NCBI GenBank assembly: GCA_017883205.1
Contig: JADGNZ010000002.1
Span: 62,001-126,000 of the forward strand
Direction of reading: 5' to 3'
DNA length: 64,000 nt
Source of the DNA: Thermoanaerobaculia bacterium
GTDB lineage: Bacteria; Acidobacteriota; Thermoanaerobaculia; Gp7-AA8
Within the stretch, counting starts at the first letter, position 1. Every line of letters begins with the position of its first letter. The notes beneath the pieces were generated by a model, which was given only the letters and a program-made list of their open reading frames with translations, was not told where the DNA came from and made no database searches. This document shows positions 1 through 64,000 of the stretch, in pieces. The position numbers and the translations under genes are program-made.

Positions 1-484
1 ATAGCGCAAGCGCGGAGCTCACAAGCACCGCTGGGAGAACCGACACGAGCCACCCCTCGGCGAACATCGGCAGAAGCGGCAGCATGATTCGCGTGTGAAC
101 GGCGAGCGCCGCGGAGATGATCGTCGGAAGCAGCGTCACCGGAATGCAGATTGCGACGATCGAGAGCCAACGCCGCAACACGTAACCGGCCGACGAGATC
201 GGGGCGACGGAGAGAACCGGGAACGATCCCTCGTCACGCTCGCGGCTCAGCGCATCGATCGCCATTCCTGCGGCCAGCAACGCAGTCAAGAGCGGCTGCT
301 CGGACAGAAGAAACATGTTGAACGCCGCCGGCCCGATCGCTCGCGGCGTTCGTCCGGAAATGAGAAACAAAGCCACGGCCGGAGCCGAGACGAGAACCAC
401 GTAAACGACGGCGATCACGCGAAAGCGCATCGAGCGCCACTGCGCGAGCATTTCGTGCGCGGCAAAGAGGCGCAGCAATTTCAT
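1..484 (-). CDS. ABC-2 type transporter permease, 3' end outside the window
   Basis: Membrane subunit of an ABC exporter. The ATG at 484 overlaps the TGA of the upstream ATPase gene (ATGA), so the two are translationally coupled. The visible 161 residues hold about four hydrophobic segments (roughly residues 22-45, 65-80, 105-127 and 140-161). A short soluble stretch (ALSRERDEGSFPVL) between the second and third is typical of ABC-2 permeases after their second helix. The gene runs off the left edge with no stop. It is the last visible gene of the GntR-led operon and probably partners the ATPase at 481-1236. The substrate cannot be told. Confidence 0.8.
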   Translation of the reverse strand, partial: MKLLRLFAAHEMLAQWRSMRFRVIAVVYVVLVSAPAVALFLISGRTPRAIGPAAFNMFLLSEQPLLTALLAAGMAIDALSRERDEGSFPVLSVAPISSAGYVLRRWLSIVAICIPVTLLPTIISAALAVHTRIMLPLLPMFAEGWLVSVLPAVLVSSALAL

Positions 485-1236
485 GCGGCCCGGCTTCCAT
501 GCCGCAGCAGTTCCGCGGCATACGCTTCCTCGAGCGAGGTAGCGTGACCCGAGCGCGACATCAGCGCATCGACGCCACCATCGAATACGAGCACGCCGTT
601 CGTCAGCACAGCGATGCGATCGCAGGTGGCTTCGATGTCCTCCGAGATGTGCGTCGACAACAGCACCGCCACCTCTTCCGCAACCTCGGCGATGAGATTC
701 CGGAAATGAATGCGCTCTTCGGGATCGAGTCCGGCGGTCGGCTCATCAATGACCAGCATGCGTGGTGCATGAATCAACGCTTGCGCGATGCCGAGGCGCC
801 GGCGCATGCCGCCCGAGTACTCGCCGGAGAGCCGGTCGGATACATCGGTCAGATCGACGGCGTCGAGAAGCATGCGCGCGCGGCGGTCGATGTTTCGCCT
901 GGTCATCGCGATCCCGCGCAGCCGCGCGCAGTGGACGAGATACTCAGCGCCCGTGAGATTGCGAAGAGGCTGGAAGTCCTGCGGGAGGTATCCGATCTGC
1001 CGCCGGATCTCCAATCGCGCGCGCCCGCTCGCTGCATCGATCCCGTCGAAGTGCATTGTCCCCGTGGTCGGCTCGAGAGCGAGCACGAGGATGGACAGCA
1101 GCGTCGTCTTTCCTGCGCCGTTCGGTCCGAGGAGCCCGAACATCCCTTCGCCGAGCGTGAGGTCGACGCCGCGGAGCGCCTCGTGGCCATCCGAGTAGGT
1201 TTTGCGGATGCCGTGGAGTTCGATGAGTGGGGCCAT
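481..1236 (-). CDS. ABC transporter ATP-binding protein
   Basis: Cytoplasmic ATPase of an ABC exporter, 251 aa, with all motifs present: Walker A GPNGAGKTT (37-45), Q-loop near Q86, signature YSGGM (140-144), Walker B MLVIDEPTAGLD (160-171) and switch His at H196. It lies 21 bp downstream of the permease/propeller gene and overlaps the next permease by 4 bp. It is therefore the second ATPase of a cluster that encodes two ATPase/permease pairs under one GntR regulator. The substrate is unknown; two-pair arrangements of this type are common in YtrA-regulated exporters. Confidence 0.92.
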   Translation of the reverse strand: MAPLIELHGIRKTYSDGHEALRGVDLTLGEGMFGLLGPNGAGKTTLLSILVLALEPTTGTMHFDGIDAASGRARLEIRRQIGYLPQDFQPLRNLTGAEYLVHCARLRGIAMTRRNIDRRARMLLDAVDLTDVSDRLSGEYSGGMRRRLGIAQALIHAPRMLVIDEPTAGLDPEERIHFRNLIAEVAEEVAVLLSTHISEDIEATCDRIAVLTNGVLVFDGGVDALMSRSGHATSLEEAYAAELLRHGSRAA

Positions 1237-1257
1237 GGGATCAGCGTCTTTTCTTGG

Positions 1258-3117
1258 CTATCCTCCCGCAACGATCCGCTTTTTACCGCTGGCCGGATTC
1301 CAAGCCACGATGTGGCCTGCGGCATCGCCGTAGAAGGCCTCGCGGAGCGGTTGGATCGTCGGGCGGTCTTCCCAGTAGGAGCCTGTCATCGTCCACAAAA
1401 ACGGGCCACGCTCGATCCGCTCCACGACTCCTTGATCGAGATTGATCGACACCAGCGATCGAGGCGACCCATCGCCTCGACGCGAGGTCGATAAGACCAC
1501 ACGCGTACCGTCATCGCCGAGGTAGCTGACATGCTCGGCCGAGTCGACGTCGAAAGGAATGTCTCGTACCGGAGAGCCATCGGGCGAAAGAACTTGGAGT
1601 GTCGTCTTCGAGCCAAGGTGCTTAACGATGGCCATGCGCCCGTCGCGGAGGAAGCGCGCCATGCGAACGTTCTTCTTGTCGCCGTCGACCATCTTGATGA
1701 CCGCTCCGCTGCGGGCATCGTTGAGGCTGACGCCGGCGAGGTCGTGCCGCCGGACGAGCATCTGTGACCCTGTTGGATTGAGCGTAAAGGCGACGAAGCT
1801 GAGGGCAGCGATCGACCCCGTAGCCTTCAGCTCGTGCGTACGTGCGTCCAGCTCGTAGATCGCCACCCCGTCGCGCGCCTGCACGTACAGCCGGACGAGA
1901 TCCGGCGTCAGAAAGTAGCCGTGATGGACTCCATGTTCGTAATCGCCGGGAAGCCGCACCGAAATCAACGATCGTTTCTGCGCAACGTCAAAGATCGAGA
2001 GCGTCTCGCGGCCGATCGTGGCGATCCGATTCCCGTCATCGGAGACGAAGAAACGATCGGCCATAGGAATCGTCAGGCCGGTTTCGACCGGCTCAGCCAC
2101 CCCGCGTTTGTAGACAACAATGTCCGCGGAATTACTGTCAATCCGGGACAGAACAACACTCGCACCATCCCGGGTGAAGTAAACCGAACCGCTGCTTCGT
2201 AGATCAACTCTCCGCGTCGAACCGTCACTCACGTCGATTAGAAAGCCCGCGTTGTAATCGCCACGGTTCCTAGTCTCGCCCGCCATCGCCAGCAAAGGAC
2301 TCCCGGCCGCATAGGAGACACTGCGCCGGTTCGTAAGATCGGAAGGCTTCGCCGACACGACCCACGTCACGAAACCAGCCGCGAGGATCAGCGCCACTGC
2401 GATCGTGCTCCAGAGAAACTGCGAAAGCGCCAGATGGTTGCGGCGCCGGTCGGTGCGGCCACGTTCTAGCTGCCACGCGCCCCCGGCGGCGATGGCCAGG
2501 GCTACTGCGACGGCCAGCGAGGTCAGCATCCCTTTGATGAGTGTGATCGCGAAGCCTCTCGCGAGAGGCAGGACCAGAAACCAGATGGCCACCCCGCACA
2601 AGACCGCCGCGGCAAAATCCGCGGCAATCAGCGCCGAGCGAGACCGGACGAACGTGCCGATGACGTGCGCAATCAGGAACAGGCCGATGGCAGCCGTCAG
2701 AACCAGCACGGTCAACTGCGTGAACGTGATATCCCAGAAACCGGTCCATGCGGTGCCTATGAAACGCGCTGGCGTCGCGATGATGCCGAAGCACCCGACA
2801 ATGAGGACGATGCTTGCGAGCAGTTTTCCAAACCAGATCGACGCCGCACCGACCGGGCGCGAAAAGTAGAACGACATCCGGCCGTCAGAAAGATCGCGGC
2901 CAATGAAGCTGGCGCCTGTGATTACCCCGAGGCCGACGGTGAAGCCGGTGGAGAGGATCACCGCCAGCAGCACTATGGCCTCGCTCCGCGACTTGCCGTG
3001 ACTCATCGGAATCACTCCGATTATGAGGAGGGGCAGAGCTGCGAAGGCGATCGCCGCGTAGACCACGAAACGCTTTTCCTCGAATTCTCTGGCCGCAATG
3101 ACGAGGGCGTTCCTCAT
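1258..3117 (-). CDS. ABC-2 permease fused to a C-terminal beta-propeller-like domain
   Basis: 619 aa. I placed the start at the ATG (3117) that overlaps the TGA of the upstream ATPase; a longer frame exists but only reads through that gene. Residues 1-230 carry about six membrane segments of an ABC-2 permease, including the motif GRDLSDGRMSFYFSRPV after the second helix. A further helix (about 240-260) is followed by roughly 350 residues of short repeated beta-strand blades with WD40/PD40-like patterns (for example FFVSDDGNRIATIG and RFLRDGRMAIV). Those blades are probably outside the membrane. Permease-propeller fusions are less common than plain permeases. The propeller may bind a partner or substrate at the periplasmic face, which is inference. 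Confidence 0.85.
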   Translation of the reverse strand: MRNALVIAAREFEEKRFVVYAAIAFAALPLLIIGVIPMSHGKSRSEAIVLLAVILSTGFTVGLGVITGASFIGRDLSDGRMSFYFSRPVGAASIWFGKLLASIVLIVGCFGIIATPARFIGTAWTGFWDITFTQLTVLVLTAAIGLFLIAHVIGTFVRSRSALIAADFAAAVLCGVAIWFLVLPLARGFAITLIKGMLTSLAVAVALAIAAGGAWQLERGRTDRRRNHLALSQFLWSTIAVALILAAGFVTWVVSAKPSDLTNRRSVSYAAGSPLLAMAGETRNRGDYNAGFLIDVSDGSTRRVDLRSSGSVYFTRDGASVVLSRIDSNSADIVVYKRGVAEPVETGLTIPMADRFFVSDDGNRIATIGRETLSIFDVAQKRSLISVRLPGDYEHGVHHGYFLTPDLVRLYVQARDGVAIYELDARTHELKATGSIAALSFVAFTLNPTGSQMLVRRHDLAGVSLNDARSGAVIKMVDGDKKNVRMARFLRDGRMAIVKHLGSKTTLQVLSPDGSPVRDIPFDVDSAEHVSYLGDDGTRVVLSTSRRGDGSPRSLVSINLDQGVVERIERGPFLWTMTGSYWEDRPTIQPLREAFYGDAAGHIVAWNPASGKKRIVAGG

Positions 3118-4013
3118 GCGTTTCTCTCCTGATTCCCGCCGGCGATGGCGATGAAGATCTCTTCCAGCGACATCACCTGCACCTCGGCCGCGCCGATATT
3201 GCTCGTGCTGCGCATCCGCTCGAAGGCGATGTCGTCGTAGTTGCTGACGATCGCCTCGGCACCACCGCCCCACGCGCGCATCACGGTCGGACGCATCACC
3301 GTCGTGTCGAGCGCGACCGGATGCGCGGCGAAGCGGATGCGTCGGAAGCGCGACTTGAGCGCGTCGACTTCTTCATCGAGCACCAGCTTGCCGTTCTCGA
3401 TCATCCCGACGCGGTCCGCGAACGTCTCGACGCCGATCAGATCGTGCGTGGTGATGAAGACCGTCGTTCCGCGGTCGGCCAGATCGCCGATCACTTCCTC
3501 GAACAGCGACTTGCGCGCGACGACGTCGAGACCGAGCGTCGGATCATCGAGGACGAGCAGCTCCGGCGTGTTCGCAAGTGCAAGCGCCAGCGACACCTGC
3601 TTCTTCTGCCCTTTCGAAAGGCTGCCGAAGCGGCTGTTCAACGGCACGCCAAACATGCGGAGGCGTTCTTCGACGCTCGCCTGATCCCACGTGCGATACA
3701 AGCGCGCACAAAAACGGGCGATGGCGGCGACGCTCATTTCCGGCGGAGCGTCCGCATCTTCGCTAACGACGCCGACGTGTTGCATGAGCTCGGACCGGCG
3801 CGACCAGACGTCTTCGCCGAACAGCGTGATCTTGCCATCGCCGGGTTTCTGCTGGCCGAGGAGACAGCGGACGAGGGAGGACTTGCCGGCGCCGTTGCGT
3901 CCCACGAGCGCGTAGACGGCGCCGCGCATCACGTTCAGCGACACGTGATCGACTGCGACCTTGCGGCCGTAGCGCACGGTGAGATCAGCAATCTGGATCG
4001 CTCTGTCGCTCAT
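3114..4013 (-). CDS. ABC transporter ATP-binding protein, first ATPase of the operon
   Basis: 299 aa. Walker A GRNGAGKS (38-45), signature LSKGQKKQ (132-139), Walker B LLVLDDPT (152-159) and switch His (H190) are visible. The catalytic position after Walker B reads Asp (LDDPT), where most ABC ATPases have Glu. This is seen in some YtrB/EcsA-like exporter ATPases and may slow hydrolysis. About 80 residues after the nucleotide-binding fold form an accessory domain. The gene overlaps both neighbours by 4 bp and directly follows the GntR regulator. Confidence 0.92.
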   Translation of the reverse strand: MSDRAIQIADLTVRYGRKVAVDHVSLNVMRGAVYALVGRNGAGKSSLVRCLLGQQKPGDGKITLFGEDVWSRRSELMQHVGVVSEDADAPPEMSVAAIARFCARLYRTWDQASVEERLRMFGVPLNSRFGSLSKGQKKQVSLALALANTPELLVLDDPTLGLDVVARKSLFEEVIGDLADRGTTVFITTHDLIGVETFADRVGMIENGKLVLDEEVDALKSRFRRIRFAAHPVALDTTVMRPTVMRAWGGGAEAIVSNYDDIAFERMRSTSNIGAAEVQVMSLEEIFIAIAGGNQERNA

Positions 4014-4405
4014 GCTTTTCTCCTGTGCTCGCGCACGACGCGCTCGTAGGCCGACTCGACTTCATCGACGGCGTCTTCGAGCCCGGAGCCGACCGAGATC
4101 GCCGTCGAGGCATAACGGATCGCGGCATCGCGCAGCGCTTCGTTCCGCTCGTTCTTCCTCGGCTGCACCGGCACGTCAGCGACGTACGTTCCTTCGCCGC
4201 GTTTGACAGCCAGCACGCCCCCCTCGGTGAGCCGTTGATAGGCGCGGGCGACGGTATTGGGATTGACGCGAAGGTCTTTGGCCAGGTCGCGGACGGACGG
4301 CACGGATGCGCCCGGTTGCAGCGCGCCGAGGGCGATCATGCGCCGGACGCCTTCTTCGATCTGGCGCCAGATGGGGGCGGGGTCTGTCGGATTGATGGCG
4401 AACAT
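4010..4405 (-). CDS. GntR family regulator, YtrA-type
   Basis: 131 aa starting at the ATG at 4405 (MFAINPTDPAPIWRQIEE). The frame continues upstream only through a proline-rich stretch encoded by a G/C-rich repeat. The N-terminal winged helix-turn-helix (about residues 10-75) ends with NPNTVARAYQRLTEGGVLAVKRGEGTYV, the GntR signature. The short C-terminal tail without an effector domain is typical of the YtrA subfamily, which controls adjacent ABC exporter genes. It heads the operon and overlaps the ATPase gene by 4 bp. A palindrome at 4514-4535 is its likely autoregulatory operator. Confidence 0.92.
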   Translation of the reverse strand: MFAINPTDPAPIWRQIEEGVRRMIALGALQPGASVPSVRDLAKDLRVNPNTVARAYQRLTEGGVLAVKRGEGTYVADVPVQPRKNERNEALRDAAIRYASTAISVGSGLEDAVDEVESAYERVVREHRRKA

Positions 4406-4497
4406 GTGTGTGGGGAGTGGGGGGTCGGGGGTGGGGAGTGGGAGCGGGGAGTCGGAAACCGAAACGCTCGCTCCCACACGCCACACCCCTCACCACC
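4406..4497. repeat. G-rich/C-rich low-complexity hairpin in the gntR leader
   Basis: A G-rich run (4408-4456) faces a C-rich run (4469-4494). GTGGGAGCG at 4438-4446 pairs exactly with CGCTCCCAC at 4469-4477. A closely similar G-rich phrase lies at 16768-16806, also just upstream of a minus-strand gene, so this is a dispersed element and not coding sequence. In the gntR transcript it forms the leader directly before the start codon and could affect translation; that role is inferred. Confidence 0.6.
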
Positions 4498-4513
4498 TAA
4501 TCTATCTGGCGAC

Positions 4514-4560
4514 GTGTACTAGATACCTAATACAGTAAGGCGGAGCGCATTTGCAGTCAA
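4514..4560 (-). promoter_or_regulatory. Promoter and palindromic operator of the gntR-ABC operon
   Basis: On the minus strand TTGACT (4555-4560) and TACTGT (4532-4537) are separated by 17 bp, a plausible sigma-70 promoter. Overlapping the -10 box is an inverted repeat GTGTACTA-N6-TAATACAG (4514-4535; 6 of 8 positions symmetric). GntR dimers bind such repeats, so autorepression is likely. The site also lies 54 bp upstream of the divergent BON gene. Confidence 0.55.
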
Positions 4561-4589
4561 GTGGCATGCTGCTTGAGTAGTTATCGCGT

Positions 4590-5123
4590 ATGAGAAAGAA
4601 CCAGAGGATAGCAATCGCACTCGCGGCGGTGGTGGCCGTCGCCGGAATCACATCCATCGTTCTGAGGCATGGCGGCGATGCGACGACCGCAAAGGAAGAC
4701 CGGGCCCAGACGGTGACCCCGCAGCTTCCCGATACCGCGATTGTGAAGGCCGTTCAGGATGCGAACCTCCGCATCGACGGATTGTCCGCGACCAACGTCG
4801 GCGGGATCGTCGTGCTCAAAGGAACGGCTGACCCGGCCGCAGCGCAACAGGCCGCCGCGGTGATCCATCAGCTTGGCTTCGCGCGCGTGGCGAACCTCAT
4901 CGTGCCACGCACGGCCGTCGACGACGACTGGATGCGCCGCGAAGCAGAGAAGCGCCTGGCATCGACGCGCGCCCTCGACGGCTGCACGCTTCACGTGAGC
5001 TGCGCCAAAGGCATTCTCCGCGTCGAAGGCACTTCGTACAGCGACATGCAGGCCGAAGTCGCCCGCAACGTCCTCCGCCGTCTCGGCGCGAGCGAAGTGC
5101 AGGTGCAGTTGACGAAGCTGTAG
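4590..5123 (+). CDS. Exported BON-domain protein
   Basis: 177 aa. An N-terminal signal or anchor (residues 6-26, after MRKNQR) is followed by two BON-like alpha/beta modules, about 45-105 and 110-175. The phrases NLRIDGLSATNVGGIVVLKGTAD and TLHVSCAKGILRVEGTSYSDMQ are typical BON strands; BON proteins (OsmY family) act in the periplasm and are thought to bind membranes or phospholipids. It is transcribed away from the gntR operon. No partner gene follows closely. Confidence 0.75.
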   Translation: MRKNQRIAIALAAVVAVAGITSIVLRHGGDATTAKEDRAQTVTPQLPDTAIVKAVQDANLRIDGLSATNVGGIVVLKGTADPAAAQQAAAVIHQLGFARVANLIVPRTAVDDDWMRREAEKRLASTRALDGCTLHVSCAKGILRVEGTSYSDMQAEVARNVLRRLGASEVQVQLTKL

Positions 5124-5277
5124 TTGGGGTTTCCTGGTTGCTCGGTTGCTGAGTTGCTCGGGCTGTCAGCTTGCATCGACAGCCTGGTAGCTCGCAGTAC
5201 GCGTGTGATTCAGACTCTCATAATTGACGCCGTAATTCGCGACTTGATCTCTGCGCAAGGCCGCGCATACTTGGTTC

Positions 5278-5850
5278 ATGTCATCGCCCGATCCGAGCCT
5301 GCTCACGCCCAGCGAGTACCTGGAGTTTGAACGCAAATCGGAGTTCCGAAATGAGTACATCGACGGCCACGTGCTCCCGATGTCGGGAGGCAGTTGGCGG
5401 CACGGTCTGATCGTCGGCAATTTGTTAGGCGAGGTCCACTCGCAGATGCGTGGCAAAGCATGCGTCGTCTACCCCATCGGCCTGCGCGTGAAGGTCGGCC
5501 TCGGCTCTTACACGTATTCGGATGTCGTCGCCCTTTGCGGTAAACCCGAGCTCGAAGACGAACACTGCGACACACTTCTCAATCGGTCAGTAGTCATCGA
5601 GGTTCTTTCTGACTCGACCGAAGCGTATGACCGCGGAGAGAAGTTCGCGCACTACCGCCGTCTCGATTCGTTGCGCGAGTATGTCCTCGTCTCACAGAAC
5701 AAGATTCGCGTCGAGCACTACCGCCGCAACGCTGATGCATGGATCTTGTCCGAGGTCGGCGGGCCGGACGCCGTTCTCCATCTCGAATCGATCGACTGCC
5801 ACGTGCCGGTCAGCACTATCTACGAGAAAGTGGAGTTCGATACGAAGTAA
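5278..5850 (+). CDS. Uma2 family (DUF820) putative endonuclease
   Basis: 190 aa. It matches the Uma2/DUF820 restriction-endonuclease-like fold: N-terminal LTPSEYLEFERKSEFRNEYIDG, a central strand YTYSDVVALCGKPE, the acidic strand VVIEVLSDSTEAYDRGEKFAHYRRLDSLREYVLVSQ with the usual E-V-L-S motif and downstream Lys, and a C-terminal strand pair. The family has a PD-(D/E)XK core; its cellular role is largely unknown. It stands alone, converging on the RND operon. A second Uma2 gene lies at 12592-13122. Confidence 0.88.
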   Translation: MSSPDPSLLTPSEYLEFERKSEFRNEYIDGHVLPMSGGSWRHGLIVGNLLGEVHSQMRGKACVVYPIGLRVKVGLGSYTYSDVVALCGKPELEDEHCDTLLNRSVVIEVLSDSTEAYDRGEKFAHYRRLDSLREYVLVSQNKIRVEHYRRNADAWILSEVGGPDAVLHLESIDCHVPVSTIYEKVEFDTK

Positions 5851-5870
5851 GGGCGAATCGCAGAATTGCT

Positions 5871-8800
5871 CTACTGCGCCACCAGCGGCTCCTCCGCCGG
5901 CGCGATCTCTTCTTCCGCTACCGTCTTTCGCGCCCTCATCCTTTCCTGCAAGTCGTCAAACAGCGAGTAGGCAACCGGCGTCGCCAGCAATGTGAGCAGC
6001 AGCGCGAGGCTCTGGCCGCCGATGATCACCGAGCCGATAGCGCGGTTTGTTGCGGCGCCGGTTCCGCTCGAGGCAACGAGAGGAAGCATGCCGGCGACGA
6101 AGGCCAGGGTCGTCATCAGGATCGGGCGCAGGCGGTCGCGATTGGCTACGCGGATCGCTTGTGCGCGCGGGAGGCCGTGCGCGCGAAGACCGTTCGTGTG
6201 ATCGACCTGCAGGATACCGTTCTTTTTCACGATGCCGAAGAGCACGAGGATACCGAGCATCGAGAAGATGTTGAGCGACTGGTTGAGCACGAGAATCGAG
6301 AAGAGCGCGAAGGGAACCGTGAGCGGGAGCGCGAGAAGGATCGTCACAGGATGAATCCAGCTCTCGAACTGCGCGGCCAGAATCAGGTACATGAAGATGA
6401 TCGACAGCAGAAACGCAAACATGAAGTTCGTGAACGCGCGCCCCTGCTCGCGCGAACGGCCGGTGAAGCCCGACGAGTACTCGAGCGGCATGTTGAGCTT
6501 CTTCGTTTCCGCCAGCAGGTTGTCCATCACCGTTTGCGCGGAGTGACCCGGTGCCATGTTCGCGGTGAGCATGACCTGACGCTGGCGTTGGATGCGGTTG
6601 ATGGATGCCGGCCCAGCGCCCGGCGACATCGTGACGACATCGCGGAGCTGCACGGTGCGCGTGCCGACCGACGGCACCTGCGCCTGCGCGATGCCCTGCG
6701 GGTCTTTGCGGTACTCGTGTTCCGCGCGCACGTGAACTTCGTATTGCTCGCCGCCTTCGTAGTAGTCGGTGATCTTGAGACCACCGACGAGCACGTTCAG
6801 AGTTGAGGCGATGTCCTGCACGCGCACGCCCATATCCGATGCTTTGTCGCGGTCGATGCGGACGCCGAGCTCGGGCTTGCCAGTGATCAGATTCGTGTCG
6901 GGATCGATGACGCCGAGGCCTTTCATGCCGCGCAACTGCGCAAGCAGCGTGTCCGAATACTTCGAAAGCTGATTGAGGTCGGGACCGCCGATCCAGTACA
7001 TGATCTCGGCGTTCACGCCGCCGCCGAATGCGTTGACCGGCCCGACGGACGTGCGCAGGTTCAGCCTCTGATACTGCGGCATGATGTTGTTGCGGACGTC
7101 GGCCATGACCGCGAACTGATCGCGAATGCGCTTGTCGACCGGAATGAGCTTGACGTAGACGGTGCCGAGGTTCTGCGTGACCTGCGGATCGTCGCCGATG
7201 GTCAGGACAGTGGTCTCGACCTCGGGCAGCTTGCGAACGCGGGCGGCAATCGACTCCATGATCGTCTGCGTCGTCTGCAAACTCGCCCCCTCGGGTGCGC
7301 GCGCCTGCACCTGGAACTGCGATTCGTCGTCCGAGGGCAGGAAGTTCTTATTCACCAGAATCCCGAGCGGGACGATCGAGACCAGCGCGGTCACCATCGC
7401 CAACACGATCACCCAGCGATGGGCCATCGACCAGTCCAGCATCTTCAGATAGAAGCCTTCGATGTGTGCGTAGAACCCGTGCTCGCGCGTCGAGGCCTCA
7501 TGCGACAGATCCTCGCGGCGCAGCCAACGCGCGGACATCATCGGCGTGAGCGTGAACGAAACGAGCAGCGACACGGCGATGGCGATGGCCATCGTCACGC
7601 CGAACGAGTGCATGAAGCGGCCAACGATCCCGGCCATGAACGCTACCGGTAGAAAGACAGCGATGAGCGAAAGCGATGTGGCCAGAACGGCCATGCCCAC
7701 TTCCTTCGTGCCTTCGACCGCGGCTTCCGCCGGCGCCATCTTTTTCTCTTCCATGAAGCGGAAGATGTTCTCGAGCACGACGACCGCGTCGTCGATAACG
7801 ATGCCGACGGCGAGCGTCAACGCCAGCAGCGTGATGACGTTCAGCGTGAAGTCTTCGTAGCGCATCGCCGCAAACGTGGCGATGATCGAGCTTGGGATCG
7901 CGATCGCGGCAATGATCGTCGGACGCGAGCGGCGGAAGAAGTAGAGCAGCATGCCGAAGGCGATGAGCGCACCGACGAGCCGCAGCGGATTGATCGGAAC
8001 CACGCCGCCCTTCGGCACGAACGCCGCGATCGCGAACGCCACCGCGGCGCCGCCAACGCGGAAGGCGAACGGCAGTTGTTTTTTTGAGGCCAGCCAACTG
8101 ACGAGCGCGAAAAGGACGATGAACGCGAGAATCGAAACGTGGATGACCGGCGCGCGTGCGGCGACGTCTTTCACGCCGAACAGCAGCGTGTAAGTCGCCA
8201 GCGTGGACACCAGCATGATCAGCGCTTCGCGCAATTTCGGCGAGGAGAGGAAGAACCAGACGATGAGCGCGGCGAAGAGCGATCCGAGAATCAGATGTTC
8301 CTTCACGGCGTCGACAGCGGCGACGATGAAGTCGGATTGATCGCGGACGACCTGCATCGTCCATCCTTTGGGAAGGTCGGTGCGAACCTGGCCGAGCTGC
8401 TCTTTGAGCCGCTCAATGACTTCAACCGTGTTCGTACCGGACTGCTTGCGGATGTTCAGGACGACGGCCGGCTTGCCGTTGACGGTGGCGATCGACTCCG
8501 GCTCGGCCACGCTGTCTTCGATGTGCGCGACGTCGCCGACTTTCACGACGTATCCGTTCGACGTCGCGAGCGGAATGTTCGCGAAGTCCGCGGGCGACTG
8601 CACGCGGCCGTAGGTTCGCAGCGTCAGATCGCGCAGACCCTGCTCGACTTTGCCGCCCGGAATCTGCACGTTCTGCGATTGCAGCGCTGCCACGAGTTGC
8701 GCAGTGGTCAAGCCGACCGCGGAGAGTTTCGCGGAGTCGACGATGACGTTGATCTGCCGCGGACGTCCACCGACGATGAGCACCTGACCGACGCCGTTGA

Positions 8801-9302
8801 TCGACTCCAGCCGGCGGCGAAGTTTCTTGTCAGCGAACTCGGTGATGTCGCGGATCGGAGCAGGGCCGGAGAGCGCGATGCCGAGAACGGGCACGGCATC
8901 AGGATCGATCTTCTGGATGATGGGAGGATCAGCGTCCTTCGGCAGGTCGCGGAGGATCGTGTTGACCTTGTCGCGCACTTCCTGCGCCGCCACGTCGATG
9001 TCCTTCTCCAGCACAAAGCTGACGATGACCTGCGACGTCCCCTCGGACGAAATGGACTGCAACTGATCGATGCCGCTGATCGTGTTGACGGCTTCCTCGA
9101 CCTTGTCGGTGATGTCTGTCTCGACCTCTTCCGGCGCCGCGCCGACGAGCCGCGTGGTGATCGTGATCGTCGGGATGTCGACTTTCGGGAAGCGGTCGAC
9201 GCCGAGTTGCTGGTAAGCAAACCAGCCGACGACGACAAGCGAGAGAACGAGGACCGTCGCAAAGACCGGACGGCGAACGCAGAGAGCGGCAAGTTTATGC
9301 AT
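5871..9302 (-). CDS. RND efflux transporter permease (HAE-1/AcrB-like) with extra helices
   Basis: Inner-membrane proton-driven pump of a tripartite efflux system, 1143 aa, about 100 longer than usual for AcrB-type proteins. The first helix (residues 12-32) is followed by a porter domain. The proton-relay pair D504/D505 is present in [12 protein letters not shown] of the fourth canonical helix. Between the second canonical helix (about 335-352) and the normal continuation [14 protein letters not shown] (457 onward) lie about 104 extra residues. They are strongly hydrophobic (about 359-377, 385-404, 413-430 and 440-456). It is the last gene of the tetR-tolC-MFP-RND operon; the substrate is unknown. 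Confidence 0.95.
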
Positions 9303-9319
9303 GTGGTTTCCCGTTTTCT

Positions 9320-9338
9320 ATCTGCGTCATCGGCAGAT
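9320..9338. repeat. Short hairpin related to the ATCTGCG dispersed repeat
   Basis: ATCTGC (9320-9325) pairs with GCAGAT (9333-9338) across GTCATCG, in the 47-bp gap between the adaptor gene and the RND pump gene. The sequence resembles the right arm of the larger element at 13129-13200, so it may be a truncated copy. It could attenuate or stabilise the polycistronic transcript, which is speculation. Confidence 0.45.
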
Positions 9339-9349
9339 CAGCAACTCAT

Positions 9350-10273
9350 TTACTGTCCCAGTTCAACTCTTGCGAACATTCCCGGCCGCAACTTTCCGTC
9401 GCGGTTTGGGAACTCAGTCTCGACGGTGAATGAACGTGACGCGGGATCGATCACGCCGCCTACGACTGCCACTTTGCCCTGGAAGACATCTCCTGCGTAG
9501 GCATCAACAGTCGCCTTCACGTTCTGCCCGATTCTCACGCGCGCGAGCTCTTTTTCCGGAACGCGGAAGCGAAGTTTGAGCGGGGAGGTCTGGACGACGA
9601 CAAAGGCAACGGTAGCGTCGCCGAGGCGCTGGCCGACGTCGGTGCGCTTCTCGGCGACCACGCCGTCGATCGGCGAACGAAGGGTAGAGTCGGAGAGCTG
9701 CTGGCGGTAGATCGCAGCCTGCGCCACGGCCGACTGTCTCGCCGCACGGGCCTGATCGAACATCGCCTGCGAACGGTCGTAGGTCGCCTGCGGGATCGAC
9801 TCTTTCGCGATCAACTCTTTCTTGCGTGTCAGATCGTTCTGCGCGTCTTTCTCAGCGGACTCGGCGCGCGCGATGTCTGCATTCGCTTTGTCCAGATTGA
9901 GGCGCGGATAGTCGGTCTCGATCTCGAGCAATGGCTGGCCGCGGCTGACGCGCGAGCCTTCATCGACGTACATCTTTCCGACGCGGCCTGGAATCCTGAC
10001 CGCAAGCTCCGAACGAACCGGCGAGATGAGCTCGCCCGTGGCGACGATCGTCCCTCCTGATTCCGATGACGCGATGCCTGAGGATGCTGCGCCGGCGGAA
10101 TCGCTTGCGGTTGTCGTTGCGGTCGTTGCCGCCGACGCGACATTCTGCACGTCGCTCGGCAGCGCCGGCGCGGCCTGCGTCGTCGTTGCGGTCGCAGCGT
10201 CCTTCTTCTCACAGCCGAACGGAAGGATCGCCAGAATCAGAATCGAAATCGTAGTGATGGTTGAACGCGTCAT
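9350..10273 (-). CDS. RND efflux periplasmic adaptor (MFP) subunit, probable lipoprotein
   Basis: 307 aa. The signal ends at LPFGC (Cys21), an imperfect lipobox, followed by a low-complexity Ala/Thr linker to about residue 70. Next come the biotinyl/lipoyl-like half (GELISPVRSELAVRIPGRVGKMYVDEGSRVSRGQPLLEI), an alpha-hairpin coiled coil (about 120-190), the second lipoyl half (STLRSPIDGVVAEKRTDVGQRL) and a beta-barrel. This order defines AcrA/MexA-type adaptors linking pump and outer-membrane channel. The stop codon of the tolC-like gene overlaps its ATG (ATGA). Confidence 0.93.
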   Translation of the reverse strand: MTRSTITTISILILAILPFGCEKKDAATATTTQAAPALPSDVQNVASAATTATTTASDSAGAASSGIASSESGGTIVATGELISPVRSELAVRIPGRVGKMYVDEGSRVSRGQPLLEIETDYPRLNLDKANADIARAESAEKDAQNDLTRKKELIAKESIPQATYDRSQAMFDQARAARQSAVAQAAIYRQQLSDSTLRSPIDGVVAEKRTDVGQRLGDATVAFVVVQTSPLKLRFRVPEKELARVRIGQNVKATVDAYAGDVFQGKVAVVGGVIDPASRSFTVETEFPNRDGKLRPGMFARVELGQ

Positions 10274-11565
10274 TGCTGGGTTGCTCCCACTCCAACAGCT
10301 TCTTTGATCGCGCCGGCGGCATACCAGACGCGAAGTTGTGCGAGGTTGTGATTCAACGTTTCAGAAGCGACGGCGCGGCGCGCATCGGCGAGAGAAAGCT
10401 CCGACGTAGCGAGATCGAGCGAGGTCGATTCCTGTGCCCGATACAGCTCGAACGCCTGTGCGTACTCGGCGTCCGCAGCCGCGAGCTGTTCCTTCGCCAA
10501 CTGCAGTGTCGTATCGGCCGAGTGCAGATCGGTGATGGCTTTGCGCACGTCTTCATGCGCAGCGGTCTTCGCGTCCTCGAGCAGGAGTTTGGCCTGTTCC
10601 TCACGCTCTTTCGCAGTGGCTACGCGCAGATTGACCTGGTTCGAGTCCCAGATCGGAACGCTGAAACGAAACGCGCCATATCCATAGCGGCTGGCGGGAA
10701 ACGCCGCTTTCTGATCAATATAGCCGGCGTCGAACGTGACGACCGGCAGACGGCCGCCGCGCTGTTTGAGCACTTCCAGCTCCGCGATGCGGATGTTGTT
10801 CTGCGCGACGGCGATGTCGGGCCGCGACGACTCGGCGCGCGTCATCAACATCTGCTCGTCGGGCAGCGGAGCCAGCGCATTGTCCGGTGGCGTGACGGCG
10901 ATGTCTCCGGTCAGATCGAGGTCCTCACGCAATCCGCTGACGGCTGCCTCGCGCTGCTGCTGCGCGGTCGCCAGCAATCGCTGCGATGCCTTGATCGCCG
11001 TTTCGGCGCGGAGTACATCGACCTTCGTCACTTCGCCCGCTTGATAGAAGGCGTCGGACTGCGTGCGCCGTTTTTCGGCGAGACCAATGTTCCGCTGCTC
11101 GATCGCGATGTTCGCGTCGGCGTTGGCGACGCCGAGGTAGTTCGAGGCCACGCGAAGGAGGATGGCGTCCTCGGTCTCGTGAACGCCCAGCCTCGCGTTG
11201 ACCGTGCCGATCTTGGCCTGATCGTACGCACGCTTCTCGCGCAAACCGGCATACACCGGCTGCGAAAGCACGACGCGATAGTTCCAGTCGTTTTCCGGCA
11301 GAACGGTGGCCGCATCGGCGCCGGTGCCGAACGCAACTTGAGTGGAGTTGCGGATCGCCGAACCGGTGAACTGCACCTGCGGCAGGATCGACGACAGCAG
11401 AAGCTTGCGGTTCTGGTCCGCGACCGTCGCTTCGATGCGCGAGCGCTCGACCGTGTTGTTGACGCGTAGGGCGCGCTCCAGCGCTTCCGGCAGTGTCAGT
11501 TTCGTCTGCGCGCCGGCAGCCGCGGACGACGCCAGCAGGATCAATGTCAGTACAGCACGTTTCAA
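10270..11565 (-). CDS. TolC family outer-membrane efflux protein
   Basis: 431 aa with a signal peptide (MKRAVLTLILLASSAAAGAQ). The mature protein shows two structural repeats of long helices and strands, with typical LTLPEALERAL and coiled-coil segments rich in Ala, Gln and Glu. It would form the trimeric channel through the outer membrane for the adaptor and pump encoded downstream. It overlaps both the tetR gene and the adaptor gene by 4 bp, consistent with one transcript. Confidence 0.93.
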   Translation of the reverse strand: MKRAVLTLILLASSAAAGAQTKLTLPEALERALRVNNTVERSRIEATVADQNRKLLLSSILPQVQFTGSAIRNSTQVAFGTGADAATVLPENDWNYRVVLSQPVYAGLREKRAYDQAKIGTVNARLGVHETEDAILLRVASNYLGVANADANIAIEQRNIGLAEKRRTQSDAFYQAGEVTKVDVLRAETAIKASQRLLATAQQQREAAVSGLREDLDLTGDIAVTPPDNALAPLPDEQMLMTRAESSRPDIAVAQNNIRIAELEVLKQRGGRLPVVTFDAGYIDQKAAFPASRYGYGAFRFSVPIWDSNQVNLRVATAKEREEQAKLLLEDAKTAAHEDVRKAITDLHSADTTLQLAKEQLAAADAEYAQAFELYRAQESTSLDLATSELSLADARRAVASETLNHNLAQLRVWYAAGAIKEAVGVGATQQ

Positions 11566-12197
11566 TGTGAGCTCCGTTTCGGTTTCGGAATGGCGATGCC
11601 GCCAAGCAGCGTGGAGACGATCAGTTCAACATCCTCACTCTCCGGCGGCGGCGAGTCCTCAGTCAGCCGTTCGAGGACGATGGCGATGCTCCCTTCGATC
11701 AGAAAGAGCGCCAGCCGCGATTGATCGAGCACGCGCACTTCGCCTGCGTCCATGGCGTCCTTCAGCATGCCGGCGAGCCGGTCGACGCGCGCTTTGAATT
11801 GCGGCTGGCATGTGCGCTTTTGACGTCGCTGCTGCGTCGCGCTCCCCTGCGTCATGCGCAGCGAGTGATACAGGCGGAAGAACTCGCGGTTTTCGCTGAA
11901 GAACGTAAACTGCGCGGTCAGCAGCGATCGCAGCTTTTCCGCGAACGGCCCTTCGCCATCGAGGGCGGCATCCAAGCGTCCGTGCAACTGTCCGATCGCG
12001 GTCTCGAATGTCTTCTCGACGAGCTCTTCGCGGTCGCGGAAGTAGAGGTAGATCGTCCCCTTTGCGACGCCCGCCTCTTCGGCGATCTCCTGCATCGTGG
12101 CCGCAGCCATTCCCTTGCGTGAGATCACGCGAATGGCCGCTTCCTGGATGGACTGGACGCGGAACTCCTGAACGATTTCTTCTTTGGATTTGGCCAT
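11562..12197 (-). CDS. TetR/AcrR family repressor of the efflux operon
   Basis: 211 aa from the ATG at 12197 (MAKSKEEIVQEFRVQSIQ). An upstream in-frame ATG at 12260 would add 21 residues with no domain support. The N-terminal helix-turn-helix is clear (MAAATMQEIAEEAGVAKG then TIYLYFRDREELVEKTFE). The rest is an alpha-helical ligand-binding and dimerisation domain. As first gene of the operon it probably represses its own promoter and is released by pump substrates. I see no obvious long palindrome upstream. Confidence 0.92.
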   Translation of the reverse strand: MAKSKEEIVQEFRVQSIQEAAIRVISRKGMAAATMQEIAEEAGVAKGTIYLYFRDREELVEKTFETAIGQLHGRLDAALDGEGPFAEKLRSLLTAQFTFFSENREFFRLYHSLRMTQGSATQQRRQKRTCQPQFKARVDRLAGMLKDAMDAGEVRVLDQSRLALFLIEGSIAIVLERLTEDSPPPESEDVELIVSTLLGGIAIPKPKRSSH

Positions 12198-12335
12198 TTT
12201 TTGGGGATTCGCCCAGCGGGATGACAGCGAATCCATCGCGCTGAACGAGCGGTCAGTCAATCAGAATTCCGGGTCAGAGGCAAGGGAGGAGTTGGCGGAT
12301 TTGCCGATGCGTCACAGACGGCAGCGAGCGCAGAA

Positions 12336-12545
12336 CTACCGGCGCCCGGCTGCAATCTCGGCGAGCATTTGCTCAATGTCGGCCGTCGGCGCGTTCAACG
12401 CGGCGAGCCGGGCTAATGGATCGAAAGTCTTATCCGTCTCGATCGAGACACGGACTCTGGCATGATCGCTTACGCCAGTCAGCGGTTCGAGTAGGCGAAG
12501 CGCGTTCTCGCTGGCGTCGTACTCGGCAAGAATGGCTCGAGGCAT
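12336..12545 (-). CDS. AF2212-like (DUF104-type) antitoxin, solitary
   Basis: 69 aa from the ATG at 12545 (MPRAILAEYDASENALRLLEPL). The first 35 residues resemble the AF2212-like antitoxin family, in which MP-I-A-Y precedes a strand, an LRPLEPL-like motif and a VRVSIE strand. The C-terminal helix (IEQMLAEIAAG) fits the toxin-binding tail. No PIN-domain or other toxin gene lies on either side, so it is an orphan or acts as a plain regulator. It is transcribed away from the Uma2 gene that starts 46 bp away. Confidence 0.6.
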   Translation of the reverse strand: MPRAILAEYDASENALRLLEPLTGVSDHARVRVSIETDKTFDPLARLAALNAPTADIEQMLAEIAAGRR

Positions 12546-12591
12546 CAAGGACGATTGTAGCGCGTGACCTCTCAGGCGTAGGATTGTTGCC

Positions 12592-13122
12592 ATGACAGTC
12601 GTCACGTCGATGACAGCGGACGAGCTTCTCCAACTCCCGCGCGACGGGTGGAGATATGAGCTGGTCGGAGGAGAACTGCGCAAGATGTCCCCCTCGGGCG
12701 CTCGGCACGGCCGCGTCGCGGCGGAAATTGTCTGGAGTCTCATGGCTCAGATGAAGCGTCAGCGAACGGGCGCCATCTACTCGTCGGAGACAGGGTTTCG
12801 CATCTCGCGGCAGCCGGATACCGTGCGGGCGCCGGATGCTGCGTTCGTGCGCTCCGAGCGCGTCATCGATTCGACCGGATTCTTCGAAGGGCCGCCTGAC
12901 GCCGCCTTCGAAATCGTATCGCCGGGCGACACCTACACCGAAATCGAAGAGAAGACGCTGCAATGGCTTCGCGCCGGCGTGCAGGTCGTTGTTGTCGTGG
13001 ATCCGAAGACGAAGACCGCCCGCGTGCATCGTGCGAACAGCGCTACGAAAGTCGAGGATGTGATCGAGATCGACGATGTCATCCCTGGATGGCGTCTCTC
13101 GCTTGCGGAGCTCTTCGACTAA
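12592..13122 (+). CDS. Uma2 family (DUF820) putative endonuclease
   Basis: 176 aa, a second and more canonical Uma2 protein. N-terminal MTADELLQLPRDGWRYELVGGELRKMSPSG and HGRVAAEI form the first family block. TVRAPDAAFV and AAFEIVSPGDTYTEIEEKTLQWLRAGVQVVVVVDPKTKTARVHR form the PD-(D/E)XK-like core. The family is abundant in some phyla as stand-alone genes whose target is not established. The stop codon lies 6 bp before a hairpin repeat that also ends the converging symporter gene. Confidence 0.92.
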   Translation: MTVVTSMTADELLQLPRDGWRYELVGGELRKMSPSGARHGRVAAEIVWSLMAQMKRQRTGAIYSSETGFRISRQPDTVRAPDAAFVRSERVIDSTGFFEGPPDAAFEIVSPGDTYTEIEEKTLQWLRAGVQVVVVVDPKTKTARVHRANSATKVEDVIEIDDVIPGWRLSLAELFD

Positions 13123-13128
13123 AGCTTC

Positions 13129-13200
13129 ATCCGCAGATGTCGCAGATAGACGCAGATTGGTACACGCCTTATCTGCGTTCCATCTGCGTCATCTGCGGAT
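13129..13200. repeat. Dispersed CGCAGATGA-type inverted repeat
   Basis: Left arm 13129-13157 and right arm 13171-13200 are imperfect reverse complements built from CGCAGATGA-like units. Between converging genes the hairpin could act as a bidirectional terminator. The right arm encodes the last ten residues (DPQMTQMERR) and the TAA of the symporter gene on the minus strand. Confidence 0.8.
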
Positions 13201-14986
13201 CGGTCTCCGCCTTTTCCCTGCGCATGATCACGACCAACAGCACGGCGGAAGCGACTAGCGCTGTGCCAAAAATCGTGAATTGCCGCGCGTTGTGAAAGAT
13301 CGCCGCGCCTGTCGCGAACATGATCGAGTAGACCATCACGATGCCTGCCGCCCAGGCGATCGCGTTGCGGCCAAGCTCGCCGCGCACCGGCTCGATGCCG
13401 CTTTCGCGCGCGATCACGCCCCATCCCGGGCCCGCGGGACGCACCTTCTTATAGAACGCATCGAGCGTCGCGCGCGGCTCTGGCTGGGTCATCATCGTCA
13501 CGACGAGCCAGACCAGCGTCGTCGCTGCGGTCGTGATGATGAGGCCGATCGCGAAGCCGTTCGGCGAGGAAGAGTTGATGAAGTTGCGAATGCTGAGGGA
13601 AACGATGAGCGCCGCCGCCATCGCGCTCACTTCCGACCAGGCATTCACGCGCCACCAGTACCAGCGCAGGATGTAGACGAGTCCCGTTCCCGCGCCGAGC
13701 ATCAGAAGGAACTGCCAGGCGTGACTGATCTGATCCATGAACTGCGTGGCGATAAGCGAAAGGAGAAGCGTGAGCGCTGTGGCCAGACGCGACGCCAGAA
13801 CATAGTGCTTCTCGCTGGCGTCGCGCTTGATGAAACGGCGGTAGAGATCATTGACGAGATAGCTCGATCCCCAATTCATCTGCGTCGCCTGAGTCGAGCT
13901 GAACGCGGCGACAAACGAGGCCAGCATCAGTCCCTTCAGCCCGGTCGGCAGAAGATCGACCATCGCCCGCACGTAGTTGATCCCCGGATCGCCTTCCTTC
14001 ACCGCGCCGCCGTACATCACGAGCGTGCAGAGCGCCGTGATCACCCACGGCCAGCTACGAAGCGCGTAGTGCGCGATGTTGAAGAAGAGCGCTGCGCTGC
14101 GCGCTTCGCGCTCGGTGCGGCAGGCCAGCATGTTCTGCACGACGTAGCCGCCACCGCCTGGCTCCGAACCGGGATACCACGACGCCCACCAGTTCAAGCC
14201 GAGGAGCGCGGCGAGCGTGATCGTCGGCACGACCCACAGTCCGTCGCCGGTTGGCCAGAAAGCCATCGCGGCAGCCGAGGTCCCGAAGGTCGTCCCCAAC
14301 GGCGTCCCGGCCGGATGCGCAAACGCCAGCTTTGCCTTCAACACGTCGACGCCGCCGACTGCACTGAGCGCGACGACAGCCAGCGTGATCGCCCCTCCCA
14401 TTTCGAAGAGGTACTGCACGCCATGCGTCGTGGCCACGCCCCAGTAACCGGAGTAGACGGTGTAGGCAAATACCACGATGAGGCAGACGAAGAGGGCGCC
14501 GCGGTTGGAGATGCCGAGCGTGCCCTGAAGCACTTTCGCCATGCCGAGGTTGACCCAGCCCATGACGATGATGTTGGCGATCAGGCCGAGGTAGGCGGCG
14601 CGGAAACCGCGGAGGAAGGCGGCTGGACGGCCGGAGTAGCGAAGCTCGGTCAGCTCGACGTCAGTCACGACCTCGGCTCGCCGCCAGAGACGCGCGAAGA
14701 AGAACACGGTGAGCATGCCGGAGCCGAGCATCGACCACCACAGCCAGTTCCCGGCGACGCCGTTCTTGACAACCATCTCGGTCACTGCCAGCGGCGTGTC
14801 GGCGGAGAACGTCGTCGCCACCATCGCCGTGCCTGCCAGCCACCAGGGCATGGATCGGCGCGAGAGGAAGTAGTCGAGCATCGAGCGCTTGGCTTTGCGC
14901 CCGAAATAGATCCCCATCGCGACGATCAGCGACAGATAGGCAGCGACGATCGCGTAGTCGAGCGGCCGCAGCGCAAACGTGCTCAT
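13169..14986 (-). CDS. Sodium:solute symporter (SSS family)
   Basis: 605 aa starting at the ATG (14986) that overlaps the TGA of the upstream GH3 gene. About 13-14 membrane helices are present, with SSS features such as DYFLSRRSMPWWLAGTAMVATTFSADTPLA in the first helical repeat and FVAAFSSTQATQMNWGSSYLVND later, the positions of the sodium site in this family. Coupling to a secreted NagZ-like hydrolase suggests uptake of an amino sugar or glycoside product; the substrate is inferred from context only. The C-terminus (DPQMTQMERR) is encoded by a dispersed repeat. Confidence 0.92.
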   Translation of the reverse strand: MSTFALRPLDYAIVAAYLSLIVAMGIYFGRKAKRSMLDYFLSRRSMPWWLAGTAMVATTFSADTPLAVTEMVVKNGVAGNWLWWSMLGSGMLTVFFFARLWRRAEVVTDVELTELRYSGRPAAFLRGFRAAYLGLIANIIVMGWVNLGMAKVLQGTLGISNRGALFVCLIVVFAYTVYSGYWGVATTHGVQYLFEMGGAITLAVVALSAVGGVDVLKAKLAFAHPAGTPLGTTFGTSAAAMAFWPTGDGLWVVPTITLAALLGLNWWASWYPGSEPGGGGYVVQNMLACRTEREARSAALFFNIAHYALRSWPWVITALCTLVMYGGAVKEGDPGINYVRAMVDLLPTGLKGLMLASFVAAFSSTQATQMNWGSSYLVNDLYRRFIKRDASEKHYVLASRLATALTLLLSLIATQFMDQISHAWQFLLMLGAGTGLVYILRWYWWRVNAWSEVSAMAAALIVSLSIRNFINSSSPNGFAIGLIITTAATTLVWLVVTMMTQPEPRATLDAFYKKVRPAGPGWGVIARESGIEPVRGELGRNAIAWAAGIVMVYSIMFATGAAIFHNARQFTIFGTALVASAVLLVVIMRREKAETDPQMTQMERR

Positions 14987-16755
14987 GGCTTCACGATCCC
15001 CGCTCCTCGCATTGCCAATCCCGGGATGGTGACCGGCAACTTGCCGGAGACGGGCACTTCGCCGAATAACGCGTGCACCGCCGCAACCTGCATGACCGGC
15101 TGGATGCCGTACGCACAAACGTACGTGCCGGCGGCAGGGATCTCGCGCAAAAGATAGGGCGTGCCGAAGGAGATGGCGAAGGTGGGGATCCGCGGCGCGA
15201 GATCGGCAAGGAGCTTGCGGGCGCTCTCTGGAACAGCAATCGATCCCGAGCCGGAGCGGGTGCGCACGGCCATCGCGAAGATGACCGCATCCGCGTTCTG
15301 CGCCGCTGCGGCGATCGGACCGATGCTCTCCGGCGTCGTGCGTGCATCGATCAGGAACGTCTGCGGCGGTGCGGTCAGCCTGCGCCGCATTTCGCGCTCG
15401 AAGTCGGGCAGCGGCGACACCAGTTCCTGGAAATCGCTCACGGTGATGATGACGACGCGTGCGCTCTTCTTCACCGGCAGCGCTCCGGCCTGCTCGCGCA
15501 CGAGCGTGACCGCGCGGCGCGCGATGCTCTGCGCAAGCTCGCGATGTTCCTTCGTGTCGAGGCCGAGAAAGATCTCGTCAGGCGTTCCCACGCCGGCGCC
15601 TGCGAACGCTTTGGCAGCGAGAATGCGCCGCACCGACTCGTCGATCCGCGCCTCCGGCAGCCGGCCGCTCACGACCGCCGCCTTCACCGCGGCAACGGCC
15701 GCATCGACGTTCGGCGACAGCAGTATCTGATCCTGTCCCGCCTCGATGGCGCGGATGGCCGCTTCGCCGGCGCTGAAGTGCTCGGTGATGCCGCCCATAT
15801 CCATGGCATCGCTGACGACGAGTCCGTCGAACTTGAGGTCGTGGCGCAGAAGGCCGGTGATTATCTTCTTCGACGTGGTCGCCGGCATCGTCCCGTTCTG
15901 CGGCACTTCCGATGCCGCGGTTCCGTACGGGTTCTCGCCAGGATCCGGCGGCCGCACCGGCACCAGCTCCTGATCGAGAGCAGGCACCGCGAGGTGTCCG
16001 ATCATGATCGACTTCACACCGGCGTTGATTGCTGCGCGAAACGGCAGCAGTTCGACCTGCTCGAGCCTTGCACGATCGACAGCGAGGATCGGCAGCGAGC
16101 GATGCGAGTCGACGTGCGTGTCGCCATGCCCCGGAAAATGTTTGGCCGTCGCCAGAACATGCTCCGACTGCACGCCGCGCACGAACGCCGCCACGAAGCG
16201 GCTGACATCGGCCGGATCTTCGCCGAAGCTGCGCGTGTTGATCACGGGATTGTCGGGATCGACGTTGACGTCGGCGACCGGCGCGTAGATGTGGTTGATC
16301 CCCACCATCCTCGCTTCCCGCGCCACCACCCGCCCCTCTTGTTCGGCCAGTGATGGATCGCCGGTCGCGGCAACCGCCATCGCCCACGGCCAGTAGGTCG
16401 TATCGAGAAAGCGCATCCCCATGCCCGATTCGAGGTCGGCGCTGATCAGCAGCGGCACCTTCGACTCGCGCTGCAATCGGGCGGACAACTGCGCCGTCTC
16501 GTAGACGTTCGAGACCGACCACATTACGCCGCCAACATGGTTGTCGCGGACGTGATGCAGCACCTCCTGATAGGCCATCGACGACTCGGACATGAAGACA
16601 CCATGTCCGATCACCGCGAACAACTGCCCGACCTTGTCATCGAGCGAGAGTTGCTCGATCGGAGGAATCGCAGCAGTGTGATGTTGCGGGACCGACGCAC
16701 ACATCGAGGCCAGGAAGCCTAGCATGGCGATGGCGATGGTTCGGACGCGAGACAA
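14983..16755 (-). CDS. Glycoside hydrolase family 3 protein, NagZ-like beta-N-acetylhexosaminidase, exported
   Basis: About 590 aa. KHFPGHGDTHVDSHRSLP (His/Asp general-acid motif of bacterial NagZ-type GH3) and VVSDAMDMGGI (nucleophile Asp) are present, followed by a C-terminal domain (about 390-585). A TTG at 16755 (LSRVRTIAIAMLGFLASMCAS) gives a signal peptide with basic residues. ATG 16725 gives a shorter one, and the open frame upstream is only G/C-rich repeat. NagZ enzymes cleave N-acetylglucosamine from muropeptides; this one looks secreted. It is translationally coupled to the symporter, suggesting hydrolysis followed by uptake. Confidence 0.88.
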   Translation of the reverse strand: MSRVRTIAIAMLGFLASMCASVPQHHTAAIPPIEQLSLDDKVGQLFAVIGHGVFMSESSMAYQEVLHHVRDNHVGGVMWSVSNVYETAQLSARLQRESKVPLLISADLESGMGMRFLDTTYWPWAMAVAATGDPSLAEQEGRVVAREARMVGINHIYAPVADVNVDPDNPVINTRSFGEDPADVSRFVAAFVRGVQSEHVLATAKHFPGHGDTHVDSHRSLPILAVDRARLEQVELLPFRAAINAGVKSIMIGHLAVPALDQELVPVRPPDPGENPYGTAASEVPQNGTMPATTSKKIITGLLRHDLKFDGLVVSDAMDMGGITEHFSAGEAAIRAIEAGQDQILLSPNVDAAVAAVKAAVVSGRLPEARIDESVRRILAAKAFAGAGVGTPDEIFLGLDTKEHRELAQSIARRAVTLVREQAGALPVKKSARVVIITVSDFQELVSPLPDFEREMRRRLTAPPQTFLIDARTTPESIGPIAAAAQNADAVIFAMAVRTRSGSGSIAVPESARKLLADLAPRIPTFAISFGTPYLLREIPAAGTYVCAYGIQPVMQVAAVHALFGEVPVSGKLPVTIPGLAMRGAGIVKP

Positions 16756-16767
16756 GCGTGGAAAGGA

Positions 16768-16806
16768 TACGGGATGTGGGGTGTGGGGTGTAGGGAGTCG
16801 GGGGTG
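16768..16806. repeat. G-rich dispersed element, second copy
   Basis: A run of GTGGGGTGTGGGG-like units ending in AGTCGGGGGTGG lies upstream of the GH3 gene. It shares its pattern with the gntR leader element at 4408-4456. The runs of three or more G could form a quadruplex on the plus strand; this is a sequence property, not evidence of function. Confidence 0.55.
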
Positions 16807-16834
16807 GTAGATGAAGCGATGCGAGCCCGCGCGT

Positions 16835-16916
16835 GTCATTCTGAATCGGCGGAACCGCGGGGGCGGAAGGGCGGGTGGAGCGGTGGAGCGCGATGAAGAA
16901 TCCCCTGCTGACGAAG
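16835..16916. repeat. GTCATTC...GAAGAATCCCC...GACGAAGC dispersed repeat
   Basis: It starts GTCATTCTGA and ends GAAGAATCCCCTGCTGACGA followed by AGC, with a purine-rich GGCGG centre. A second copy with the same ends lies inside a coding gene at 25731-25787. Such elements are common in several high-GC genomes. Here it fills the gap between the GH3 gene and the small antitoxin-like gene, and reaches almost to that gene's stop codon. Confidence 0.65.
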
Positions 16917-16918
16917 CG

Positions 16919-17086
16919 CTATTGGGGCGACGATTCCTCAGTTACTCGTTCCGAATCTCGCAAATCCACTTCAAACTCGGCAGGCTTCGTCAGTTCCCAA
17001 TAGTCGCTAAGATCGTGGGTGTCCCAAAACTCGCCGATTCCCGCGTAGGACGAAGCTTTGGAGATCGAGGTTTTCCTTTCGCTCAT
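16919..17086 (-). CDS. Small CopG/BrnA-like antitoxin-family protein, solitary
   Basis: 55 aa from ATG 17086 (MSERKTSISKASSYAGIGEF). The pattern SxAxIGEFWDTHDLSDYWELT and a following V-D-L strand match a family of very small proteins usually annotated as CopG-like or BrnA-like antitoxins. The strand that would bind DNA is the last part (AEFEVDLRDS). No BrnT-like toxin is adjacent. An in-frame ATG at 17122 would add 12 residues unlike the family. The stop lies at the edge of a dispersed repeat. Confidence 0.6.
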   Translation of the reverse strand: MSERKTSISKASSYAGIGEFWDTHDLSDYWELTKPAEFEVDLRDSERVTEESSPQ

Positions 17087-17133
17087 ATCGTTTTGTTCTG
17101 ACTTCACACGGCCCCATCTCAAGACACAGCAGC

Positions 17134-17172
17134 CGGGCGAGACGCCCGACTGCCCGCGTGCGAGACGCGCGC
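17134..17172. repeat. GGGCGAGACGCCCG hairpin repeat
   Basis: CGGGCG-AGA-CGCCCG (17134-17148) is a perfect short hairpin, followed by a second degenerate GCGTGCGAGACGCGCGCACTCC unit ending 4 bp from the stop of the DUF1573-like gene. The same element type lies at 45773-45822 in the same position relative to another minus-strand stop. It may act as a transcription terminator without a clear U-tract. Confidence 0.6.
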
Positions 17173-17176
17173 ACTC

Positions 17177-18031
17177 CTATTTGATCACCGCCCTCACCCC
17201 GATCGTCCCGTTCGCGTTCGGATCGTCCTTTGACGTCACCGCAATCTGTTCTTCCAGTGCGCCGGCTTTGGCGCGGGCGCCGTCGATCGTTACCGTCAGC
17301 GCCTCTTTCGCCTTCGGCGCGAGTTTCGTTTTGGCGTTGTACTCGTAGTAGAGGCAGCGGCACGCCGAGCGGGCCACCACGAACGTTAGTGGCGTCGTTG
17401 TCAGGTTCGTGATCTCGAACTGCCGCACGGCCCGTGTTCCTTTGCGAATCACGCCGTAGTCAGCTACCTCGGGCGTAATCCGGATCGATGGAGTAGCGGC
17501 GACGGGGAGGGGCGCGGCGGTGCCTCCTGCCGTGCCGGTTTCGGCGACCGTGTTGGTGGCCGGCGATTCGATCACCTGCGGCGCGTTCGCCTTCTTCTCC
17601 GAACTGGCGCGCCAGATCAGCCATCCGATGACGCCGAGGACGGCGAGAGCGATGACGAAGATCAGGAGGACGCGCGAGGAATTGCCGGACGGGCGATTCG
17701 CGGGAACGGCGTCGTAGCTCGCGATCCCGTGATCGGCCGCCGGCTCCGAAGAGACCAGGGGACGATTGCCGGGAGACGTTCCCATTCGCGGCGGTTCCAC
17801 CAGACCGGGCGCCGTCGCGGACGGCACGCGCTCGAGCTCATCGAGCTTACGGATCGAAGCATCGATGTCGGCGATGAGCCGCTTGTACTCCGCCGCCAGA
17901 TGCTCGGTCGGAGCGTCCGGAACCATCTGCGTCAGCGTGTCCCGATGGACCTTGTAATGCTGCCGCAGCACCTCGATCTCACGGGCGCGATCGCCCCGTT
18001 TGACATTCACCGTTCCGAAATCGTCAGACAT
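17177..18031 (-). CDS. Membrane-anchored protein with DUF1573-like C-terminal domain
   Basis: 284 aa from ATG 18031, chosen because GAGGTGA lies 5 bp upstream. Residues 1-90 are charged and helical (VKRGDRAREIEVLRQHYKVHRDTL), a likely cytoplasmic coiled coil. A Pro/Ser linker leads to one transmembrane helix (about 122-142, VLLIFVIALAVLGVIGWLIW). The C-terminal 100 residues form an Ig-like beta sandwich: DYGVIRKGTRAVRQFEITN then ARSACRCLYYEY, similar to DUF1573 where a Cys-x-Cys pair follows the second strand. The function is unknown. The gene is divergent from the GGDEF/EAL gene. Confidence 0.7.
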   Translation of the reverse strand: MSDDFGTVNVKRGDRAREIEVLRQHYKVHRDTLTQMVPDAPTEHLAAEYKRLIADIDASIRKLDELERVPSATAPGLVEPPRMGTSPGNRPLVSSEPAADHGIASYDAVPANRPSGNSSRVLLIFVIALAVLGVIGWLIWRASSEKKANAPQVIESPATNTVAETGTAGGTAAPLPVAATPSIRITPEVADYGVIRKGTRAVRQFEITNLTTTPLTFVVARSACRCLYYEYNAKTKLAPKAKEALTVTIDGARAKAGALEEQIAVTSKDDPNANGTIGVRAVIK

Positions 18032-18265
18032 CCGTTCACCTCGAATCTCCGCATCTTTGCAAAAAGCGGGCGGAGGAACAAATGGCGAACGCGCAAGTTG
18101 CCTGCCATCACCTGCGAACACATAACGAAACTGCACGTTTGGCCGCGGCTGACTCGCGATTTCTGTACGTTCCGGTGACATGAAAGTGACAGTGAGCCTC
18201 CTCACGAAACGCTGACGACCCGGGTGCTAGACTCGATTCCTCGGCTTCGGGAGACCTCTCGAACA

Positions 18266-20827
18266 ATGTTGTGGGCAGTAGTTTTCACGCTGACTCTGGC
18301 AGCGCCCGCGGCGGCGCCCGCGCCTTGCCCGCAGGTCAAAAGCATCGTGATCGGAACAAGAGGGAGAGTCCCTCTCACCGATGCCACGCAGGTTCTCGAC
18401 GACCCGGGTCACACGCTACGCCTTTTCGATGTGATGCAGCCCGGCGCGTGCAATCGTTTCCGCCCGTTGCCCTCCACGGATCTCGCGAGCGGGACCAGAC
18501 ACTGGCTGCGCTTTCATCCCAATTTCGGTACTGCCGCGCCGCAGGCATGGCTGGTCTCATTCCGGTTCTCGTCGTTCGACCGAGCCTGCGTCTATTGGCC
18601 GCTGACCGATGGCACATACGACAACGAATGCGCCGGCAGCAGCGCCACCGTCGTCTCGCGTCATGACCGCACGCTTTTCACGATACCGGCTGGCGCTGAC
18701 CCGAACGGAGTCGTTTACGCCGAGCTCGAGACGTGGCAACCAGCGTCACTCGACATCGAGCTGACGCGCGCCGATGTGATGGTGTCCGAGGAGCAGTCGC
18801 GGCAGTTTCTGAGCGGCTTGTTCAACGGAATCCTCTTCCTCACCGTCATCTACAACATCCTTTTCTTCTTCGCGGTAAGAGACCGGGCCAGCCTTTACTA
18901 CGCGATCCATCTTGCTGCGCTGGGACTGGCAATTCTCGGCTTCGATGGCTACGGCGCGGAGATGCTCTGGCCCTGGCTCGGAAAATACGGCGGCCATGTT
19001 CCGCCCTTTCTCCTCGGCGTCAGCTTCATCTTCGGAAACCAGTACGGCCGCGAATTCCTGGACACTCGCAACCGTGCGCCGCAAATGGATCTCCTGCTCC
19101 GCGTCTCCGCGATCGTGGCTGCTCTCGGCAGCGTGGCCGCCATCTTCAACATCGATTTGGGTGAGCGGCTGGGCGCGCTGTCCGGCATGACATTCTCGCT
19201 GTCCGTCGCTGCGGCGGCGGCCCTGCTGGCGCGGCGGGGCGAGCGCGCGGCGTTTTACTTGTTGTTCGGGATGTCTCCGGCATTCCTCGCCGGTGTGTTC
19301 GTGGTCGGCCTGCGAGTCCTAGGGATCACCGCGATCCCGCCGGGCTCGGGCGTCATGCTCACCAAGGCCGGACTGCTCATCGGCGCCCTGACGCTATCTC
19401 TGGGATTGAACCGGCGGATGACTGCGCTGCGGCACGAGCGCGACCTCGCCTTTTCCGAAGCCGCCGCGCAGCAGCAGATCGCGCTACACCGCGCCTACTT
19501 CGACGAGGTCACGCAGATGCCAAACCGCAGCCGGTTCATGGCCGCGGGAACGGAGCTTCTCGGATCAGCCCTGAACGAAGGACGGTCGCTGATGGTCGTG
19601 GCGGTGGACGTTGTCGGCTTTCGCGACGTGAACCGTGCCTTCGGCGCCAGCGCAGACGCGGTGCTGGCGGAGCTCGGAGAGCGTTTGCGGTCGGTAGCGG
19701 AAAGCGGCTCAATCATCGCTCGGATCGCGGGCAACGAATTCGTGATCGCGCAGCGCAGCGCTTCCGATCGTTCCGCCGCCGAAGCCGATGGGCGGCGAGT
19801 CGCGGAAAAAGTACAGCAGGCAATGCAGGCCCCGATGGCCGTGGAAGGCCATACGGTGAGGCTCGCCGTCACGATCGGAATCGCGTTCGCTCCGCGCGAC
19901 GGTCAAAGCATGAGCGATCTTGTTGGCGCATGCGCCGCCTCCATCTCCGCGGCACGAGCGTCGGGAACATCGCTTGCGTTCTACATACCGGGAATGCGCT
20001 TCGAGACGCGAGCGCACATGGACCTGCTGACCGAGCTTTGGGAGGCGGTGAACACCGATCAGATCGAGGTTCACTATCAGCCGCAGCACGAACTGGTCAC
20101 GGGCGCACTTATCGGCGCGGAGGCGCTCGTGCGGTGGCAGCATCCCCACCTCGGATTGCTGACGCCGGCGAGCTTCGTGCCGCTGGCGGAGCAGAGCGAT
20201 CTCGTGGACCGGCTCGACGAGGCGGTCATGCGCCGCTCCTTCCGCGACTTCCGCCGCTGGCATGCGCAGGGCTTCACGCTCCCTCGCCTCGCGGTGAATA
20301 TCTCCGCGCACGATCTCCAGCAATCCGATGTCTGCGACCGCATCGCAGGAATCGTAAGCAGCGAAGAGATGGAGACGAAGCACCTGGAGCTGGAGTTGAC
20401 TGAGAGCCGGCTCCTGAGCAACCTCGGCGCGACGAGCCGGACGATCGCAAACCTGCGAAAGATGGGGATCGGCGTTTCTCTCGACGACTTCGGAACCGGC
20501 TACTCATCCCTGACGCAGATCCGCGACCTTCCCATCAGCGGCTTGAAAGTCGACAGGTCCTTCGTCGCGGTGCTCAGTCATTCCGCGGAAGCCAATGCCA
20601 TCCTGACGACGATCGTGAGTCTCGCAGACGATCTCAACCTGCAACTCGTTGCCGAAGGAATCGAGAACGAAAACCAACGCGCCGTTCTCGTTGCCCACGG
20701 CTGCCACCTCGGCCAGGGCTACCTCTACTCGAAGGCTCTGCGGGGCTCAGACTGGACGGAGTACATGCTCCGCGCCCATCACAACGGTTCTGGTCAGCGA
20801 GAGGGGCTCCGTGCCGTGGCAGGGTGA
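18266..20827 (+). CDS. 7TMR-DISM sensor with degenerate GGDEF and intact EAL domain
   Basis: 853 aa from ATG 18266, which gives a signal peptide (MLWAVVFTLTLAAPAAAPAPC); GTG 18224 is also in frame. An extracellular beta-rich sensor (about 25-180) is followed by seven helices (about 185-385) and a short coiled coil. The GGDEF-type domain (about 410-570) has the active-site loop AGNEF, so synthase activity is unlikely. The EAL domain (about 595-835) keeps EALVRW, NIS, ELTES, DDFGTGYSS, KVDRSF and AEGIE, the metal and catalytic residues of c-di-GMP phosphodiesterases. I infer a membrane receptor that degrades c-di-GMP, perhaps with GTP sensing by the dead GGDEF. Confidence 0.9.
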   Translation: MLWAVVFTLTLAAPAAAPAPCPQVKSIVIGTRGRVPLTDATQVLDDPGHTLRLFDVMQPGACNRFRPLPSTDLASGTRHWLRFHPNFGTAAPQAWLVSFRFSSFDRACVYWPLTDGTYDNECAGSSATVVSRHDRTLFTIPAGADPNGVVYAELETWQPASLDIELTRADVMVSEEQSRQFLSGLFNGILFLTVIYNILFFFAVRDRASLYYAIHLAALGLAILGFDGYGAEMLWPWLGKYGGHVPPFLLGVSFIFGNQYGREFLDTRNRAPQMDLLLRVSAIVAALGSVAAIFNIDLGERLGALSGMTFSLSVAAAAALLARRGERAAFYLLFGMSPAFLAGVFVVGLRVLGITAIPPGSGVMLTKAGLLIGALTLSLGLNRRMTALRHERDLAFSEAAAQQQIALHRAYFDEVTQMPNRSRFMAAGTELLGSALNEGRSLMVVAVDVVGFRDVNRAFGASADAVLAELGERLRSVAESGSIIARIAGNEFVIAQRSASDRSAAEADGRRVAEKVQQAMQAPMAVEGHTVRLAVTIGIAFAPRDGQSMSDLVGACAASISAARASGTSLAFYIPGMRFETRAHMDLLTELWEAVNTDQIEVHYQPQHELVTGALIGAEALVRWQHPHLGLLTPASFVPLAEQSDLVDRLDEAVMRRSFRDFRRWHAQGFTLPRLAVNISAHDLQQSDVCDRIAGIVSSEEMETKHLELELTESRLLSNLGATSRTIANLRKMGIGVSLDDFGTGYSSLTQIRDLPISGLKVDRSFVAVLSHSAEANAILTTIVSLADDLNLQLVAEGIENENQRAVLVAHGCHLGQGYLYSKALRGSDWTEYMLRAHHNGSGQREGLRAVAG

Positions 20828-20914
20828 GCGGACGCGACGTTCCCCACGCATGATGAAAGTGAGATACGGTCCGTTGGGTTCTCTCTGCTGTAGGACGCCC
20901 GAGGAATCGTTCGC

Positions 20915-22552
20915 ATGAAGGTCTACATCGCCCAGCTCAACCCAACCGTCGGCGCGCTCAAAGCGAACGCTGAGATGATCCGGAGTGCCTATAACGAAGG
21001 TGCCGCTGCCGGCGCCGACGTTGTCCTCGTTACCGAGCTTGCCGTAACCGGCTACCCGCCGCGCGATCTGCTCGACCGCGAGACCTTCGTCGCCGCCGCA
21101 CTCGAAACCCGCGACGCGCTCGCGGCCATGACCGGCGACACGGCGCTCGTTTTCGGCTGCATCACGCGCAACGCCTCGTGGTGCGGCAAGCCGTTGCACA
21201 ACTCCGCGATCGTCGCACGCAACGGAAAGGTCATCCTCGAGCAGCACAAGTCGCTTCTGCCAACCTACGACGTGTTTGACGAAATGCGCTACTTCGAGCC
21301 CGGCCGCAAAGTCGGCGTCGTCGAGATCGCCGGCGTCCGTGCCGGGATCGCTATCTGCGAAGACTTCTGGTTCGATGACGAAGTCCTCGGCACCAAGATC
21401 TACTGCCGCAATCCAATCGACGAGGTGGCGCGGCAGGGGGCGGAAGTCATCCTCAACATCTCGGCGTCGCCGTTCAACAGCGGCAAGCGGCGAGCGCGAT
21501 ACGACCTCTTTTCACGCATCGCCACGCGTTACGACGTTCCGCTCGTCTACGTGAATCAGGTCGGCGGCAACGATGAGCTCCTCTTCGACGGCTCCTCGAT
21601 CGTCATCGACGCCAAAGGGCGGACCATTTTCTGTGCGCCGGCTTTCGAGGAGCACCGCGCGCTCGTGCAGCTCGAGGGCGCGCCATGCGAGGCGATCGTG
21701 TCGATGGAGCAAGACGCCGAGATCGGTCACGCCCTCATCCTCGGCTTGCGCGACTACATCCGCAAATGCGGTTTCAACGATGTCGTGGTCGGCCTTTCCG
21801 GCGGCATCGACTCCGCGGTCACCGCGGCAATCGCCGTCGAGGCGCTTGGCGCCGCCCACGTCACCGGCATCGCGATGCCGTCGCAGTTTTCGTCGCAAGG
21901 CTCCGTCGATGACGCCCGCGTGCTCGCGGAAAACCTCGGCATCGCCTTTCACACCGTTCCCATCGAGCCAATCTACAAACCGTACGACGCCGCGTTCCAG
22001 AAGCTCTTCGGCGACGACACCTTCGACATCACGAACGAGAACGCGCAGGCGCGCATCCGAGGCAACCTGCTCATGGCATGGTCCAACCGCACCGGCGCGA
22101 TGGTGCTCTCCACCGGCAACAAATCGGAGCTGGCGGTCGGCTACTGCACGCTCTACGGCGACATGGCCGGCGGCCTCGCCCTCCTCGGCGATGTCTACAA
22201 GACGATGGTCTATCGCTTAGCACGCTGGCTGAACCGCGAGCGTCCGTTGATCCCGGAATCGTCGATCACCAAGCCGCCGTCGGCAGAATTGCGGCCCGAT
22301 CAGACCGACCAGGATTCGCTGCCGCCCTACGACGTGCTCGACGGCATCCTCAAGCTCTACATCGAAGAGTGGCAGGAGGTCGACGCCATCGTCGCCGACG
22401 GCTTCGACCGCAAGACCGTCGAGCGCATCTTGAAGCTGGTCGACGGAAATGAGTTCAAGCGCAGCCAGGCCGCACCGACACTGCGCGTCTCGACCAAAGC
22501 GTTCGGCAGCGGACGGCAGATGCCGATCGCGCAACGGTGGCGGCGCGAATGA
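20915..22552 (+). CDS. nadE: Glutamine-dependent NAD+ synthetase
   Basis: 545 aa, the two-domain form. The N-terminal nitrilase-like glutaminase has the triad E41 (TELAVTGYPP), K112 (LEQHKSLLP) and C148 (AICEDFWF) and supplies ammonia. The C-terminal synthetase has the PP-loop GLSGGIDSAV (293-302), which adenylates nicotinate adenine dinucleotide before amidation to NAD+. The start has a GAGGA ribosome site 9 bp upstream. Its last codons overlap the ATG of the following lipoprotein gene. Confidence 0.97.
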   Translation: MKVYIAQLNPTVGALKANAEMIRSAYNEGAAAGADVVLVTELAVTGYPPRDLLDRETFVAAALETRDALAAMTGDTALVFGCITRNASWCGKPLHNSAIVARNGKVILEQHKSLLPTYDVFDEMRYFEPGRKVGVVEIAGVRAGIAICEDFWFDDEVLGTKIYCRNPIDEVARQGAEVILNISASPFNSGKRRARYDLFSRIATRYDVPLVYVNQVGGNDELLFDGSSIVIDAKGRTIFCAPAFEEHRALVQLEGAPCEAIVSMEQDAEIGHALILGLRDYIRKCGFNDVVVGLSGGIDSAVTAAIAVEALGAAHVTGIAMPSQFSSQGSVDDARVLAENLGIAFHTVPIEPIYKPYDAAFQKLFGDDTFDITNENAQARIRGNLLMAWSNRTGAMVLSTGNKSELAVGYCTLYGDMAGGLALLGDVYKTMVYRLARWLNRERPLIPESSITKPPSAELRPDQTDQDSLPPYDVLDGILKLYIEEWQEVDAIVADGFDRKTVERILKLVDGNEFKRSQAAPTLRVSTKAFGSGRQMPIAQRWRRE

Positions 22553-22830
22553 AGCGCGCGACGTTCGCGATCGCAATCGTGCTCCTCGGTCTCGCCTGCC
22601 ATCGCACGAACATTTCGCGGGCGCAATGGCAGCAGATGCCTCAAAACGAGAAGACGCTTTACGTGCGCACCCTCCTAGGACACGAGAAAACGAGAGAAGC
22701 GAAAGGAGGTAATGACCTTGTTTTCGCTGCGCCCGCCGAGGAATATGTGAAACGGATCGACGAAGCGTACGCGCGGGGTGATCACCGCACAGTCGATGCT
22801 GTTTTTGAAGCGATGGGAACGCGGCGATGA
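22549..22830 (+). CDS. Small predicted lipoprotein
   Basis: 93 aa from ATG 22549, which overlaps the nadE TGA. MKRATFAIAIVLLGLAC is a lipoprotein signal with lipobox LGLAC (Cys17). The mature part is helical and charged (QWQQMPQNEKTLYVRTLLGHEK then EEYVKRIDEAYARGDHRTVDAVFEAMG). I do not recognise the family. Coupling to nadE probably reflects shared transcription and not function. Confidence 0.65.
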   Translation: MKRATFAIAIVLLGLACHRTNISRAQWQQMPQNEKTLYVRTLLGHEKTREAKGGNDLVFAAPAEEYVKRIDEAYARGDHRTVDAVFEAMGTRR

Positions 22831-22870
22831 GGGAGTGGGTATCGATTTTTGAGCCTTCGGCTCATCGAGT

Positions 22871-23156
22871 AGATCCATGGATCTATTTCGAGAGCCACTC
22901 TGACTCGTGAAATTTGTCCATGGACAATTTCGGTAGGCATTTCGACTCGCTTAATTTGTCTTTGGACTTATTGAGTAGACGAGATGACTACCAAAAGAAG
23001 TCCATGGACATGCTTCAGAAGTCCATGGACATGTTTCGTGTGTCGTTGACACTTGCGAAATAGTTCCATGGACAATTTGAACCCTGCAAAACACTCGCTT
23101 AATTAGTCTATGGACAAATTCTGGTCGTGTATCGCACTACTCTAAGTATCCATGGA
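22871..23156. repeat. Phased array of GTCCATGGAC palindromes, 21/42-bp period
   Basis: Nine sites related to GTCCATGGAC are centred near 22877, 22920, 22962, 23004, 23025, 23046, 23068, 23110 and 23152. The spacings are 43, 42, 42, 21, 21, 22, 42 and 42 bp. Several are extended palindromes (AGATCCATGGATCT at 22871; TTGTCCATGGACAA at 22914). A longer unit ACTCGCTTAATTWGTCYATGGAC recurs at 22903, 22945 and 23093. The region is AT-rich (about 40 percent GC over 22921-22980) and lies between two converging genes. A 47-codon frame (22920-23063) has KSMDMLQ-type heptads but no convincing ribosome site. Confidence 0.85.
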
Positions 23157-23211
23157 CATCTTAATCGGTCGTGACACGGTCGCGAAACCTGACAAGTAAC
23201 TCAACCGCGAG

Positions 23212-23592
23212 TCAAACCTCTTCTTCTTCCGCCGCCTGGTCCTGTTTTTCCTTCAACCTGGCAATCTGAATCTCGAGGAACTCATTTAACGGGACGCGCT
23301 GCTCCGGCTCCATCTGGGCGAAAGAGATTGCCGTGCGAAAAACGTACTCCGGTCCGGATTCAGGGCGCCGCACCTGCACGAGCGAACGAAGGATCTGACA
23401 CGGAATGTAGATGCCACCGTAGCTCGGAAAGACGAGCGTCGCAGGCGAGCCAGCCGGAATGGGTGAACGATGAATGACCGCGGCTCCGCTCAGGCTCAGA
23501 TCGATCAGCTCGGCATCGATGTCGGAAACCTGCACGGGGATCGATGCCGTCGGAAAACGCTCGGATCGTCGGCGGTCACGGCCGGAGGGCAT
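23212..23592 (-). CDS. PilZ-domain protein
   Basis: 126 aa. The c-di-GMP-binding signature is complete: RRRSER (residues 7-12; the RxxxR box) and DLSLSGA (D/N-x-S-x-x-G box), followed by beta-barrel strands (AGSPATLVFPSYGGIYIPCQILR). The C-terminus is a charged helix ending EEEEV. PilZ proteins act as cytoplasmic c-di-GMP effectors. Two large c-di-GMP enzymes are in this window, but this gene stands alone, ending 56 bp from the palindrome array. Confidence 0.88.
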   Translation of the reverse strand: MPSGRDRRRSERFPTASIPVQVSDIDAELIDLSLSGAAVIHRSPIPAGSPATLVFPSYGGIYIPCQILRSLVQVRRPESGPEYVFRTAISFAQMEPEQRVPLNEFLEIQIARLKEKQDQAAEEEEV

Positions 23593-23617
23593 TCCCGTAT
23601 TCTGACACGGCGCGGTG

Positions 23618-25306
23618 TTACTTCAGCCGATCCTGCATCGCTTCGAGAAAATCATGGGTGATCTTCGCTCCGGCAAACTCCGCCGGCCCGGCATCTTCGG
23701 CGATCACGCCAAAGGCGATCTTCGGCGATTCGACCGGCGCAAAGGCCAGGATCACCGCTTCCAGCCCGCTCTTCCGCTTTCCCGCCGTGCCGGTCTTCAT
23801 CGCCAGCGAAATCCCCGGCACCAGGGCGCGCCGTCCTGTTCCTTTCGGATCGGAGACGACCGCCTGCATCGCGTGGACAATCGCTTCGGCGGCGCCCGGC
23901 GGCGCAAGGCGAACGCTCGTCTGCTGCGGGCCGGCCGCGACCACGTCGCCGAGGATCGAGCGGCGACCCATCAGAAGTTGGGGTGTCGTAAGCACTCCGC
24001 GGTTCGCCATCATCGAAGCCAGCATGGCCACATGCAGGGTGTTCACCGACTCATGCTCGAGTCCGATGGCGAGGTTCGCCGTATCGAAGCGATCGAACGA
24101 AGTACCGATCGTCTTCCCGAGCGGAACCTGTAAGAGCCCGAGGTCAACCTCGCCGTCGAAGCCGGCAGCTGTCATGAAGCGTTTCAGACGATCGGCGCCT
24201 AGTCGCAGACCGACGTCGGCGAAGAAGATGTTGCAGGAGACGGCCAGCGCATCATCGATCGAGCGCAGGCTTCCGTGTCCGTCGGGAAGCCAGTCGCCGA
24301 AACGTCGCCCGTCGATGTCGAGAAACCCTTTGCACGTGTACGGAAAGGGCGGCAAGAGATCCCCTCCGCCATCTTCGGCGTTCAGCCCGGTCAGGATTTT
24401 GACCACCGAGCCTGGTTCGTACTGATGCTCGAGCGCGAGGTTCGCCAGCGGACCGTTGCCGCGGCTGCTAGCGATGGCAAGGATCTCGTTCGTACGCGGA
24501 TCGATGGCCACAAGCGACCCGCGGAACCCGCCCAGCGCCTTCAACGCAGTCTTCTGCACGAACGGATCGAGCGTGGTATCGATCGTTGCGTTTTCGCCGA
24601 GTTGAGCGAGCTTCGCGCCAATCGTCAGTTCTCCGGCGTCGCGGGATATCAGCGGCGCGAAATCGTCATTGACCGGCGTGACGTCATGCGCGCGAAGCAT
24701 TGCGATCGTTCCGCCGTTGCGGTCGAAGACATACGGCACGATTCCGGCGGCGCGGCCAGCCAGATTGCGCTGAAGCACCATATATCGCAGAGCATTCCGA
24801 CGCGGTTTCCTGATCGCAGCGAACACCCTCTGTGCTTCGGGAATGCGATTCGCGCCCACCAGTGCGCCGGCGCGGAAGAACGCCACGTTAGGTTCCTCGT
24901 CTGCCTCGTGGAATGCCTGGTCGTACGCCAGGAAATCACCGTAACGCTCCTGGTCGATCAGGCGCTGCCCAACCTCGACCTTTGGGACAATCGGGTGCCA
25001 CACTGTGCTGATCACAAGGTGCTTCCGAGCCGCGGCTGGGTTACCGCTAGTAAGGTACGCGGCTGCGAGAAGCTGGTGATACTGCGTAGGCCAGAGGTGA
25101 AGCCACGACCATTTCTCGCCGATGGCGATCGCCTCCGTGCCACGACCGCGCAGCCAGAGGTCGCTCGCATCCTGCAGCGGTAACCAGGCAACAAGAAAGA
25201 GAAGCGCGACCAGCAAGGCAGATGCGATCGCCAACGGCAGCACGAATCGCCGCACGCCGCGATGTTGCGGCTGCACCTCACGCGATTGAATGTAGTTCCT
25301 CGTCAT
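23618..25306 (-). CDS. Penicillin-binding protein, monofunctional transpeptidase
   Basis: 562 aa. One N-terminal transmembrane helix (about 22-42) is followed by a TPR-like helical region (50-185) in place of the usual dimerisation domain. The transpeptidase domain (about 240-560) has S300-V-V-K303 (nucleophile), S357-C-N359 and K504-T-G506, the three active-site motifs. It cross-links peptidoglycan in the periplasm. The ATG overlaps the TGA of the upstream SAM hydroxide adenosyltransferase gene. The helical N-terminal region is unusual compared with PBP2/PBP3. Confidence 0.9.
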   Translation of the reverse strand: MTRNYIQSREVQPQHRGVRRFVLPLAIASALLVALLFLVAWLPLQDASDLWLRGRGTEAIAIGEKWSWLHLWPTQYHQLLAAAYLTSGNPAAARKHLVISTVWHPIVPKVEVGQRLIDQERYGDFLAYDQAFHEADEEPNVAFFRAGALVGANRIPEAQRVFAAIRKPRRNALRYMVLQRNLAGRAAGIVPYVFDRNGGTIAMLRAHDVTPVNDDFAPLISRDAGELTIGAKLAQLGENATIDTTLDPFVQKTALKALGGFRGSLVAIDPRTNEILAIASSRGNGPLANLALEHQYEPGSVVKILTGLNAEDGGGDLLPPFPYTCKGFLDIDGRRFGDWLPDGHGSLRSIDDALAVSCNIFFADVGLRLGADRLKRFMTAAGFDGEVDLGLLQVPLGKTIGTSFDRFDTANLAIGLEHESVNTLHVAMLASMMANRGVLTTPQLLMGRRSILGDVVAAGPQQTSVRLAPPGAAEAIVHAMQAVVSDPKGTGRRALVPGISLAMKTGTAGKRKSGLEAVILAFAPVESPKIAFGVIAEDAGPAEFAGAKITHDFLEAMQDRLK

Positions 25307-26094
25307 GCCGGAACGATCGTGACGCGATCCCCGCGCCGGAGCTGCAAGAGAGTGGCCGCGCTGGCACCAGCAACGGAGATCTCGAGGCAGCCGGTCGATC
25401 CGACGATCGCGAACGCACCCTCGCCGCCATACATCGTTCGAATGTTGTCGATGCGCAGATCACCGACGACGACTGCAAACGGCGTCGCCGGAGGAACGAT
25501 ATCGGTGATGCAGTTTCCGAAGCGATCGATGCGAACGATCGCCCCGTATTCGTAGTCCAGCATCACGGGAGCGCTGATGCGAGGACCCAGCGCATCGAGC
25601 CGCGTTCCATTCGCGATCGCCGCCGCAACCGGCGCGAAGCGGTCGCGCCCATGAAATGTGGTCGAGCCGCGCGGAAGGAAGAACGTCTCGTTGGTCACGG
25701 AAAACACAGCGCCGCCGAAAGTCGTCGCTGTCATTCCGAGAGGGCGGGGCGGCGTGTGGGCGAGGAATCCCCCTCCGACGAAGCTGAACTCCAGCAAAAC
25801 AAAATGCAGCAACCCATTGTCCGGCGCAAGAAAGAAACGCCCCGCCGACTCCAACGCCAGAATCCTCCGCGAGCTCCCCACACCCGGATCGACGACGCAA
25901 ACGAAGATCGTTCCCTCCGGCCAGTACGCCACGACATCGCGAAGAAAAAACGCTGCCTCCCAGACATCGAACGGCGCGATCTCATGCGTCAGATCGGCAA
26001 TGCGCGCCTCGCAGCGCGACGCCATCACCCCCTTCATCGCGGCGACGTACGGATCGCGCGTGCCGAAGTCGGTGAGGAGTGCGATCGTGGGCAT
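25303..26094 (-). CDS. SAM hydroxide adenosyltransferase (DUF62/fluorinase-chlorinase superfamily) with repeat-derived insert
   Basis: 263 aa from ATG 26094. Superfamily motifs are clear: LLTDFGTRDPYVAAMKG (7-23), VVDPGVGSSRR (67-77), LAPDNGLL (89-96), TTFHGRDRFAPVAA, and DRFGNCITDI in the C-terminal barrel. The family hydrolyses S-adenosylmethionine to adenosine and methionine; halogenase members are rare. Between DNGLL and the strand AVFSVTNETFF lie about 25 extra residues (around 101-126) that coincide with a dispersed repeat (25731-25787). Its ATG lies only 26 bp from the divergent glycosyltransferase GTG. Confidence 0.88.
   Translation of the reverse strand: MPTIALLTDFGTRDPYVAAMKGVMASRCEARIADLTHEIAPFDVWEAAFFLRDVVAYWPEGTIFVCVVDPGVGSSRRILALESAGRFFLAPDNGLLHFVLLEFSFVGGGFLAHTPPRPLGMTATTFGGAVFSVTNETFFLPRGSTTFHGRDRFAPVAAAIANGTRLDALGPRISAPVMLDYEYGAIVRIDRFGNCITDIVPPATPFAVVVGDLRIDNIRTMYGGEGAFAIVGSTGCLEISVAGASAATLLQLRRGDRVTIVPA
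25731..25787. repeat. Intragenic copy of the TCATTC...GACGAAGC repeat
   Basis: On the plus strand it begins TCATTCCGAG, has a GGGCGGGGCGG centre and ends GAGGAATCCCC...GACGAAGC, matching the intergenic copy at 16835-16916 at both ends. It lies inside the SAM hydroxide adenosyltransferase gene without breaking the frame and encodes FVGGGFLAHTPPRPLGMTA on the minus strand. Confidence 0.65.
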
Positions 26095-26120
26095 CGGAGC
26101 GCGGAAACTATACTTCCGCG

Positions 26121-26825
26121 GTGTTCCCGACCGTTCCACCACCGCAGCAGCGCCTACTCGTCTTCGCGCGCCTTCCGGAGCATGGCCGCGTGAAAACACG
26201 TCTGGCGCAGTCGCTCGGCGACGACCGCACGCTGGCGGTCTACGAGGCGATGCTGCGCGACCTTCTCGCATCGATCGGACAGTCAAACGCCGAAACGGAG
26301 ATCGAGATCCTTTGGGCTCCGAGCGAGAACGCCAACGGCGAAATGCTGAGGCGCGCCTTCGGCGATTTCCCCACCGCCATGCAAACCGGCCAGTCCCTCG
26401 GCGACCGCCTCTCGATGTCGTTCTCCGAGCGCTTCTTCTTTCACGCAACAGAGAAAATCATCGCCATCGGCGTCGACGATCCCCGCCTCCCGCGCGATCT
26501 GATCGATCACGCTTTCGGACTTCTCGACTCCTGCGAATGGGTGATCGGCCCCGCATCTGACGGCGGTTATTACATGATCGGCTGCCGCGCCGCTGTCTTC
26601 GACAGCGACGTCTTCCAGGGCATCGAATGGGGCTCCTCATCCGTCTTCGCATCGACGCTCGCCAAAATCCGCGACTGGCAGCACTGTGTGGCCGTTCTCC
26701 CGTTACGTCACGACATCGATGTGGCCGAAGACCTGGACCGCTACGCCGCCGAGAACACCGAAGGCCACCTAGCGGCGCTGTTGTCAGAGGACAGTTTCAC
26801 GCGGAGACGCGGAGTCGCGGAGTAA
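26121..26825 (+). CDS. TIGR04282 family (DUF2064) glycosyltransferase-like protein
   Basis: 234 aa from GTG 26121. The frame is open to 26079 but the upstream part overlaps the divergent start. RLLVFARLPEHGRVKTRLAQSLG matches the nucleotide-binding start of the DUF2064/TIGR04282 family (a GT-A-like fold). GVDDPRLPRDLIDHAF and GPASDGGYYMIGC are the central metal and substrate motifs. The substrate is unknown. The last residues (SFTRRRGVAE) and the TAA come from a dispersed hairpin repeat at 26795-26861. Confidence 0.85.
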   Translation: MFPTVPPPQQRLLVFARLPEHGRVKTRLAQSLGDDRTLAVYEAMLRDLLASIGQSNAETEIEILWAPSENANGEMLRRAFGDFPTAMQTGQSLGDRLSMSFSERFFFHATEKIIAIGVDDPRLPRDLIDHAFGLLDSCEWVIGPASDGGYYMIGCRAAVFDSDVFQGIEWGSSSVFASTLAKIRDWQHCVAVLPLRHDIDVAEDLDRYAAENTEGHLAALLSEDSFTRRRGVAE

Positions 26826-26861
26826 GAAGGTTTCTCCGCACCTCCGCGTCTCCGCGTGAAA
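26795..26861. repeat. GCGGAGAC-type dispersed hairpin
   Basis: TTTCACGCGGAGACGCGGAG (26795-26814) and its exact reverse complement (26842-26861) form a perfect 20-bp stem with a 27-nt loop. The arms are made of an octamer GCGGAGAC. It belongs to the same family as 31579-31672 and 32723-32779. The left arm provides the last codons of the glycosyltransferase-like gene. Confidence 0.9.
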
Positions 26862-26928
26862 CCAGAAGACCGTCGTCCAAGGAACGCACGGACAACAACC
26901 GAAGAGCGGTATCTTTCACTCGATCACC

Positions 26929-28437
26929 ATGCACATCCTCACCTCGGATCAGATGAAATCGATCGACCGGCGCGCCACGGAGCGCTTCGGCGTTCCGTCG
27001 ATCGTGCTGATGGAAAACGCGGCACTGGCCGTCGTCGACGCGATGGGCGATCACTACCCCGACTGCGACCGCGCTGCGATCTTCTGCGGTCTCGGCGCGA
27101 ATGGCGGCGATGGATTCGCGGTGGCGCGGCATCTCGAACAGCGCGGCGTCGTGCCGATAGTTTTCATCGTCGGCGATCGAAAGAAGATCGGCGGCGACGC
27201 GGCGGCGAATCTCGCCATTTGCGAACGCCTCGGCCTGCAGATCCACGACATCGTCGACGACGACTCGCTCAACGAAGCGCTGGTACACGCCTCCGACGCC
27301 GATCTCGTCATCGACGCGATCTTCGGCACCGGTCTCAATCGCGCACCTGAGGGGCTTTACGCAGAGACGATCGTGTCGATGATGGAGCTCGGACTGCCGA
27401 TCGTTGCCGTCGATCTTCCCAGCGGCGCGAACGCATCGAGCGCGGAGACCTTCGAGCCGTGCGTCCAGGCGGCGCTCACGATCACCTTCGCAGCTCCGAA
27501 GATCTGCCACGTCTTCGAGCCGGCAGCCGTCAGTTGCGGCGAGGTGATCGTCGCCGACATCTCGATTCCCACCGCCGCCATCGAGGATGAAAACATCACG
27601 CTGGCTTTGACGACGCCGTCCGATGTGCGCCCGCATTTCGCGCCGCGCCTGGCCTCGACGCACAAAGGCACGTACGGCCACGTGGCCATCATCGCCGGCT
27701 CGCCCGGCCGCAGCGGGGCGGCGGTTCTGGCGGCCCGAGGAGCGATTCGCAGCGGCGCGGGACTCGTGACGGTCGCGACCGACGCTGAGACGGCGAGGCT
27801 CGTCAACGCGGGATCGATCGAGTCGATGACCTACTCGGGCGATGACGTCATCGCGTTTGCCAAGGGTAAGGACGCGGTGCTCATCGGACCCGGGCTGCCC
27901 GATGACAAGACCAGCTACGCACGCGTCCGCGGTCTGGTGGCCGCGATCGAACGTCCGCTCGTCATCGACGCATCGGCGTTGAACGCGTTTGAATCACGCG
28001 CAAGCGACATCAACCCATCGCGCCGCCCGCGCGTTCTCACGCCGCATCCCGGCGAGCTGGCCCGACTCCTCGGCACAACGGCGAGCGAGGTAAACGCGCA
28101 TCGCATCGACGTCGCACGCGAAGCAGCACGTCTCACCGGCTGCGTCGTCGTGCTCAAAGGTTTCCAGTCGCTGATCGCCGAACCCGATGGACATGTGAAC
28201 GTCAATCCAACCGGCAACCCCGGCATGGCCACCGGCGGTATGGGGGACGTCCTCGGCGGCATGATCGCCGCGCTCCTGGCGCGCGGCATCGATCCGTTCC
28301 ATGCCGCAATCGCCGCCGTGTACGTCCACGGATTCACGGGCGACATGCTCAAGGACGAAATGGGCGACACGGGACTCGCGGCCGGCGATCTCGCCGAGCG
28401 GATTCCGCACGCGATCAAGCGACTGCGCGAAACATAG
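26929..28437 (+). CDS. nnr: Bifunctional NAD(P)H-hydrate epimerase / ADP-dependent NAD(P)H-hydrate dehydratase
   Basis: 502 aa. The N-terminal epimerase half (about 1-215) has MLTSDQM-like ITSDQMKSIDRRA, the nucleotide loop GLGANGGDGFAVAR and IDAIFGTGLN. The C-terminal ribokinase-like dehydratase (about 225-500) has AGSPGRSGAAVLAARGAIRSGAGLVTVAT, TPHPGE and NPGMATGGMGDVLGGMI. Together they repair hydrated NADH and NADPH, converting the S form with ADP and epimerising the R form. It is a housekeeping gene; its stop is 2 bp from that of the converging DUF4388 gene. Confidence 0.96.
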   Translation: MHILTSDQMKSIDRRATERFGVPSIVLMENAALAVVDAMGDHYPDCDRAAIFCGLGANGGDGFAVARHLEQRGVVPIVFIVGDRKKIGGDAAANLAICERLGLQIHDIVDDDSLNEALVHASDADLVIDAIFGTGLNRAPEGLYAETIVSMMELGLPIVAVDLPSGANASSAETFEPCVQAALTITFAAPKICHVFEPAAVSCGEVIVADISIPTAAIEDENITLALTTPSDVRPHFAPRLASTHKGTYGHVAIIAGSPGRSGAAVLAARGAIRSGAGLVTVATDAETARLVNAGSIESMTYSGDDVIAFAKGKDAVLIGPGLPDDKTSYARVRGLVAAIERPLVIDASALNAFESRASDINPSRRPRVLTPHPGELARLLGTTASEVNAHRIDVAREAARLTGCVVVLKGFQSLIAEPDGHVNVNPTGNPGMATGGMGDVLGGMIAALLARGIDPFHAAIAAVYVHGFTGDMLKDEMGDTGLAAGDLAERIPHAIKRLRET

Positions 28438-28439
28438 GA

Positions 28440-30830
28440 TCAGGCCTCACGCACCGTCTCGGCGAGCGCGCCGCGCTCGAGCCAGTGCGCGACGAGGCGG
28501 CGTATGCGGAAGGAATCACTTGCAAGTTGCCGCTCGCACTCCGCGATGCTCGTGCCAGACGACGCCTTGATCCACACCTCGCGCGCCAACGCCGGATCCT
28601 CTTCCTCTTCAAGCGGCGTCGGCTTGTAATTCGTCTTCATCAACGTCATGTCGTCGGGAACGAGGGCGGTGAGGCGCTGCAGCTCATCGTTGCGGCGCAT
28701 CCCTTCGAGAACCAGGCCGACGATTTCTTTGGGGACGGTGTCGCTGGCCAACTTGTCCGGAGGATATGGAACGAACGCAAACGTACCCGCCATCGGACGT
28801 TCCAGGGTCTGGAAAAGAGCTTCCTCTCCCCGCAGGTGCCCCATCTGCGCATTGAGGAACTTCCCGTCGACGAAGACCAGCTTGGCCACGGCAACCTTCT
28901 GTTTGTTCGTGAGTGTGAGCATCCCCGAGGCGCCCATTTCCGCGAGCGTTTGCATCACGGCCGGCAAGCCGAAGAATTCGAGCTCGCCCGCAAGTGTGGC
29001 CACCGCCTCGGCGCGTGGCACAACCTCTCCCGGCGACCATTTCGCGAGCACTTGCGCCGCTGCGCGGCCGACGTCGTGATCCGGAAAGCGTCGCGCAATA
29101 TCTCGAAAAAGATCCTCGGTCAGTTCGGATCGCGTTCCAGAAAGAGCCTCGATGAGACGAACGGTGGCCTCCTGTTTTCTGGGCAGGAGGCGGCCCAGAA
29201 GTTTCCCGGGGATCTCCTCGCGCAGCGCTTTGAGGAGGAGATCGACCGTGCCTTCGTCGAACGACAGATCGAACTGCCCGAGTGCAGCGAGCCGGCCCCG
29301 CGCATCGCCCAGCAACGGACTGGCCTTCATCCCGTGCCGGGCGACCGTGAGCAGCGCGGCGGACGTGCCGATCCGCGCCAACGCGCTGATGATGCGGTCG
29401 AGCAGCTTCCGCATCTCGCCGGCCGGGTACGCCGAGGTTTCTTCGCGAAGGAGCTTGGCCTCGAATTGAGCCAGCCGCGTGGTCAGCAGCTTCGCGGACG
29501 CCTCGGTCTTGATCAACCCGAGCGCAGTCGTGGCTTCCTTGATCACGTAAATGAGCTGACCAGGCTCCGAGGCTTTGGTCAGGCAATCGAACTCGCGTCC
29601 GGCCGCCTCCTGCGAATCGCGCGGAATCCGGTGCAGGAGATAGATGAGGTTCCGGAGGTAGTACGTGGCGTGCTCGGGCCTGCGCAATTCAAGTTCGAGC
29701 TCGTCGAGCGCGCTATCGCGGCCGATCGCGCCGTACGCCTCGATGAAGCCGAGGAGCAAGCGTCTACGTTCCGCCCGCGGCTCTCTGCGCAGATTCTGAA
29801 AGAGTGTCTGCAGTTGAAGCGTCGGAAAGAACTCGAGCGCGATCTTGACGGCGGCGTGTTTCGATCGCGTCTCCGCGTACTTTCGCAACTGCGCCGCGTT
29901 AATCATCTCCACAGCCTCGGCGCGAAACTGGTCGACCGCTGCGATGTCGAGCTTCTTCTCTGCGATCGAGTCTTCCGCCAGATCGAGCATCCAGAGCGCG
30001 GCACCGAGCGCGTTCTGATTGAACTTCTCGATCGCCGCGGTGACCAGCTCGCGAAATCGCTTCATGGCGACCTCGGAGCTCTCGGCGAGACCGATGATCT
30101 TTTCCATCGCGCCGACCTGCGACGGCGGTCTCACGTTGGACCCGGGCAGCAGGCTCGCCACATCCCACGACGGCATCCCGCCGCCGAGGATCACGAAGAC
30201 GTTTCCTTCGCCACCTCCCGCGAGCGGGCGGAGCTGCTCGAGATACTGATTCAGTTGCTGCGCGTTCTGCGATCGCGTCGCGGCCATCGCCAGGAGTTGC
30301 GCAATCGCCTGCGGCTCAGCCGGCGCTCCCTTCGATCCGGCTTCCGCTTTCTCCCGCGTCAGGCGATCGAAGATCAGCGAAAACTGTTTTGCCAGGTGCA
30401 TCTCGGGCGTCTCGACCGGCGTGCTCAGCGCCGGCATCTGCGCCGGAGCGACGGTGTCCTGCAGCGACGCGGCCGTCGCACGCGACATCCGCATCGTGGA
30501 GAGGTCGCTCCGCAACCGATCGCGGTCCGGCTCGGGGCAAAGACGCACGGCCACGCCTGTGGCCCGATCCAGATAGTTCGCCACCGCTTCGCGATCGAGC
30601 AGGTTCAGCTCACCCGTGACGTAGATCTTTTTCAGTGCGAGGAGAAGGAGATCCCGAGGCGCGATCGACTGCGACGTCTTCTCCGCTGTCCACGTCGCGA
30701 CGAGCTGCATCAGGACGTCCGGCGGCTGCGCCATCAGCGTCGCCAACGCGTACGACGCCGCAGACGGCGGAATCTCATCATCGAGATACCGCCGGAACAT
30801 CGCCAGTGCCGCAACAACCGTTTCGCTCAT
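28440..30830 (-). CDS. Large HEAT-like repeat protein with DUF4388 domain
   Basis: 796 aa, no signal peptide. Residues 1-600 are almost entirely helical, with repeats of about 35-40 residues resembling HEAT units. A DUF4388-type domain follows (about 612-700, LAGELEFFGLPAVMQTLAEM then GMLTLTNKQKVAVAKLVFVDGKFLNAQMGHLRGEEALFQTL). DUF4388 (PatA N-terminal-like) occurs in bacterial regulatory proteins and is thought to mediate protein interactions. The C-terminus carries a second small helical region. The protein probably works as a cytoplasmic scaffold or regulator; the partner is unknown. A very long open frame on the opposite strand is a composition artefact. Confidence 0.8.
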   Translation of the reverse strand: MSETVVAALAMFRRYLDDEIPPSAASYALATLMAQPPDVLMQLVATWTAEKTSQSIAPRDLLLLALKKIYVTGELNLLDREAVANYLDRATGVAVRLCPEPDRDRLRSDLSTMRMSRATAASLQDTVAPAQMPALSTPVETPEMHLAKQFSLIFDRLTREKAEAGSKGAPAEPQAIAQLLAMAATRSQNAQQLNQYLEQLRPLAGGGEGNVFVILGGGMPSWDVASLLPGSNVRPPSQVGAMEKIIGLAESSEVAMKRFRELVTAAIEKFNQNALGAALWMLDLAEDSIAEKKLDIAAVDQFRAEAVEMINAAQLRKYAETRSKHAAVKIALEFFPTLQLQTLFQNLRREPRAERRRLLLGFIEAYGAIGRDSALDELELELRRPEHATYYLRNLIYLLHRIPRDSQEAAGREFDCLTKASEPGQLIYVIKEATTALGLIKTEASAKLLTTRLAQFEAKLLREETSAYPAGEMRKLLDRIISALARIGTSAALLTVARHGMKASPLLGDARGRLAALGQFDLSFDEGTVDLLLKALREEIPGKLLGRLLPRKQEATVRLIEALSGTRSELTEDLFRDIARRFPDHDVGRAAAQVLAKWSPGEVVPRAEAVATLAGELEFFGLPAVMQTLAEMGASGMLTLTNKQKVAVAKLVFVDGKFLNAQMGHLRGEEALFQTLERPMAGTFAFVPYPPDKLASDTVPKEIVGLVLEGMRRNDELQRLTALVPDDMTLMKTNYKPTPLEEEEDPALAREVWIKASSGTSIAECERQLASDSFRIRRLVAHWLERGALAETVREA

Positions 30831-30858
30831 TCCGTACGCCGCAATCGGCTAGTTGCCG

Positions 30859-31068
30859 TCAAGACCGATCCATTTTCTCCCGGAAGCCGGTCGTCCGAAT
30901 GCCGCGGACAAATCCGCGCATCACCGCGATTGGCCTGTCTGGCACCATCATGATCACTCCAGCCTTCGCGACGAACTCGAACTCCTGGCCTGGACGAACA
31001 TCCATCTGGGTTCGGATCTCCTTCGGGATGACGATTCGATACTTCGATGAGACTCTTGTTCGCGCCAT
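30859..31068 (-). CDS. AbrB/MazE/SpoVT family DNA-binding protein, solitary
   Basis: 69 aa from ATG 31068, preceded by GGAGGAAAG. The swapped-hairpin AbrB fold is clear: RVSSKYRIVIPKEIRTQMDVRPGQEFEFVAKAGVIMMVP. Proteins of this size are normally antitoxins of VapC or MazF-like toxins, but no toxin gene follows; the DUF4388 gene starts 28 bp downstream. It may be an orphan antitoxin or a regulator of the downstream gene. It is divergent from tsaE. Confidence 0.85.
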   Translation of the reverse strand: MARTRVSSKYRIVIPKEIRTQMDVRPGQEFEFVAKAGVIMMVPDRPIAVMRGFVRGIRTTGFREKMDRS

Positions 31069-31142
31069 GCTTTCCTCCGCATCGGGCAACCATCGGTGAT
31101 CGTAATACGGTCGGACGCGACAAACCGCGATAATCAGCGCTT

Positions 31143-31565
31143 GTGACCCAGTTCCTCTGCCGCACCGAATCCGAAACCGAGGCCGCCGGCCGCGCGATTG
31201 CGCGCACGCTCGCGCCCGATGCCGTCGTCCACCTCGTCGGCGACCTCGGCGCCGGCAAGACGTTCCTCGCCCGCGCCATCGCCGCGGAGCTGGGCGCGAA
31301 TCCGCTGGATGTGGCGTCGCCGTCGTTCGCGATCGTTCACGAATACCCGGTCGCAGGCCGCGCGCCAATCATCCACATCGACGGCTACCGACTCTCCGAG
31401 AATCGCCGCGAATGGCTGGAGATCGGAATCCCGGAGTTGCTACAGGGCCCGGGAGTGAAGCTGATCGAATGGCCGAAAGGCGCATTCACGGAGTTCGAGG
31501 ATGGGCATGTGGAGATCGCGATTCGCGTGCTCGATGACGGAGCGCGTGAGATCAGCGTGACGTAG
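31143..31565 (+). CDS. tsaE: tRNA threonylcarbamoyladenosine biosynthesis ATPase TsaE
   Basis: 140 aa from GTG 31143. Walker A GDLGAGKT (33-40), switch region SPSFAIVHEY, the IDGYRL strand and the IEWPKG motif identify TsaE. It drives the TsaBD complex that makes t6A37 in ANN-decoding tRNAs, which is essential in most bacteria. The usual neighbours (tsaB, rimI) are not present. A hairpin repeat starts 14 bp after the stop. Confidence 0.95.
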   Translation: MTQFLCRTESETEAAGRAIARTLAPDAVVHLVGDLGAGKTFLARAIAAELGANPLDVASPSFAIVHEYPVAGRAPIIHIDGYRLSENRREWLEIGIPELLQGPGVKLIEWPKGAFTEFEDGHVEIAIRVLDDGAREISVT

Positions 31566-31578
31566 TCCGAATCGAAAG

Positions 31579-31672
31579 CTCACGCGAAGGCGCGAAGAAG
31601 CTGGTAATGTTTTTTTCGCGTCTTCGCGTCTTCGCGTCTTCGCGTCTTCGCGTCTTCGCGTCTTCGCGTGAG
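31579..31672. repeat. Octamer-expanded dispersed hairpin (TCTTCGCG)6
   Basis: CTCACGCGAAGGCGCGAAGA (31579-31598) faces six perfect tandem TCTTCGCG octamers (31621-31668) ending in TGAG. The arms pair like those of the GCGGAGAC family. The run of identical octamers indicates replication slippage. It separates converging tsaE and alcohol dehydrogenase genes and could terminate both. Confidence 0.9.
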
Positions 31673-31676
31673 TCCT

Positions 31677-32702
31677 TCATCGCGTCACGACAGCCCGAAG
31701 GTGGCTCGTTCCGCGGTCGAGATCATCGAGCACTTCGTTGATCGCTTGCGCTTCGAGTGGGACGCGGCGTGTGATTGCCGACGAGAGGTCGATATCGCCG
31801 CGGCGGGCGAGGTCCATCAACTCGGGGAGCTCGCTCAGGAGGTGGTCGGAGCAGCCGATGATGCGGCGTTCGCGCGTGAGGACGTCGGCGTAGGGATCGA
31901 AAGTGAAGGGCTGCGGGCCGAGGGCGACGAGGACGAGGCGGCCGCCGGGGGCGAGTGATTGCAGTGCGGCGAGCCGCGGCGATGCGATGCCGGCGAGATC
32001 GAGGACGACATCGGCTCCATGCCCGCCTGTGATGCGCCTGATCTCGTTGGCGAGATCGTCGCGCCTGGCGTCGATGCCAACTGCGCCAAGGGCTGCGGCT
32101 GCTGCAAGTTTTTCGGGAACAACGTCGATTGCTGTGATCGAGCTGGCTCCGAGCGCGCCGGCGAGTTGCAGCGCGGAGACGCCGAGACCCCCGAATCCGA
32201 TGATGGCGAGCGATTCGCCGGGTTGAAGTCCGGCCAGCCGCAACGCGTGGTAGACGGTGGCGGTCGAGCACATCATCACCGCGGCCTCATCGAACGGAAT
32301 GGACGGCGCAATGAGCACCGCGTTGCGAGCGGGGACGACGATCCACTCGGCGAAGCCGCCGTCGCGTTCCTTTCCGAACATCTCGCCGTGAGCACAGAAC
32401 TGCTCGCCGCCGCGGAGGCAATCGTGGCATTTGCCGCACGAGACGAGGTAGTGCACAGCGACGCGATCGCCGACCGCGACGTTGGTGACGTCGTTACCGA
32501 TCTCGAGGACGACGCCGGCGATCTCATGGCCGAGGGTGATCGGGAGCGCGACGCGGCCACGTCCGGCGCGGTAGTGCGCATCGCTATGGCAAACCCCGGC
32601 GGCGCGGATCTCGACGATGACTTCGTCGGCGGCGGGGGCAGGATCGGGGATCTCCTGGTCCACGAGCGGCTGGGCGGGTTCAATCAATCGGACGGATTGC
32701 AT
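31677..32702 (-). CDS. Zinc-dependent alcohol dehydrogenase (MDR family)
   Basis: 341 aa from ATG 32702; the open frame upstream is repeat sequence. Catalytic zinc ligands are in AGVCHSDAH (Cys36) and TLGHEIAGVV. The structural zinc lobe CGKCHDCLRGGEQFC is complete. A Rossmann domain with GFGGLGVSALQLA follows. It oxidises alcohols or reduces aldehydes with NAD(P); the exact substrate is unknown. It has no operon partners and is flanked by dispersed hairpins on both sides. Confidence 0.93.
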   Translation of the reverse strand: MQSVRLIEPAQPLVDQEIPDPAPAADEVIVEIRAAGVCHSDAHYRAGRGRVALPITLGHEIAGVVLEIGNDVTNVAVGDRVAVHYLVSCGKCHDCLRGGEQFCAHGEMFGKERDGGFAEWIVVPARNAVLIAPSIPFDEAAVMMCSTATVYHALRLAGLQPGESLAIIGFGGLGVSALQLAGALGASSITAIDVVPEKLAAAAALGAVGIDARRDDLANEIRRITGGHGADVVLDLAGIASPRLAALQSLAPGGRLVLVALGPQPFTFDPYADVLTRERRIIGCSDHLLSELPELMDLARRGDIDLSSAITRRVPLEAQAINEVLDDLDRGTSHLRAVVTR

Positions 32703-32722
32703 TGCGGGAAGATACAACGGTG

Positions 32723-32779
32723 TCACGCGGAGGCGCGGAGATGCGGAGAAAACCACCGCGCCTCCGCGTCTCCGCGTGA
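32723..32779. repeat. GCGGAGGC-type dispersed hairpin
   Basis: TCACGCGGAGGCGCGGAG (32723-32740) pairs with 32762-32779 with one mismatch. It is the third member of the octamer hairpin family and sits between the alcohol dehydrogenase start and the response-regulator stop, so it may terminate the two-component operon. Confidence 0.85.
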
Positions 32780-32786
32780 AATGCTT

Positions 32787-33482
32787 TTATCCCGTGAACT
32801 TATATCCAAGCCCGTGTACGGTCACGATGTACTCCGGCTTCGACGGATTCGCTTCGAGCTTTTGACGCAGTGAAGCCACGTGCACATCGACCGTGCGCGT
32901 GACCGGCGTGGCGTCGTAGCCCCACACTTTGTCGAGCAATTCGTCGCGCCCGACGACGGCGCCGCGGTGCTCGACAAAGTAGCGGAGTAGTTTGATCTCG
33001 AGCGTCGACAGCTCCACTGGCGCCCCTTCCCTTCGCACCTCGGCGCTGCGGAAGTCGACGTGGACGGGGCCGAAGGCGAATGAGTCGGAGGCGTTCGCGG
33101 CCATCGTGCGCGAGCGGCGCAGCAGCGCTTCGACGCGGGCGAGCAGCTCCATCATCTCGAAGGGCTTGGTCAGGTAATCGTCAGCACCCAGCTTGAGACC
33201 GACGACGCGGTCGACGACCTGGCCGCGCGCGGTGAGCATCAGGATCGGCGTCTGGATTCCGCGCTGGCGAAGGTCGCGGCAGACATCGAAGCCGTTCTTT
33301 TTCGGCAGCGCCACGTCAAGCACGATGAGGTCGAACGGCGAGCGCGTTCCCGCGGCCAGCGCCGACTCGCCGTCGCTCTGCACGGTCACCGCATATCCCT
33401 CCGACTCGAAGCGGTCGCGTAGTGTGAGGATCAGGCTCTCTTCGTCTTCGACCAGCAGGATGCGCCGCTGCAGCTCAGGCAT
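32787..33482 (-). CDS. OmpR/PhoB-type response regulator
   Basis: 231 aa from ATG 33482, inside the last codons of the kinase gene (8-bp overlap). The receiver domain (1-120) has the acidic pair E12/D13, phosphoacceptor D56 (DLIVLD) and K106. The C-terminal winged helix (about 138-228) ends with TVDVHVASLRQKLEANPSKPEYIVTVHGLGYKF, the OmpR-family signature. Note the order here: kinase gene first, regulator second. Likely targets include the divergent Spy-like gene. Confidence 0.95.
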   Translation of the reverse strand: MPELQRRILLVEDEESLILTLRDRFESEGYAVTVQSDGESALAAGTRSPFDLIVLDVALPKKNGFDVCRDLRQRGIQTPILMLTARGQVVDRVVGLKLGADDYLTKPFEMMELLARVEALLRRSRTMAANASDSFAFGPVHVDFRSAEVRREGAPVELSTLEIKLLRYFVEHRGAVVGRDELLDKVWGYDATPVTRTVDVHVASLRQKLEANPSKPEYIVTVHGLGYKFTG

Positions 33483-35196
33483 GCTGCGCGATCTCCGAAA
33501 CCGGCTCGGCGACGGAACGGGCCGGCAGCCGCAGCGTGAACGCCGCGCCCTGCTCGCGGCGACGCTCGGCGGTGACGCTGCCTCCGTGCGCGGCGGCGAT
33601 CTGCTTGACGATGGTGAGGCCGAGGCCGCTGCCGCGCACGCGATCGGCCCCGCGGCCACGGTAAAACGGCTCGAACAGATGCGGCAGATCGCGCGCGGCA
33701 ATCCCCGTTCCCCGGTCTTCGACACGAATGACGACGCTTCGTTCGTCCGCCGACGCGCTGATCGCCACCCATTTGCCTGACGCGCCGTGGCGGACGGCGT
33801 TGGCGATGAGATTCTGCACGGCACGGGCGAGCGAAGCGGCATCGCCTTCGACGAGCGGCAGTCCGCGATCGACGTGCGTTTCCATCACCACGCTCTGCTC
33901 CTCGGCCATCCATCGGCACGCCGCAACCGCCTCGTCGATCACGACATTGATATCGACGGGCGCGAGCGACAGTTTGCGGCGCGATTGCATGCCGCCATAA
34001 GCCAGCACCTGGCCGATCATCTCGGTCAAACGCCGCGATTCTTTGACGATTGCGTTGCCGTACCGCGCCACTTGCGATTGCTCGGTCACGATCCCGTCGG
34101 CCAGATTCTGGCCGGCCGCAGTGAGCGCAGCGACCGGCGTGTTGAGCTCGTGCGTGACACCGGCAACGAATTCGAGCTGCTGCAATCGCAATCGTTCGGC
34201 GCTGCGAAGCATCGCCACGAGCGCGAGCACCGTGCCGGCGAGAACGGCCAGGATTCCGCCGGTGAGCATCAGATTGCGGCGGCGCGTCGCGCCCACTACT
34301 TCTTCGAGCGAGCCTGCATGATGCCGCACTTGAAGCTGCCAGACTGCCGGATGAACCTGCGGCTCGCGCAGCAGCACAGGGCTATCGAAGGACTCACGCC
34401 GCAGCGCGCGCACACTGAAGATCGGCAGCGTCAAATCAGCGCGAAACGGCGCCGTCGAATCGTCCGAGCGATAGAGGAGATCACCGTTGTCCGACGCGAC
34501 GATGGCCACTTCGTACTGACGGCCCGCCGGCGTGTCAAAGTAGCGATGAGTCAGGTCGGGTAGCAGAATGCGCGTGATGTAGTCGCGATCGAGCTCGACG
34601 ATCGTGTAGGCCGGACATACCGGACCTCCGGCGGGCGGCGCGAACTCGATGTGCGGCATACCCATCGCCGCGCGATGAATCGCCATCATCTTCATGCGCT
34701 CCATCCCGCCGCATGGCACGACGAGCGCTGTCACGCGCGGAATCAGCGGCGGCACGGGACGGCCACCGGCAAATTCGGCGGCGATCATCGGCCGCAGTTC
34801 CGCGAGCGCGGCGGGCCAGGCGACGGGATGAAGGGTGCGCGTCGCCGGATCGACGAGCTCGATCTTGTCGACTCCGTTTGGAGGCACAAAGTAGATGGCT
34901 TTCACGATGCGCGGATCGCGCGATGAGGCTGCCCACTCGTCGTAAATGCGCAGCAGATGGTCCGGCGTCGCTTCCGGAAGCGGCATCTGGAACGCGAAGA
35001 ACATCCGCGTGAGCTCGTGATCGAAGTCGTCGCCGTAATGATGCGCGGCGAACTCGATGCCCGCGTTCATACGCTGGCGCTCGGCATCGGCCATCTCGCC
35101 GATCCAGCGATACTGCAGCGCTCCAAGCACGACGAGCGCCGCGCCCAGGACTGCGAGCGAGATCAGCGCCGCGACGGCGTTGCGGCTGCCTTTCAT
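33475..35196 (-). CDS. Membrane sensor histidine kinase
   Basis: 573 aa. A first helix (about 8-28) and a second (about 310-331) bracket a 280-residue periplasmic sensor of no recognised family, with Cys162 and Cys194 as possible disulfide partners. The HisKA box FVAGVTHELNTPVAALT has H349. The N box NLIANAVRHG, DRGTGIAARDLPHLFEPFYRG and GSGLGLTIVKQIAAAHGG form the ATPase domain. With the regulator downstream and a Spy/CpxP-like gene divergent from it, the system resembles CpxAR-type envelope stress sensing, by inference. Confidence 0.94.
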   Translation of the reverse strand: MKGSRNAVAALISLAVLGAALVVLGALQYRWIGEMADAERQRMNAGIEFAAHHYGDDFDHELTRMFFAFQMPLPEATPDHLLRIYDEWAASSRDPRIVKAIYFVPPNGVDKIELVDPATRTLHPVAWPAALAELRPMIAAEFAGGRPVPPLIPRVTALVVPCGGMERMKMMAIHRAAMGMPHIEFAPPAGGPVCPAYTIVELDRDYITRILLPDLTHRYFDTPAGRQYEVAIVASDNGDLLYRSDDSTAPFRADLTLPIFSVRALRRESFDSPVLLREPQVHPAVWQLQVRHHAGSLEEVVGATRRRNLMLTGGILAVLAGTVLALVAMLRSAERLRLQQLEFVAGVTHELNTPVAALTAAGQNLADGIVTEQSQVARYGNAIVKESRRLTEMIGQVLAYGGMQSRRKLSLAPVDINVVIDEAVAACRWMAEEQSVVMETHVDRGLPLVEGDAASLARAVQNLIANAVRHGASGKWVAISASADERSVVIRVEDRGTGIAARDLPHLFEPFYRGRGADRVRGSGLGLTIVKQIAAAHGGSVTAERRREQGAAFTLRLPARSVAEPVSEIAQHA

Positions 35197-35334
35197 GGGA
35201 GCGAGTCTAGCATCCGCATTTGCGCGGAAATCGATGCGGGAAGCGAGTTTTACGTTTCTTACAAACAGCTTGCGTGTTGTTGATCACTCCGAGGCGTACG
35301 ATGCGTACATTGCCCAACGAAAGGAAACACAAAA

Positions 35335-35805
35335 ATGAAAAAGACCATCGTTGTCCTCGTCGCAGCTCTCTCCATCGCCGCCTTCGCCTACGCCCAGGAA
35401 CCGGAACGGGGTGCCTTCATGCGCCATCCGGGAATGGGCCGCGAAGACATCGTCGCCGCTCTCAACCTCTCGACCGACCAGAAAGTTCAGTGGGACGCCA
35501 TCCACTCGCAGCTCGAGGCATCGATCCTGCCGCTGGTCAGCCAGCACCGCGCCGCGGAAGACCAGCTGAACTCCTCCGCCAACGCATCGAGTCCCGATGC
35601 CACCGAAGTGGGCAGGGCCTACCTGGCCATGCGCGCCGTCGATAAGCAGATCAGGGCTGCGCACGACGCCACACAGGCCAAAGTCGCCGCGATTCTCACG
35701 CCCGACCAGAAGGCGAAGTTCGACGCCATCCACGCCAAAATGGACCACGGCGAACAAGGGCCGATGATGATGAAGATGCCGTTCCCTGGCGAAGCGCACG
35801 AGTAG
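35335..35805 (+). CDS. Spy/CpxP-like periplasmic LTxxQ-motif protein
   Basis: 156 aa with a signal peptide ([20 protein letters not shown]). The mature protein is helical with two LTxxQ-type motifs ([15 protein letters not shown] and [13 protein letters not shown]), the hallmark of the Spy/CpxP/ZraP family. The C-terminus is Met-rich (GPMMMKMPF). Family members are periplasmic chaperones or metal-responsive inhibitors of sensor kinases. The ribosome site AAAGGAAA is good. It is transcribed divergently from the kinase gene and ends at a strong terminator. Confidence 0.87.
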
Positions 35806-35826
35806 ACGCTGCTCCAGCTACTGTTC

Positions 35827-35855
35827 AGGGCCGCCGCCTGGGCGGCCCTTTTTTT
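35827..35855 (+). terminator. Rho-independent terminator of the Spy-like gene
   Basis: AGGGCCGCC (35827-35835) pairs perfectly with GGCGGCCCT (35841-35849) over a 5-nt loop and is followed by seven T. It ends the Spy-like transcript just before purL. Confidence 0.93.
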
Positions 35856-35870
35856 GACAGAATCAGCGGC

Positions 35871-38141
35871 ATGAACGAGCCGCGCATCACCCCCGAGCTC
35901 ATCGCATCACACGGACTCAGCCCCGACGAGTACGCACGCATCGAGCAAATCCTCGGCCGCGCGCCGAATTACACAGAGCTCGGCATCTTCAGCGTGATGT
36001 GGTCGGAGCATTGCTCGTACAAATCGTCGCGCGTTCACCTTCGCAAGTTTCCGACGACCGGCCCGCGCGTGATTCAGGGCCCGGGCGAGAACGCGGGCGT
36101 CATCGACATCGGCGACGGCTGGGTAGCCGCGTTCAAGATGGAGTCGCACAACCATCCGTCGTTCATCGAGCCGTACCAGGGTGCGGCCACCGGCGTCGGC
36201 GGGATCCTGCGCGACATCTTCACGATGGGCGCGCGGCCGATCGCATGCCTCGACTCGCTGCGCTTCGGTGCGCTCGATGCGCCGCGCATGAAGTATCTCG
36301 TCGATGGTGTGGTGCGCGGCATCAGCGGCTACGGGAACTGCATCGGCATTCCCACTGTCGGCGGCGAGACGTCGTTTCACTCGTCCTACAACGGCAACAT
36401 CCTCGTCAACGTCTTTGCCCTCGGCGTGACGACGCGCGACCGGATCTTCAACGGCACAGCCAGCGGCGTTGGCAATCCGGTGATCTACGTCGGATCGAAA
36501 ACGGGACGCGACGGTATTCACGGCGCAACGATGGCGTCGGCGGAGTTCGATGAGGCATCCGAGGAGAAACGCCCGACGGTGCAGGTCGGCGATCCATTCA
36601 CCGAGAAGCTCCTCCTCGAAGCGTGTCTCGAGATCATGGAGTCCGATTCCGTCGTCGGCATTCAGGACATGGGAGCGGCCGGTTTGACATCGTCGTCATT
36701 CGAGATGGCGGGGCGCGCCGGCACCGGCGTGCGCATGCATCTCGACCGGGTGCCGGTGCGCGAGAGCGGCATGACGCCGTACGAGATCATGCTGAGTGAG
36801 TCGCAGGAACGGATGCTGATCGTGGCCAAACGCGGCCGCGAAGACGAGGTGGTGCGGACGTTCGAGAAGTGGGATCTCAACGCCGCCGTCGTCGGCGAAG
36901 TGACCGACGACGGATTCGTGCGGCTCTTCTGGAGCGGCGAAGAAGTAGCGGCGATTCCTGTCGATCCGATCTCGACGGAGGCGCCGGTGTACGAGCGTCC
37001 GATGGCGAAGCCGGATCGGTCGTTGCCGGCGACTCTCGATCGTCAGCGCGTCGAAGACGGCGATCACACGGATGAACTGTTTCATCTCATCGCGTCGCCA
37101 AATCTCTGCTCGAAACACTGGATCTGGGAGCAGTACGACACGACGGTGAGAACGAACACGATCGCCGGGCCGGAGCGCCGCGATGCCGCCATCGTCCGCG
37201 TCAAAGGCACTGGCCGCGCGTTGGCAATGACCAGCGACGTCAATCCGCTTTATTGCTTCCTCGATCCGTACGAGGGTGGCAAGCAGGCCGTGGCGGAGGC
37301 CGCGCGCAATATCGCGGTCAGCGGCGGCCGTCCAATCGCGATCACCGACTGCCTCAACTTCGGCTCGCCGGAACGGCCCGAGATCATGGGTCAGTTCGCC
37401 GAGTGCATTCGCGGCATCAGCGACGCGTGCCGCGCCTTTGAAACGCCGGTCGTGAGCGGCAACGTCTCGTTCTACAACGAGACCGAGGGACGGGCAGTGT
37501 TGCCGACGCCGACGGTGGGCATGGTTGGAATCCTCGAGCGTGAGACGGACGGATGCGGGGTCGCGTTCCCCGAGGCCGGACTCGACATTGTTCTGATCGG
37601 TGACACGCACGACGAGTTGGGCGGATCGGAATGGCAGCAGACGAACCTTCCCGATGCGTTAGCGCTCCCTCCCCGAGTCGACCTCGATCACGAAAGCGCG
37701 CTCGTCTCATTTTTCATCGCCGCATACGAGCATCGGCTTCTGCGTAGCGCGCACGATCTTTCGAATGGCGGACTTGCGGTAGCTCTGGCCGAGTGTGCGA
37801 TGACGGGCGCCGGCTGTCATATCGAGCTTGGTGGCCATGCGGACGCAATCGACGCGATCGCGCTCCTCTTCGGCGAATCGCAGGGGCGGGCAATCGTCTC
37901 TACGTCCCACCTCGATGAGTTGCTTCGCCTCGCGAAGAAACACGGACTGCCTGCGATGCGCATCGGCCGCACGGAAGTAGCGACGTTCCTCATTGAACGC
38001 AACGGCGTTCCGCTGGTGCGAACGTCAACGCCGGAGCTGGCCCGCATCTGGCGCACATCCTTCGCGCTCCTCCTCGGCGGCGACAGTGTCGACGAAGTCA
38101 TTCGAGGTGTGGGCGAAGAAGCGGAGATGATTCCGAGGTAA
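35871..38141 (+). CDS. purL: Phosphoribosylformylglycinamidine synthase subunit PurL
   Basis: 756 aa, the small-type PurL that works with PurQ and PurS in step four of purine biosynthesis (FGAR to FGAM with ATP). Motifs: [12 protein letters not shown] (catalytic His region), [22 protein letters not shown] (nucleotide-binding), DMGAAGL and a second AIRS-like half with [10 protein letters not shown] and [12 protein letters not shown]. No purQ or purS is adjacent, so they must lie elsewhere. purF is 6 kb away on the same strand. Confidence 0.97.
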
Positions 38142-38242
38142 CAAAAACCGATGGCCATTTCGTCGCGCCACTCATGGTGACGCTGAGCTTGGTAACGCTT
38201 CCGATTTGCGGCTCTTGAAATTGCGGCGTCTCGGTTCGTTGT

Positions 38243-40234
38243 ATGATTATTTGTATGAATACGCTCTTCCTGGCAGTCACAATTGCAATCGCCGCAACGA
38301 CCGTCTTTGCCGGTGCGGACCTGGTCGTTACTCCAATCATTGCCGACACGACTCCTGTCCCCATCGGAGCGAGTCGCCTTATCAGGTTTTCAGTCCGCAA
38401 CGACGGGCCTGACCCAGCAAAGGACGTCGTTGTCACCATGACCGCAACCGGCGGCGTCTCGACCGGCCCGTGCGCAACCGGCTGCCTCTTCAACAACGGA
38501 ACTGTGCCAGTCGGCGACTTTACGACCGGCGAGACCTTGCAGTTTCCCGGCACGCCGGGCGACGTGGTCATTACCGCCTCGGCGACGAGCAGTACACCGG
38601 ATCCAAATCCCGGCAACAACAGCTGGTCGGTGACCGTTCACGTGACGGCGGATACGGATCTGGCGGTTTCGCTCATCGCTCCACCCAAAGCCGATCTGGC
38701 TCTCCCCTTTCCGCTGACGGTCGGCGCATTCCTATCCTCAGGGATCCCGGCACATGACGTCGACATCACAGTCGACTTCCATCCCGAGGTGACGGTGAAG
38801 ACGCTGCCATCCGGTTGCACCAATCTGGCCGCGGGCCGCATCGTCTGTCACGCCGATGTCGTCGCCACCCTTGTGCAGTTCGACATCATCCTCTTCGCGC
38901 CTCGTTCCTATGGCGACGGCAAGGTCACGTTTGCCGCCACGGCCACGGAACGCGAATCCGACTCCTATCCACCGTCGAATAGCCGCCAGACATCAACGAC
39001 CCTTTACGATTCCTTTTACGTAACGACGACGGCGGACTCCGGTGCCGGCTCGCTGCGCCAGGCAATCCTCGACGCGAACGCAGCGACCGGCAGCCCGTTG
39101 GCGATCGTCTTCCGAATCGGCGAGCAGTCGTCGACGCCATGGAAAACCATCCACGTCCTGTCCCCGCTGCCGGCAATCACCGCGTCCGGTGTGCGCATCG
39201 ACGGCGGGACGCAGGCCGGATTCTTCGGAGACGCGAATCCCGACGGTCCGGAGATCGAGATCAGCGGCGGCGGCACAATCGATGGCGATGGACTCCTCGT
39301 CGCGGCGTGCAACACCGAGGTGGCGAATCTCTCCATCGGCGGCTTCCTCCGTAACGGCATTTCAGTAACAAAGGCAACCCCGGACTGCGTGCAAAAGGCC
39401 CTGATTGAACTGCACCATCTCTTCCTGGGCAGCGATCCTACCGGCTCTTCAGCGCGGCCGAATGCACGCGGCATCGGCACCTCGGCCGGCCTGCACGGGA
39501 TTCTGATTCACGACTGCGTGATTTCAGGCAACACGCTGAGCGGCATCTTCGGTCTGAGCGGGTTTCTGAACATCATCAACAATCGCATCGGAGCGAAGGC
39601 GCACGCCGACGAGCCGCTTCCGAACGGCGCCAGCGGCGTCTACATCGGCGCTGAAGCATATCGATCGAGTGTCGGCCCCGCCTCCACCCTCTACACGAAC
39701 TTCTTGAGTCCCACCAGCGGCAGCAACGTCATCGCGTTCAACGGCGAAACTGGTGTTGCCGTCGCCGCCGACGCCAGGAATGTGACGATTCGGAACAACC
39801 GCATTTGGTCCAACCGCCTTCTCGGCATCGACATCGGTCTGAACGGACCAACCGCATCCGCGCCGGCCGACTTCGGCACTACCATCACATCGCCGGTGCT
39901 GACCATCGCGCGCTTCGATCCGGCACAGAACAAGACGATCATCGAGGGCGACCTCCCGAACGCGAAGACCAGCGGCGCCCTATTCAGCGGCCTCGTCTTC
40001 ATGGCGAACATTTACGCCAGCGACGCGGCCGACCCGTCCGGATACGGCGAAGGCCAGCGGTCGCTTGGCACGGCCTTGGGCGACGTCACGGGGCACTTCC
40101 ACTTCGAAGCCGAGGGCGACCTGACCGACCAGTGGGTTACGGCGACGAACACACGTTCCAGCCCCGACGGTATCGCAGACGATGTCTTCTTGACGCAGAC
40201 CTCGGAGTTCAGCCGCGGAGTGCCGGTACAGTAG
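38243..40234 (+). CDS. Secreted protein with CARDB/DUF11-like and right-handed beta-helix-like regions
   Basis: 663 aa. A signal peptide follows either ATG 38243 or ATG 38255 (MNTLFLAVTIAIAATTVFA). Two Ig-like modules (about 25-130 and 130-240) have the pattern FSVRNDGPDPAKDVVVTMTATGG and PNPGNNSWSVTV, as in CARDB/DUF11 domains. Residues 250-560 contain VTTTADSGAGSLRQAILDANA, typical of autotransporter-like CSLREA/beta-helix proteins, then repeated N-N-R-I and G-I turns (NNRIWSNRLLGIDIG). It is probably displayed at or released from the cell surface; no enzymatic residues are recognised. Confidence 0.75.
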   Translation: MIICMNTLFLAVTIAIAATTVFAGADLVVTPIIADTTPVPIGASRLIRFSVRNDGPDPAKDVVVTMTATGGVSTGPCATGCLFNNGTVPVGDFTTGETLQFPGTPGDVVITASATSSTPDPNPGNNSWSVTVHVTADTDLAVSLIAPPKADLALPFPLTVGAFLSSGIPAHDVDITVDFHPEVTVKTLPSGCTNLAAGRIVCHADVVATLVQFDIILFAPRSYGDGKVTFAATATERESDSYPPSNSRQTSTTLYDSFYVTTTADSGAGSLRQAILDANAATGSPLAIVFRIGEQSSTPWKTIHVLSPLPAITASGVRIDGGTQAGFFGDANPDGPEIEISGGGTIDGDGLLVAACNTEVANLSIGGFLRNGISVTKATPDCVQKALIELHHLFLGSDPTGSSARPNARGIGTSAGLHGILIHDCVISGNTLSGIFGLSGFLNIINNRIGAKAHADEPLPNGASGVYIGAEAYRSSVGPASTLYTNFLSPTSGSNVIAFNGETGVAVAADARNVTIRNNRIWSNRLLGIDIGLNGPTASAPADFGTTITSPVLTIARFDPAQNKTIIEGDLPNAKTSGALFSGLVFMANIYASDAADPSGYGEGQRSLGTALGDVTGHFHFEAEGDLTDQWVTATNTRSSPDGIADDVFLTQTSEFSRGVPVQ

Positions 40235-40270
40235 GGGCGCGCCGACGTAAGTGCGTCAAGTCACGGACCG

Positions 40271-40816
40271 CTATGTCGTCGCCATCGTCATGACCACGGG
40301 CAGTTCCAGCGCCACCGCTGCCGCGCTCATCACCGCGGCGATGCGCACCGCTTCGACGACGTGATCCTCGGTCAATCCGCCTGAGACCACCGCGGCTTCG
40401 TGGGAGCGGATGCACATCTCGCAGCCGTTGATGGCGCTGACGGCGAGGCAGAAGAGCTCGAAGTCAGGCTTGTTCGTGGCCGGCTTGGCGATGCGCTGCA
40501 TGCGCAGGCGTGCGGGCTTCAGCTCGTACGACTCCTTCGCGATCATGTGCTTGAAGCGGTAGTAGACGTTGTTCATCGCCATCAGCGAAGCGGCGGCGAG
40601 GGCATCGTCGATGACAGCATCTCCGGCTTCGTCGCGAGCGTCGGCGAGGATGGCGTCGAGCAGTTCGCGGTTGCGAGCGGCGGCCGCCGAAGCGACCGCC
40701 ACCCCCCACCGCTGCGCCGCCGAGAGCGTCCCGCCTTGCAGCACGCTCTGCAGGTTGAGCTTTGTGTCGCGCGCGTTCTCGGGCAGGCGCGCGCGCAGCG
40801 ATTCGACGGCGCTCAT
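40271..40816 (-). CDS. ahpD: Alkylhydroperoxidase AhpD
   Basis: 181 aa from ATG 40816. The AhpD/CMD fold motif is INGCEMCIRSHE with the redox pair C132/C135 and H139. AhpD reduces AhpC via a lipoyl-dependent electron chain, as in mycobacteria. It begins 5 bp after the ahpC stop, so both are co-transcribed. The length matches the family. Confidence 0.95.
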   Translation of the reverse strand: MSAVESLRARLPENARDTKLNLQSVLQGGTLSAAQRWGVAVASAAAARNRELLDAILADARDEAGDAVIDDALAAASLMAMNNVYYRFKHMIAKESYELKPARLRMQRIAKPATNKPDFELFCLAVSAINGCEMCIRSHEAAVVSGGLTEDHVVEAVRIAAVMSAAAVALELPVVMTMATT

Positions 40817-40821
40817 GATAC

Positions 40822-41364
40822 TTACGCCGCTCCGAGCGTCTGCTGGCCCGGACGCCAGTTGCACGGGCAGAGCTCGTCGCTCTGCAGCGCGTCGAGCGCG
40901 CGGATCACTTCATCGACATTGCGGCCGACGGAGAGATCGTTTGCGTTGACCCAGCGGATGATGCCGTTCGGATCGACGATGTAGGTCACGCGAAGGGCGG
41001 CACCCGCTTCCGGATGAAGAATACCGAGCTGCGCAGCGAACGCCGGAGTGATGAAGACCAGCGGCGTCTTCACGTTCTTCAGATCGGGATGGGCAACGCG
41101 CCAGGCCAGATGTGAGAACTCGTTGTCGGTGCTGCCGCCAAGGACGACCGCGTCACGGTCGGTGAAGTCGCCGCCCTTCTTGTCGAACTCGACGATCTCG
41201 GTGGGGCAGATGAACGTGAAGTCTTTCGGGTAGGCGTAAAAAACGAGCCATTTCCCCTCGTTGTCTTTCGTGCTGACGGTCTCGAATTCCTTCCCTTTCT
41301 CGGTGCCGACCGACGCGGTCAGCTTGTACTCGGGGAACTTGTCACCAACGGTAAGCATGGGCAT
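40822..41364 (-). CDS. ahpC: Alkyl hydroperoxide reductase AhpC (2-Cys peroxiredoxin)
   Basis: 180 aa. The peroxidatic Cys53 lies in DFTFICPTEI and resolving cysteines C166/C168 in ELCPCNW. The family reduces hydrogen peroxide and organic peroxides in the cytoplasm. Pairing with AhpD instead of AhpF marks this as the AhpC/AhpD-type system. It follows the perR-like gene by 68 bp on the same strand. Confidence 0.96.
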   Translation of the reverse strand: MPMLTVGDKFPEYKLTASVGTEKGKEFETVSTKDNEGKWLVFYAYPKDFTFICPTEIVEFDKKGGDFTDRDAVVLGGSTDNEFSHLAWRVAHPDLKNVKTPLVFITPAFAAQLGILHPEAGAALRVTYIVDPNGIIRWVNANDLSVGRNVDEVIRALDALQSDELCPCNWRPGQQTLGAA

Positions 41365-41432
41365 GTGTCATTCTCCTTTTGATTTGGACGATGTCGCGAT
41401 CTGGACACCGTCTAGCGAGTTGCCAAAATTTT

Positions 41433-41843
41433 TCAGGCCTTGCGCCGGGCACCCTTGCGGACGCCGCGCATGACGACCTGGTAGTCGTGAATCTCGTAGC
41501 CCTTCAGTGATTCGATGTTGCAGACCTGGACTTTGTCCCAGGGCACGTCGTGGATCGTACCGCTTTCCTCATCGACGAAGTGGTGATGCCGCTCCATCTT
41601 CGGATCAAAGACGACGCTGTCTTCCGCGAGTGCGAGCGCCTGCAGCAAACCCTTCTCCACAAAAAGGTTGAGGGTGTTGTAGACCGTGGCCCGTGAGATG
41701 TACGGCACGCGCGCCTTCACGCGGGTCCAGACCAGGTCCGCCGAGGGATGCTCAAGGGTTTGCAGGACGTAGTCGGCGACGGCCACGCGCTGCGCGGAAG
41801 GCTGGATTCCATGCTCCTGAAGAACGTTCACGCTGTTGCGCAC
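41433..41843 (-). CDS. perR: Fur family peroxide regulator, PerR-like
   Basis: 136 aa from GTG 41843 (VRNSVNVLQEHGIQPSAQRV); GTG 41831 is an alternative. The winged helix (PSADLVWTRVKARVPYISRATVYNTLNLFVEKGLL) and the metal-binding core RHHHFVDEESGTIHDVPW are Fur-type. The usual C-terminal CxxC zinc motifs are not seen (one Cys only), so structural zinc is probably missing, as in some PerR subgroups. Genomic linkage to ahpC and ahpD, and the 7-1-7 box just upstream, support a peroxide role over iron or zinc control. Confidence 0.88.
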   Translation of the reverse strand: MRNSVNVLQEHGIQPSAQRVAVADYVLQTLEHPSADLVWTRVKARVPYISRATVYNTLNLFVEKGLLQALALAEDSVVFDPKMERHHHFVDEESGTIHDVPWDKVQVCNIESLKGYEIHDYQVVMRGVRKGARRKA

Positions 41844-41848
41844 GGTGA

Positions 41849-41863
41849 TTAGACTAAGTCTAA
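41849..41863. promoter_or_regulatory. 7-1-7 inverted repeat, candidate PerR operator
   Basis: TTAGACTAAGTCTAA is a perfect 7-1-7 palindrome, the architecture of Fur and PerR boxes. It ends 5 bp upstream of the perR GTG, so autoregulation of the perR-ahpC-ahpD cluster is likely. It lies 57 bp upstream of the divergent antitoxin gene and could affect that too. Confidence 0.8.
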
Positions 41864-41920
41864 AGATTGACGATGTCAAGCAGGTCGCAATGGCTCGCGC
41901 ACCGAGGTACACTCATCGCC

Positions 41921-42226
41921 ATGAGAAGCGCACAGGTCAGCGAGCTGAAGGAGCGGCTGGAGGAAGTCATCGAGGCGGTGAGGAACGGAGAGACGGTTGA
42001 GATCAGGGAGGGGATTGCACCTTTCGCGCAAGTAGTTCCCGAGGTCCCGAGCACCCTTCCGCGGTATCCCAGACCTGATCAGAGCAGACTCAAAGCGCAT
42101 CTCGATGAGCTAGTACGCCAGGGGAAAGCCCGCAGGGGGACTGGAACGTTGCCGGATGATTTCTTCACCCGCCTGCGACCAAAATTCGAAGACAGCGTTC
42201 TAGCTCAGTTGCTGCGCGATCGATGA
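41921..42226 (+). CDS. Phd/YefM-like antitoxin
   Basis: 101 aa from ATG 41921. MRSAQVSELKERLEEVIEAVRNGETVEIREGIAPFAQVVP is the Phd/YefM-fold DNA-binding half. The charged C-terminus (LDELVRQGKARRGTGTLPDDFFTRL) is the toxin-binding tail. Its stop overlaps the start of a broken VapC gene, the normal vapBC arrangement. Without toxin it may be evolving neutrally or act as an anti-addiction protein. Confidence 0.8.
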   Translation: MRSAQVSELKERLEEVIEAVRNGETVEIREGIAPFAQVVPEVPSTLPRYPRPDQSRLKAHLDELVRQGKARRGTGTLPDDFFTRLRPKFEDSVLAQLLRDR

Positions 42227-42413
42227 GTCTGTGGCGATTGTCGATCGAGCACGGCATCTGCTAACGAAGCATCGCTTGCGCGGCATGGATGCGCTCCAGC
42301 TCGCGGCCGCTCTGGTCGCCAGCGGCGATGATCCTTACAGCCTCCCTTTCGTCACGCTTGACCTCGACCTCGCCGGGGCGGCCCGGGCCGAGGGATTCGC
42401 GGTACTGCCGTAG
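42223..42413 (+). pseudogene. Truncated VapC-like PIN-domain toxin
   Basis: An ATG at 42223 overlaps the antitoxin stop (ATGA) and reads MSLWR before a stop at 42264. In the next frame (42231-42413) RGMDALQLAAALVASGDDPYSLPFVTLDLDLAGAARAEGFAVL matches only the C-terminal half of PIN toxins, with the third and fourth acidic residues. The N-terminal half with the first catalytic Asp and Glu is missing. An internal deletion plus frameshift explains this; the toxin should be inactive. Confidence 0.8.
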
Positions 42414-42508
42414 GTCCGTTCGCAAGTCACTGCGTCCGGGGATGGAATTCGTCTAGAATCGCGCACCGCCAAAGACAAGTACGGTTTCCTGTTGGGGCGG
42501 CGTGCCGA

Positions 42509-43327
42509 ATGGACTGGGAGCGATTCTTCACCGACAACCTTCCGCTGATCGACAGCGCTACCGCGTTCGTCTGCAGGAAGTACGGCCTCATCGGCGCCGA
42601 TGCGGAAGACTTCCGCTCGGTCGTCATGATCAAGCTCATCGAGGATGACTACGCAGTTCTCCGGAAATTCGAGAACAAGTGCGCGCTCAAGACCTACCTC
42701 GTCATCGTCATCAAGCGGCACTACGCCGACCAGATGATTCACGAATTGGGCAAATGGCGGCCATCGGTGCGGGCGCGGCAGGGAGGCGAGGCTGCCATTC
42801 TCATGGAGCGGCTGATGAGCCGCGATGGACTGGGTCAGGCGGAAGCTTCGGCAATTGTCCGTCAAAAATATACGGAGCTCGACTCCCGTGCGCTGGAAAC
42901 GCTCGCCTCGTCTATCGTGACGCGGCGCGCGCAACGGGCGGAGGAAGTTGAGCGGACGGAGGAAATGCCCGAGCCCGCATCCGGCATATCGGCCGAGGAC
43001 GAACTACTGACGAGCGAGCGCAAAACGGCCGAGTGCCGCACCAGTGCGATCGTAAATCGGGAGCTCGGACGCTTTCCGGCTGAGGACCGATTGGTTATGA
43101 AACTTCGCTACCTTGATGCAATGAAAGTCTCGGCGATGGCCAGGATGCTGAAGGTCGACCAGAAACGGCTCTACCGCCGGATTGAGCGCCTCGGCGCCAA
43201 GCTGAAGGAAGCGCTTCTTGGCGCCGGCATCGCAATCAGCGACATTCGAGACATGCTCACCAAGGGCGCCGATGCGCTGCAGTTCGATTTTGGCCCTTCC
43301 GACGATCGCCCAAAGGCACTGCAATGA
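42509..43327 (+). CDS. Divergent sigma-70 family (ECF-like) sigma factor
   Basis: 272 aa. The N-terminal part resembles sigma region 2 (IGADAEDFRSVVMIKLIEDDYAVLRKFENKCALKTYLVIVIKRHYADQM; the DxEDxxQE-like helix and the -10-recognition helix). After a variable linker, a C-terminal helix-turn-helix (MKVSAMARMLKVDQKRLYRRIERLGAKLKEAL) fits region 4. It is longer than standard ECF factors, with about 50 extra C-terminal residues. It overlaps the anti-sigma-like gene by 4 bp. Confidence 0.82.
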   Translation: MDWERFFTDNLPLIDSATAFVCRKYGLIGADAEDFRSVVMIKLIEDDYAVLRKFENKCALKTYLVIVIKRHYADQMIHELGKWRPSVRARQGGEAAILMERLMSRDGLGQAEASAIVRQKYTELDSRALETLASSIVTRRAQRAEEVERTEEMPEPASGISAEDELLTSERKTAECRTSAIVNRELGRFPAEDRLVMKLRYLDAMKVSAMARMLKVDQKRLYRRIERLGAKLKEALLGAGIAISDIRDMLTKGADALQFDFGPSDDRPKALQ

Positions 43328-44223
43328 CCACGCCCCTCACCCACCCGCCGGCCGAGGACCTCGGCTGCTTCATCGAGGGCACCCTCGATGATGAGGCACG
43401 CGCCGCCGTCGTCGAGCACCTCGCCGACTGCGATGACTGCCGGATCACCGTCGTCGATGCGACGGCGTTTGTCGACCCGGCGGCGTTTGACGAGGATCTG
43501 GTAGTCAAGCAGAGCCCTGCGGGCGGGCGGTGGTGGATGGCGGCAGCCGCTGCAATCGCGATTGCCGTCGGAGGTGTGTGGCTCGTCGACGCGCGGCGTG
43601 ATCCGCTGGCGCCGGTGATGGAAGCTTCTTCGAAGCTGCAATCACGCCTGGTTGCGGCAAGACTAAGCGGCTTTGGTTACGTTGCCCCGAAAAGCACAAT
43701 GCGTGGACCTAGCGAGGGTATCGATCTTGAGGCGTACCAGGTAGCAGCGAAAGCCGACGAGGTGCTGCAGCGGCGTGGTGACGACTCGAGAATGCTGCAC
43801 GCAAAGGGCGTCGCGCTTCTTTTGAAGGTGGAAGCCGAGCTCCCCGAGTACAACGAAAACAATGCTCAGGATAACGAGTTAAGGGATGGGCTCGTTAAGC
43901 AGCGGAACGAGGCCGTCGCGAAGCTACAAATGGCAGCTGATCGTGAGCCGGACAACGCCGCATTCCAAAGCGACCTTGCCGCCGCACTCATCGCCACGGG
44001 AGACGTGAAAAACATCAAACTGGCCGCAGACATTTGCAGTCGCGTCGTGAAGCGTAACCCCCGATCCCTCGAAGCACTCTTCAATAAAGCGAAGGCTCTG
44101 GATCTGGCCGGCCAGACGCAGGGCGCAATCGCCGCATATCAAAGCTACCTCGACGTCGACTCCAAATCGGATTGGGCCAAAGAAGCACGCGACCGCAAGG
44201 AGTATCTGCGCGGAAACCTGTAG
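43324..44223 (+). CDS. Transmembrane anti-sigma-like protein with zinc finger and TPR domain
   Basis: 299 aa. An HxxxCxxC motif (H32, C36, C39) fits the ZAS/zf-HC2 anti-sigma domain that binds the cognate sigma factor. One transmembrane helix (about 70-88) follows, then a periplasmic region with TPR-like helices (about 200-290, AAFQSDLAAALIATGD and LEALFNKAKALDLAGQ). Translational coupling to the sigma gene supports the pairing. A periplasmic TPR domain would sense envelope protein interactions, by inference. Confidence 0.82.
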   Translation: MTTPLTHPPAEDLGCFIEGTLDDEARAAVVEHLADCDDCRITVVDATAFVDPAAFDEDLVVKQSPAGGRWWMAAAAAIAIAVGGVWLVDARRDPLAPVMEASSKLQSRLVAARLSGFGYVAPKSTMRGPSEGIDLEAYQVAAKADEVLQRRGDDSRMLHAKGVALLLKVEAELPEYNENNAQDNELRDGLVKQRNEAVAKLQMAADREPDNAAFQSDLAAALIATGDVKNIKLAADICSRVVKRNPRSLEALFNKAKALDLAGQTQGAIAAYQSYLDVDSKSDWAKEARDRKEYLRGNL

Positions 44224-44259
44224 CCAGACCGTCTTTCCCACTGCGCTACACTTCATTCG

Positions 44260-45747
44260 ATGTTCGACAAGTTCCACGATGAATGCGGTGTGTTTGGCGT
44301 TCTGAATCATGAGAACGCGGCGAACATTGCTTACCTCGGGTTGTATGCGCTGCAGCATCGGGGGCAGGAGAGCGCAGGCATCGCTTCGGTGTCGTCGGAC
44401 CGGCGGCGGTCCGAGACGAACATTGGCGATGCCATCGGATCGAACGGCACGGGCGAGCAGATCATCGCGCCGGGGTCGCTGCAGATTCACTCGGAGAAGG
44501 AGATGGGCTATGTCGCCGAGATCTTCACCGAGGAGCGGTTGCGGAGGCTTCCCGGCGACATCGCCATCGGACATGTGCGCTACTCCACTGCCGGCGGATC
44601 GATGCTCTGCAACGCGCAGCCGCTCGTGGCTTCGACCAGCAAGGGGCCGATCGCGCTGGCGCACAATGGCAACCTGGTGAACGGGGCCGACATCCGGCGG
44701 CGTCTCGAGGCAGACGGAGCGATCTTCAACACGATGTCGGACACCGAGGTCATCGTGCATCTGATCGCGCGGTCGAAGGCGGCCGATCTCGAACACGCTC
44801 TCGTCGATGCGCTCTCGCAAGTCAAAGGCGCGTACTCGATCGTCTTGCTCGCTCCCGGCCGCATTTACGCGGCGCGCGATTCGTACGGATTCCGTCCTCT
44901 CGTTCTCGGGCGGCTCGGCGAGTCAGTCGTCGTCTCTTCCGAAACGTGCGCGTTCGACCTCATCGAAGCGGTGACGATTCGCGAAGTACGCGCCGGCGAG
45001 GTCGTCGTGATCGAGTGCGCCGAGCCGTCGCCGCGGATCCGCGTCGTCCACGAATTCACGGGACCGCGCGAGGCGCGCTGCATCTTCGAGCACGTCTACT
45101 TCGCCCGGCCTGATTCCGTCATCTTCGGCAACAACGTAGCCGAGGTGCGGAAGCGCTTCGGCGCGCAACTGGCGCGCGAGCATCCCGTTGCCGCCGATGT
45201 CGTCGTGCCCGTCCCCGATTCCGGCGTCTTCGCCGCGCTTGGCTACGCGCACGAATCGGGCATCCCGTTCGAGTTCGCTCTCGTGCGCAACCACTACGTC
45301 GGGCGAACCTTCATCGAGCCGAAGCAATCGATCCGCAGCTTCGGCGTCAAAGTGAAGCTCAACCCGGTGCGCGAGATCGTCGAAGGCAAGTGCATCGTTC
45401 TGATCGACGACTCGATCGTCCGCGGAACGACGTCGAAGAAAATCGTGAGGATGCTGAAGGACTTCGGCGCCAAAGAGGTGCACATGCGCATCTCCTCGCC
45501 GCCGACGACAGGCCCCTGCTACTACGGAATCGACACGCCGCAGCGGCGGGACCTCATCGCCAGCGCGCAATCGATCGAATCGATCCGCACGTTCATCGAG
45601 GCTGATTCGCTCGGCTACCTTTCCGAAGAAGGAATGCTCGCGGCCGTGCGCAACGGCGACGATCCGCGAGGGCTGTACTGCACCGCGTGTTTCACCGGGA
45701 AATATCCGGTGTTGCATGAAGAGGCGGAGGCCGCGGCGCTGGTGTAG
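44260..45747 (+). CDS. purF: Amidophosphoribosyltransferase
   Basis: 495 aa, catalysing the first committed step of purine biosynthesis. MFDKFHDECGVFGV contains the catalytic Cys9 exposed after propeptide cleavage. The glutaminase domain (9-240) is followed by a PRTase domain with VLIDDSIVRGTTSKKIV (PRPP loop). GLYCTACFTGKYP near the C-terminus carries the CxxC of the 4Fe-4S cluster found in Bacillus-type enzymes. It is monocistronic here. Confidence 0.97.
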   Translation: MFDKFHDECGVFGVLNHENAANIAYLGLYALQHRGQESAGIASVSSDRRRSETNIGDAIGSNGTGEQIIAPGSLQIHSEKEMGYVAEIFTEERLRRLPGDIAIGHVRYSTAGGSMLCNAQPLVASTSKGPIALAHNGNLVNGADIRRRLEADGAIFNTMSDTEVIVHLIARSKAADLEHALVDALSQVKGAYSIVLLAPGRIYAARDSYGFRPLVLGRLGESVVVSSETCAFDLIEAVTIREVRAGEVVVIECAEPSPRIRVVHEFTGPREARCIFEHVYFARPDSVIFGNNVAEVRKRFGAQLAREHPVAADVVVPVPDSGVFAALGYAHESGIPFEFALVRNHYVGRTFIEPKQSIRSFGVKVKLNPVREIVEGKCIVLIDDSIVRGTTSKKIVRMLKDFGAKEVHMRISSPPTTGPCYYGIDTPQRRDLIASAQSIESIRTFIEADSLGYLSEEGMLAAVRNGDDPRGLYCTACFTGKYPVLHEEAEAAALV

Positions 45748-45772
45748 GTCAGCGGCCTGGCGATGAGCACCC

Positions 45773-45822
45773 GGGCGGGACGCCCTGGTGCCCGCGGGCG
45801 AGACGCCTGGCGAGACGCCCGC
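45773..45822. repeat. GGGCGAGACGCCCG-type hairpin repeat, second copy
   Basis: GGGCG-GGA-CGCCC (45773-45785) and GCGGGCG...CGCCCGC (45794-45822, containing an internal CGCC-TGGCG) form stacked hairpins ending 5 bp from the stop of the EAL gene. The repeat is like that at 17134-17172 and lies between converging purF and EAL genes, where termination of both is plausible. Confidence 0.65.
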
Positions 45823-45827
45823 ACTCC

Positions 45828-48800
45828 CTACACGTACATTCGCACGGACGGCGCGTCCAGCGGGTGGATAGCCAGACGCCCGGGGAGCGTGGCTGCCGAA
45901 ACCGGCCGGCTGAAGAGGTAGCCCTGCGCGGCGTCGCAGTTGCGGCGGCGCAGGAACGACAACTGATCCTCGGTCTCGACGCCCTCGGCGATCACGCGAA
46001 GTTTCAGTGCGCGCGCGATGCCGACGACTGCGGAGACGATCGCGGCATCGCCTTCGTTCGTGGCCAGATCGCGGATGAAAGCGCGATCGATCTTCACGGC
46101 CGTGATCGGGAAGCGCTTCAGATAGTTGAGCGACGAGTAGCCGGTGCCGAAGTCGTCGATCGCGATCGAGACGCCCAGCTCGCGAAGCGCCTGCAGCACA
46201 TCCACCGTCGTCTCCGCGTTCTGCATCGCCGCCGTTTCCGTGATCTCCAGTTCAAGCGAGGCTGCGTCCAGTCCTGTGTCGGCGAGCACGCGACGCACGG
46301 TCTTCACGATGTCGTTCTGCTGGAATTGCCGTAGCGAGAGGTTCACCGACATGAGCGGAAGGTCGATGCCGGCATCGCGCCACGCCTGCATTTGCGCGCA
46401 GGCTGTGTGCAGCACCCACTCGCCGAGCGGCAGGATGAGCCGGCTCTCCTCGGCGAGCGGAATGAACGCCGAAGGATGCACCACTCCGCGCTCCGGATCG
46501 TTCCATCGAACCAGCGCTTCCACGCCGACCGCTCCGCCGGTGGTGAGGCTGATCTGCGGCTGATAGTGCAGAACAAGCTGACCATCCGTGATCGCGCGGC
46601 GCAGGCGCGTCTCGAGCGAGAGACGCTCCACCGCGCGGCGCTTCATGTCGTCCGTGCAGAGATGGTACGTGTTCCGGCCCGACTCCTTGGCCCGGTACAT
46701 TGCGCTGTCCGCATTGCGTAGCAGCGACTCGGCGTCGGCGCCATCGTCCGGGAAAAGCGCGATGCCGATGCTGGCCGAGACCTCGATCGAATTGCCCGCG
46801 ATCGTCAGCGGCTGCTCGATCGCCTGGATGAGCTTCTCGGCCACACTGACCGCATCCTCGGGATGACGAAGCTCCGCCAGGATGATCGTGAACTCGTCGC
46901 CGCCGAGGCGGGCGACTGTGTCGTCGTCGCGGATGTTGGCGCGCAGGCGCCGCGACATCTCGAGCAACAGCTCGTCGCCCGCCTCGTGTCCCAGCGTGTC
47001 GTTGATCGACTTGAAATGATCGAGATCGACGAACATCACGGCCAGCGGTTTTCCGGAACGGCGGGCGCGGGAAAGACTGTGCGTGAGACGGTCAGTGAAT
47101 AGTTTGCGGTTCGGCAGATTTGTCAGCACGTCGTGGTAGGCATGAAACTCGATCTGCTCCTCGGCGCGCTTCCGGTCGCTGATGTCGACGACGGTGGAGT
47201 GGATCCGTTCTCCCACCATCGTCAGATTCGTGAGCGCCCACATCGACTGCCCGTCTTGCTTTTCGAGCTCGACCTCGACACTGTTGAGGGTCGTCGAGTC
47301 GCGGAGCATCTCCACGATGTCTTCCCGGTCCGACGCGTTGATGTAGAGCTCGGAGGCGTTTAGTCCGATCAGCGCCGACCGCGCGTATCCGAGCATCATG
47401 GCAAACGTCAGGTTGCAGTCGACGACTGTCCCATCCGCCTCGGTCACGCAAACGCCGGCCGCGTTCTGCTCGAACAATAGCCGGTACCGCAGCTCCGACT
47501 CGCGCAGCGCAGCTTCGGCGGCGAACCGTGCGGAGACGTCGCGGAAACTCCAGACTCGGACGTTGGCGATGCCCTCGACCGCCCGTCCGATCGAGTACCG
47601 CTCGAAGCGCCTGCCGTCGTTGAACTCGATCAGATCGAAGCTCTCCGCCTCCGGCTGGGCATACAACGTCTCGATCGTCCGCAGGAAGTGCTCGGGATCG
47701 ACGAGTTGATCGAGGACACATTCGATGAGACCTCGATCGTCCCTCGCTTCGAGCAGGTCCGGAGGAATGCGCCACATTTCGACGAAGCGCTGGTTGTACG
47801 TCAGCACACGGCCGCCGTCGCCGATTACGAGAATGCCGTCGGCAGTCGAATCGAGCGTCGACTCGAGTAGGGTCACCGCCCGTCTCACCTCGCGCTCAGC
47901 ATCTTTCTGCTCGCGCATATCGCGGCCCAGGATGACCACGCCGGCCGGCTCGCCGTGTTGCAGAACGGGGGCGAGCGACATCATCAGGTCGATCTGGCGG
48001 CCATCGCTGGCGTGGAACCGGCGCTCCATGTTCCGGATGCTGCGGCGGCGCAGCGATTCGACAAACGTGTCGTCATCGCCTGCGACCAGCAACTCTTCGA
48101 ACTGACGCCCGACCAGGCTCTCCGCGGGATACCCGAGCACCCGCTCCGCCGCGGCATTGGCGAACTCGATGCGGCCGTCGCGGTCGCAGACGAAGAGCAC
48201 GTCCGCCATCGTCCCAATGATCTCGCGCGCGGCGATGGAAGGGGTGATGGCAACGAGATCGTATTTTCGGAAGGCGATCGCGACGATGACGACGAACCCC
48301 AGCAGGGCCGCGTAGCCGAACGGATAGACGGCGAATCCGAACTTCGGCAGGTAGTCGACGCAGCCGAGGTAGGCGACGCCGAATGCGATGATGAGGAGAC
48401 GAATGCGTTTCTTCTCGATGCCTCGCGACTTCGGGAACGCGCGAACAAATTCGACGAGCGACGCGATGAGATAGCCGAAGAAGAAAAGGAGAAACGGCGG
48501 CGCGGCCAACAGGCTGTAACGGGGATAGAAACCCCACCAGTAGTGCTGCACGCGATCGACGAGAACTCCGGTCACGGCCAAAGCGGAGAAGACGATGGCC
48601 ATTCCCCACCCTGCTCCGATCGCTCCGCGCCGGTCTTTGGCGATATGGAGCATCTCCGCCGTGAAGTGATAGATGGCCGGGGCGAGGAAGGGAACGCCGA
48701 GGTAGGCGGCGCGCGACCAGAACAGCGCGGTCGCCGCGTCCTTAGCGCAGTACAGGAAAGTGAACGCGATGAGCCACACCGAGGCCGCCGCGGAGATGGC

Positions 48801-48938
48801 GAAGAACGCGCCCGCCACGCGCGACATCCGGCGCACCATGACGCATGCGCCGAAGAAAAGCATCAGCGCCGCCGTCACGAGCGTAGGTACAGCAAACGGC
48901 GAGAAGCCGTAGCTGGCCGGATTCAGGATGTGTGGCAC
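45828..48938 (-). CDS. Membrane PAS-GGDEF-EAL c-di-GMP signalling protein
   Basis: 1036 aa from GTG 48938, which has AGAGG 4 bp upstream; TTG 48950 is also possible. Seven N-terminal helices (about 12-225) form a 7TM sensor (histidine kinase N-terminal type). Three PAS-like domains follow (about 240-355, 360-480 and 485-605). The GGDEF domain has an intact ARLGGDEF site. The EAL domain keeps GVEALVRW, SVNLS, LEITET, DDFGTGYSSLNYL, KIDRAF and AEGVE. It could both make and break c-di-GMP; which dominates cannot be told. Confidence 0.93.
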   Translation of the reverse strand: MPHILNPASYGFSPFAVPTLVTAALMLFFGACVMVRRMSRVAGAFFAISAAASVWLIAFTFLYCAKDAATALFWSRAAYLGVPFLAPAIYHFTAEMLHIAKDRRGAIGAGWGMAIVFSALAVTGVLVDRVQHYWWGFYPRYSLLAAPPFLLFFFGYLIASLVEFVRAFPKSRGIEKKRIRLLIIAFGVAYLGCVDYLPKFGFAVYPFGYAALLGFVVIVAIAFRKYDLVAITPSIAAREIIGTMADVLFVCDRDGRIEFANAAAERVLGYPAESLVGRQFEELLVAGDDDTFVESLRRRSIRNMERRFHASDGRQIDLMMSLAPVLQHGEPAGVVILGRDMREQKDAEREVRRAVTLLESTLDSTADGILVIGDGGRVLTYNQRFVEMWRIPPDLLEARDDRGLIECVLDQLVDPEHFLRTIETLYAQPEAESFDLIEFNDGRRFERYSIGRAVEGIANVRVWSFRDVSARFAAEAALRESELRYRLLFEQNAAGVCVTEADGTVVDCNLTFAMMLGYARSALIGLNASELYINASDREDIVEMLRDSTTLNSVEVELEKQDGQSMWALTNLTMVGERIHSTVVDISDRKRAEEQIEFHAYHDVLTNLPNRKLFTDRLTHSLSRARRSGKPLAVMFVDLDHFKSINDTLGHEAGDELLLEMSRRLRANIRDDDTVARLGGDEFTIILAELRHPEDAVSVAEKLIQAIEQPLTIAGNSIEVSASIGIALFPDDGADAESLLRNADSAMYRAKESGRNTYHLCTDDMKRRAVERLSLETRLRRAITDGQLVLHYQPQISLTTGGAVGVEALVRWNDPERGVVHPSAFIPLAEESRLILPLGEWVLHTACAQMQAWRDAGIDLPLMSVNLSLRQFQQNDIVKTVRRVLADTGLDAASLELEITETAAMQNAETTVDVLQALRELGVSIAIDDFGTGYSSLNYLKRFPITAVKIDRAFIRDLATNEGDAAIVSAVVGIARALKLRVIAEGVETEDQLSFLRRRNCDAAQGYLFSRPVSAATLPGRLAIHPLDAPSVRMYV

Positions 48939-49322
48939 TAAACCTCTCAATCTACTGGGGTAACACTAGTTTGATTGATGCGCGCTCGTTTGTCGAACGC
49001 AACAGCCCCTGAGTCTCATGCGTGAGACCTTTTCGAAGGCAATGAGGTAGAGAAGCAAGACCCATTCAGCTCAGCAACTTACGTGCTTTGTGGTTCGCCA
49101 TCATCGCTAACGCGTGGCTTCCCACGCCAAAGGGCGCCAAATCCGGCCGGGGGGCGCTGGAGCCACCCGAGAACTCCCATCCGCCGCCGAGTCGTGTGAC
49201 GATCATCTCGACGTCCGGCCCCTGCCGACGATCTCCAGCCCGACGGAGCCGGCTGGCAATGAGCCGCCAGTCACCAAAAAGAGGCGTGAGCGCCGGCTCC
49301 GAGGAAATGCCGCGGAAACCTC
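48939..49322. other. Intergenic stretch without a supported gene
   Basis: About 380 bp between the EAL gene start and the left hairpin of the 21-bp array. An 88-codon minus-strand frame (49066-49332) lacks a recognisable family and a ribosome site; its start lies in the array's flanking hairpin. TGAGTCTCATGCGTGAGACC (49011-49030) holds a small GTCTCA/TGAGAC palindrome. I see nothing else. Confidence 0.6.
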
Positions 49323-49372
49323 TAACCCGCATTTCTCAAGGGAGCCGCTGAAACGTGTGAGAAATGCGGTTA
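49323..49372. repeat. Left-end hairpin of the 21-bp array
   Basis: TAACCCGCATTTCTCA (49323-49338) and TGAGAAATGCGGTTA (49358-49372) are reverse complements apart from one extra C. They are separated by 19 nt and end 2 bp before the first 21-bp unit. The right arm recurs as GTGTGAGAAACGCGG at 50105-50119, beyond the array. Confidence 0.8.
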
Positions 49373-49374
49373 GT

Positions 49375-49961
49375 GCGGACTCGATGGTTTACCGGTGCGG
49401 ACCCGAGGGTTTTCCATGCGAACCCTTGGGTATTCCGTGCGGACCCTGAGGGTTTACCGCGCGGACCCTGAGGGTTTACCGCGCGGACCCGAGGGTTTAC
49501 CGTGCGAACCCGAGGGTTTGCCGTGCGAACCCGAGGGTTTACCGTGCGAACCCGAGGGTTTACCGTGCGAACCTGAGGGTTTACCGCGCGGACCTGAGGG
49601 TTTACCGTGCGAACCCGAGGGTTTTCCATGCGGACCCTTGGGTATTGCGTGCGGACCCTGAGGGTTTACCGCGCGGACCTGAGGGTTTACCGTGCGAACC
49701 CGAGGGTTTACCGTGCGAACCTGAGGGTTTACCGCGCGGACCCGAGGGTTTACCGTGCGGACCTGAGGGTTTACCGCGCGGACCTGAGGGTTTACCGCGC
49801 GGACCTGAGGGTTTACCGCGCGGACCTGAGGGTTTACCGCGCGGACCTGAGGGTTTTCCATGCGGACGCTTGGGTATTCTGTGCGGACCCGAGGTTTACC
49901 GTGCGGACTGGACGTCTCACCGCGCGGACTGGACGATTCTCCGCCACATGTGCCGGTTCAC
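49375..49961. repeat. Tandem array of about 27 units of 21 bp with higher-order structure
   Basis: The unit is GCGGACCTGAGGGTTTACCGC with variants at a few positions (GCGGAC or GCGAAC; CCTGAGG or CCCGAGG; CCGC or CCGT). A distinctive pair, one unit ending TTTTCCAT and the next reading CTTGGGTATT, recurs three times (TTTTCCAT at 49410, 49622 and 49854), 212 and 232 bp apart. It therefore marks super-repeats of 10 and 11 units. The last two units are degenerate. Because 21 is a multiple of 3, both strands stay open in several frames and give 7-residue repeats. I see no real gene. The copy number is probably unstable. Confidence 0.95.
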
Positions 49962-50195
49962 CGCGTGATCCCTGGATCTCGACGCTGTCGAGCATCGCCG
50001 TGGCCGTTAGGCACGTGCGAGCGATTGGCCTGCATTTCTCTCGCTCTTTCGCAGACCTCATTTCAATTGAGACTTCCAGGGAAAATGAAAGGGCTACAAC
50101 AAGGGTGTGAGAAACGCGGGCTAACGATGTTCACCGTTCGCTCACGACCTCAAGATGAACCATACGTACATTGGCGCATTCGAAAGGAGCGATCC
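49962..50195. other. Right flank of the array and leader of the DUF2911 gene
   Basis: GCATTTCTC (50032-50040) and GAGAAACGC (50109-50117) repeat, with one change and wider spacing, the inverted pair of the left end. GTGTGAGAAACGCGG (50105-50119) is a 14 of 15 direct copy of 49355-49369. After it comes the leader of the next gene, with AAAGGAGCG before ATG 50196. No gene is seen here. Confidence 0.6.
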
Positions 50196-51329
50196 ATGAA
50201 CCATCGGTTTCTCATCGCGGCGGCTGTGCTGCTGACGGCCATCGGCGCCAGCGCGCAGTCTGCACTCACTCTTCCTCCCTCGGGCGGCAACGAGCGCGCC
50301 ACGGTCATCCAGCACATCGGTCTCGTCACGGTCTCGATCGATTACAGCAGTCCGCACGTTCACAGCACGCAGGGGGTGGACCGGCGCGGCAAAATCTGGG
50401 GGACGCTCGTGCCGTGGGGCATGGCCAACCTCGGCTTCGGCACTTGCAAGGAATGCCCCTGGCGCGTCGGCGCCAACGTGAACACCATCTTCACGACCTC
50501 GCATGACATCCAAGTCAACGGCTCGACGCTGCCGGCCGGCTCGTACGCGCTCTTCGCCATTCCGCAGCAGGATGAATGGACGTGGATCTTCTCGAAGAAC
50601 CACACATCGTGGGGCAGCTTCTTCTACGACCCCGCCGAGGATGCGCTGCGCGTCAAGGCGAAACCGGAGAAGAGCGACTATCACGAGGTCCTCACCTTCG
50701 ATTTCACCGAACGGCGCAACGACCACGCAACCGTCGCGATGAAGTGGGAGGAGCTGGCGGTACCGATCGACATCACGGTCCCGAATGCCGTCGACCTCTA
50801 CATCGCCAACCTCCGCAACGAGCTCCGCGACTCGCCAGGATTCACGGATTCAACGTGGCAGCAGGCCGCGCGGTATGCGCTCGACAACAAGCATCCGGCC
50901 GAAGCGTTGGCGTGGGCCGAGATGGCCAACACCGGCGGTGGCGGGATCGGCCGGAAGAACTTCACGAACCTGATGACGCTTGCCGAGGCCTATGACGCAA
51001 ATGGGAAAACCGCGGAGGCTGCGAAAGCGCGCGAGGAGGCGATGAGCCATCCGAGTGCGACGGCGCTCGACCTGCACGCCTACGCCCGACAACTCCTGGC
51101 CGGAGGAAAGAAAGCAGAAGCGCTGAAGGTGTGGGAGCTGAACGCCAAGCGCTTTCCGGGTGTTTGGCCTGTCAATGTCGGCCTGGCTCGAGGCTACTCC
51201 GCCGCGGGACGCTACGCGGAAGCCTTGAAGTACGCGAAGCTGGCCCTTGCCCAAGCGCCGGACGAGGCAAACAAGAAGAACCTCGAGTCCATGGTCAAGA
51301 AGCTCGAGTCAGGTCAGGACATCAACTAA
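50196..51329 (+). CDS. DUF2911 domain protein with C-terminal TPR region
   Basis: 377 aa from ATG 50196 (ribosome site AAAGGAGC). The signal peptide is MNHRFLIAAAVLLTAIGASA. The DUF2911 domain (about 25-175) has VSIDYSSPHVHSTQGVDRRGKIWGTLVPWG, ANVNTIFTTSHDIQVNGSTLPAGSYALFAIP and WTWIFSKNHTSWGSFFYDPAEDALRV, the strongest family signatures. The C-terminal 200 residues hold TPR-like helices (QAARYALDNKHPAEALAWAEMAN, LARGYSAAGRYAEALKYAKLAL). The function is unknown; it is a periplasmic or exported protein. A terminator follows. Confidence 0.9.
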   Translation: MNHRFLIAAAVLLTAIGASAQSALTLPPSGGNERATVIQHIGLVTVSIDYSSPHVHSTQGVDRRGKIWGTLVPWGMANLGFGTCKECPWRVGANVNTIFTTSHDIQVNGSTLPAGSYALFAIPQQDEWTWIFSKNHTSWGSFFYDPAEDALRVKAKPEKSDYHEVLTFDFTERRNDHATVAMKWEELAVPIDITVPNAVDLYIANLRNELRDSPGFTDSTWQQAARYALDNKHPAEALAWAEMANTGGGGIGRKNFTNLMTLAEAYDANGKTAEAAKAREEAMSHPSATALDLHAYARQLLAGGKKAEALKVWELNAKRFPGVWPVNVGLARGYSAAGRYAEALKYAKLALAQAPDEANKKNLESMVKKLESGQDIN

Positions 51330-51355
51330 CCAGCGCTCTTCCCGCTGCTTTAACG

Positions 51356-51383
51356 AGGCCCGCAGGTTCCGGCGGGCCTTTTT
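51356..51383 (+). terminator. Rho-independent terminator after the DUF2911 gene
   Basis: AGGCCCGC (51356-51363) pairs with GCGGGCCT (51372-51379) over an 8-nt loop and is followed by a T-run (TTTTTATTT). It separates the DUF2911 transcript from the large secreted protein gene. Confidence 0.9.
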
Positions 51384-51502
51384 ATTTGCAACTCCCCGCC
51401 TGGATCCCCAAAAAGTAGGCGCGAAAGTAGCAATGCGATCGTTCCGAGTTGGTAGTACTACTACTAAACAACAGTAAATTACGCAGAATGGGAGAGTTGT
51501 TC

Positions 51503-54500
51503 ATGTCGAAGCGCCTTCGATTGGTCATAATCGCCCTAGCCGCCCTCGTTCTCGTTCTCTCCTCCAGCCTTTTCGCTCAATCCACGACCTACTACTTCAA
51601 AGGTGACCCGACCGATCAGGCCAACAAAGTCGCCAACGACACCGCCAGCGGCACCATCGGCACGGCGACGTTCGATACGAGCCCGCCAACCGGCACAGCG
51701 CCGGTGATCCAGACCGGGCCGCCGTCGCTCGCCAACGCGGACTATGTCGGTAATCCGCTGGCCATCTACTGGTCCGGTCCGTACTCCGGCAATCTGGCCG
51801 GCACGCTCGACTTCAAGTGGTACTGGTCGACCGGCAATCCGGAAACGATCGGAGTCGGCGGCGCGATCCAGGTCAGCGTGTTCGCCGATCCCGACTACAC
51901 CGCGGACCGGGCGCAACCGCAACGCCTCATCGGCCGCGCCATCGTTCCGCTGACCGGCATCAGCGCGGCGCCGACACTCATCGAAAGCCTCGTTCCCGTC
52001 AATGGATCGGTCTCGAGCACACTGCTCATCCAGGTGATCCCGCAATTCATCGACTCGGGACACGGACTGGCCGCGCTCTACAACTCGACGACGACTCCCT
52101 CCAGTTTCGTATTCACGACTGCGCAGCGGATCCCGTTCCCGGCAGCCACGCCGGCCACCGGCCAGCCGCCGCGATTCAGTCTCTTCACGCCGTCGGCGGC
52201 GCAACTCGCCACCGGCCTCGGCACCGACGCCGGCGAGCCTTCGATCGGTTCGAACTGGATCACTGGCAACGTTCTCTTCCAATCATTCGTCACCACCTTC
52301 CGCGTCTCGTTCGATGACTCCTGTCCGACGAATCCGACCTCGACGTGGGTTGCCAAACAATCGCAGATCACCGGCAATGAGAGTTTCGATCCGATTCTCT
52401 GGACGGATTCGAAGGTAGGCCGCACCATCGTCTCGCAGCTCGTCTTCGCCAGCACGGAGAGTCTCTCCGCGGTTACCGACAACGACGGCGATCTCTGGCT
52501 ACCGTCGCAAGGCGCCGGAATCGCCTCGGGGATCGATCACCAGACAGTCGGCGGCGGACCTTTCCATGCGCCGTTGCTGGCAGGCGCGTTCTATCCGAAT
52601 GCCGTCTATTACTGCGCCCAGGACCTGGCCCTCGCGAACTGCGCCGTCTCGCTTGACGGCGGCTTGACCTACGGCCCGGCAGTTCCGATCTACACCTCGC
52701 AGTGCGGCGGTCTTCATGGTCACGTGAAAGTCGGTGCCGACGGCGTAGCCTACGTACCGAACAAAGACTGCGGCGGCAAGCAGGGCGTCGTCGTCTCCGA
52801 AGACAACGGCGTCACGTGGAACGTGAGGACGGTGCCTAACAGCCTCGCAGGGGGCAGCGATCCGTCAGTCGGCACTTCGAGGAACGGCCGCGTCTACTTC
52901 GGCTTCGCCGACAACAACAACTCTCCCGTCATCGCCATCTCCGACGACCACGGTCAAAGCTGGCACGATGTGAAAGACGTTGGCGCCGCGGCCGGCATCA
53001 AGAACACGGTCTTCTCGGAAGTCGTGGCCGGCGATGACAACCGCGCCTCCTTCGCGTTCCTCGGCTCGAACAGCATCGGCGCGCTCGACGCGCGCACCTA
53101 TCCGGGCGTCTGGTACATGTACGTCGCCACGACGTACGACGGCGGCTCCACATGGCATCTCGTCAATGCCACTCCCAACGATCCCGTGCAACGCGGCCCG
53201 GTCTGGCTCAGCGGCGGCGCGGAAATCTCGCGGAACCTGCTCGACTTCAATGACATGACCGTCGACAAACAGGGACGCATGCTCATCGGATTCGCCGACG
53301 GTTGCGTCGATGCCTGCGTTCAGGGGCCGGCAACCGCGCGCGGAAACTCCTACACGGCCGTAGCCTCGATTCTGCGACAAACAGGCGGACGGCGGATGTT
53401 CGCCGAGTTCGACCCGGCGGAGCCGACCGCTCCCTCTGCGCCTGCTCTCACGGTCACGCGCAACGGTTCGCTGGCCAGATTGTCGTGGTCCGAAGCGAAC
53501 AACGGCGGTTCCGCAATCACGAACTACTCCGTGCGCCGCGACGGCACGGCCATCGCCAGCACGACCGCGACCTCGTACACCGATCCGACCGCCAATCCCT
53601 CGCAGACCTACACCTACTCGGTAGTGGCCACGAATTCACTAGGTTCGTCCTGCGGCAGCAACGCCGTGACTTCGGCTGGCGGCAGCGGAAGCTCCTGCAC
53701 GTTGCCCGGCGTCACCGTAATGACCGACCCGACCGCCGACGGCGCCGCAGCAGCGAATCCAGCTCTCGACATTCAGTCCGTCTCGATCGCCGAGCCGTAC
53801 TACAGCGACGGCTCGCAGAAGCTCGTCTTCACGATGAAGGTCGGCACGCTCGCGAGCGTGCCTCCCGGTGCTGAGTGGCGCATTCTCTGGAACTTCCCGA
53901 CCACCGACACCGGCTCGTACTACGTCGAGATGAACACCGATCCGACCGGAGTGGTCAGCTACCAGTACGGCACGATCGATCTGACCAGCGCAGTCGTCAC
54001 CGCGGTCGGTCAGCCTCACCTTCTCGGCACCTGCGACGCGGAGTCGACCTATCTGCCCGACGGCACGATCCGGCTCGTCCTCTCCACATCGAAGATCGGC
54101 AACGCCGCCGCCGGTGACATCCTCGGAGGCCTTCTCGCCCGCACGTTCGTCACGTCCGGAAGCATCGTCACCTCCAGCCGTTCGGCGGTTGATACCGCAT
54201 CGACCACGAATACCTATCTGATGGTCGGTAACGCTTTCTGCGCGCCGCCGTCGCTGACGACGATCGAAGACGACGACGCACGCATCGCCTATTCGAACGG
54301 CTGGCATCTGCTGAGCGACGGAAACGCCAGCGCCGGTCACTTCCGCATGGGCAGCGGCAAAGCCACCGCAAGCCTCACCTTCACCGTACCGTCGAATCAG
54401 TTCGGCTCGATCACGTTCAACTACGCGAAGAGCACGAAGGGCGGCACCGCCGAAATGTTCCTCGACGGCGTCTCGCAAGGCACGATCGACTTCTCAGGCC

Positions 54501-54961
54501 CACTGGGTACGCTGAAGAACCCGCAGTTCGTGTTCAGCAAGACCAACGGCCCGCTGCAACCGGGCTCGCACACGCTGCAGCTCCGCGGCAACGGCACGAC
54601 GTATCTCGACAACTTCGTCCTGCAAAGCTCGTCGTCCAACGCACAGCCATCGAGTGGACCGGGAACGACTTCCACGAGCACGTCCAATCTGTCGTCTAGC
54701 CAGGAGCTCGTATCGCAGGTCACGCTTCCGGACAACGCGCTGGGGATCTCCATCGTTCTCGAAGCGCCGAGCGGCATGCTCGTGCGCGCGGGTCTCGTCG
54801 ATGCCGCAGGCCTTTCGCTGGCGACGGCAGATACGTCATCCGGTCTCGCCGTGATCAACCAGCCTCTGACGCACGGCGGCGTCTACCTCATCAAGACCGT
54901 CAACCTCAGCGCCGGGCCAGTCAGCGTCTGGACGGCGACGACACCGCTGCTGAGCCGATAA
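51503..54961 (+). CDS. Large secreted protein with BNR-like repeats and a fibronectin type III domain
   Basis: 1152 aa from ATG 51503 (GGGAGAG 8 bp upstream). A signal peptide (LVIIALAALVLVLSSSLFAQ) leads to a beta-sandwich region (about 25-215). Next is a propeller-like region (about 225-640) with BNR/Asp-box-type turns (VVSEDNGVTWNVRT, AISDDHGQSWHDV, TTYDGGSTWHLV). An FN3 domain (about 650-745, PSAPALTVTRNGSLARLSWSE then SYTDPTANPSQTYTYSVVAT) follows, then two more beta-rich modules. Sialidase-like Asp boxes alone do not imply an enzyme. Probably an exported or surface protein; the ligand is unknown. Confidence 0.82.
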   Translation: MSKRLRLVIIALAALVLVLSSSLFAQSTTYYFKGDPTDQANKVANDTASGTIGTATFDTSPPTGTAPVIQTGPPSLANADYVGNPLAIYWSGPYSGNLAGTLDFKWYWSTGNPETIGVGGAIQVSVFADPDYTADRAQPQRLIGRAIVPLTGISAAPTLIESLVPVNGSVSSTLLIQVIPQFIDSGHGLAALYNSTTTPSSFVFTTAQRIPFPAATPATGQPPRFSLFTPSAAQLATGLGTDAGEPSIGSNWITGNVLFQSFVTTFRVSFDDSCPTNPTSTWVAKQSQITGNESFDPILWTDSKVGRTIVSQLVFASTESLSAVTDNDGDLWLPSQGAGIASGIDHQTVGGGPFHAPLLAGAFYPNAVYYCAQDLALANCAVSLDGGLTYGPAVPIYTSQCGGLHGHVKVGADGVAYVPNKDCGGKQGVVVSEDNGVTWNVRTVPNSLAGGSDPSVGTSRNGRVYFGFADNNNSPVIAISDDHGQSWHDVKDVGAAAGIKNTVFSEVVAGDDNRASFAFLGSNSIGALDARTYPGVWYMYVATTYDGGSTWHLVNATPNDPVQRGPVWLSGGAEISRNLLDFNDMTVDKQGRMLIGFADGCVDACVQGPATARGNSYTAVASILRQTGGRRMFAEFDPAEPTAPSAPALTVTRNGSLARLSWSEANNGGSAITNYSVRRDGTAIASTTATSYTDPTANPSQTYTYSVVATNSLGSSCGSNAVTSAGGSGSSCTLPGVTVMTDPTADGAAAANPALDIQSVSIAEPYYSDGSQKLVFTMKVGTLASVPPGAEWRILWNFPTTDTGSYYVEMNTDPTGVVSYQYGTIDLTSAVVTAVGQPHLLGTCDAESTYLPDGTIRLVLSTSKIGNAAAGDILGGLLARTFVTSGSIVTSSRSAVDTASTTNTYLMVGNAFCAPPSLTTIEDDDARIAYSNGWHLLSDGNASAGHFRMGSGKATASLTFTVPSNQFGSITFNYAKSTKGGTAEMFLDGVSQGTIDFSGPLGTLKNPQFVFSKTNGPLQPGSHTLQLRGNGTTYLDNFVLQSSSSNAQPSSGPGTTSTSTSNLSSSQELVSQVTLPDNALGISIVLEAPSGMLVRAGLVDAAGLSLATADTSSGLAVINQPLTHGGVYLIKTVNLSAGPVSVWTATTPLLSR

Positions 54962-54980
54962 CGATCCCGATGACAATCCC

Positions 54981-55526
54981 ATGACCACCATGTTCTCTGC
55001 ACTTCTTCTTCTCGTGGCAACCGCGGCGGCGCCGTCGCGGTTGCCCAACGCCTGTCAGCTACTCTCAGCACGCGAGATCGCGCACGTGCAAGGCGAAGCG
55101 TTTCGATCGGCCAAACTCACCGAGACCGAGGCTGATGGATTGAGCGTTTCGCAATGCTTCTATGCCCTGCCGTCGTTCACCAACTCCGTGAGCGTCGACC
55201 TGATGCACGGCAAGACCAGCGCGTTCTGGAAAGCGCACTTTTCAAGCGCACACGCGGAGCGGGACGCCGATGAAGATCACGACCGCGACGCCGCGACGAA
55301 GACCGCTCCGCCCTCGCGCGAGGCAGCGGAAGAGCATCAAAGCGCCGTGCGCAAAGTATCCGGCGTCGGCGACACCGCCGTCTGGAGCGGCAATCGTATG
55401 TCGGGCGCGCTGTACGTTCTCAAAGGAGACGCCATCGTACGAATCAGCGTCGGCGGCAAAGGCAGCGAGGACGAGAAGATCGAGCGATCGCGAAAGCTCG
55501 CCGCGATGGCGCTGCGCAAGTTGTAG
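54981..55526 (+). CDS. Exported hypothetical protein
   Basis: 181 aa with a signal peptide (MTTMFSALLLLVATAAAP). NACQLLSAREIAHVQGEAF followed by SQCFYALPSFTNSVSVDL gives two cysteines (about 25 and 59) in a pattern similar to DUF3558-like lipoprotein domains, but I cannot assign the family. The centre is very charged (AERDADEDHDRDAATK). The C-terminal half has GVGDTAVWSGNRMSGALYVLKGDAIVRISV. It lies 19 bp behind the large secreted protein gene and may be co-transcribed. Confidence 0.6.
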   Translation: MTTMFSALLLLVATAAAPSRLPNACQLLSAREIAHVQGEAFRSAKLTETEADGLSVSQCFYALPSFTNSVSVDLMHGKTSAFWKAHFSSAHAERDADEDHDRDAATKTAPPSREAAEEHQSAVRKVSGVGDTAVWSGNRMSGALYVLKGDAIVRISVGGKGSEDEKIERSRKLAAMALRKL

Positions 55527-55532
55527 AGATCT

Positions 55533-56795
55533 TCACGAGCGGACGTTGTTCGTCGCCGGCTCGGCCCGCTCGATCACCGACTGAACCAATGCTGCCGCGA
55601 GCTCGCCGTTCTCGAACAGAGACGGCGGGTTCGCGGCGAGCGCGTCAACGATGGGCAGGAGTCCGCCCGCGAACGGCGGCAGTTCGTGGTACGTATCGCG
55701 CCCGGTGACTCGGTGATACACAACACCGGGATCGAGGCTCGCACGCAACTCGACGTCGATCAGCCCCGCCGTCGTCGGATTCCAACCGCCGATGCCGTCG
55801 ATGAACATCACGTGCACTGGCCCCCTCTCGAGCAATTCCCCGGCCTCGGCGGCCACGCTCGACGCAATGATTCGCGACGTGTGCGGATACTTGATCGCCA
55901 GCAGGCGCTCCGCGGTACCGTTGTCCTGCGCGTCGAGCAGGTCGCGGAACCGGTCGAATTTCATGCGTTCGGAACCGGCGATGCCGAGGACGTTGAAACG
56001 GTCGCGGGCGATGATGCGAACCTTGCCGTGCTCCACGCGGCAGGAGACCGGCGAGTTAAAGTAAGGACGTTCTTCGCCATTTGGGATCACCGACGCGAAC
56101 ACGCCGATTAGCCGGTCGTGAAAGCCTCCATTCGATTCACCCGTTTCCTTCCGCGCCAGATCGCTCTCGATCATCGCCCGCCCCTCTGCGCCATGAAGCC
56201 AATGCCGCGGCTCTTCGTCAGGACGCGAAACGGTGTCGAGATCGATTGACTCAAACGCATCTCCAGCGACGATCGCGATGGCGCGCCGCGCGATGGCGAG
56301 ATCGAGATCGAGGTATGGCACGCCTGCGTGCACCTCGATCAGCGCTTCCAGATCAGCGAGACGCTCGACGTCAAACATCGGATGCGAGACATCGCGAAGC
56401 GTCGCGATTAGCTCGCGATTCACTCCTGCAATGTGCGCGACGAGCGGCGAGTAGAAAAGCCGCTCCTCGATCTCGATGCCAGCCGCTGCGACAGCTTCGC
56501 AGAGGAACGGTAGCCGCGCGCGCAAGCCGCGAACGACGTCATAGCGCGCGGCGCGTGGATCCACCGACGTAACGATTCGTTCCTTGAATCCGTCGACTTC
56601 ATCTTTGGCATGGCAGAGGATCGAGTACTCCTCGATCGACTGACCGGCGTCGGTGATCAGCCGCATCCGAACATCGACACCGCCGCGCACCAGCTCTCGC
56701 GCCAGCCACGCCGCCTGCACGAGGTTCACACAGGCGTCCTCGCGGCAATGAACCGACTGCCCGCGCGCTTCGACGAGAAGGATGGCACTGGTCAT
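55533..56795 (-). CDS. Unrecognised 420-aa protein in an ATP-grasp/thiol-dioxygenase operon
   Basis: 420 aa from ATG 56795, which overlaps the TGA of the dioxygenase gene. I do not recognise the family. Visible features: an alpha/beta start (MTSAILLVEARGQSVHCREDACVN), a central helical region (ARLPFLCEAVAAAGIEIEERLF), SPVSCRVEHGKVRIIARDRFNVLGIAG, and near the C-terminus HVMFIDGIGGWNPTTAGLIDVELRASLDPGVVYHRVTGRDTYHELPPF. No signal peptide or membrane helix, so it is cytoplasmic. Tight coupling with a ligase and a thiol dioxygenase suggests an enzyme of the same pathway, which is inference. Confidence 0.75.
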   Translation of the reverse strand: MTSAILLVEARGQSVHCREDACVNLVQAAWLARELVRGGVDVRMRLITDAGQSIEEYSILCHAKDEVDGFKERIVTSVDPRAARYDVVRGLRARLPFLCEAVAAAGIEIEERLFYSPLVAHIAGVNRELIATLRDVSHPMFDVERLADLEALIEVHAGVPYLDLDLAIARRAIAIVAGDAFESIDLDTVSRPDEEPRHWLHGAEGRAMIESDLARKETGESNGGFHDRLIGVFASVIPNGEERPYFNSPVSCRVEHGKVRIIARDRFNVLGIAGSERMKFDRFRDLLDAQDNGTAERLLAIKYPHTSRIIASSVAAEAGELLERGPVHVMFIDGIGGWNPTTAGLIDVELRASLDPGVVYHRVTGRDTYHELPPFAGGLLPIVDALAANPPSLFENGELAAALVQSVIERAEPATNNVRS

Positions 56796-57409
56796 GGTTT
56801 TGTCAGGGGCGCCGGACACGAGCGCGCCTCCTCCCACGAAACCAAACGAAGTTGTATACCTTCCATGTTGCCATCCGCGATGTCGCCACTTGCGGACGAT
56901 CCCGCAATCGCGTAGTACCTGCATGGCCGCATCACATCGTCATAGTACGGCGCAAAGAGATCGAGAAACGCGGTGGCCTCGATCGCCGTCACCACGTGCA
57001 ACGTCCCCGGCGACTTGCGCAGCACGAGCGCATCATCGGCATCGCCAATGACAACCTCTCCACATTCGCGCGCGGTCAGACTCGCCGCGTCGATCCATTC
57101 GAATGTCTGCACGCGAAGGCGCCCGCGCAGCACCTTCGTAATCACATCGAGCTCCGGATGATCGTGCAGAGGAATCGTCTCGCCGGCCCTCAGCCCAAAC
57201 ACGCTCGCATGAAACGCCGGATCGGTCGTGAACACCTCTTCTCGAAACCCGTGATCAGCGATGGGAAGGGACAGAATTCGCTGAAGCTCCGGTTCATCGA
57301 CACGTAGGTTGAGAGTCGAAGCCGCCAGGGCCGCGACCTCCTCGGCGCTCCAGCCACCCTGCGCCGCTGCCTCTGCCTCGGTCACCACACGCCGCATTTC
57401 AGGATTCAT
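56792..57409 (-). CDS. Cupin thiol dioxygenase of the PCO/ADO family
   Basis: 205 aa. The cupin has H82-D-H84 in PLHDHPELDVITKVLRGRLRVQTFEW and a third iron ligand H138 in TLHVV. FLDLFAPYYDD and RPCRYYAI are the C-terminal signatures of the 2-aminoethanethiol dioxygenase and plant cysteine oxidase family, which uses iron and oxygen to oxidise cysteamine or N-terminal cysteine to the sulfinic acid. It sits between the ATP-grasp gene (25 bp gap) and the unknown gene (4 bp overlap). The bacterial substrate is not known. Confidence 0.85.
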   Translation of the reverse strand: MNPEMRRVVTEAEAAAQGGWSAEEVAALAASTLNLRVDEPELQRILSLPIADHGFREEVFTTDPAFHASVFGLRAGETIPLHDHPELDVITKVLRGRLRVQTFEWIDAASLTARECGEVVIGDADDALVLRKSPGTLHVVTAIEATAFLDLFAPYYDDVMRPCRYYAIAGSSASGDIADGNMEGIQLRLVSWEEARSCPAPLTKP

Positions 57410-57434
57410 GTTCTCGAAGGATTGTCGCCGGATG

Positions 57435-58622
57435 TTACTTCGTTTTCAGTAACCTCCGCCGCATCTCCTCGGCGCGCGCATGAATCTCGGCATAGGACTC
57501 GCCGGCAATCTCGATCTGTCCCAGCACGACGCCAAACTCCGACACCGGCCGAACCCGCTCGTCCGCGCGCCGGAACGCCGAGAGCTCCGGAATCAGTTTC
57601 GCAGCGTCGTAGTCGAGCAGATTGCCGGCGAGATCGTCCTCGAACGTAATGACATTGAACTGCCCCGCCACCCGCCCACCCGGCCGAGGCAGTGCGCGCG
57701 GCGCGCGCCCACAGGCGACGTCGGCAACCGCCGCGAAGATGTCAGCGCCCAGCGCTAACTCGTAGATCCCGCCGAAACACGCAGCCGACCGACCGTTCAC
57801 TTCGGTCAATCGCACGCCTGCATCCGTCAGCCAGAGCTCGATGTTGAAGAAGCCGCCGTCGAAGCCGAAAGCGCGAATCGTCTCGACGGTCTTCGCAGTC
57901 AATGTGGCAGCCGTTTCCGCATCGACCCGCGACGGAGTCGAGAAGTTGTCGATCACACGCGATCCGCGAAACGTGTTCGTATCCGTCATCGCCCAGATCT
58001 GAATCGCGCCGTTCAGCGACCACCCCTCGACAGTCACCTGCCGCCCCTCGACGAACTCCTCCACCAGCATCATGTTCGTCGTCGCCAACGGATACTTCGC
58101 CAGATCGACCGCTGCCGCAAACAACGGGTAGTACTGCCGCGTCCACGCCGGCAACTCCCTCCGCGCCAGCTCCATCGCCGCGCGCGCCTCATCGTCCGAC
58201 TCGAGCTTGAACCCCAGAAGCCCAAGCTTCAGCCAGGGCGCCTTCATGTACGCCGGATAGGTCAGCGCCGGCAACGCCTCATCGAGCCGCACCGCCTCAC
58301 ACCGAATCGGATCAACCTCCGCACGCCGCCCATAGAACTTGTGCAAACAGAGAAATACCGCCTCCGGCGACGGCCCCGGCAGCCCCGCCTCCTTCGCCAA
58401 TACCGCCGCAATCAGATCGCCGAGGTCGTGCGTGGAAACGACGGCATCGATGTGCTCGGATTGCATCACCTCACGACACCGCCCCAGATACGCGAGCAGA
58501 TCGAAGTCAGGCGTCGCCTCCCAATGGCTGATGCCCGCATCGACGAAATGGAAGCGATGCCCTTCGACGCGGCCAAAGGCCCAGCGGTCGTACGAGTCGG
58601 GACAGACGACGAGGATCTCCAC
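57435..58622 (-). CDS. ATP-grasp domain carboxylate-amine ligase-like protein
   Basis: 395 aa, first gene of the operon. The N-terminal preATP-grasp region starts MEILVVCPDSYDRWAFG. The ATP-grasp core includes PAYMKAPWLKLG, MMLVEEFVEGRQVTVEGWSLNG, GFFNIELWLTDAGVRLTEVNGR (metal ligands E and N) and a C-terminal FNVITFEDD strand. Such enzymes form amide or peptide bonds via acylphosphates. The acid and amine substrates cannot be read from sequence. The downstream thiol dioxygenase hints at a cysteamine-, cysteine- or taurine-like moiety, which is speculation. Confidence 0.85.
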   Translation of the reverse strand: MEILVVCPDSYDRWAFGRVEGHRFHFVDAGISHWEATPDFDLLAYLGRCREVMQSEHIDAVVSTHDLGDLIAAVLAKEAGLPGPSPEAVFLCLHKFYGRRAEVDPIRCEAVRLDEALPALTYPAYMKAPWLKLGLLGFKLESDDEARAAMELARRELPAWTRQYYPLFAAAVDLAKYPLATTNMMLVEEFVEGRQVTVEGWSLNGAIQIWAMTDTNTFRGSRVIDNFSTPSRVDAETAATLTAKTVETIRAFGFDGGFFNIELWLTDAGVRLTEVNGRSAACFGGIYELALGADIFAAVADVACGRAPRALPRPGGRVAGQFNVITFEDDLAGNLLDYDAAKLIPELSAFRRADERVRPVSEFGVVLGQIEIAGESYAEIHARAEEMRRRLLKTK

Positions 58623-58653
58623 GCCCGAAGCCTACACGAGCAATGAGGAGGCC

Positions 58654-58887
58654 CTACGCCGAGCGCGCGAACTGCCGGACAGTGACGAGATCGGTGTCGG
58701 CAACGTGGCGGACGTCGTTGACTTTGAGCGTGAGCAGCGCGCTGGTCCGGCCAGACGCCATAACGAATTCCACTTCGATGCCGTCGGGCTCATAGATTTC
58801 GACGATAGTGCCAAGATCACCGACTTTGAGTCCATGCTCAGGTAAGTCGCGATTGAGAACGACGGTGTCCAGAGTGGAGTAGTTCAT
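58654..58887 (-). CDS. DUF4926 domain protein
   Basis: 77 aa from ATG 58887. TVVLNRDLPEHGLKVGDLGTIVEIYEPDGIEVEFVMASGRTSALLTLKVNDVRHV is a small SH3-like beta barrel matching DUF4926, often encoded beside toxin-like or restriction genes. It follows dinD by 77 bp on the same strand and precedes the ATP-grasp operon by 31 bp. The function is unknown; it may be part of the accessory island. Confidence 0.8.
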   Translation of the reverse strand: MNYSTLDTVVLNRDLPEHGLKVGDLGTIVEIYEPDGIEVEFVMASGRTSALLTLKVNDVRHVADTDLVTVRQFARSA

Positions 58888-58964
58888 CAGCGGTGCACCG
58901 GCTCCATTCCTGTTCCTGCCTCTGCCAGAAGGCCGCAGCGGCACGGTGGGGTAAATAGTCGGCA

Positions 58965-59786
58965 CTACTTGCTCTTTAACTCCTTCTTCTTCCGGCTTGC
59001 TATCTTCTTGATCGACTCCGCGCGCGGCAGTTGCTCGGGTGGGCGCTGGATCTCGCTGATAACTAGCTGTCGGATTTTCTTTCCGACGTTACCGTGAACC
59101 TGTTCGGCTGGCCTCTGGCCTTTGGTCTTGCTCTGCCGCAGCTTTTCCTCGGTCAGGCGAATCCTGAATTCGTTCGCCGTGAGTTCGAGTGGTCCGATGC
59201 AGTCTAGAAAATCTTCGTTGGGTTCGATCCCCTTCATCTTCTTCACGCGAGCCTGCGACGCGTTGTACATCCCCTGGTAACCTGCGTCTCCGAAAAAGCC
59301 GAAGTTCGTGACGCCAGCGCTACTCGCGGTGTGTTTCAGGGCGGTGTTGGACTCTCGCACTTTCTCGCGAACGATGATGCGCTGGTCGTCCTCGCTCGCA
59401 CCCGCAGCGTTCGCGTCAGCTAGCTCCTGCCGTCGCGTTTGTACGGCAAAATATGACTGCGCCGCCGCGATCTCCCGTTTCGACGGGTCTCCGTTCATCG
59501 CGATCAAGTAACACGCATAACGTGTCAGAAAGTAGTCTTTTACGTGTCTTCTCGCGCCACTTCCAGATTCTACCAATTTCGTGGTTGCACGAAATTGGTT
59601 TTCGACCTGATAGCCAGACACGCGTGCGGCGTCCATCGCTCGTTCGATGGCATTCTCGAAGTTCTCCCATGTCTCATAGCCCAGACGAGACTGGAGTGTG
59701 CGCGCTCGCCAGTAATCGACACCCTCCGGTGACGTAAGTTTCAGGTCATCAAAGGCGCCCTTCCCAAGCGAAACGAGGTCGTTCAT
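58965..59786 (-). CDS. dinD: DNA damage-inducible protein D (DinD)
   Basis: 273 aa, preceded by AAGGAGATG. The N-terminal BRO-like part (about 10-125) has YWRARTLQSRLGYETWENFENAIERAMDAA and VKDYFLTRYACYLIAMNGDPSKREIAAAQSYFAVQTRRQE. The C-terminal helical part has GDAGYQGMYN, the DinD hallmark. In E. coli DinD is SOS-induced and inhibits RecA strand exchange. I see no clear LexA box upstream. Scattered distribution suggests mobility. Confidence 0.93.
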   Translation of the reverse strand: MNDLVSLGKGAFDDLKLTSPEGVDYWRARTLQSRLGYETWENFENAIERAMDAARVSGYQVENQFRATTKLVESGSGARRHVKDYFLTRYACYLIAMNGDPSKREIAAAQSYFAVQTRRQELADANAAGASEDDQRIIVREKVRESNTALKHTASSAGVTNFGFFGDAGYQGMYNASQARVKKMKGIEPNEDFLDCIGPLELTANEFRIRLTEEKLRQSKTKGQRPAEQVHGNVGKKIRQLVISEIQRPPEQLPRAESIKKIASRKKKELKSK

Positions 59787-59847
59787 CGCATCATCTCCTT
59801 CGCGCTAAGTATACGTCCCGTTTTGCTAACCTTTGTGCTCATTTGTC

Positions 59848-59877
59848 TTGACTTGTGTTTTATGCGAGATGTATCTT
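59848..59877 (+). promoter_or_regulatory. Candidate promoter of the winged-helix gene
   Basis: TTGACT (59848-59853) and TATCTT (59872-59877) are 18 bp apart. Transcription would start about 3 nt before ATG 59887, giving a nearly leaderless message. Alternatively translation starts at ATG 59908 behind GGGAAG. Confidence 0.45.
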
Positions 59878-59886
59878 ACCTGAGAC

Positions 59887-60396
59887 ATGGGGCTCCGGGA
59901 AGACTTGATGCGTCGTATCGAGCGTAAGCAGGCAGAGCTGAACCTGTCTGAACTTGAGTGGGAGAGACGCAAGGCTGGGGCCGAAGCCTATATCCAAGCT
60001 CTTCAGGAGACGATCAAAGCTTTGCCTCGCGATGCGTCAGATGTGAAGCCGGAGCACATCTTGCGCGCGGGAGGGGCGTTGGCTAGGGTCAGAGACCTGA
60101 TTCTTTCCAAACGTCGCCCGCAACACGTCGATGAAATCCTGCAAGCCTTGGCTAAGCCAACCGACAAGAAGTCGCGAGCTTCGATCACCAGCGCGATCGG
60201 TATGTACGTGCGGCGCGGGGAAATATTCGTCCGAACGGCGCCCAACACTTTTGGCCTGATCGAACTTAACCATGCACCAGATCGTGAAGAGAACCTGCCG
60301 CCTCCCGGTTTCGGTCAAACTGTCGAAGCGGCACCACCTGAGCCTGAGGACGAGATTCCGTTGGCTATGGATGACGACGACGAAGTGCCATTCTAA
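59887..60396 (+). CDS. Putative winged-helix (HARE-HTH-like) protein
   Basis: 169 aa. Residues 5-50 form a charged coiled coil (RRIERKQAELNLSELEWERRKAGAEAYIQALQETI). Residues 75-125 look like a winged helix (PQHVDEILQALAKPTDKKSRASITSAIGMYVRRGEIFVRTAPNTFGLIE), similar to HARE-HTH domains found in restriction and chromatin-like proteins. The C-terminus is acidic (DDDDEVPF), a pattern seen in SSB-like tails. It is divergent from dinD, so a DNA-related role is plausible but unproven. Confidence 0.6.
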   Translation: MGLREDLMRRIERKQAELNLSELEWERRKAGAEAYIQALQETIKALPRDASDVKPEHILRAGGALARVRDLILSKRRPQHVDEILQALAKPTDKKSRASITSAIGMYVRRGEIFVRTAPNTFGLIELNHAPDREENLPPPGFGQTVEAAPPEPEDEIPLAMDDDDEVPF

Positions 60397-60413
60397 AGGC
60401 GTAGAAGCAATGT

Positions 60414-60490
60414 GCCCCGGTAGCTCAGTGGGATAGAGCGGCAGACTACTAATCTGCTGGTCGCAGGTCCGAATCCTGCCCGGAGCGCCA
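60414..60490 (+). tRNA. tRNA-Arg-like gene with altered anticodon ACT (possible pseudo-tRNA)
   Basis: A 77-nt cloverleaf: acceptor GCCCCGG/CCGGAGC with one C-A mismatch, D arm GCTC/GAGC, anticodon stem GCAGA/TCTGC with loop CTACTAA, five-base variable loop, T arm GCAGG/CCTGC with loop TCCGAAT, and encoded CCA. Apart from three changes it looks like a tRNA-Arg(TCT). The anticodon reads ACT instead of TCT, the T loop lacks the invariant T55, and the acceptor has a mismatch. A short variable loop rules out normal tRNA-Ser. Probably a decayed tRNA next to mobile DNA. Confidence 0.75.
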
Positions 60491-60518
60491 TCCATTTTAC
60501 CGCCAACGCAGGAACCCG

Positions 60519-60531
60519 GCCTGTTACAACT
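60519..60531 (+). repeat. 13-bp direct repeat, left copy
   Basis: GCCTGTTACAACT here is identical to 61868-61880. The pair brackets the transposase pseudogene and a small open frame, 1.35 kb apart. It may mark element ends or an insertion footprint; no inverted partner is visible. Confidence 0.6.
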
Positions 60532-60556
60532 TCGCTTCGTGACCCCTCAAGCATAT

Positions 60557-61439
60557 ATGCTGTGCACAAACAAGCTCTCAAGTGACTCCCGCGCCCAAAT
60601 CATCTCGGCCCTGATCGAAGGCAACTCTATCGCCTCAACCTGCCGGATGACTGGCGCGGCGAAGATCCGTGCTGAGTCTGATCCGCGAAGTCGGTACCGC
60701 ATGCGCCGCGTTCCATGACGCGGTCGTGCGCGACCTCGCAACGGAGCGCGTGCAGGCCGATGAGGGCTGGTCGTTCTGCGCCATGAAGCAAAAGGGCGTC
60801 CCTGCCGAGTTGCAGGAGACCGTGGGCATCGGCTCAATCTGGACGTGGACGGCGCTTGATGCGGACTCCAAGCTGATGATTTCGTGGCTCGCCAGTAACC
60901 GCAGTGCGGATGCCGCGAACGCGCTCCTGAGTGACCTCCGATCGCGCACGACGAACCACCTTCAAATCTCCTCCGATGGTCTGGCGTACTACATCGACGG
61001 TGTTGCGAAGAACTTCCCTCCCGGCGCTGCGACTCTCGGTCAAGTCGTCAAAACGTACGGAGCCAGTAGTCCACAACCGGGGATGAACGCGAACAGTGAG
61101 GCGAGTAGGTATTCTCCGGGACGCCTGCTCTCAACCGAGAAGACTGCGGCGATCGGCGAGCCCGACATGAAGCACGTTTCGACCTCGTTCATGGAGCGTT
61201 GGAACCTCACCCTCAGCATGCAGAACTGGCGCTTCACCCGGCTCACGAACGGCTTCTCAAAGAAGTTCGAGAACCACTGCCACATGCTCGCGATGACGAT
61301 GGTCTACTACAACTTCTGCCGGAAGCATCAGTCTCTGAAGGGCATCACGCCCGCGATGGCTGCTGGCCTGACCGACTATCGCTGGACGGCTACTGATCTT
61401 CTCTCGCTGGAGATGTGGGGCGCGGCGGAAGCGGCGTAG
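60557..61439 (+). pseudogene. IS1-like DDE transposase, frameshifted
   Basis: The N-terminus from ATG 60557 reads MLCTNKLSSDSRAQIISALI followed by EGNSIASTCRMTGAAK, the usual DNA-binding start of IS1-like enzymes. The frame is then lost near 60663. The rest continues in another frame from 60669 (SLIREVGTACAAFHDAVVRDL). AAGATCCGTGCTG where about AAGAACWCCGTGCTG is expected indicates a 2-nt deletion. DDE residues (ALDADSK, ISSDGLAYY, SFMERWNLTLS) and MVYYNFCRKHQSLKGITPAMAAGLTD are intact. Because the break is at a conserved spot without a slippery run, I call it inactivated. Confidence 0.85.
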
Positions 61440-61446
61440 TCGATCG

Positions 61447-61767
61447 TTGCGTCGTTCACGGAGGCATATACTTACAGCCATCGTGAACGTAGACGGCACC
61501 CACCTCGAACGAGCGCCCTCGCTGGTCCGTGACCTCAAAGGGTTGGAATGCGACGATCATTTCGAACTTGCGGACATCTATCTGATCGTTGCCGAGGACG
61601 GGTCCGTTCAAGCGCAGCATGCCGTTCATTGCTGTGTAAAGTTCCGCGCGACCGCGCAGAAAACAATCGACGACCACAACGAAGCAATACGGCTCGGCCA
61701 TGGGTTCGAGCCATCTGACGCGGTGCAAAAGCTACTTGATGACAATCAGCGCCATCAAGACGAATGA
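61447..61767 (+). CDS. Small hypothetical protein behind the transposase remnant
   Basis: 106 codons at most, no recognised family. Codon use looks coding (mostly G or C in third positions). HFELADIYLIVAEDGSVQAQHAVHCCVKFRATAQKTIDDHNEAIRLGH gives alternating strands and helices. A likely start is the GTG at 61483 or an earlier codon; no ribosome site is clear. An opposite-strand frame (61456-61728) is a weaker alternative. Confidence 0.35.
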   Translation: MRRSRRHILTAIVNVDGTHLERAPSLVRDLKGLECDDHFELADIYLIVAEDGSVQAQHAVHCCVKFRATAQKTIDDHNEAIRLGHGFEPSDAVQKLLDDNQRHQDE

Positions 61768-61867
61768 ATGACCCCGCAGCCAGCCAAGAGGAGAAGGATG
61801 CGTCCCTGATGCAAAACATCACCGCACAGTCGGACGCGCTTCGTCGGGAGTGAACCGGCACGGACTC

Positions 61868-61880
61868 GCCTGTTACAACT
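61868..61880 (+). repeat. 13-bp direct repeat, right copy
   Basis: Identical to 60519-60531 (GCCTGTTACAACT), preceded in both cases by a similar GAACC-GGC stretch a few bases upstream. Confidence 0.6.
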
Positions 61881-61891
61881 CGCGCTCCAAA

Positions 61892-62206
61892 CTAGACCAC
61901 TACCAGATTCTTTGATGCAACCTCTTCCCACTCCAGTGCGCGAACCACGAGCTCGTCACGAACTTTGGGCCAGTCGTGGAGTGTCGCTGGATCGAAGTCA
62001 GCTCCATTTGGCCAGACGAGGGTGCCGGCCTCCGAGTCGAGCGTCACGGCGTTGAAGGTTTCCGGAACCTGAAGAGGTCCGAACAGCGCTCCGTGCAAAA
62101 CCGGCCGGAAGTCGATCTGTTGCTCGGTGCCGTCCTCAAATTCCACCTTGAGAGTGTAGGAACCGGTGATTGCGAACCGCGCGACGCGATGGATAGGGTG
62201 GCTCAT
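61892..62206 (-). CDS. DUF2442 domain protein
   Basis: 104 aa. GSYTLKVEFEDGTEQQIDFRPVLHGALFGPLQ and GTLVWPNGADFDPATLHDWP are the DUF2442 signatures (a small alpha/beta protein often encoded with DUF4160, possibly a toxin-antitoxin pair). No DUF4160 gene is next to it. The C-terminus (VRALEWEEVASKNLVVV) extends beyond the domain core. Confidence 0.85.
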   Translation of the reverse strand: MSHPIHRVARFAITGSYTLKVEFEDGTEQQIDFRPVLHGALFGPLQVPETFNAVTLDSEAGTLVWPNGADFDPATLHDWPKVRDELVVRALEWEEVASKNLVVV

Positions 62207-62220
62207 GGCTTAACCCGATC

Positions 62221-63036
62221 TCACTTTCCCGCCCCCGCCAGCTTCCTTGCCGTCTCCTGCTGCATCGCCATCAGCTCGTTGATCTCTGGCGCGCCTGCCG
62301 GGATCTCGGAGAGGCGCTGCGAGATTTCGAGGGCGTTTCGGGCGCACTCCCAGTTCTCGAGGCGGACGTGCTCGCGGGCGATGTGAAAGTAGGGGTAGTA
62401 GTCGATCAGCCACATTCCGTACATGCGGGCGTGGCGTTGCGGATTCGGGCGGAGGGCGACGGCGTCGATGAGCTGCCGGAGTGCGCGGGGATAGTCGCCC
62501 TTGTGCTCGAGCTCCAGCGCCAGTTCGTAGCGCGCGTACCACGGCGCATCGGAGAGCTTCGCGTCAGGGAGGTTGCACTTGTTCAGGACGTCGTTGCGCA
62601 ACGTGTTGAACTCCGCCTCGCTGAGAATCGGCGGCCGCTCGGCGTAGACGGCATAGGCAGGCCGCGCGAACTTGCCCGTGCTATCGCCTCGCAACAGCAG
62701 TTGATACGCGACGAGCAGCGGCCGGCCCGCCTCGCTCCTGATCGCCACCCCGCTATCCTCGGCGAGCGCGAGCTGCTTCCGCGCCGCCACGACATCGCCC
62801 GACATCTGATCGGCGATGGCGAGATACAAATGGGGCAGATAGTCGGTGTACTGCCGCGGCGCCGTAGCGAGCTGCAATCCTTCCGCGGGATGCGCCGCCA
62901 GCGCCGCCTCCAGCTCCGAACGTGCGCCAGCGGCATTGCCCTGCTCGATGAGACGGACACCGCGCTCGTAGTGTTCGTACCAGCTCGCCGTGGGCGTAGC
63001 GAAGAAGAGCGCGACCGCAAGGATCGTTGGGATCAT
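62221..63036 (-). CDS. Exported TPR-like protein
   Basis: 271 aa with a short signal peptide (MIPTILAVALFFATPTAS). TPR-type helices are visible in YERGVRLIEQGNAAGARSELEAALAAHP and YELALELEHKGDYPRALRQLIDAVALRPNP, and a helical region ends AMQQETARKLAGAGK. It likely acts in the periplasm as a scaffold; the partner is unknown. It stands alone between DUF2442 and DUF2283 genes. Confidence 0.72.
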   Translation of the reverse strand: MIPTILAVALFFATPTASWYEHYERGVRLIEQGNAAGARSELEAALAAHPAEGLQLATAPRQYTDYLPHLYLAIADQMSGDVVAARKQLALAEDSGVAIRSEAGRPLLVAYQLLLRGDSTGKFARPAYAVYAERPPILSEAEFNTLRNDVLNKCNLPDAKLSDAPWYARYELALELEHKGDYPRALRQLIDAVALRPNPQRHARMYGMWLIDYYPYFHIAREHVRLENWECARNALEISQRLSEIPAGAPEINELMAMQQETARKLAGAGK

Positions 63037-63094
63037 CGTGATTCTCCAAGGTTGGGATGGGGGATTCTAACCTCGACGCCACTGTCGGACCCGC

Positions 63095-63367
63095 TTAGTT
63101 GGCGATGAGCGGCGCGACATCCTCAGGCTTGACTGGCGGAAGGCCTAACTCGCGCAACACCCGGTTGAAGATGGAGACTGAAAACGTATGAGGGGTTGTG
63201 ATCTCCACGCCTACCGGTCTCCCGCCTCGGGCGAAGTCGATCAAGAGACCGCCGTGCGAGCGCTGCGTTCGTACGCTACGTTGACCGGGACAGCGCGGAA
63301 GATAGTAGTAGGCGGCAATCGCTCGCCCTTTTCGATACGTCACTTCGAGGTAGGGAGTGTTGATCAT
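63095..63367 (-). CDS. DUF2283 domain protein
   Basis: 90 aa. YLEVTYRKGRAIAAYYYLP and GGLLIDFARGGRPVGVEITTP follow the DUF2283 pattern (two strands of a small barrel with a G-x-x-V-G-I/V-E-I motif), ending with LRELGLPPVKPEDVAPL. DUF2283 genes often pair with DUF4258-like toxin genes; none is seen here. Confidence 0.75.
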   Translation of the reverse strand: MINTPYLEVTYRKGRAIAAYYYLPRCPGQRSVRTQRSHGGLLIDFARGGRPVGVEITTPHTFSVSIFNRVLRELGLPPVKPEDVAPLIAN

Positions 63368-63427
63368 GTCTGACTAGCACTGGGGCTGCCGTTTGTTGGA
63401 CTCCGTAGGAAGTCTACAATCGATGCG

Positions 63428-63673
63428 ATGACGGATCGAGCGCAAGCCATCCTCCGAGAGGCGATGTCGTTGCCGGCAAAAGAGCGCGCCCGAGTCGCTG
63501 CGGAATTGCTAGCCAGCCTCGACGACGGCACGCCCGAGGACCCGGCCGCGGTTCAGGCTGCGTGGGCGAAGGAAATCGAAAGGCGCGCCCGCCGGGTCCT
63601 GGCTGGTGAATCCTCGGGTCAGCCGTGGGACGACGTGCGCGACCGAGTGGCGCGACGCCTCAAACAGCGGTAA
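63428..63673 (+). CDS. Addiction-module component (antitoxin) family protein, solitary
   Basis: 81 aa. LREAMSLPAKERARVAAELLASLDDGTPEDPAAVQAAWAKEIERRARRVLAGE matches the putative addiction module component family, normally the antitoxin partner of a RelE/ParE-type toxin encoded directly downstream. Here the next gene is an unrelated exported hydrolase-like protein, so the toxin is missing. Confidence 0.85.
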   Translation: MTDRAQAILREAMSLPAKERARVAAELLASLDDGTPEDPAAVQAAWAKEIERRARRVLAGESSGQPWDDVRDRVARRLKQR

Positions 63674-63704
63674 CCCTTCCGAGCGCCGGCGCTACACTTC
63701 GCCA

Positions 63705-64000
63705 ATGCGCCACCTTGCCGCCCTCGCTCTCCTTGTCTTCGCCTTTGCCGTTCATGCGCAAACGCCTGCGCCGGTCGAAGCCGACTTTCTCGTCAAAGAC
63801 TTTCACTTTGCCAGCGGCGAGGTGATGCCCGAGGCGAGGATTCACTATGCGACGATCGGGACGCTGCGGAAGACGGCGCACGGGACGAACGCGGTGCTCG
63901 TGCTGCACGGGACGGGCGGATCGCTGAAGCAGTTTCTCAACGACCACTTCTCCGGAGTGCTTTTCGCGCCGGGTGGCCTGCTCGACGCCAATCGGTACTT
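63705..64000 (+). CDS. Exported alpha/beta-hydrolase (homoserine acetyltransferase-like), 3' end outside the window
   Basis: The first 98 residues are visible. A signal peptide (MRHLAALALLVFAFAVHA) is followed by FLVKDFHFASGEVMPEARIHYATIGTL and NAVLVLHGTGGSLKQFL, the start of the MetX-like alpha/beta-hydrolase family (oxyanion-hole strand LVLHGTGG). The catalytic Ser lies beyond the window. With a signal peptide it is unlikely to be the biosynthetic MetX and more likely an esterase of the same superfamily. Confidence 0.8.
   Translation, partial: MRHLAALALLVFAFAVHAQTPAPVEADFLVKDFHFASGEVMPEARIHYATIGTLRKTAHGTNAVLVLHGTGGSLKQFLNDHFSGVLFAPGGLLDANRY

Follow-up and report, generated by a model that had tools for sequence, protein, structure and literature searches.

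A 21-bp minisatellite between MITE ends, probably moved as one transposed unit, in a Thermoanaerobaculia genome

Within a 64,000-nucleotide stretch of DNA from a Thermoanaerobaculia bacterium (hereafter, the window), the segment 49326-50120 is probably a 795-bp non-autonomous transposed unit, in which a minisatellite lying between MITE ends was moved as a block. The array was probably carried to this site by a small parasitic element. In the literature searched, a minisatellite between transposon ends was reported from Porphyromonas; the window would provide a case, from an uncultured Acidobacteriota lineage, of transposon ends picking up and moving a bacterial minisatellite.

The array is composed of direct repeats arranged head-to-tail without spacers (Table 1) and is intergenic, located between a PAS-GGDEF-EAL gene (minus strand, to 48950) and a DUF2911 gene (plus strand, from 50196). 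TRF reported a period of 21 with 25.4 copies at 49373-49908 and a further 2.2 degenerate copies at 49898-49944. Parsing into units gave 27 (23 of 21 bp, three of 22 bp and one of 20 bp) plus one additional base behind the first unit, which confirmed the count of about 27 copies made in the initial annotation. The super-repeats of 212 and 232 bp proposed there were also recovered: the TTTTCCAT/CTTGGGTATT unit pair occurs three times, with TTTTCCATGCGRACSCTTGGGTATT starting at 49410, 49622 and 49854. Unique spacers are absent and a CRISPR was rejected, in agreement with the earlier reading.

Both sides of the array carry related end sequences. GTGTGAGAAATGCGG is found at 49355-49369, in the left hairpin, and a copy with one change at 50105-50119; when the window was shuffled, 2 of 100 shuffles reached as many matches. 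Within the window, GCATTTCTC has two occurrences (49329 and 50032), GAGAAATGC a single one (49359) and GAGAAACGC three, one of them at 50109. The matching ends noted in the initial annotation are real, and the 15-bp motif is an end of the transposon type. The same 4-bp sequence, CTAA, adjoins both outermost ends (49326 and 50120), whereas the two shorter end pairings have unequal flanks, CTAA/TAGT for 49326-49370 and TTGG/CTAA for 50029-50120. Between the ends there is a non-coding array with its tail and no transposase gene. Shared terminal inverted repeats, a putative target duplication of fixed length and the lack of an internal transposase, as in MITEs, were all found at this locus. A possible two-ended element had initially been drawn at 49323-50124; the two-ended stretch was upheld, but positions 49326 and 50120, each with one CTAA outside it, mark its outer limits more accurately.

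Table 1. Features of the putative transposed unit and its borders (positions in the window)
Feature	Position	Strand	Remarks
Putative target-site duplication CTAA, left copy, 4 bp	49322..49325	.	Agrees with the YTAR duplications seen at intact copies of the family
Outer left terminal inverted repeat CCCGCATTTCTCAAGG	49326..49341	+	3 mismatches to CCCGCATTTCTCACAC
Short left MITE copy or terminal hairpin	49326..49370	.	TTAG after inner end, no direct CTAA copy
21-bp tandem array	49372..49941	+	Family F1, consensus GTGCGGACCCGAGGGTTTACC, ~27-28 units, three TTTTCCAT/CTTGGGTATT pairs
Non-repetitive tail	49942..50028	+	With start of next (right MITE-like) part, 92% over 177 bp common to array C31:178.6k
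Right MITE-like part CCTGCATTTCTC ... GTGTGAGAAACGCGGG	50029..50120	.	
Outer right terminal inverted repeat GTGTGAGAAACGCGGG	50105..50120	-	
Putative target-site duplication CTAA, right copy	50121..50124	.	G001 and G002 homology starts 50126

The end motif belongs to a dispersed, non-autonomous transposon (a MITE), of which it forms the 16-bp terminal inverted repeat, CCCGCATTTCTCACAC. We searched the genome containing the window (G000; 6.37 Mb, 105 contigs) and found 54 copies of the 15-bp motif with at most one mismatch, many of them as inverted pairs, versus 0 for a reversed-pattern control; the congener G002 contains 27 exact copies. Most copies terminate an element of ~60-600 bp, CCCGCATTTCTCACAC ... 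GTGTGAGAAATGCGGG, the interior of which often contains a hairpin module, and a single full MITE copy used as the query matched 116 pieces in G000. The majority of these MITEs have no array. Intact elements of G002 lie between 4-bp direct repeats, CTAA, TTAG, TTAA or CTAG. An identical 4-bp flank was present in 13 of the 33 fetched paired ends; 12 of the 13 conform to YTAR, 8 of these in G002. These results established a MITE family with a 4-bp YTAR target duplication. IS5-group MITEs choose 4-bp YTAR targets, and the window family resembles them in this duplication; neither G000 nor G002 yielded an IS5-like transposase bearing such ends, among the transposase loci covered. These were the PF13701 (IS1380) and PF01609 (DDE_Tnp_1) loci of the two genomes; their fetched flanks carried no matching ends, and neither transposase was retained as the parent. 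In intact MITEs (L024:1500-1805 and similar loci), there is a hairpin-rich module with CCCCTCATCCGGCTTCGCCACCTTCTCCCC and an inverted copy of it, and partial modules are scattered in the genome. One G002 MITE with a TTAG duplication (L140:1746-2326) contains an inserted fragment that seemingly encodes the helix-turn-helix start of a transposase.

The orthologous site was compared in two congeners, G001 (JAFAOU01, Acidobacteriota bacterium CP_BM_ER_20) and G002 (JADGNY01, Thermoanaerobaculia bacterium Chersky.31_28). The array is absent from this site in both, and their right-flank homology with the window starts exactly at 50126, one base past the right duplication. Adjacent to the DUF2911 gene, G001 has a DUF2330 gene (L060:2168-3466), which is reduced to a C-terminal remnant in G002 and lost in the window genome (49003-50125), a stepwise loss of this gene at the insertion site. 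The left flank of the window, 49003-49325, is not ancestral. The pre-insertion site is therefore beyond reconstruction, and the locus has undergone a rearrangement as well. The inserted unit thus has a precise right boundary and a left boundary hidden by rearrangement.

Employing a DNA search followed by two sequence-only profile models (R1 and R2), we identified 21-bp arrays at no fewer than 33 distinct loci of G000, of which 16 have the unit type of the window (F1) and 17 a second type (F2, unit near CATCGTGGGTGCAGAACGCAG); this count covers arrays with units related to F1 or F2. The best circular match between the F1 and F2 units was no better than that of shuffled units. For the 27 arrays not touching a contig end, the median length is 549 bp (~26 units). 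Because six arrays are situated at the end of a contig, arrays of this type probably interrupt assemblies, and their number is probably underestimated; by measured lengths, the at least 33 loci make up ~0.3% of the genome. Many are intergenic, and no preference for gene orientation was seen around them, the orientations being mixed. Arrays of one subfamily often have a common tail of ~100-170 bp on one side only. Of the 60 relatives, just two, G002 and G009, had arrays that could be recognised in any number. These arrays constitute a separate, fast-evolving superfamily of intergenic minisatellites.

Only two of the at least 33 arrays lie between paired ends, namely the window array and that at C2:160047, a second array-bearing element of 762 bp with a perfect left terminal inverted repeat and a CTAG/CTAG duplication. 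One end or a remnant is retained at C1:307k, C54 and C31:178k; a MITE lies within ~160 bp of the C19 and C1:280k arrays; and the C31:178.6k array carries the tail with neither end intact. The F2 arrays at C2:160k and C1:307k have a common tail that reaches the right terminal inverted repeat. About 4 MITE ends were observed near arrays against about 1 expected (Poisson ~0.02, assuming 12% intergenic DNA and ~45 MITE sites), an enrichment that is only suggestive. The absence from the orthologous site was seen for both arrays checked (window and C2:160k), and in the intergenic region corresponding to C2:160k, G002 has a plain MITE. The initial annotation had suggested that array and ends form one discrete element. 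At the window locus this was supported by the terminal inverted repeats, the CTAA pair and the congener homology, with C2:160047 as a second case. By the refuting condition set in that annotation, it failed as a general rule, because in G000 motif and arrays each mostly occur without the other.

The outermost ends are flanked by CTAA and the inner ends are not, and congener homology resumes at 50126; 49326-50120 is therefore probably one transposed unit. A 21-bp-superfamily minisatellite would have been caught between MITE ends, and a transposase acting in trans would have moved array and ends as a block, presumably in a single event, with the insertion generating the 4-bp CTAA duplication. 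The units would have grown, shrunk and been homogenised through slippage or unequal crossing-over, as the unit pairs, the repeated 22-bp variants and the degenerate edge units suggest. Array families also spread without MITE ends, as blocks of an array with a one-sided tail of ~100-170 bp. A less probable explanation, to which we still give appreciable weight, is that a pre-existing array was bracketed by chance, through two independent insertions of short MITEs, one per side, and was never a single mobile unit. MITE copies are common (as the 116 pieces and 54 end motifs indicate), each end region resembles a short two-ended MITE (49326-49370 and 50029-50120), and most arrays have no ends, all of which favours bracketing. 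However, neither short copy has a target duplication of its own, whereas the outer pair does; the same arrangement recurs with another array at C2:160k with CTAG/CTAG, and the array is lacking from the corresponding place in G001 and G002, all of which speaks against bracketing. The single-unit reading also has points against it: CTAA is one of only about four common targets, so that two independent insertions would match at the outer flanks by chance in roughly one in four cases; the related C31:178.6k array has the tail with neither end intact; the left flank is not ancestral, and the site was rearranged; and among the transposase loci covered, none had these ends.

The arrays were also considered as functional sites, an interpretation compatible with transposition of the window unit. 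With 21 bp corresponding to two helical turns, all units are exposed on one side of the helix to a DNA-binding protein. Dozens of phased arrays of ~26 units per genome could then be candidate chromosomal binding platforms for a protein, such as a nucleoid or segregation factor; the sequence of the units would change quickly, with retention of a short core and of the array length, and the MITE ends, otherwise incidental, would occasionally re-mobilise a platform. The similar lengths of arrays away from contig ends and the intergenic position in many places were counted in favour, as were columns of the unit that barely change: 4-20 adjacent-unit changes per column in the F2 TCG core, versus a mean near 46, and 4-8 in three F1 columns. 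These positions may be under constraint, although a simple Poisson figure overstates it because unit changes are not independent events, which weakens the argument from conserved positions. On the other hand, no motif is common to F1 and F2 beyond chance, units of 20 and 22 bp exist, gene orientations around the arrays are mixed, and arrays are numerous in only two of the 60 relatives. We consider such a role unlikely. A large, dispersed superfamily whose arrays resemble each other in length and conserve the core of the unit poses the testable question of a selfish satellite versus a chromosome-organising site.

A structured non-coding RNA expressed across the region, another role raised in the initial annotation, is very improbable. 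The window array folded much more stably than shuffled sequences (z -9.6 and -5.8), but these values are inflated by tandem self-complementary units, and an F2 array folded no better than shuffles (z 0.06 and 1.95); folding of array RNA is not conserved. Rfam gave no match at the array, the sole match in the window being a tRNA at 60414, and no promoter-like or terminator-like site was found. Even less credible is a repetitive protein-coding gene with units of seven codons. Some reading frames are open throughout arrays, but the 20- and 22-bp units of the window array shift every frame and the substitutions in F2 are spread over the three codon positions without bias (47.6/48.7/40.3 per column); coding was rejected on these grounds.

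The nearest precedent for the window element is BrickBuilt of Porphyromonas gingivalis, which has the same architecture. BrickBuilt is a MITE with a 23-nt minisatellite of imperfect units, present in 19 copies that are always intergenic; only 4 of the 19 have both ends, and no transposase lies inside (PMC4596501). The two elements have in common a spacer-less minisatellite, non-repetitive leader/tail segments and short inverted ends; as regards leader and tail, one-sided tails are common to the arrays here, and a leader-like second side is not clearly shared. They differ in unit length (21 bp versus 23 bp), in the terminal repeat (CCCGCATTTCTCACAC here, GAGACCTTTGCA in the published table of BrickBuilt, PMC4596501) and in the target duplications, which are YTAR here and vary in BrickBuilt. 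Unlike BrickBuilt, most arrays here are without ends and several unit families exist; most MITEs here contain no array, whereas BrickBuilt copies running from leader to tail always contain at least one repeat. Another P. gingivalis MITE with internal tandem repeats, MITEPgRS/464 (PMC4596501), is similar in having such repeats but differs in their size (41 nt) and in its ends. No description of such arrays in Acidobacteriota was found in the literature searched, the coverage of which excluded most subscription journals. The window element combines a BrickBuilt-like architecture with an array superfamily of which the searches gave no description.

Several other repeats were encountered during the searches. 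A 44-49-nt inverted repeat on GTTGTCGGTTGTCGGTTG that brackets the C23:49k and C2:160k arrays (L011:1375-1418 and 2278-2321, L128:4040-4088 and 4832-4880) was rejected as array-specific ends, being a common intergenic repeat found in dozens of places in G000 and G002. The flanks of the arrays at the C68 end and C103:89k (L126, L125) are 92% identical over 429 bp despite different unit types, and represent a duplicated locus with diverged arrays; another duplicated locus is indicated by a 435-bp flank, 81% identical, of the C20:68k and C16:66k arrays (L192, L195). Some F2 arrays (L194, L244, L245) pass into a 20-bp period on one side. On contig C51 of the relative G012 (L062:1500-2100), a repeat on GATCAGGTC/GCTCAGGTC weakly matched the array and is probably an unrelated, repetitive coding region. 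Elsewhere in the window, a 21-bp unit, AGAAGTCCATGGACATGCTTC, the sequence of which is not related to that of the array, occurs at 22996-23037 as two copies 95% identical to each other, and a perfect 8-bp tandem repeat, TTCGCGTC (6.9 copies, 100% matches), is located at 31615-31669, between the ends of the ORFs 31143-31565 (+) and 31677-32756 (-).
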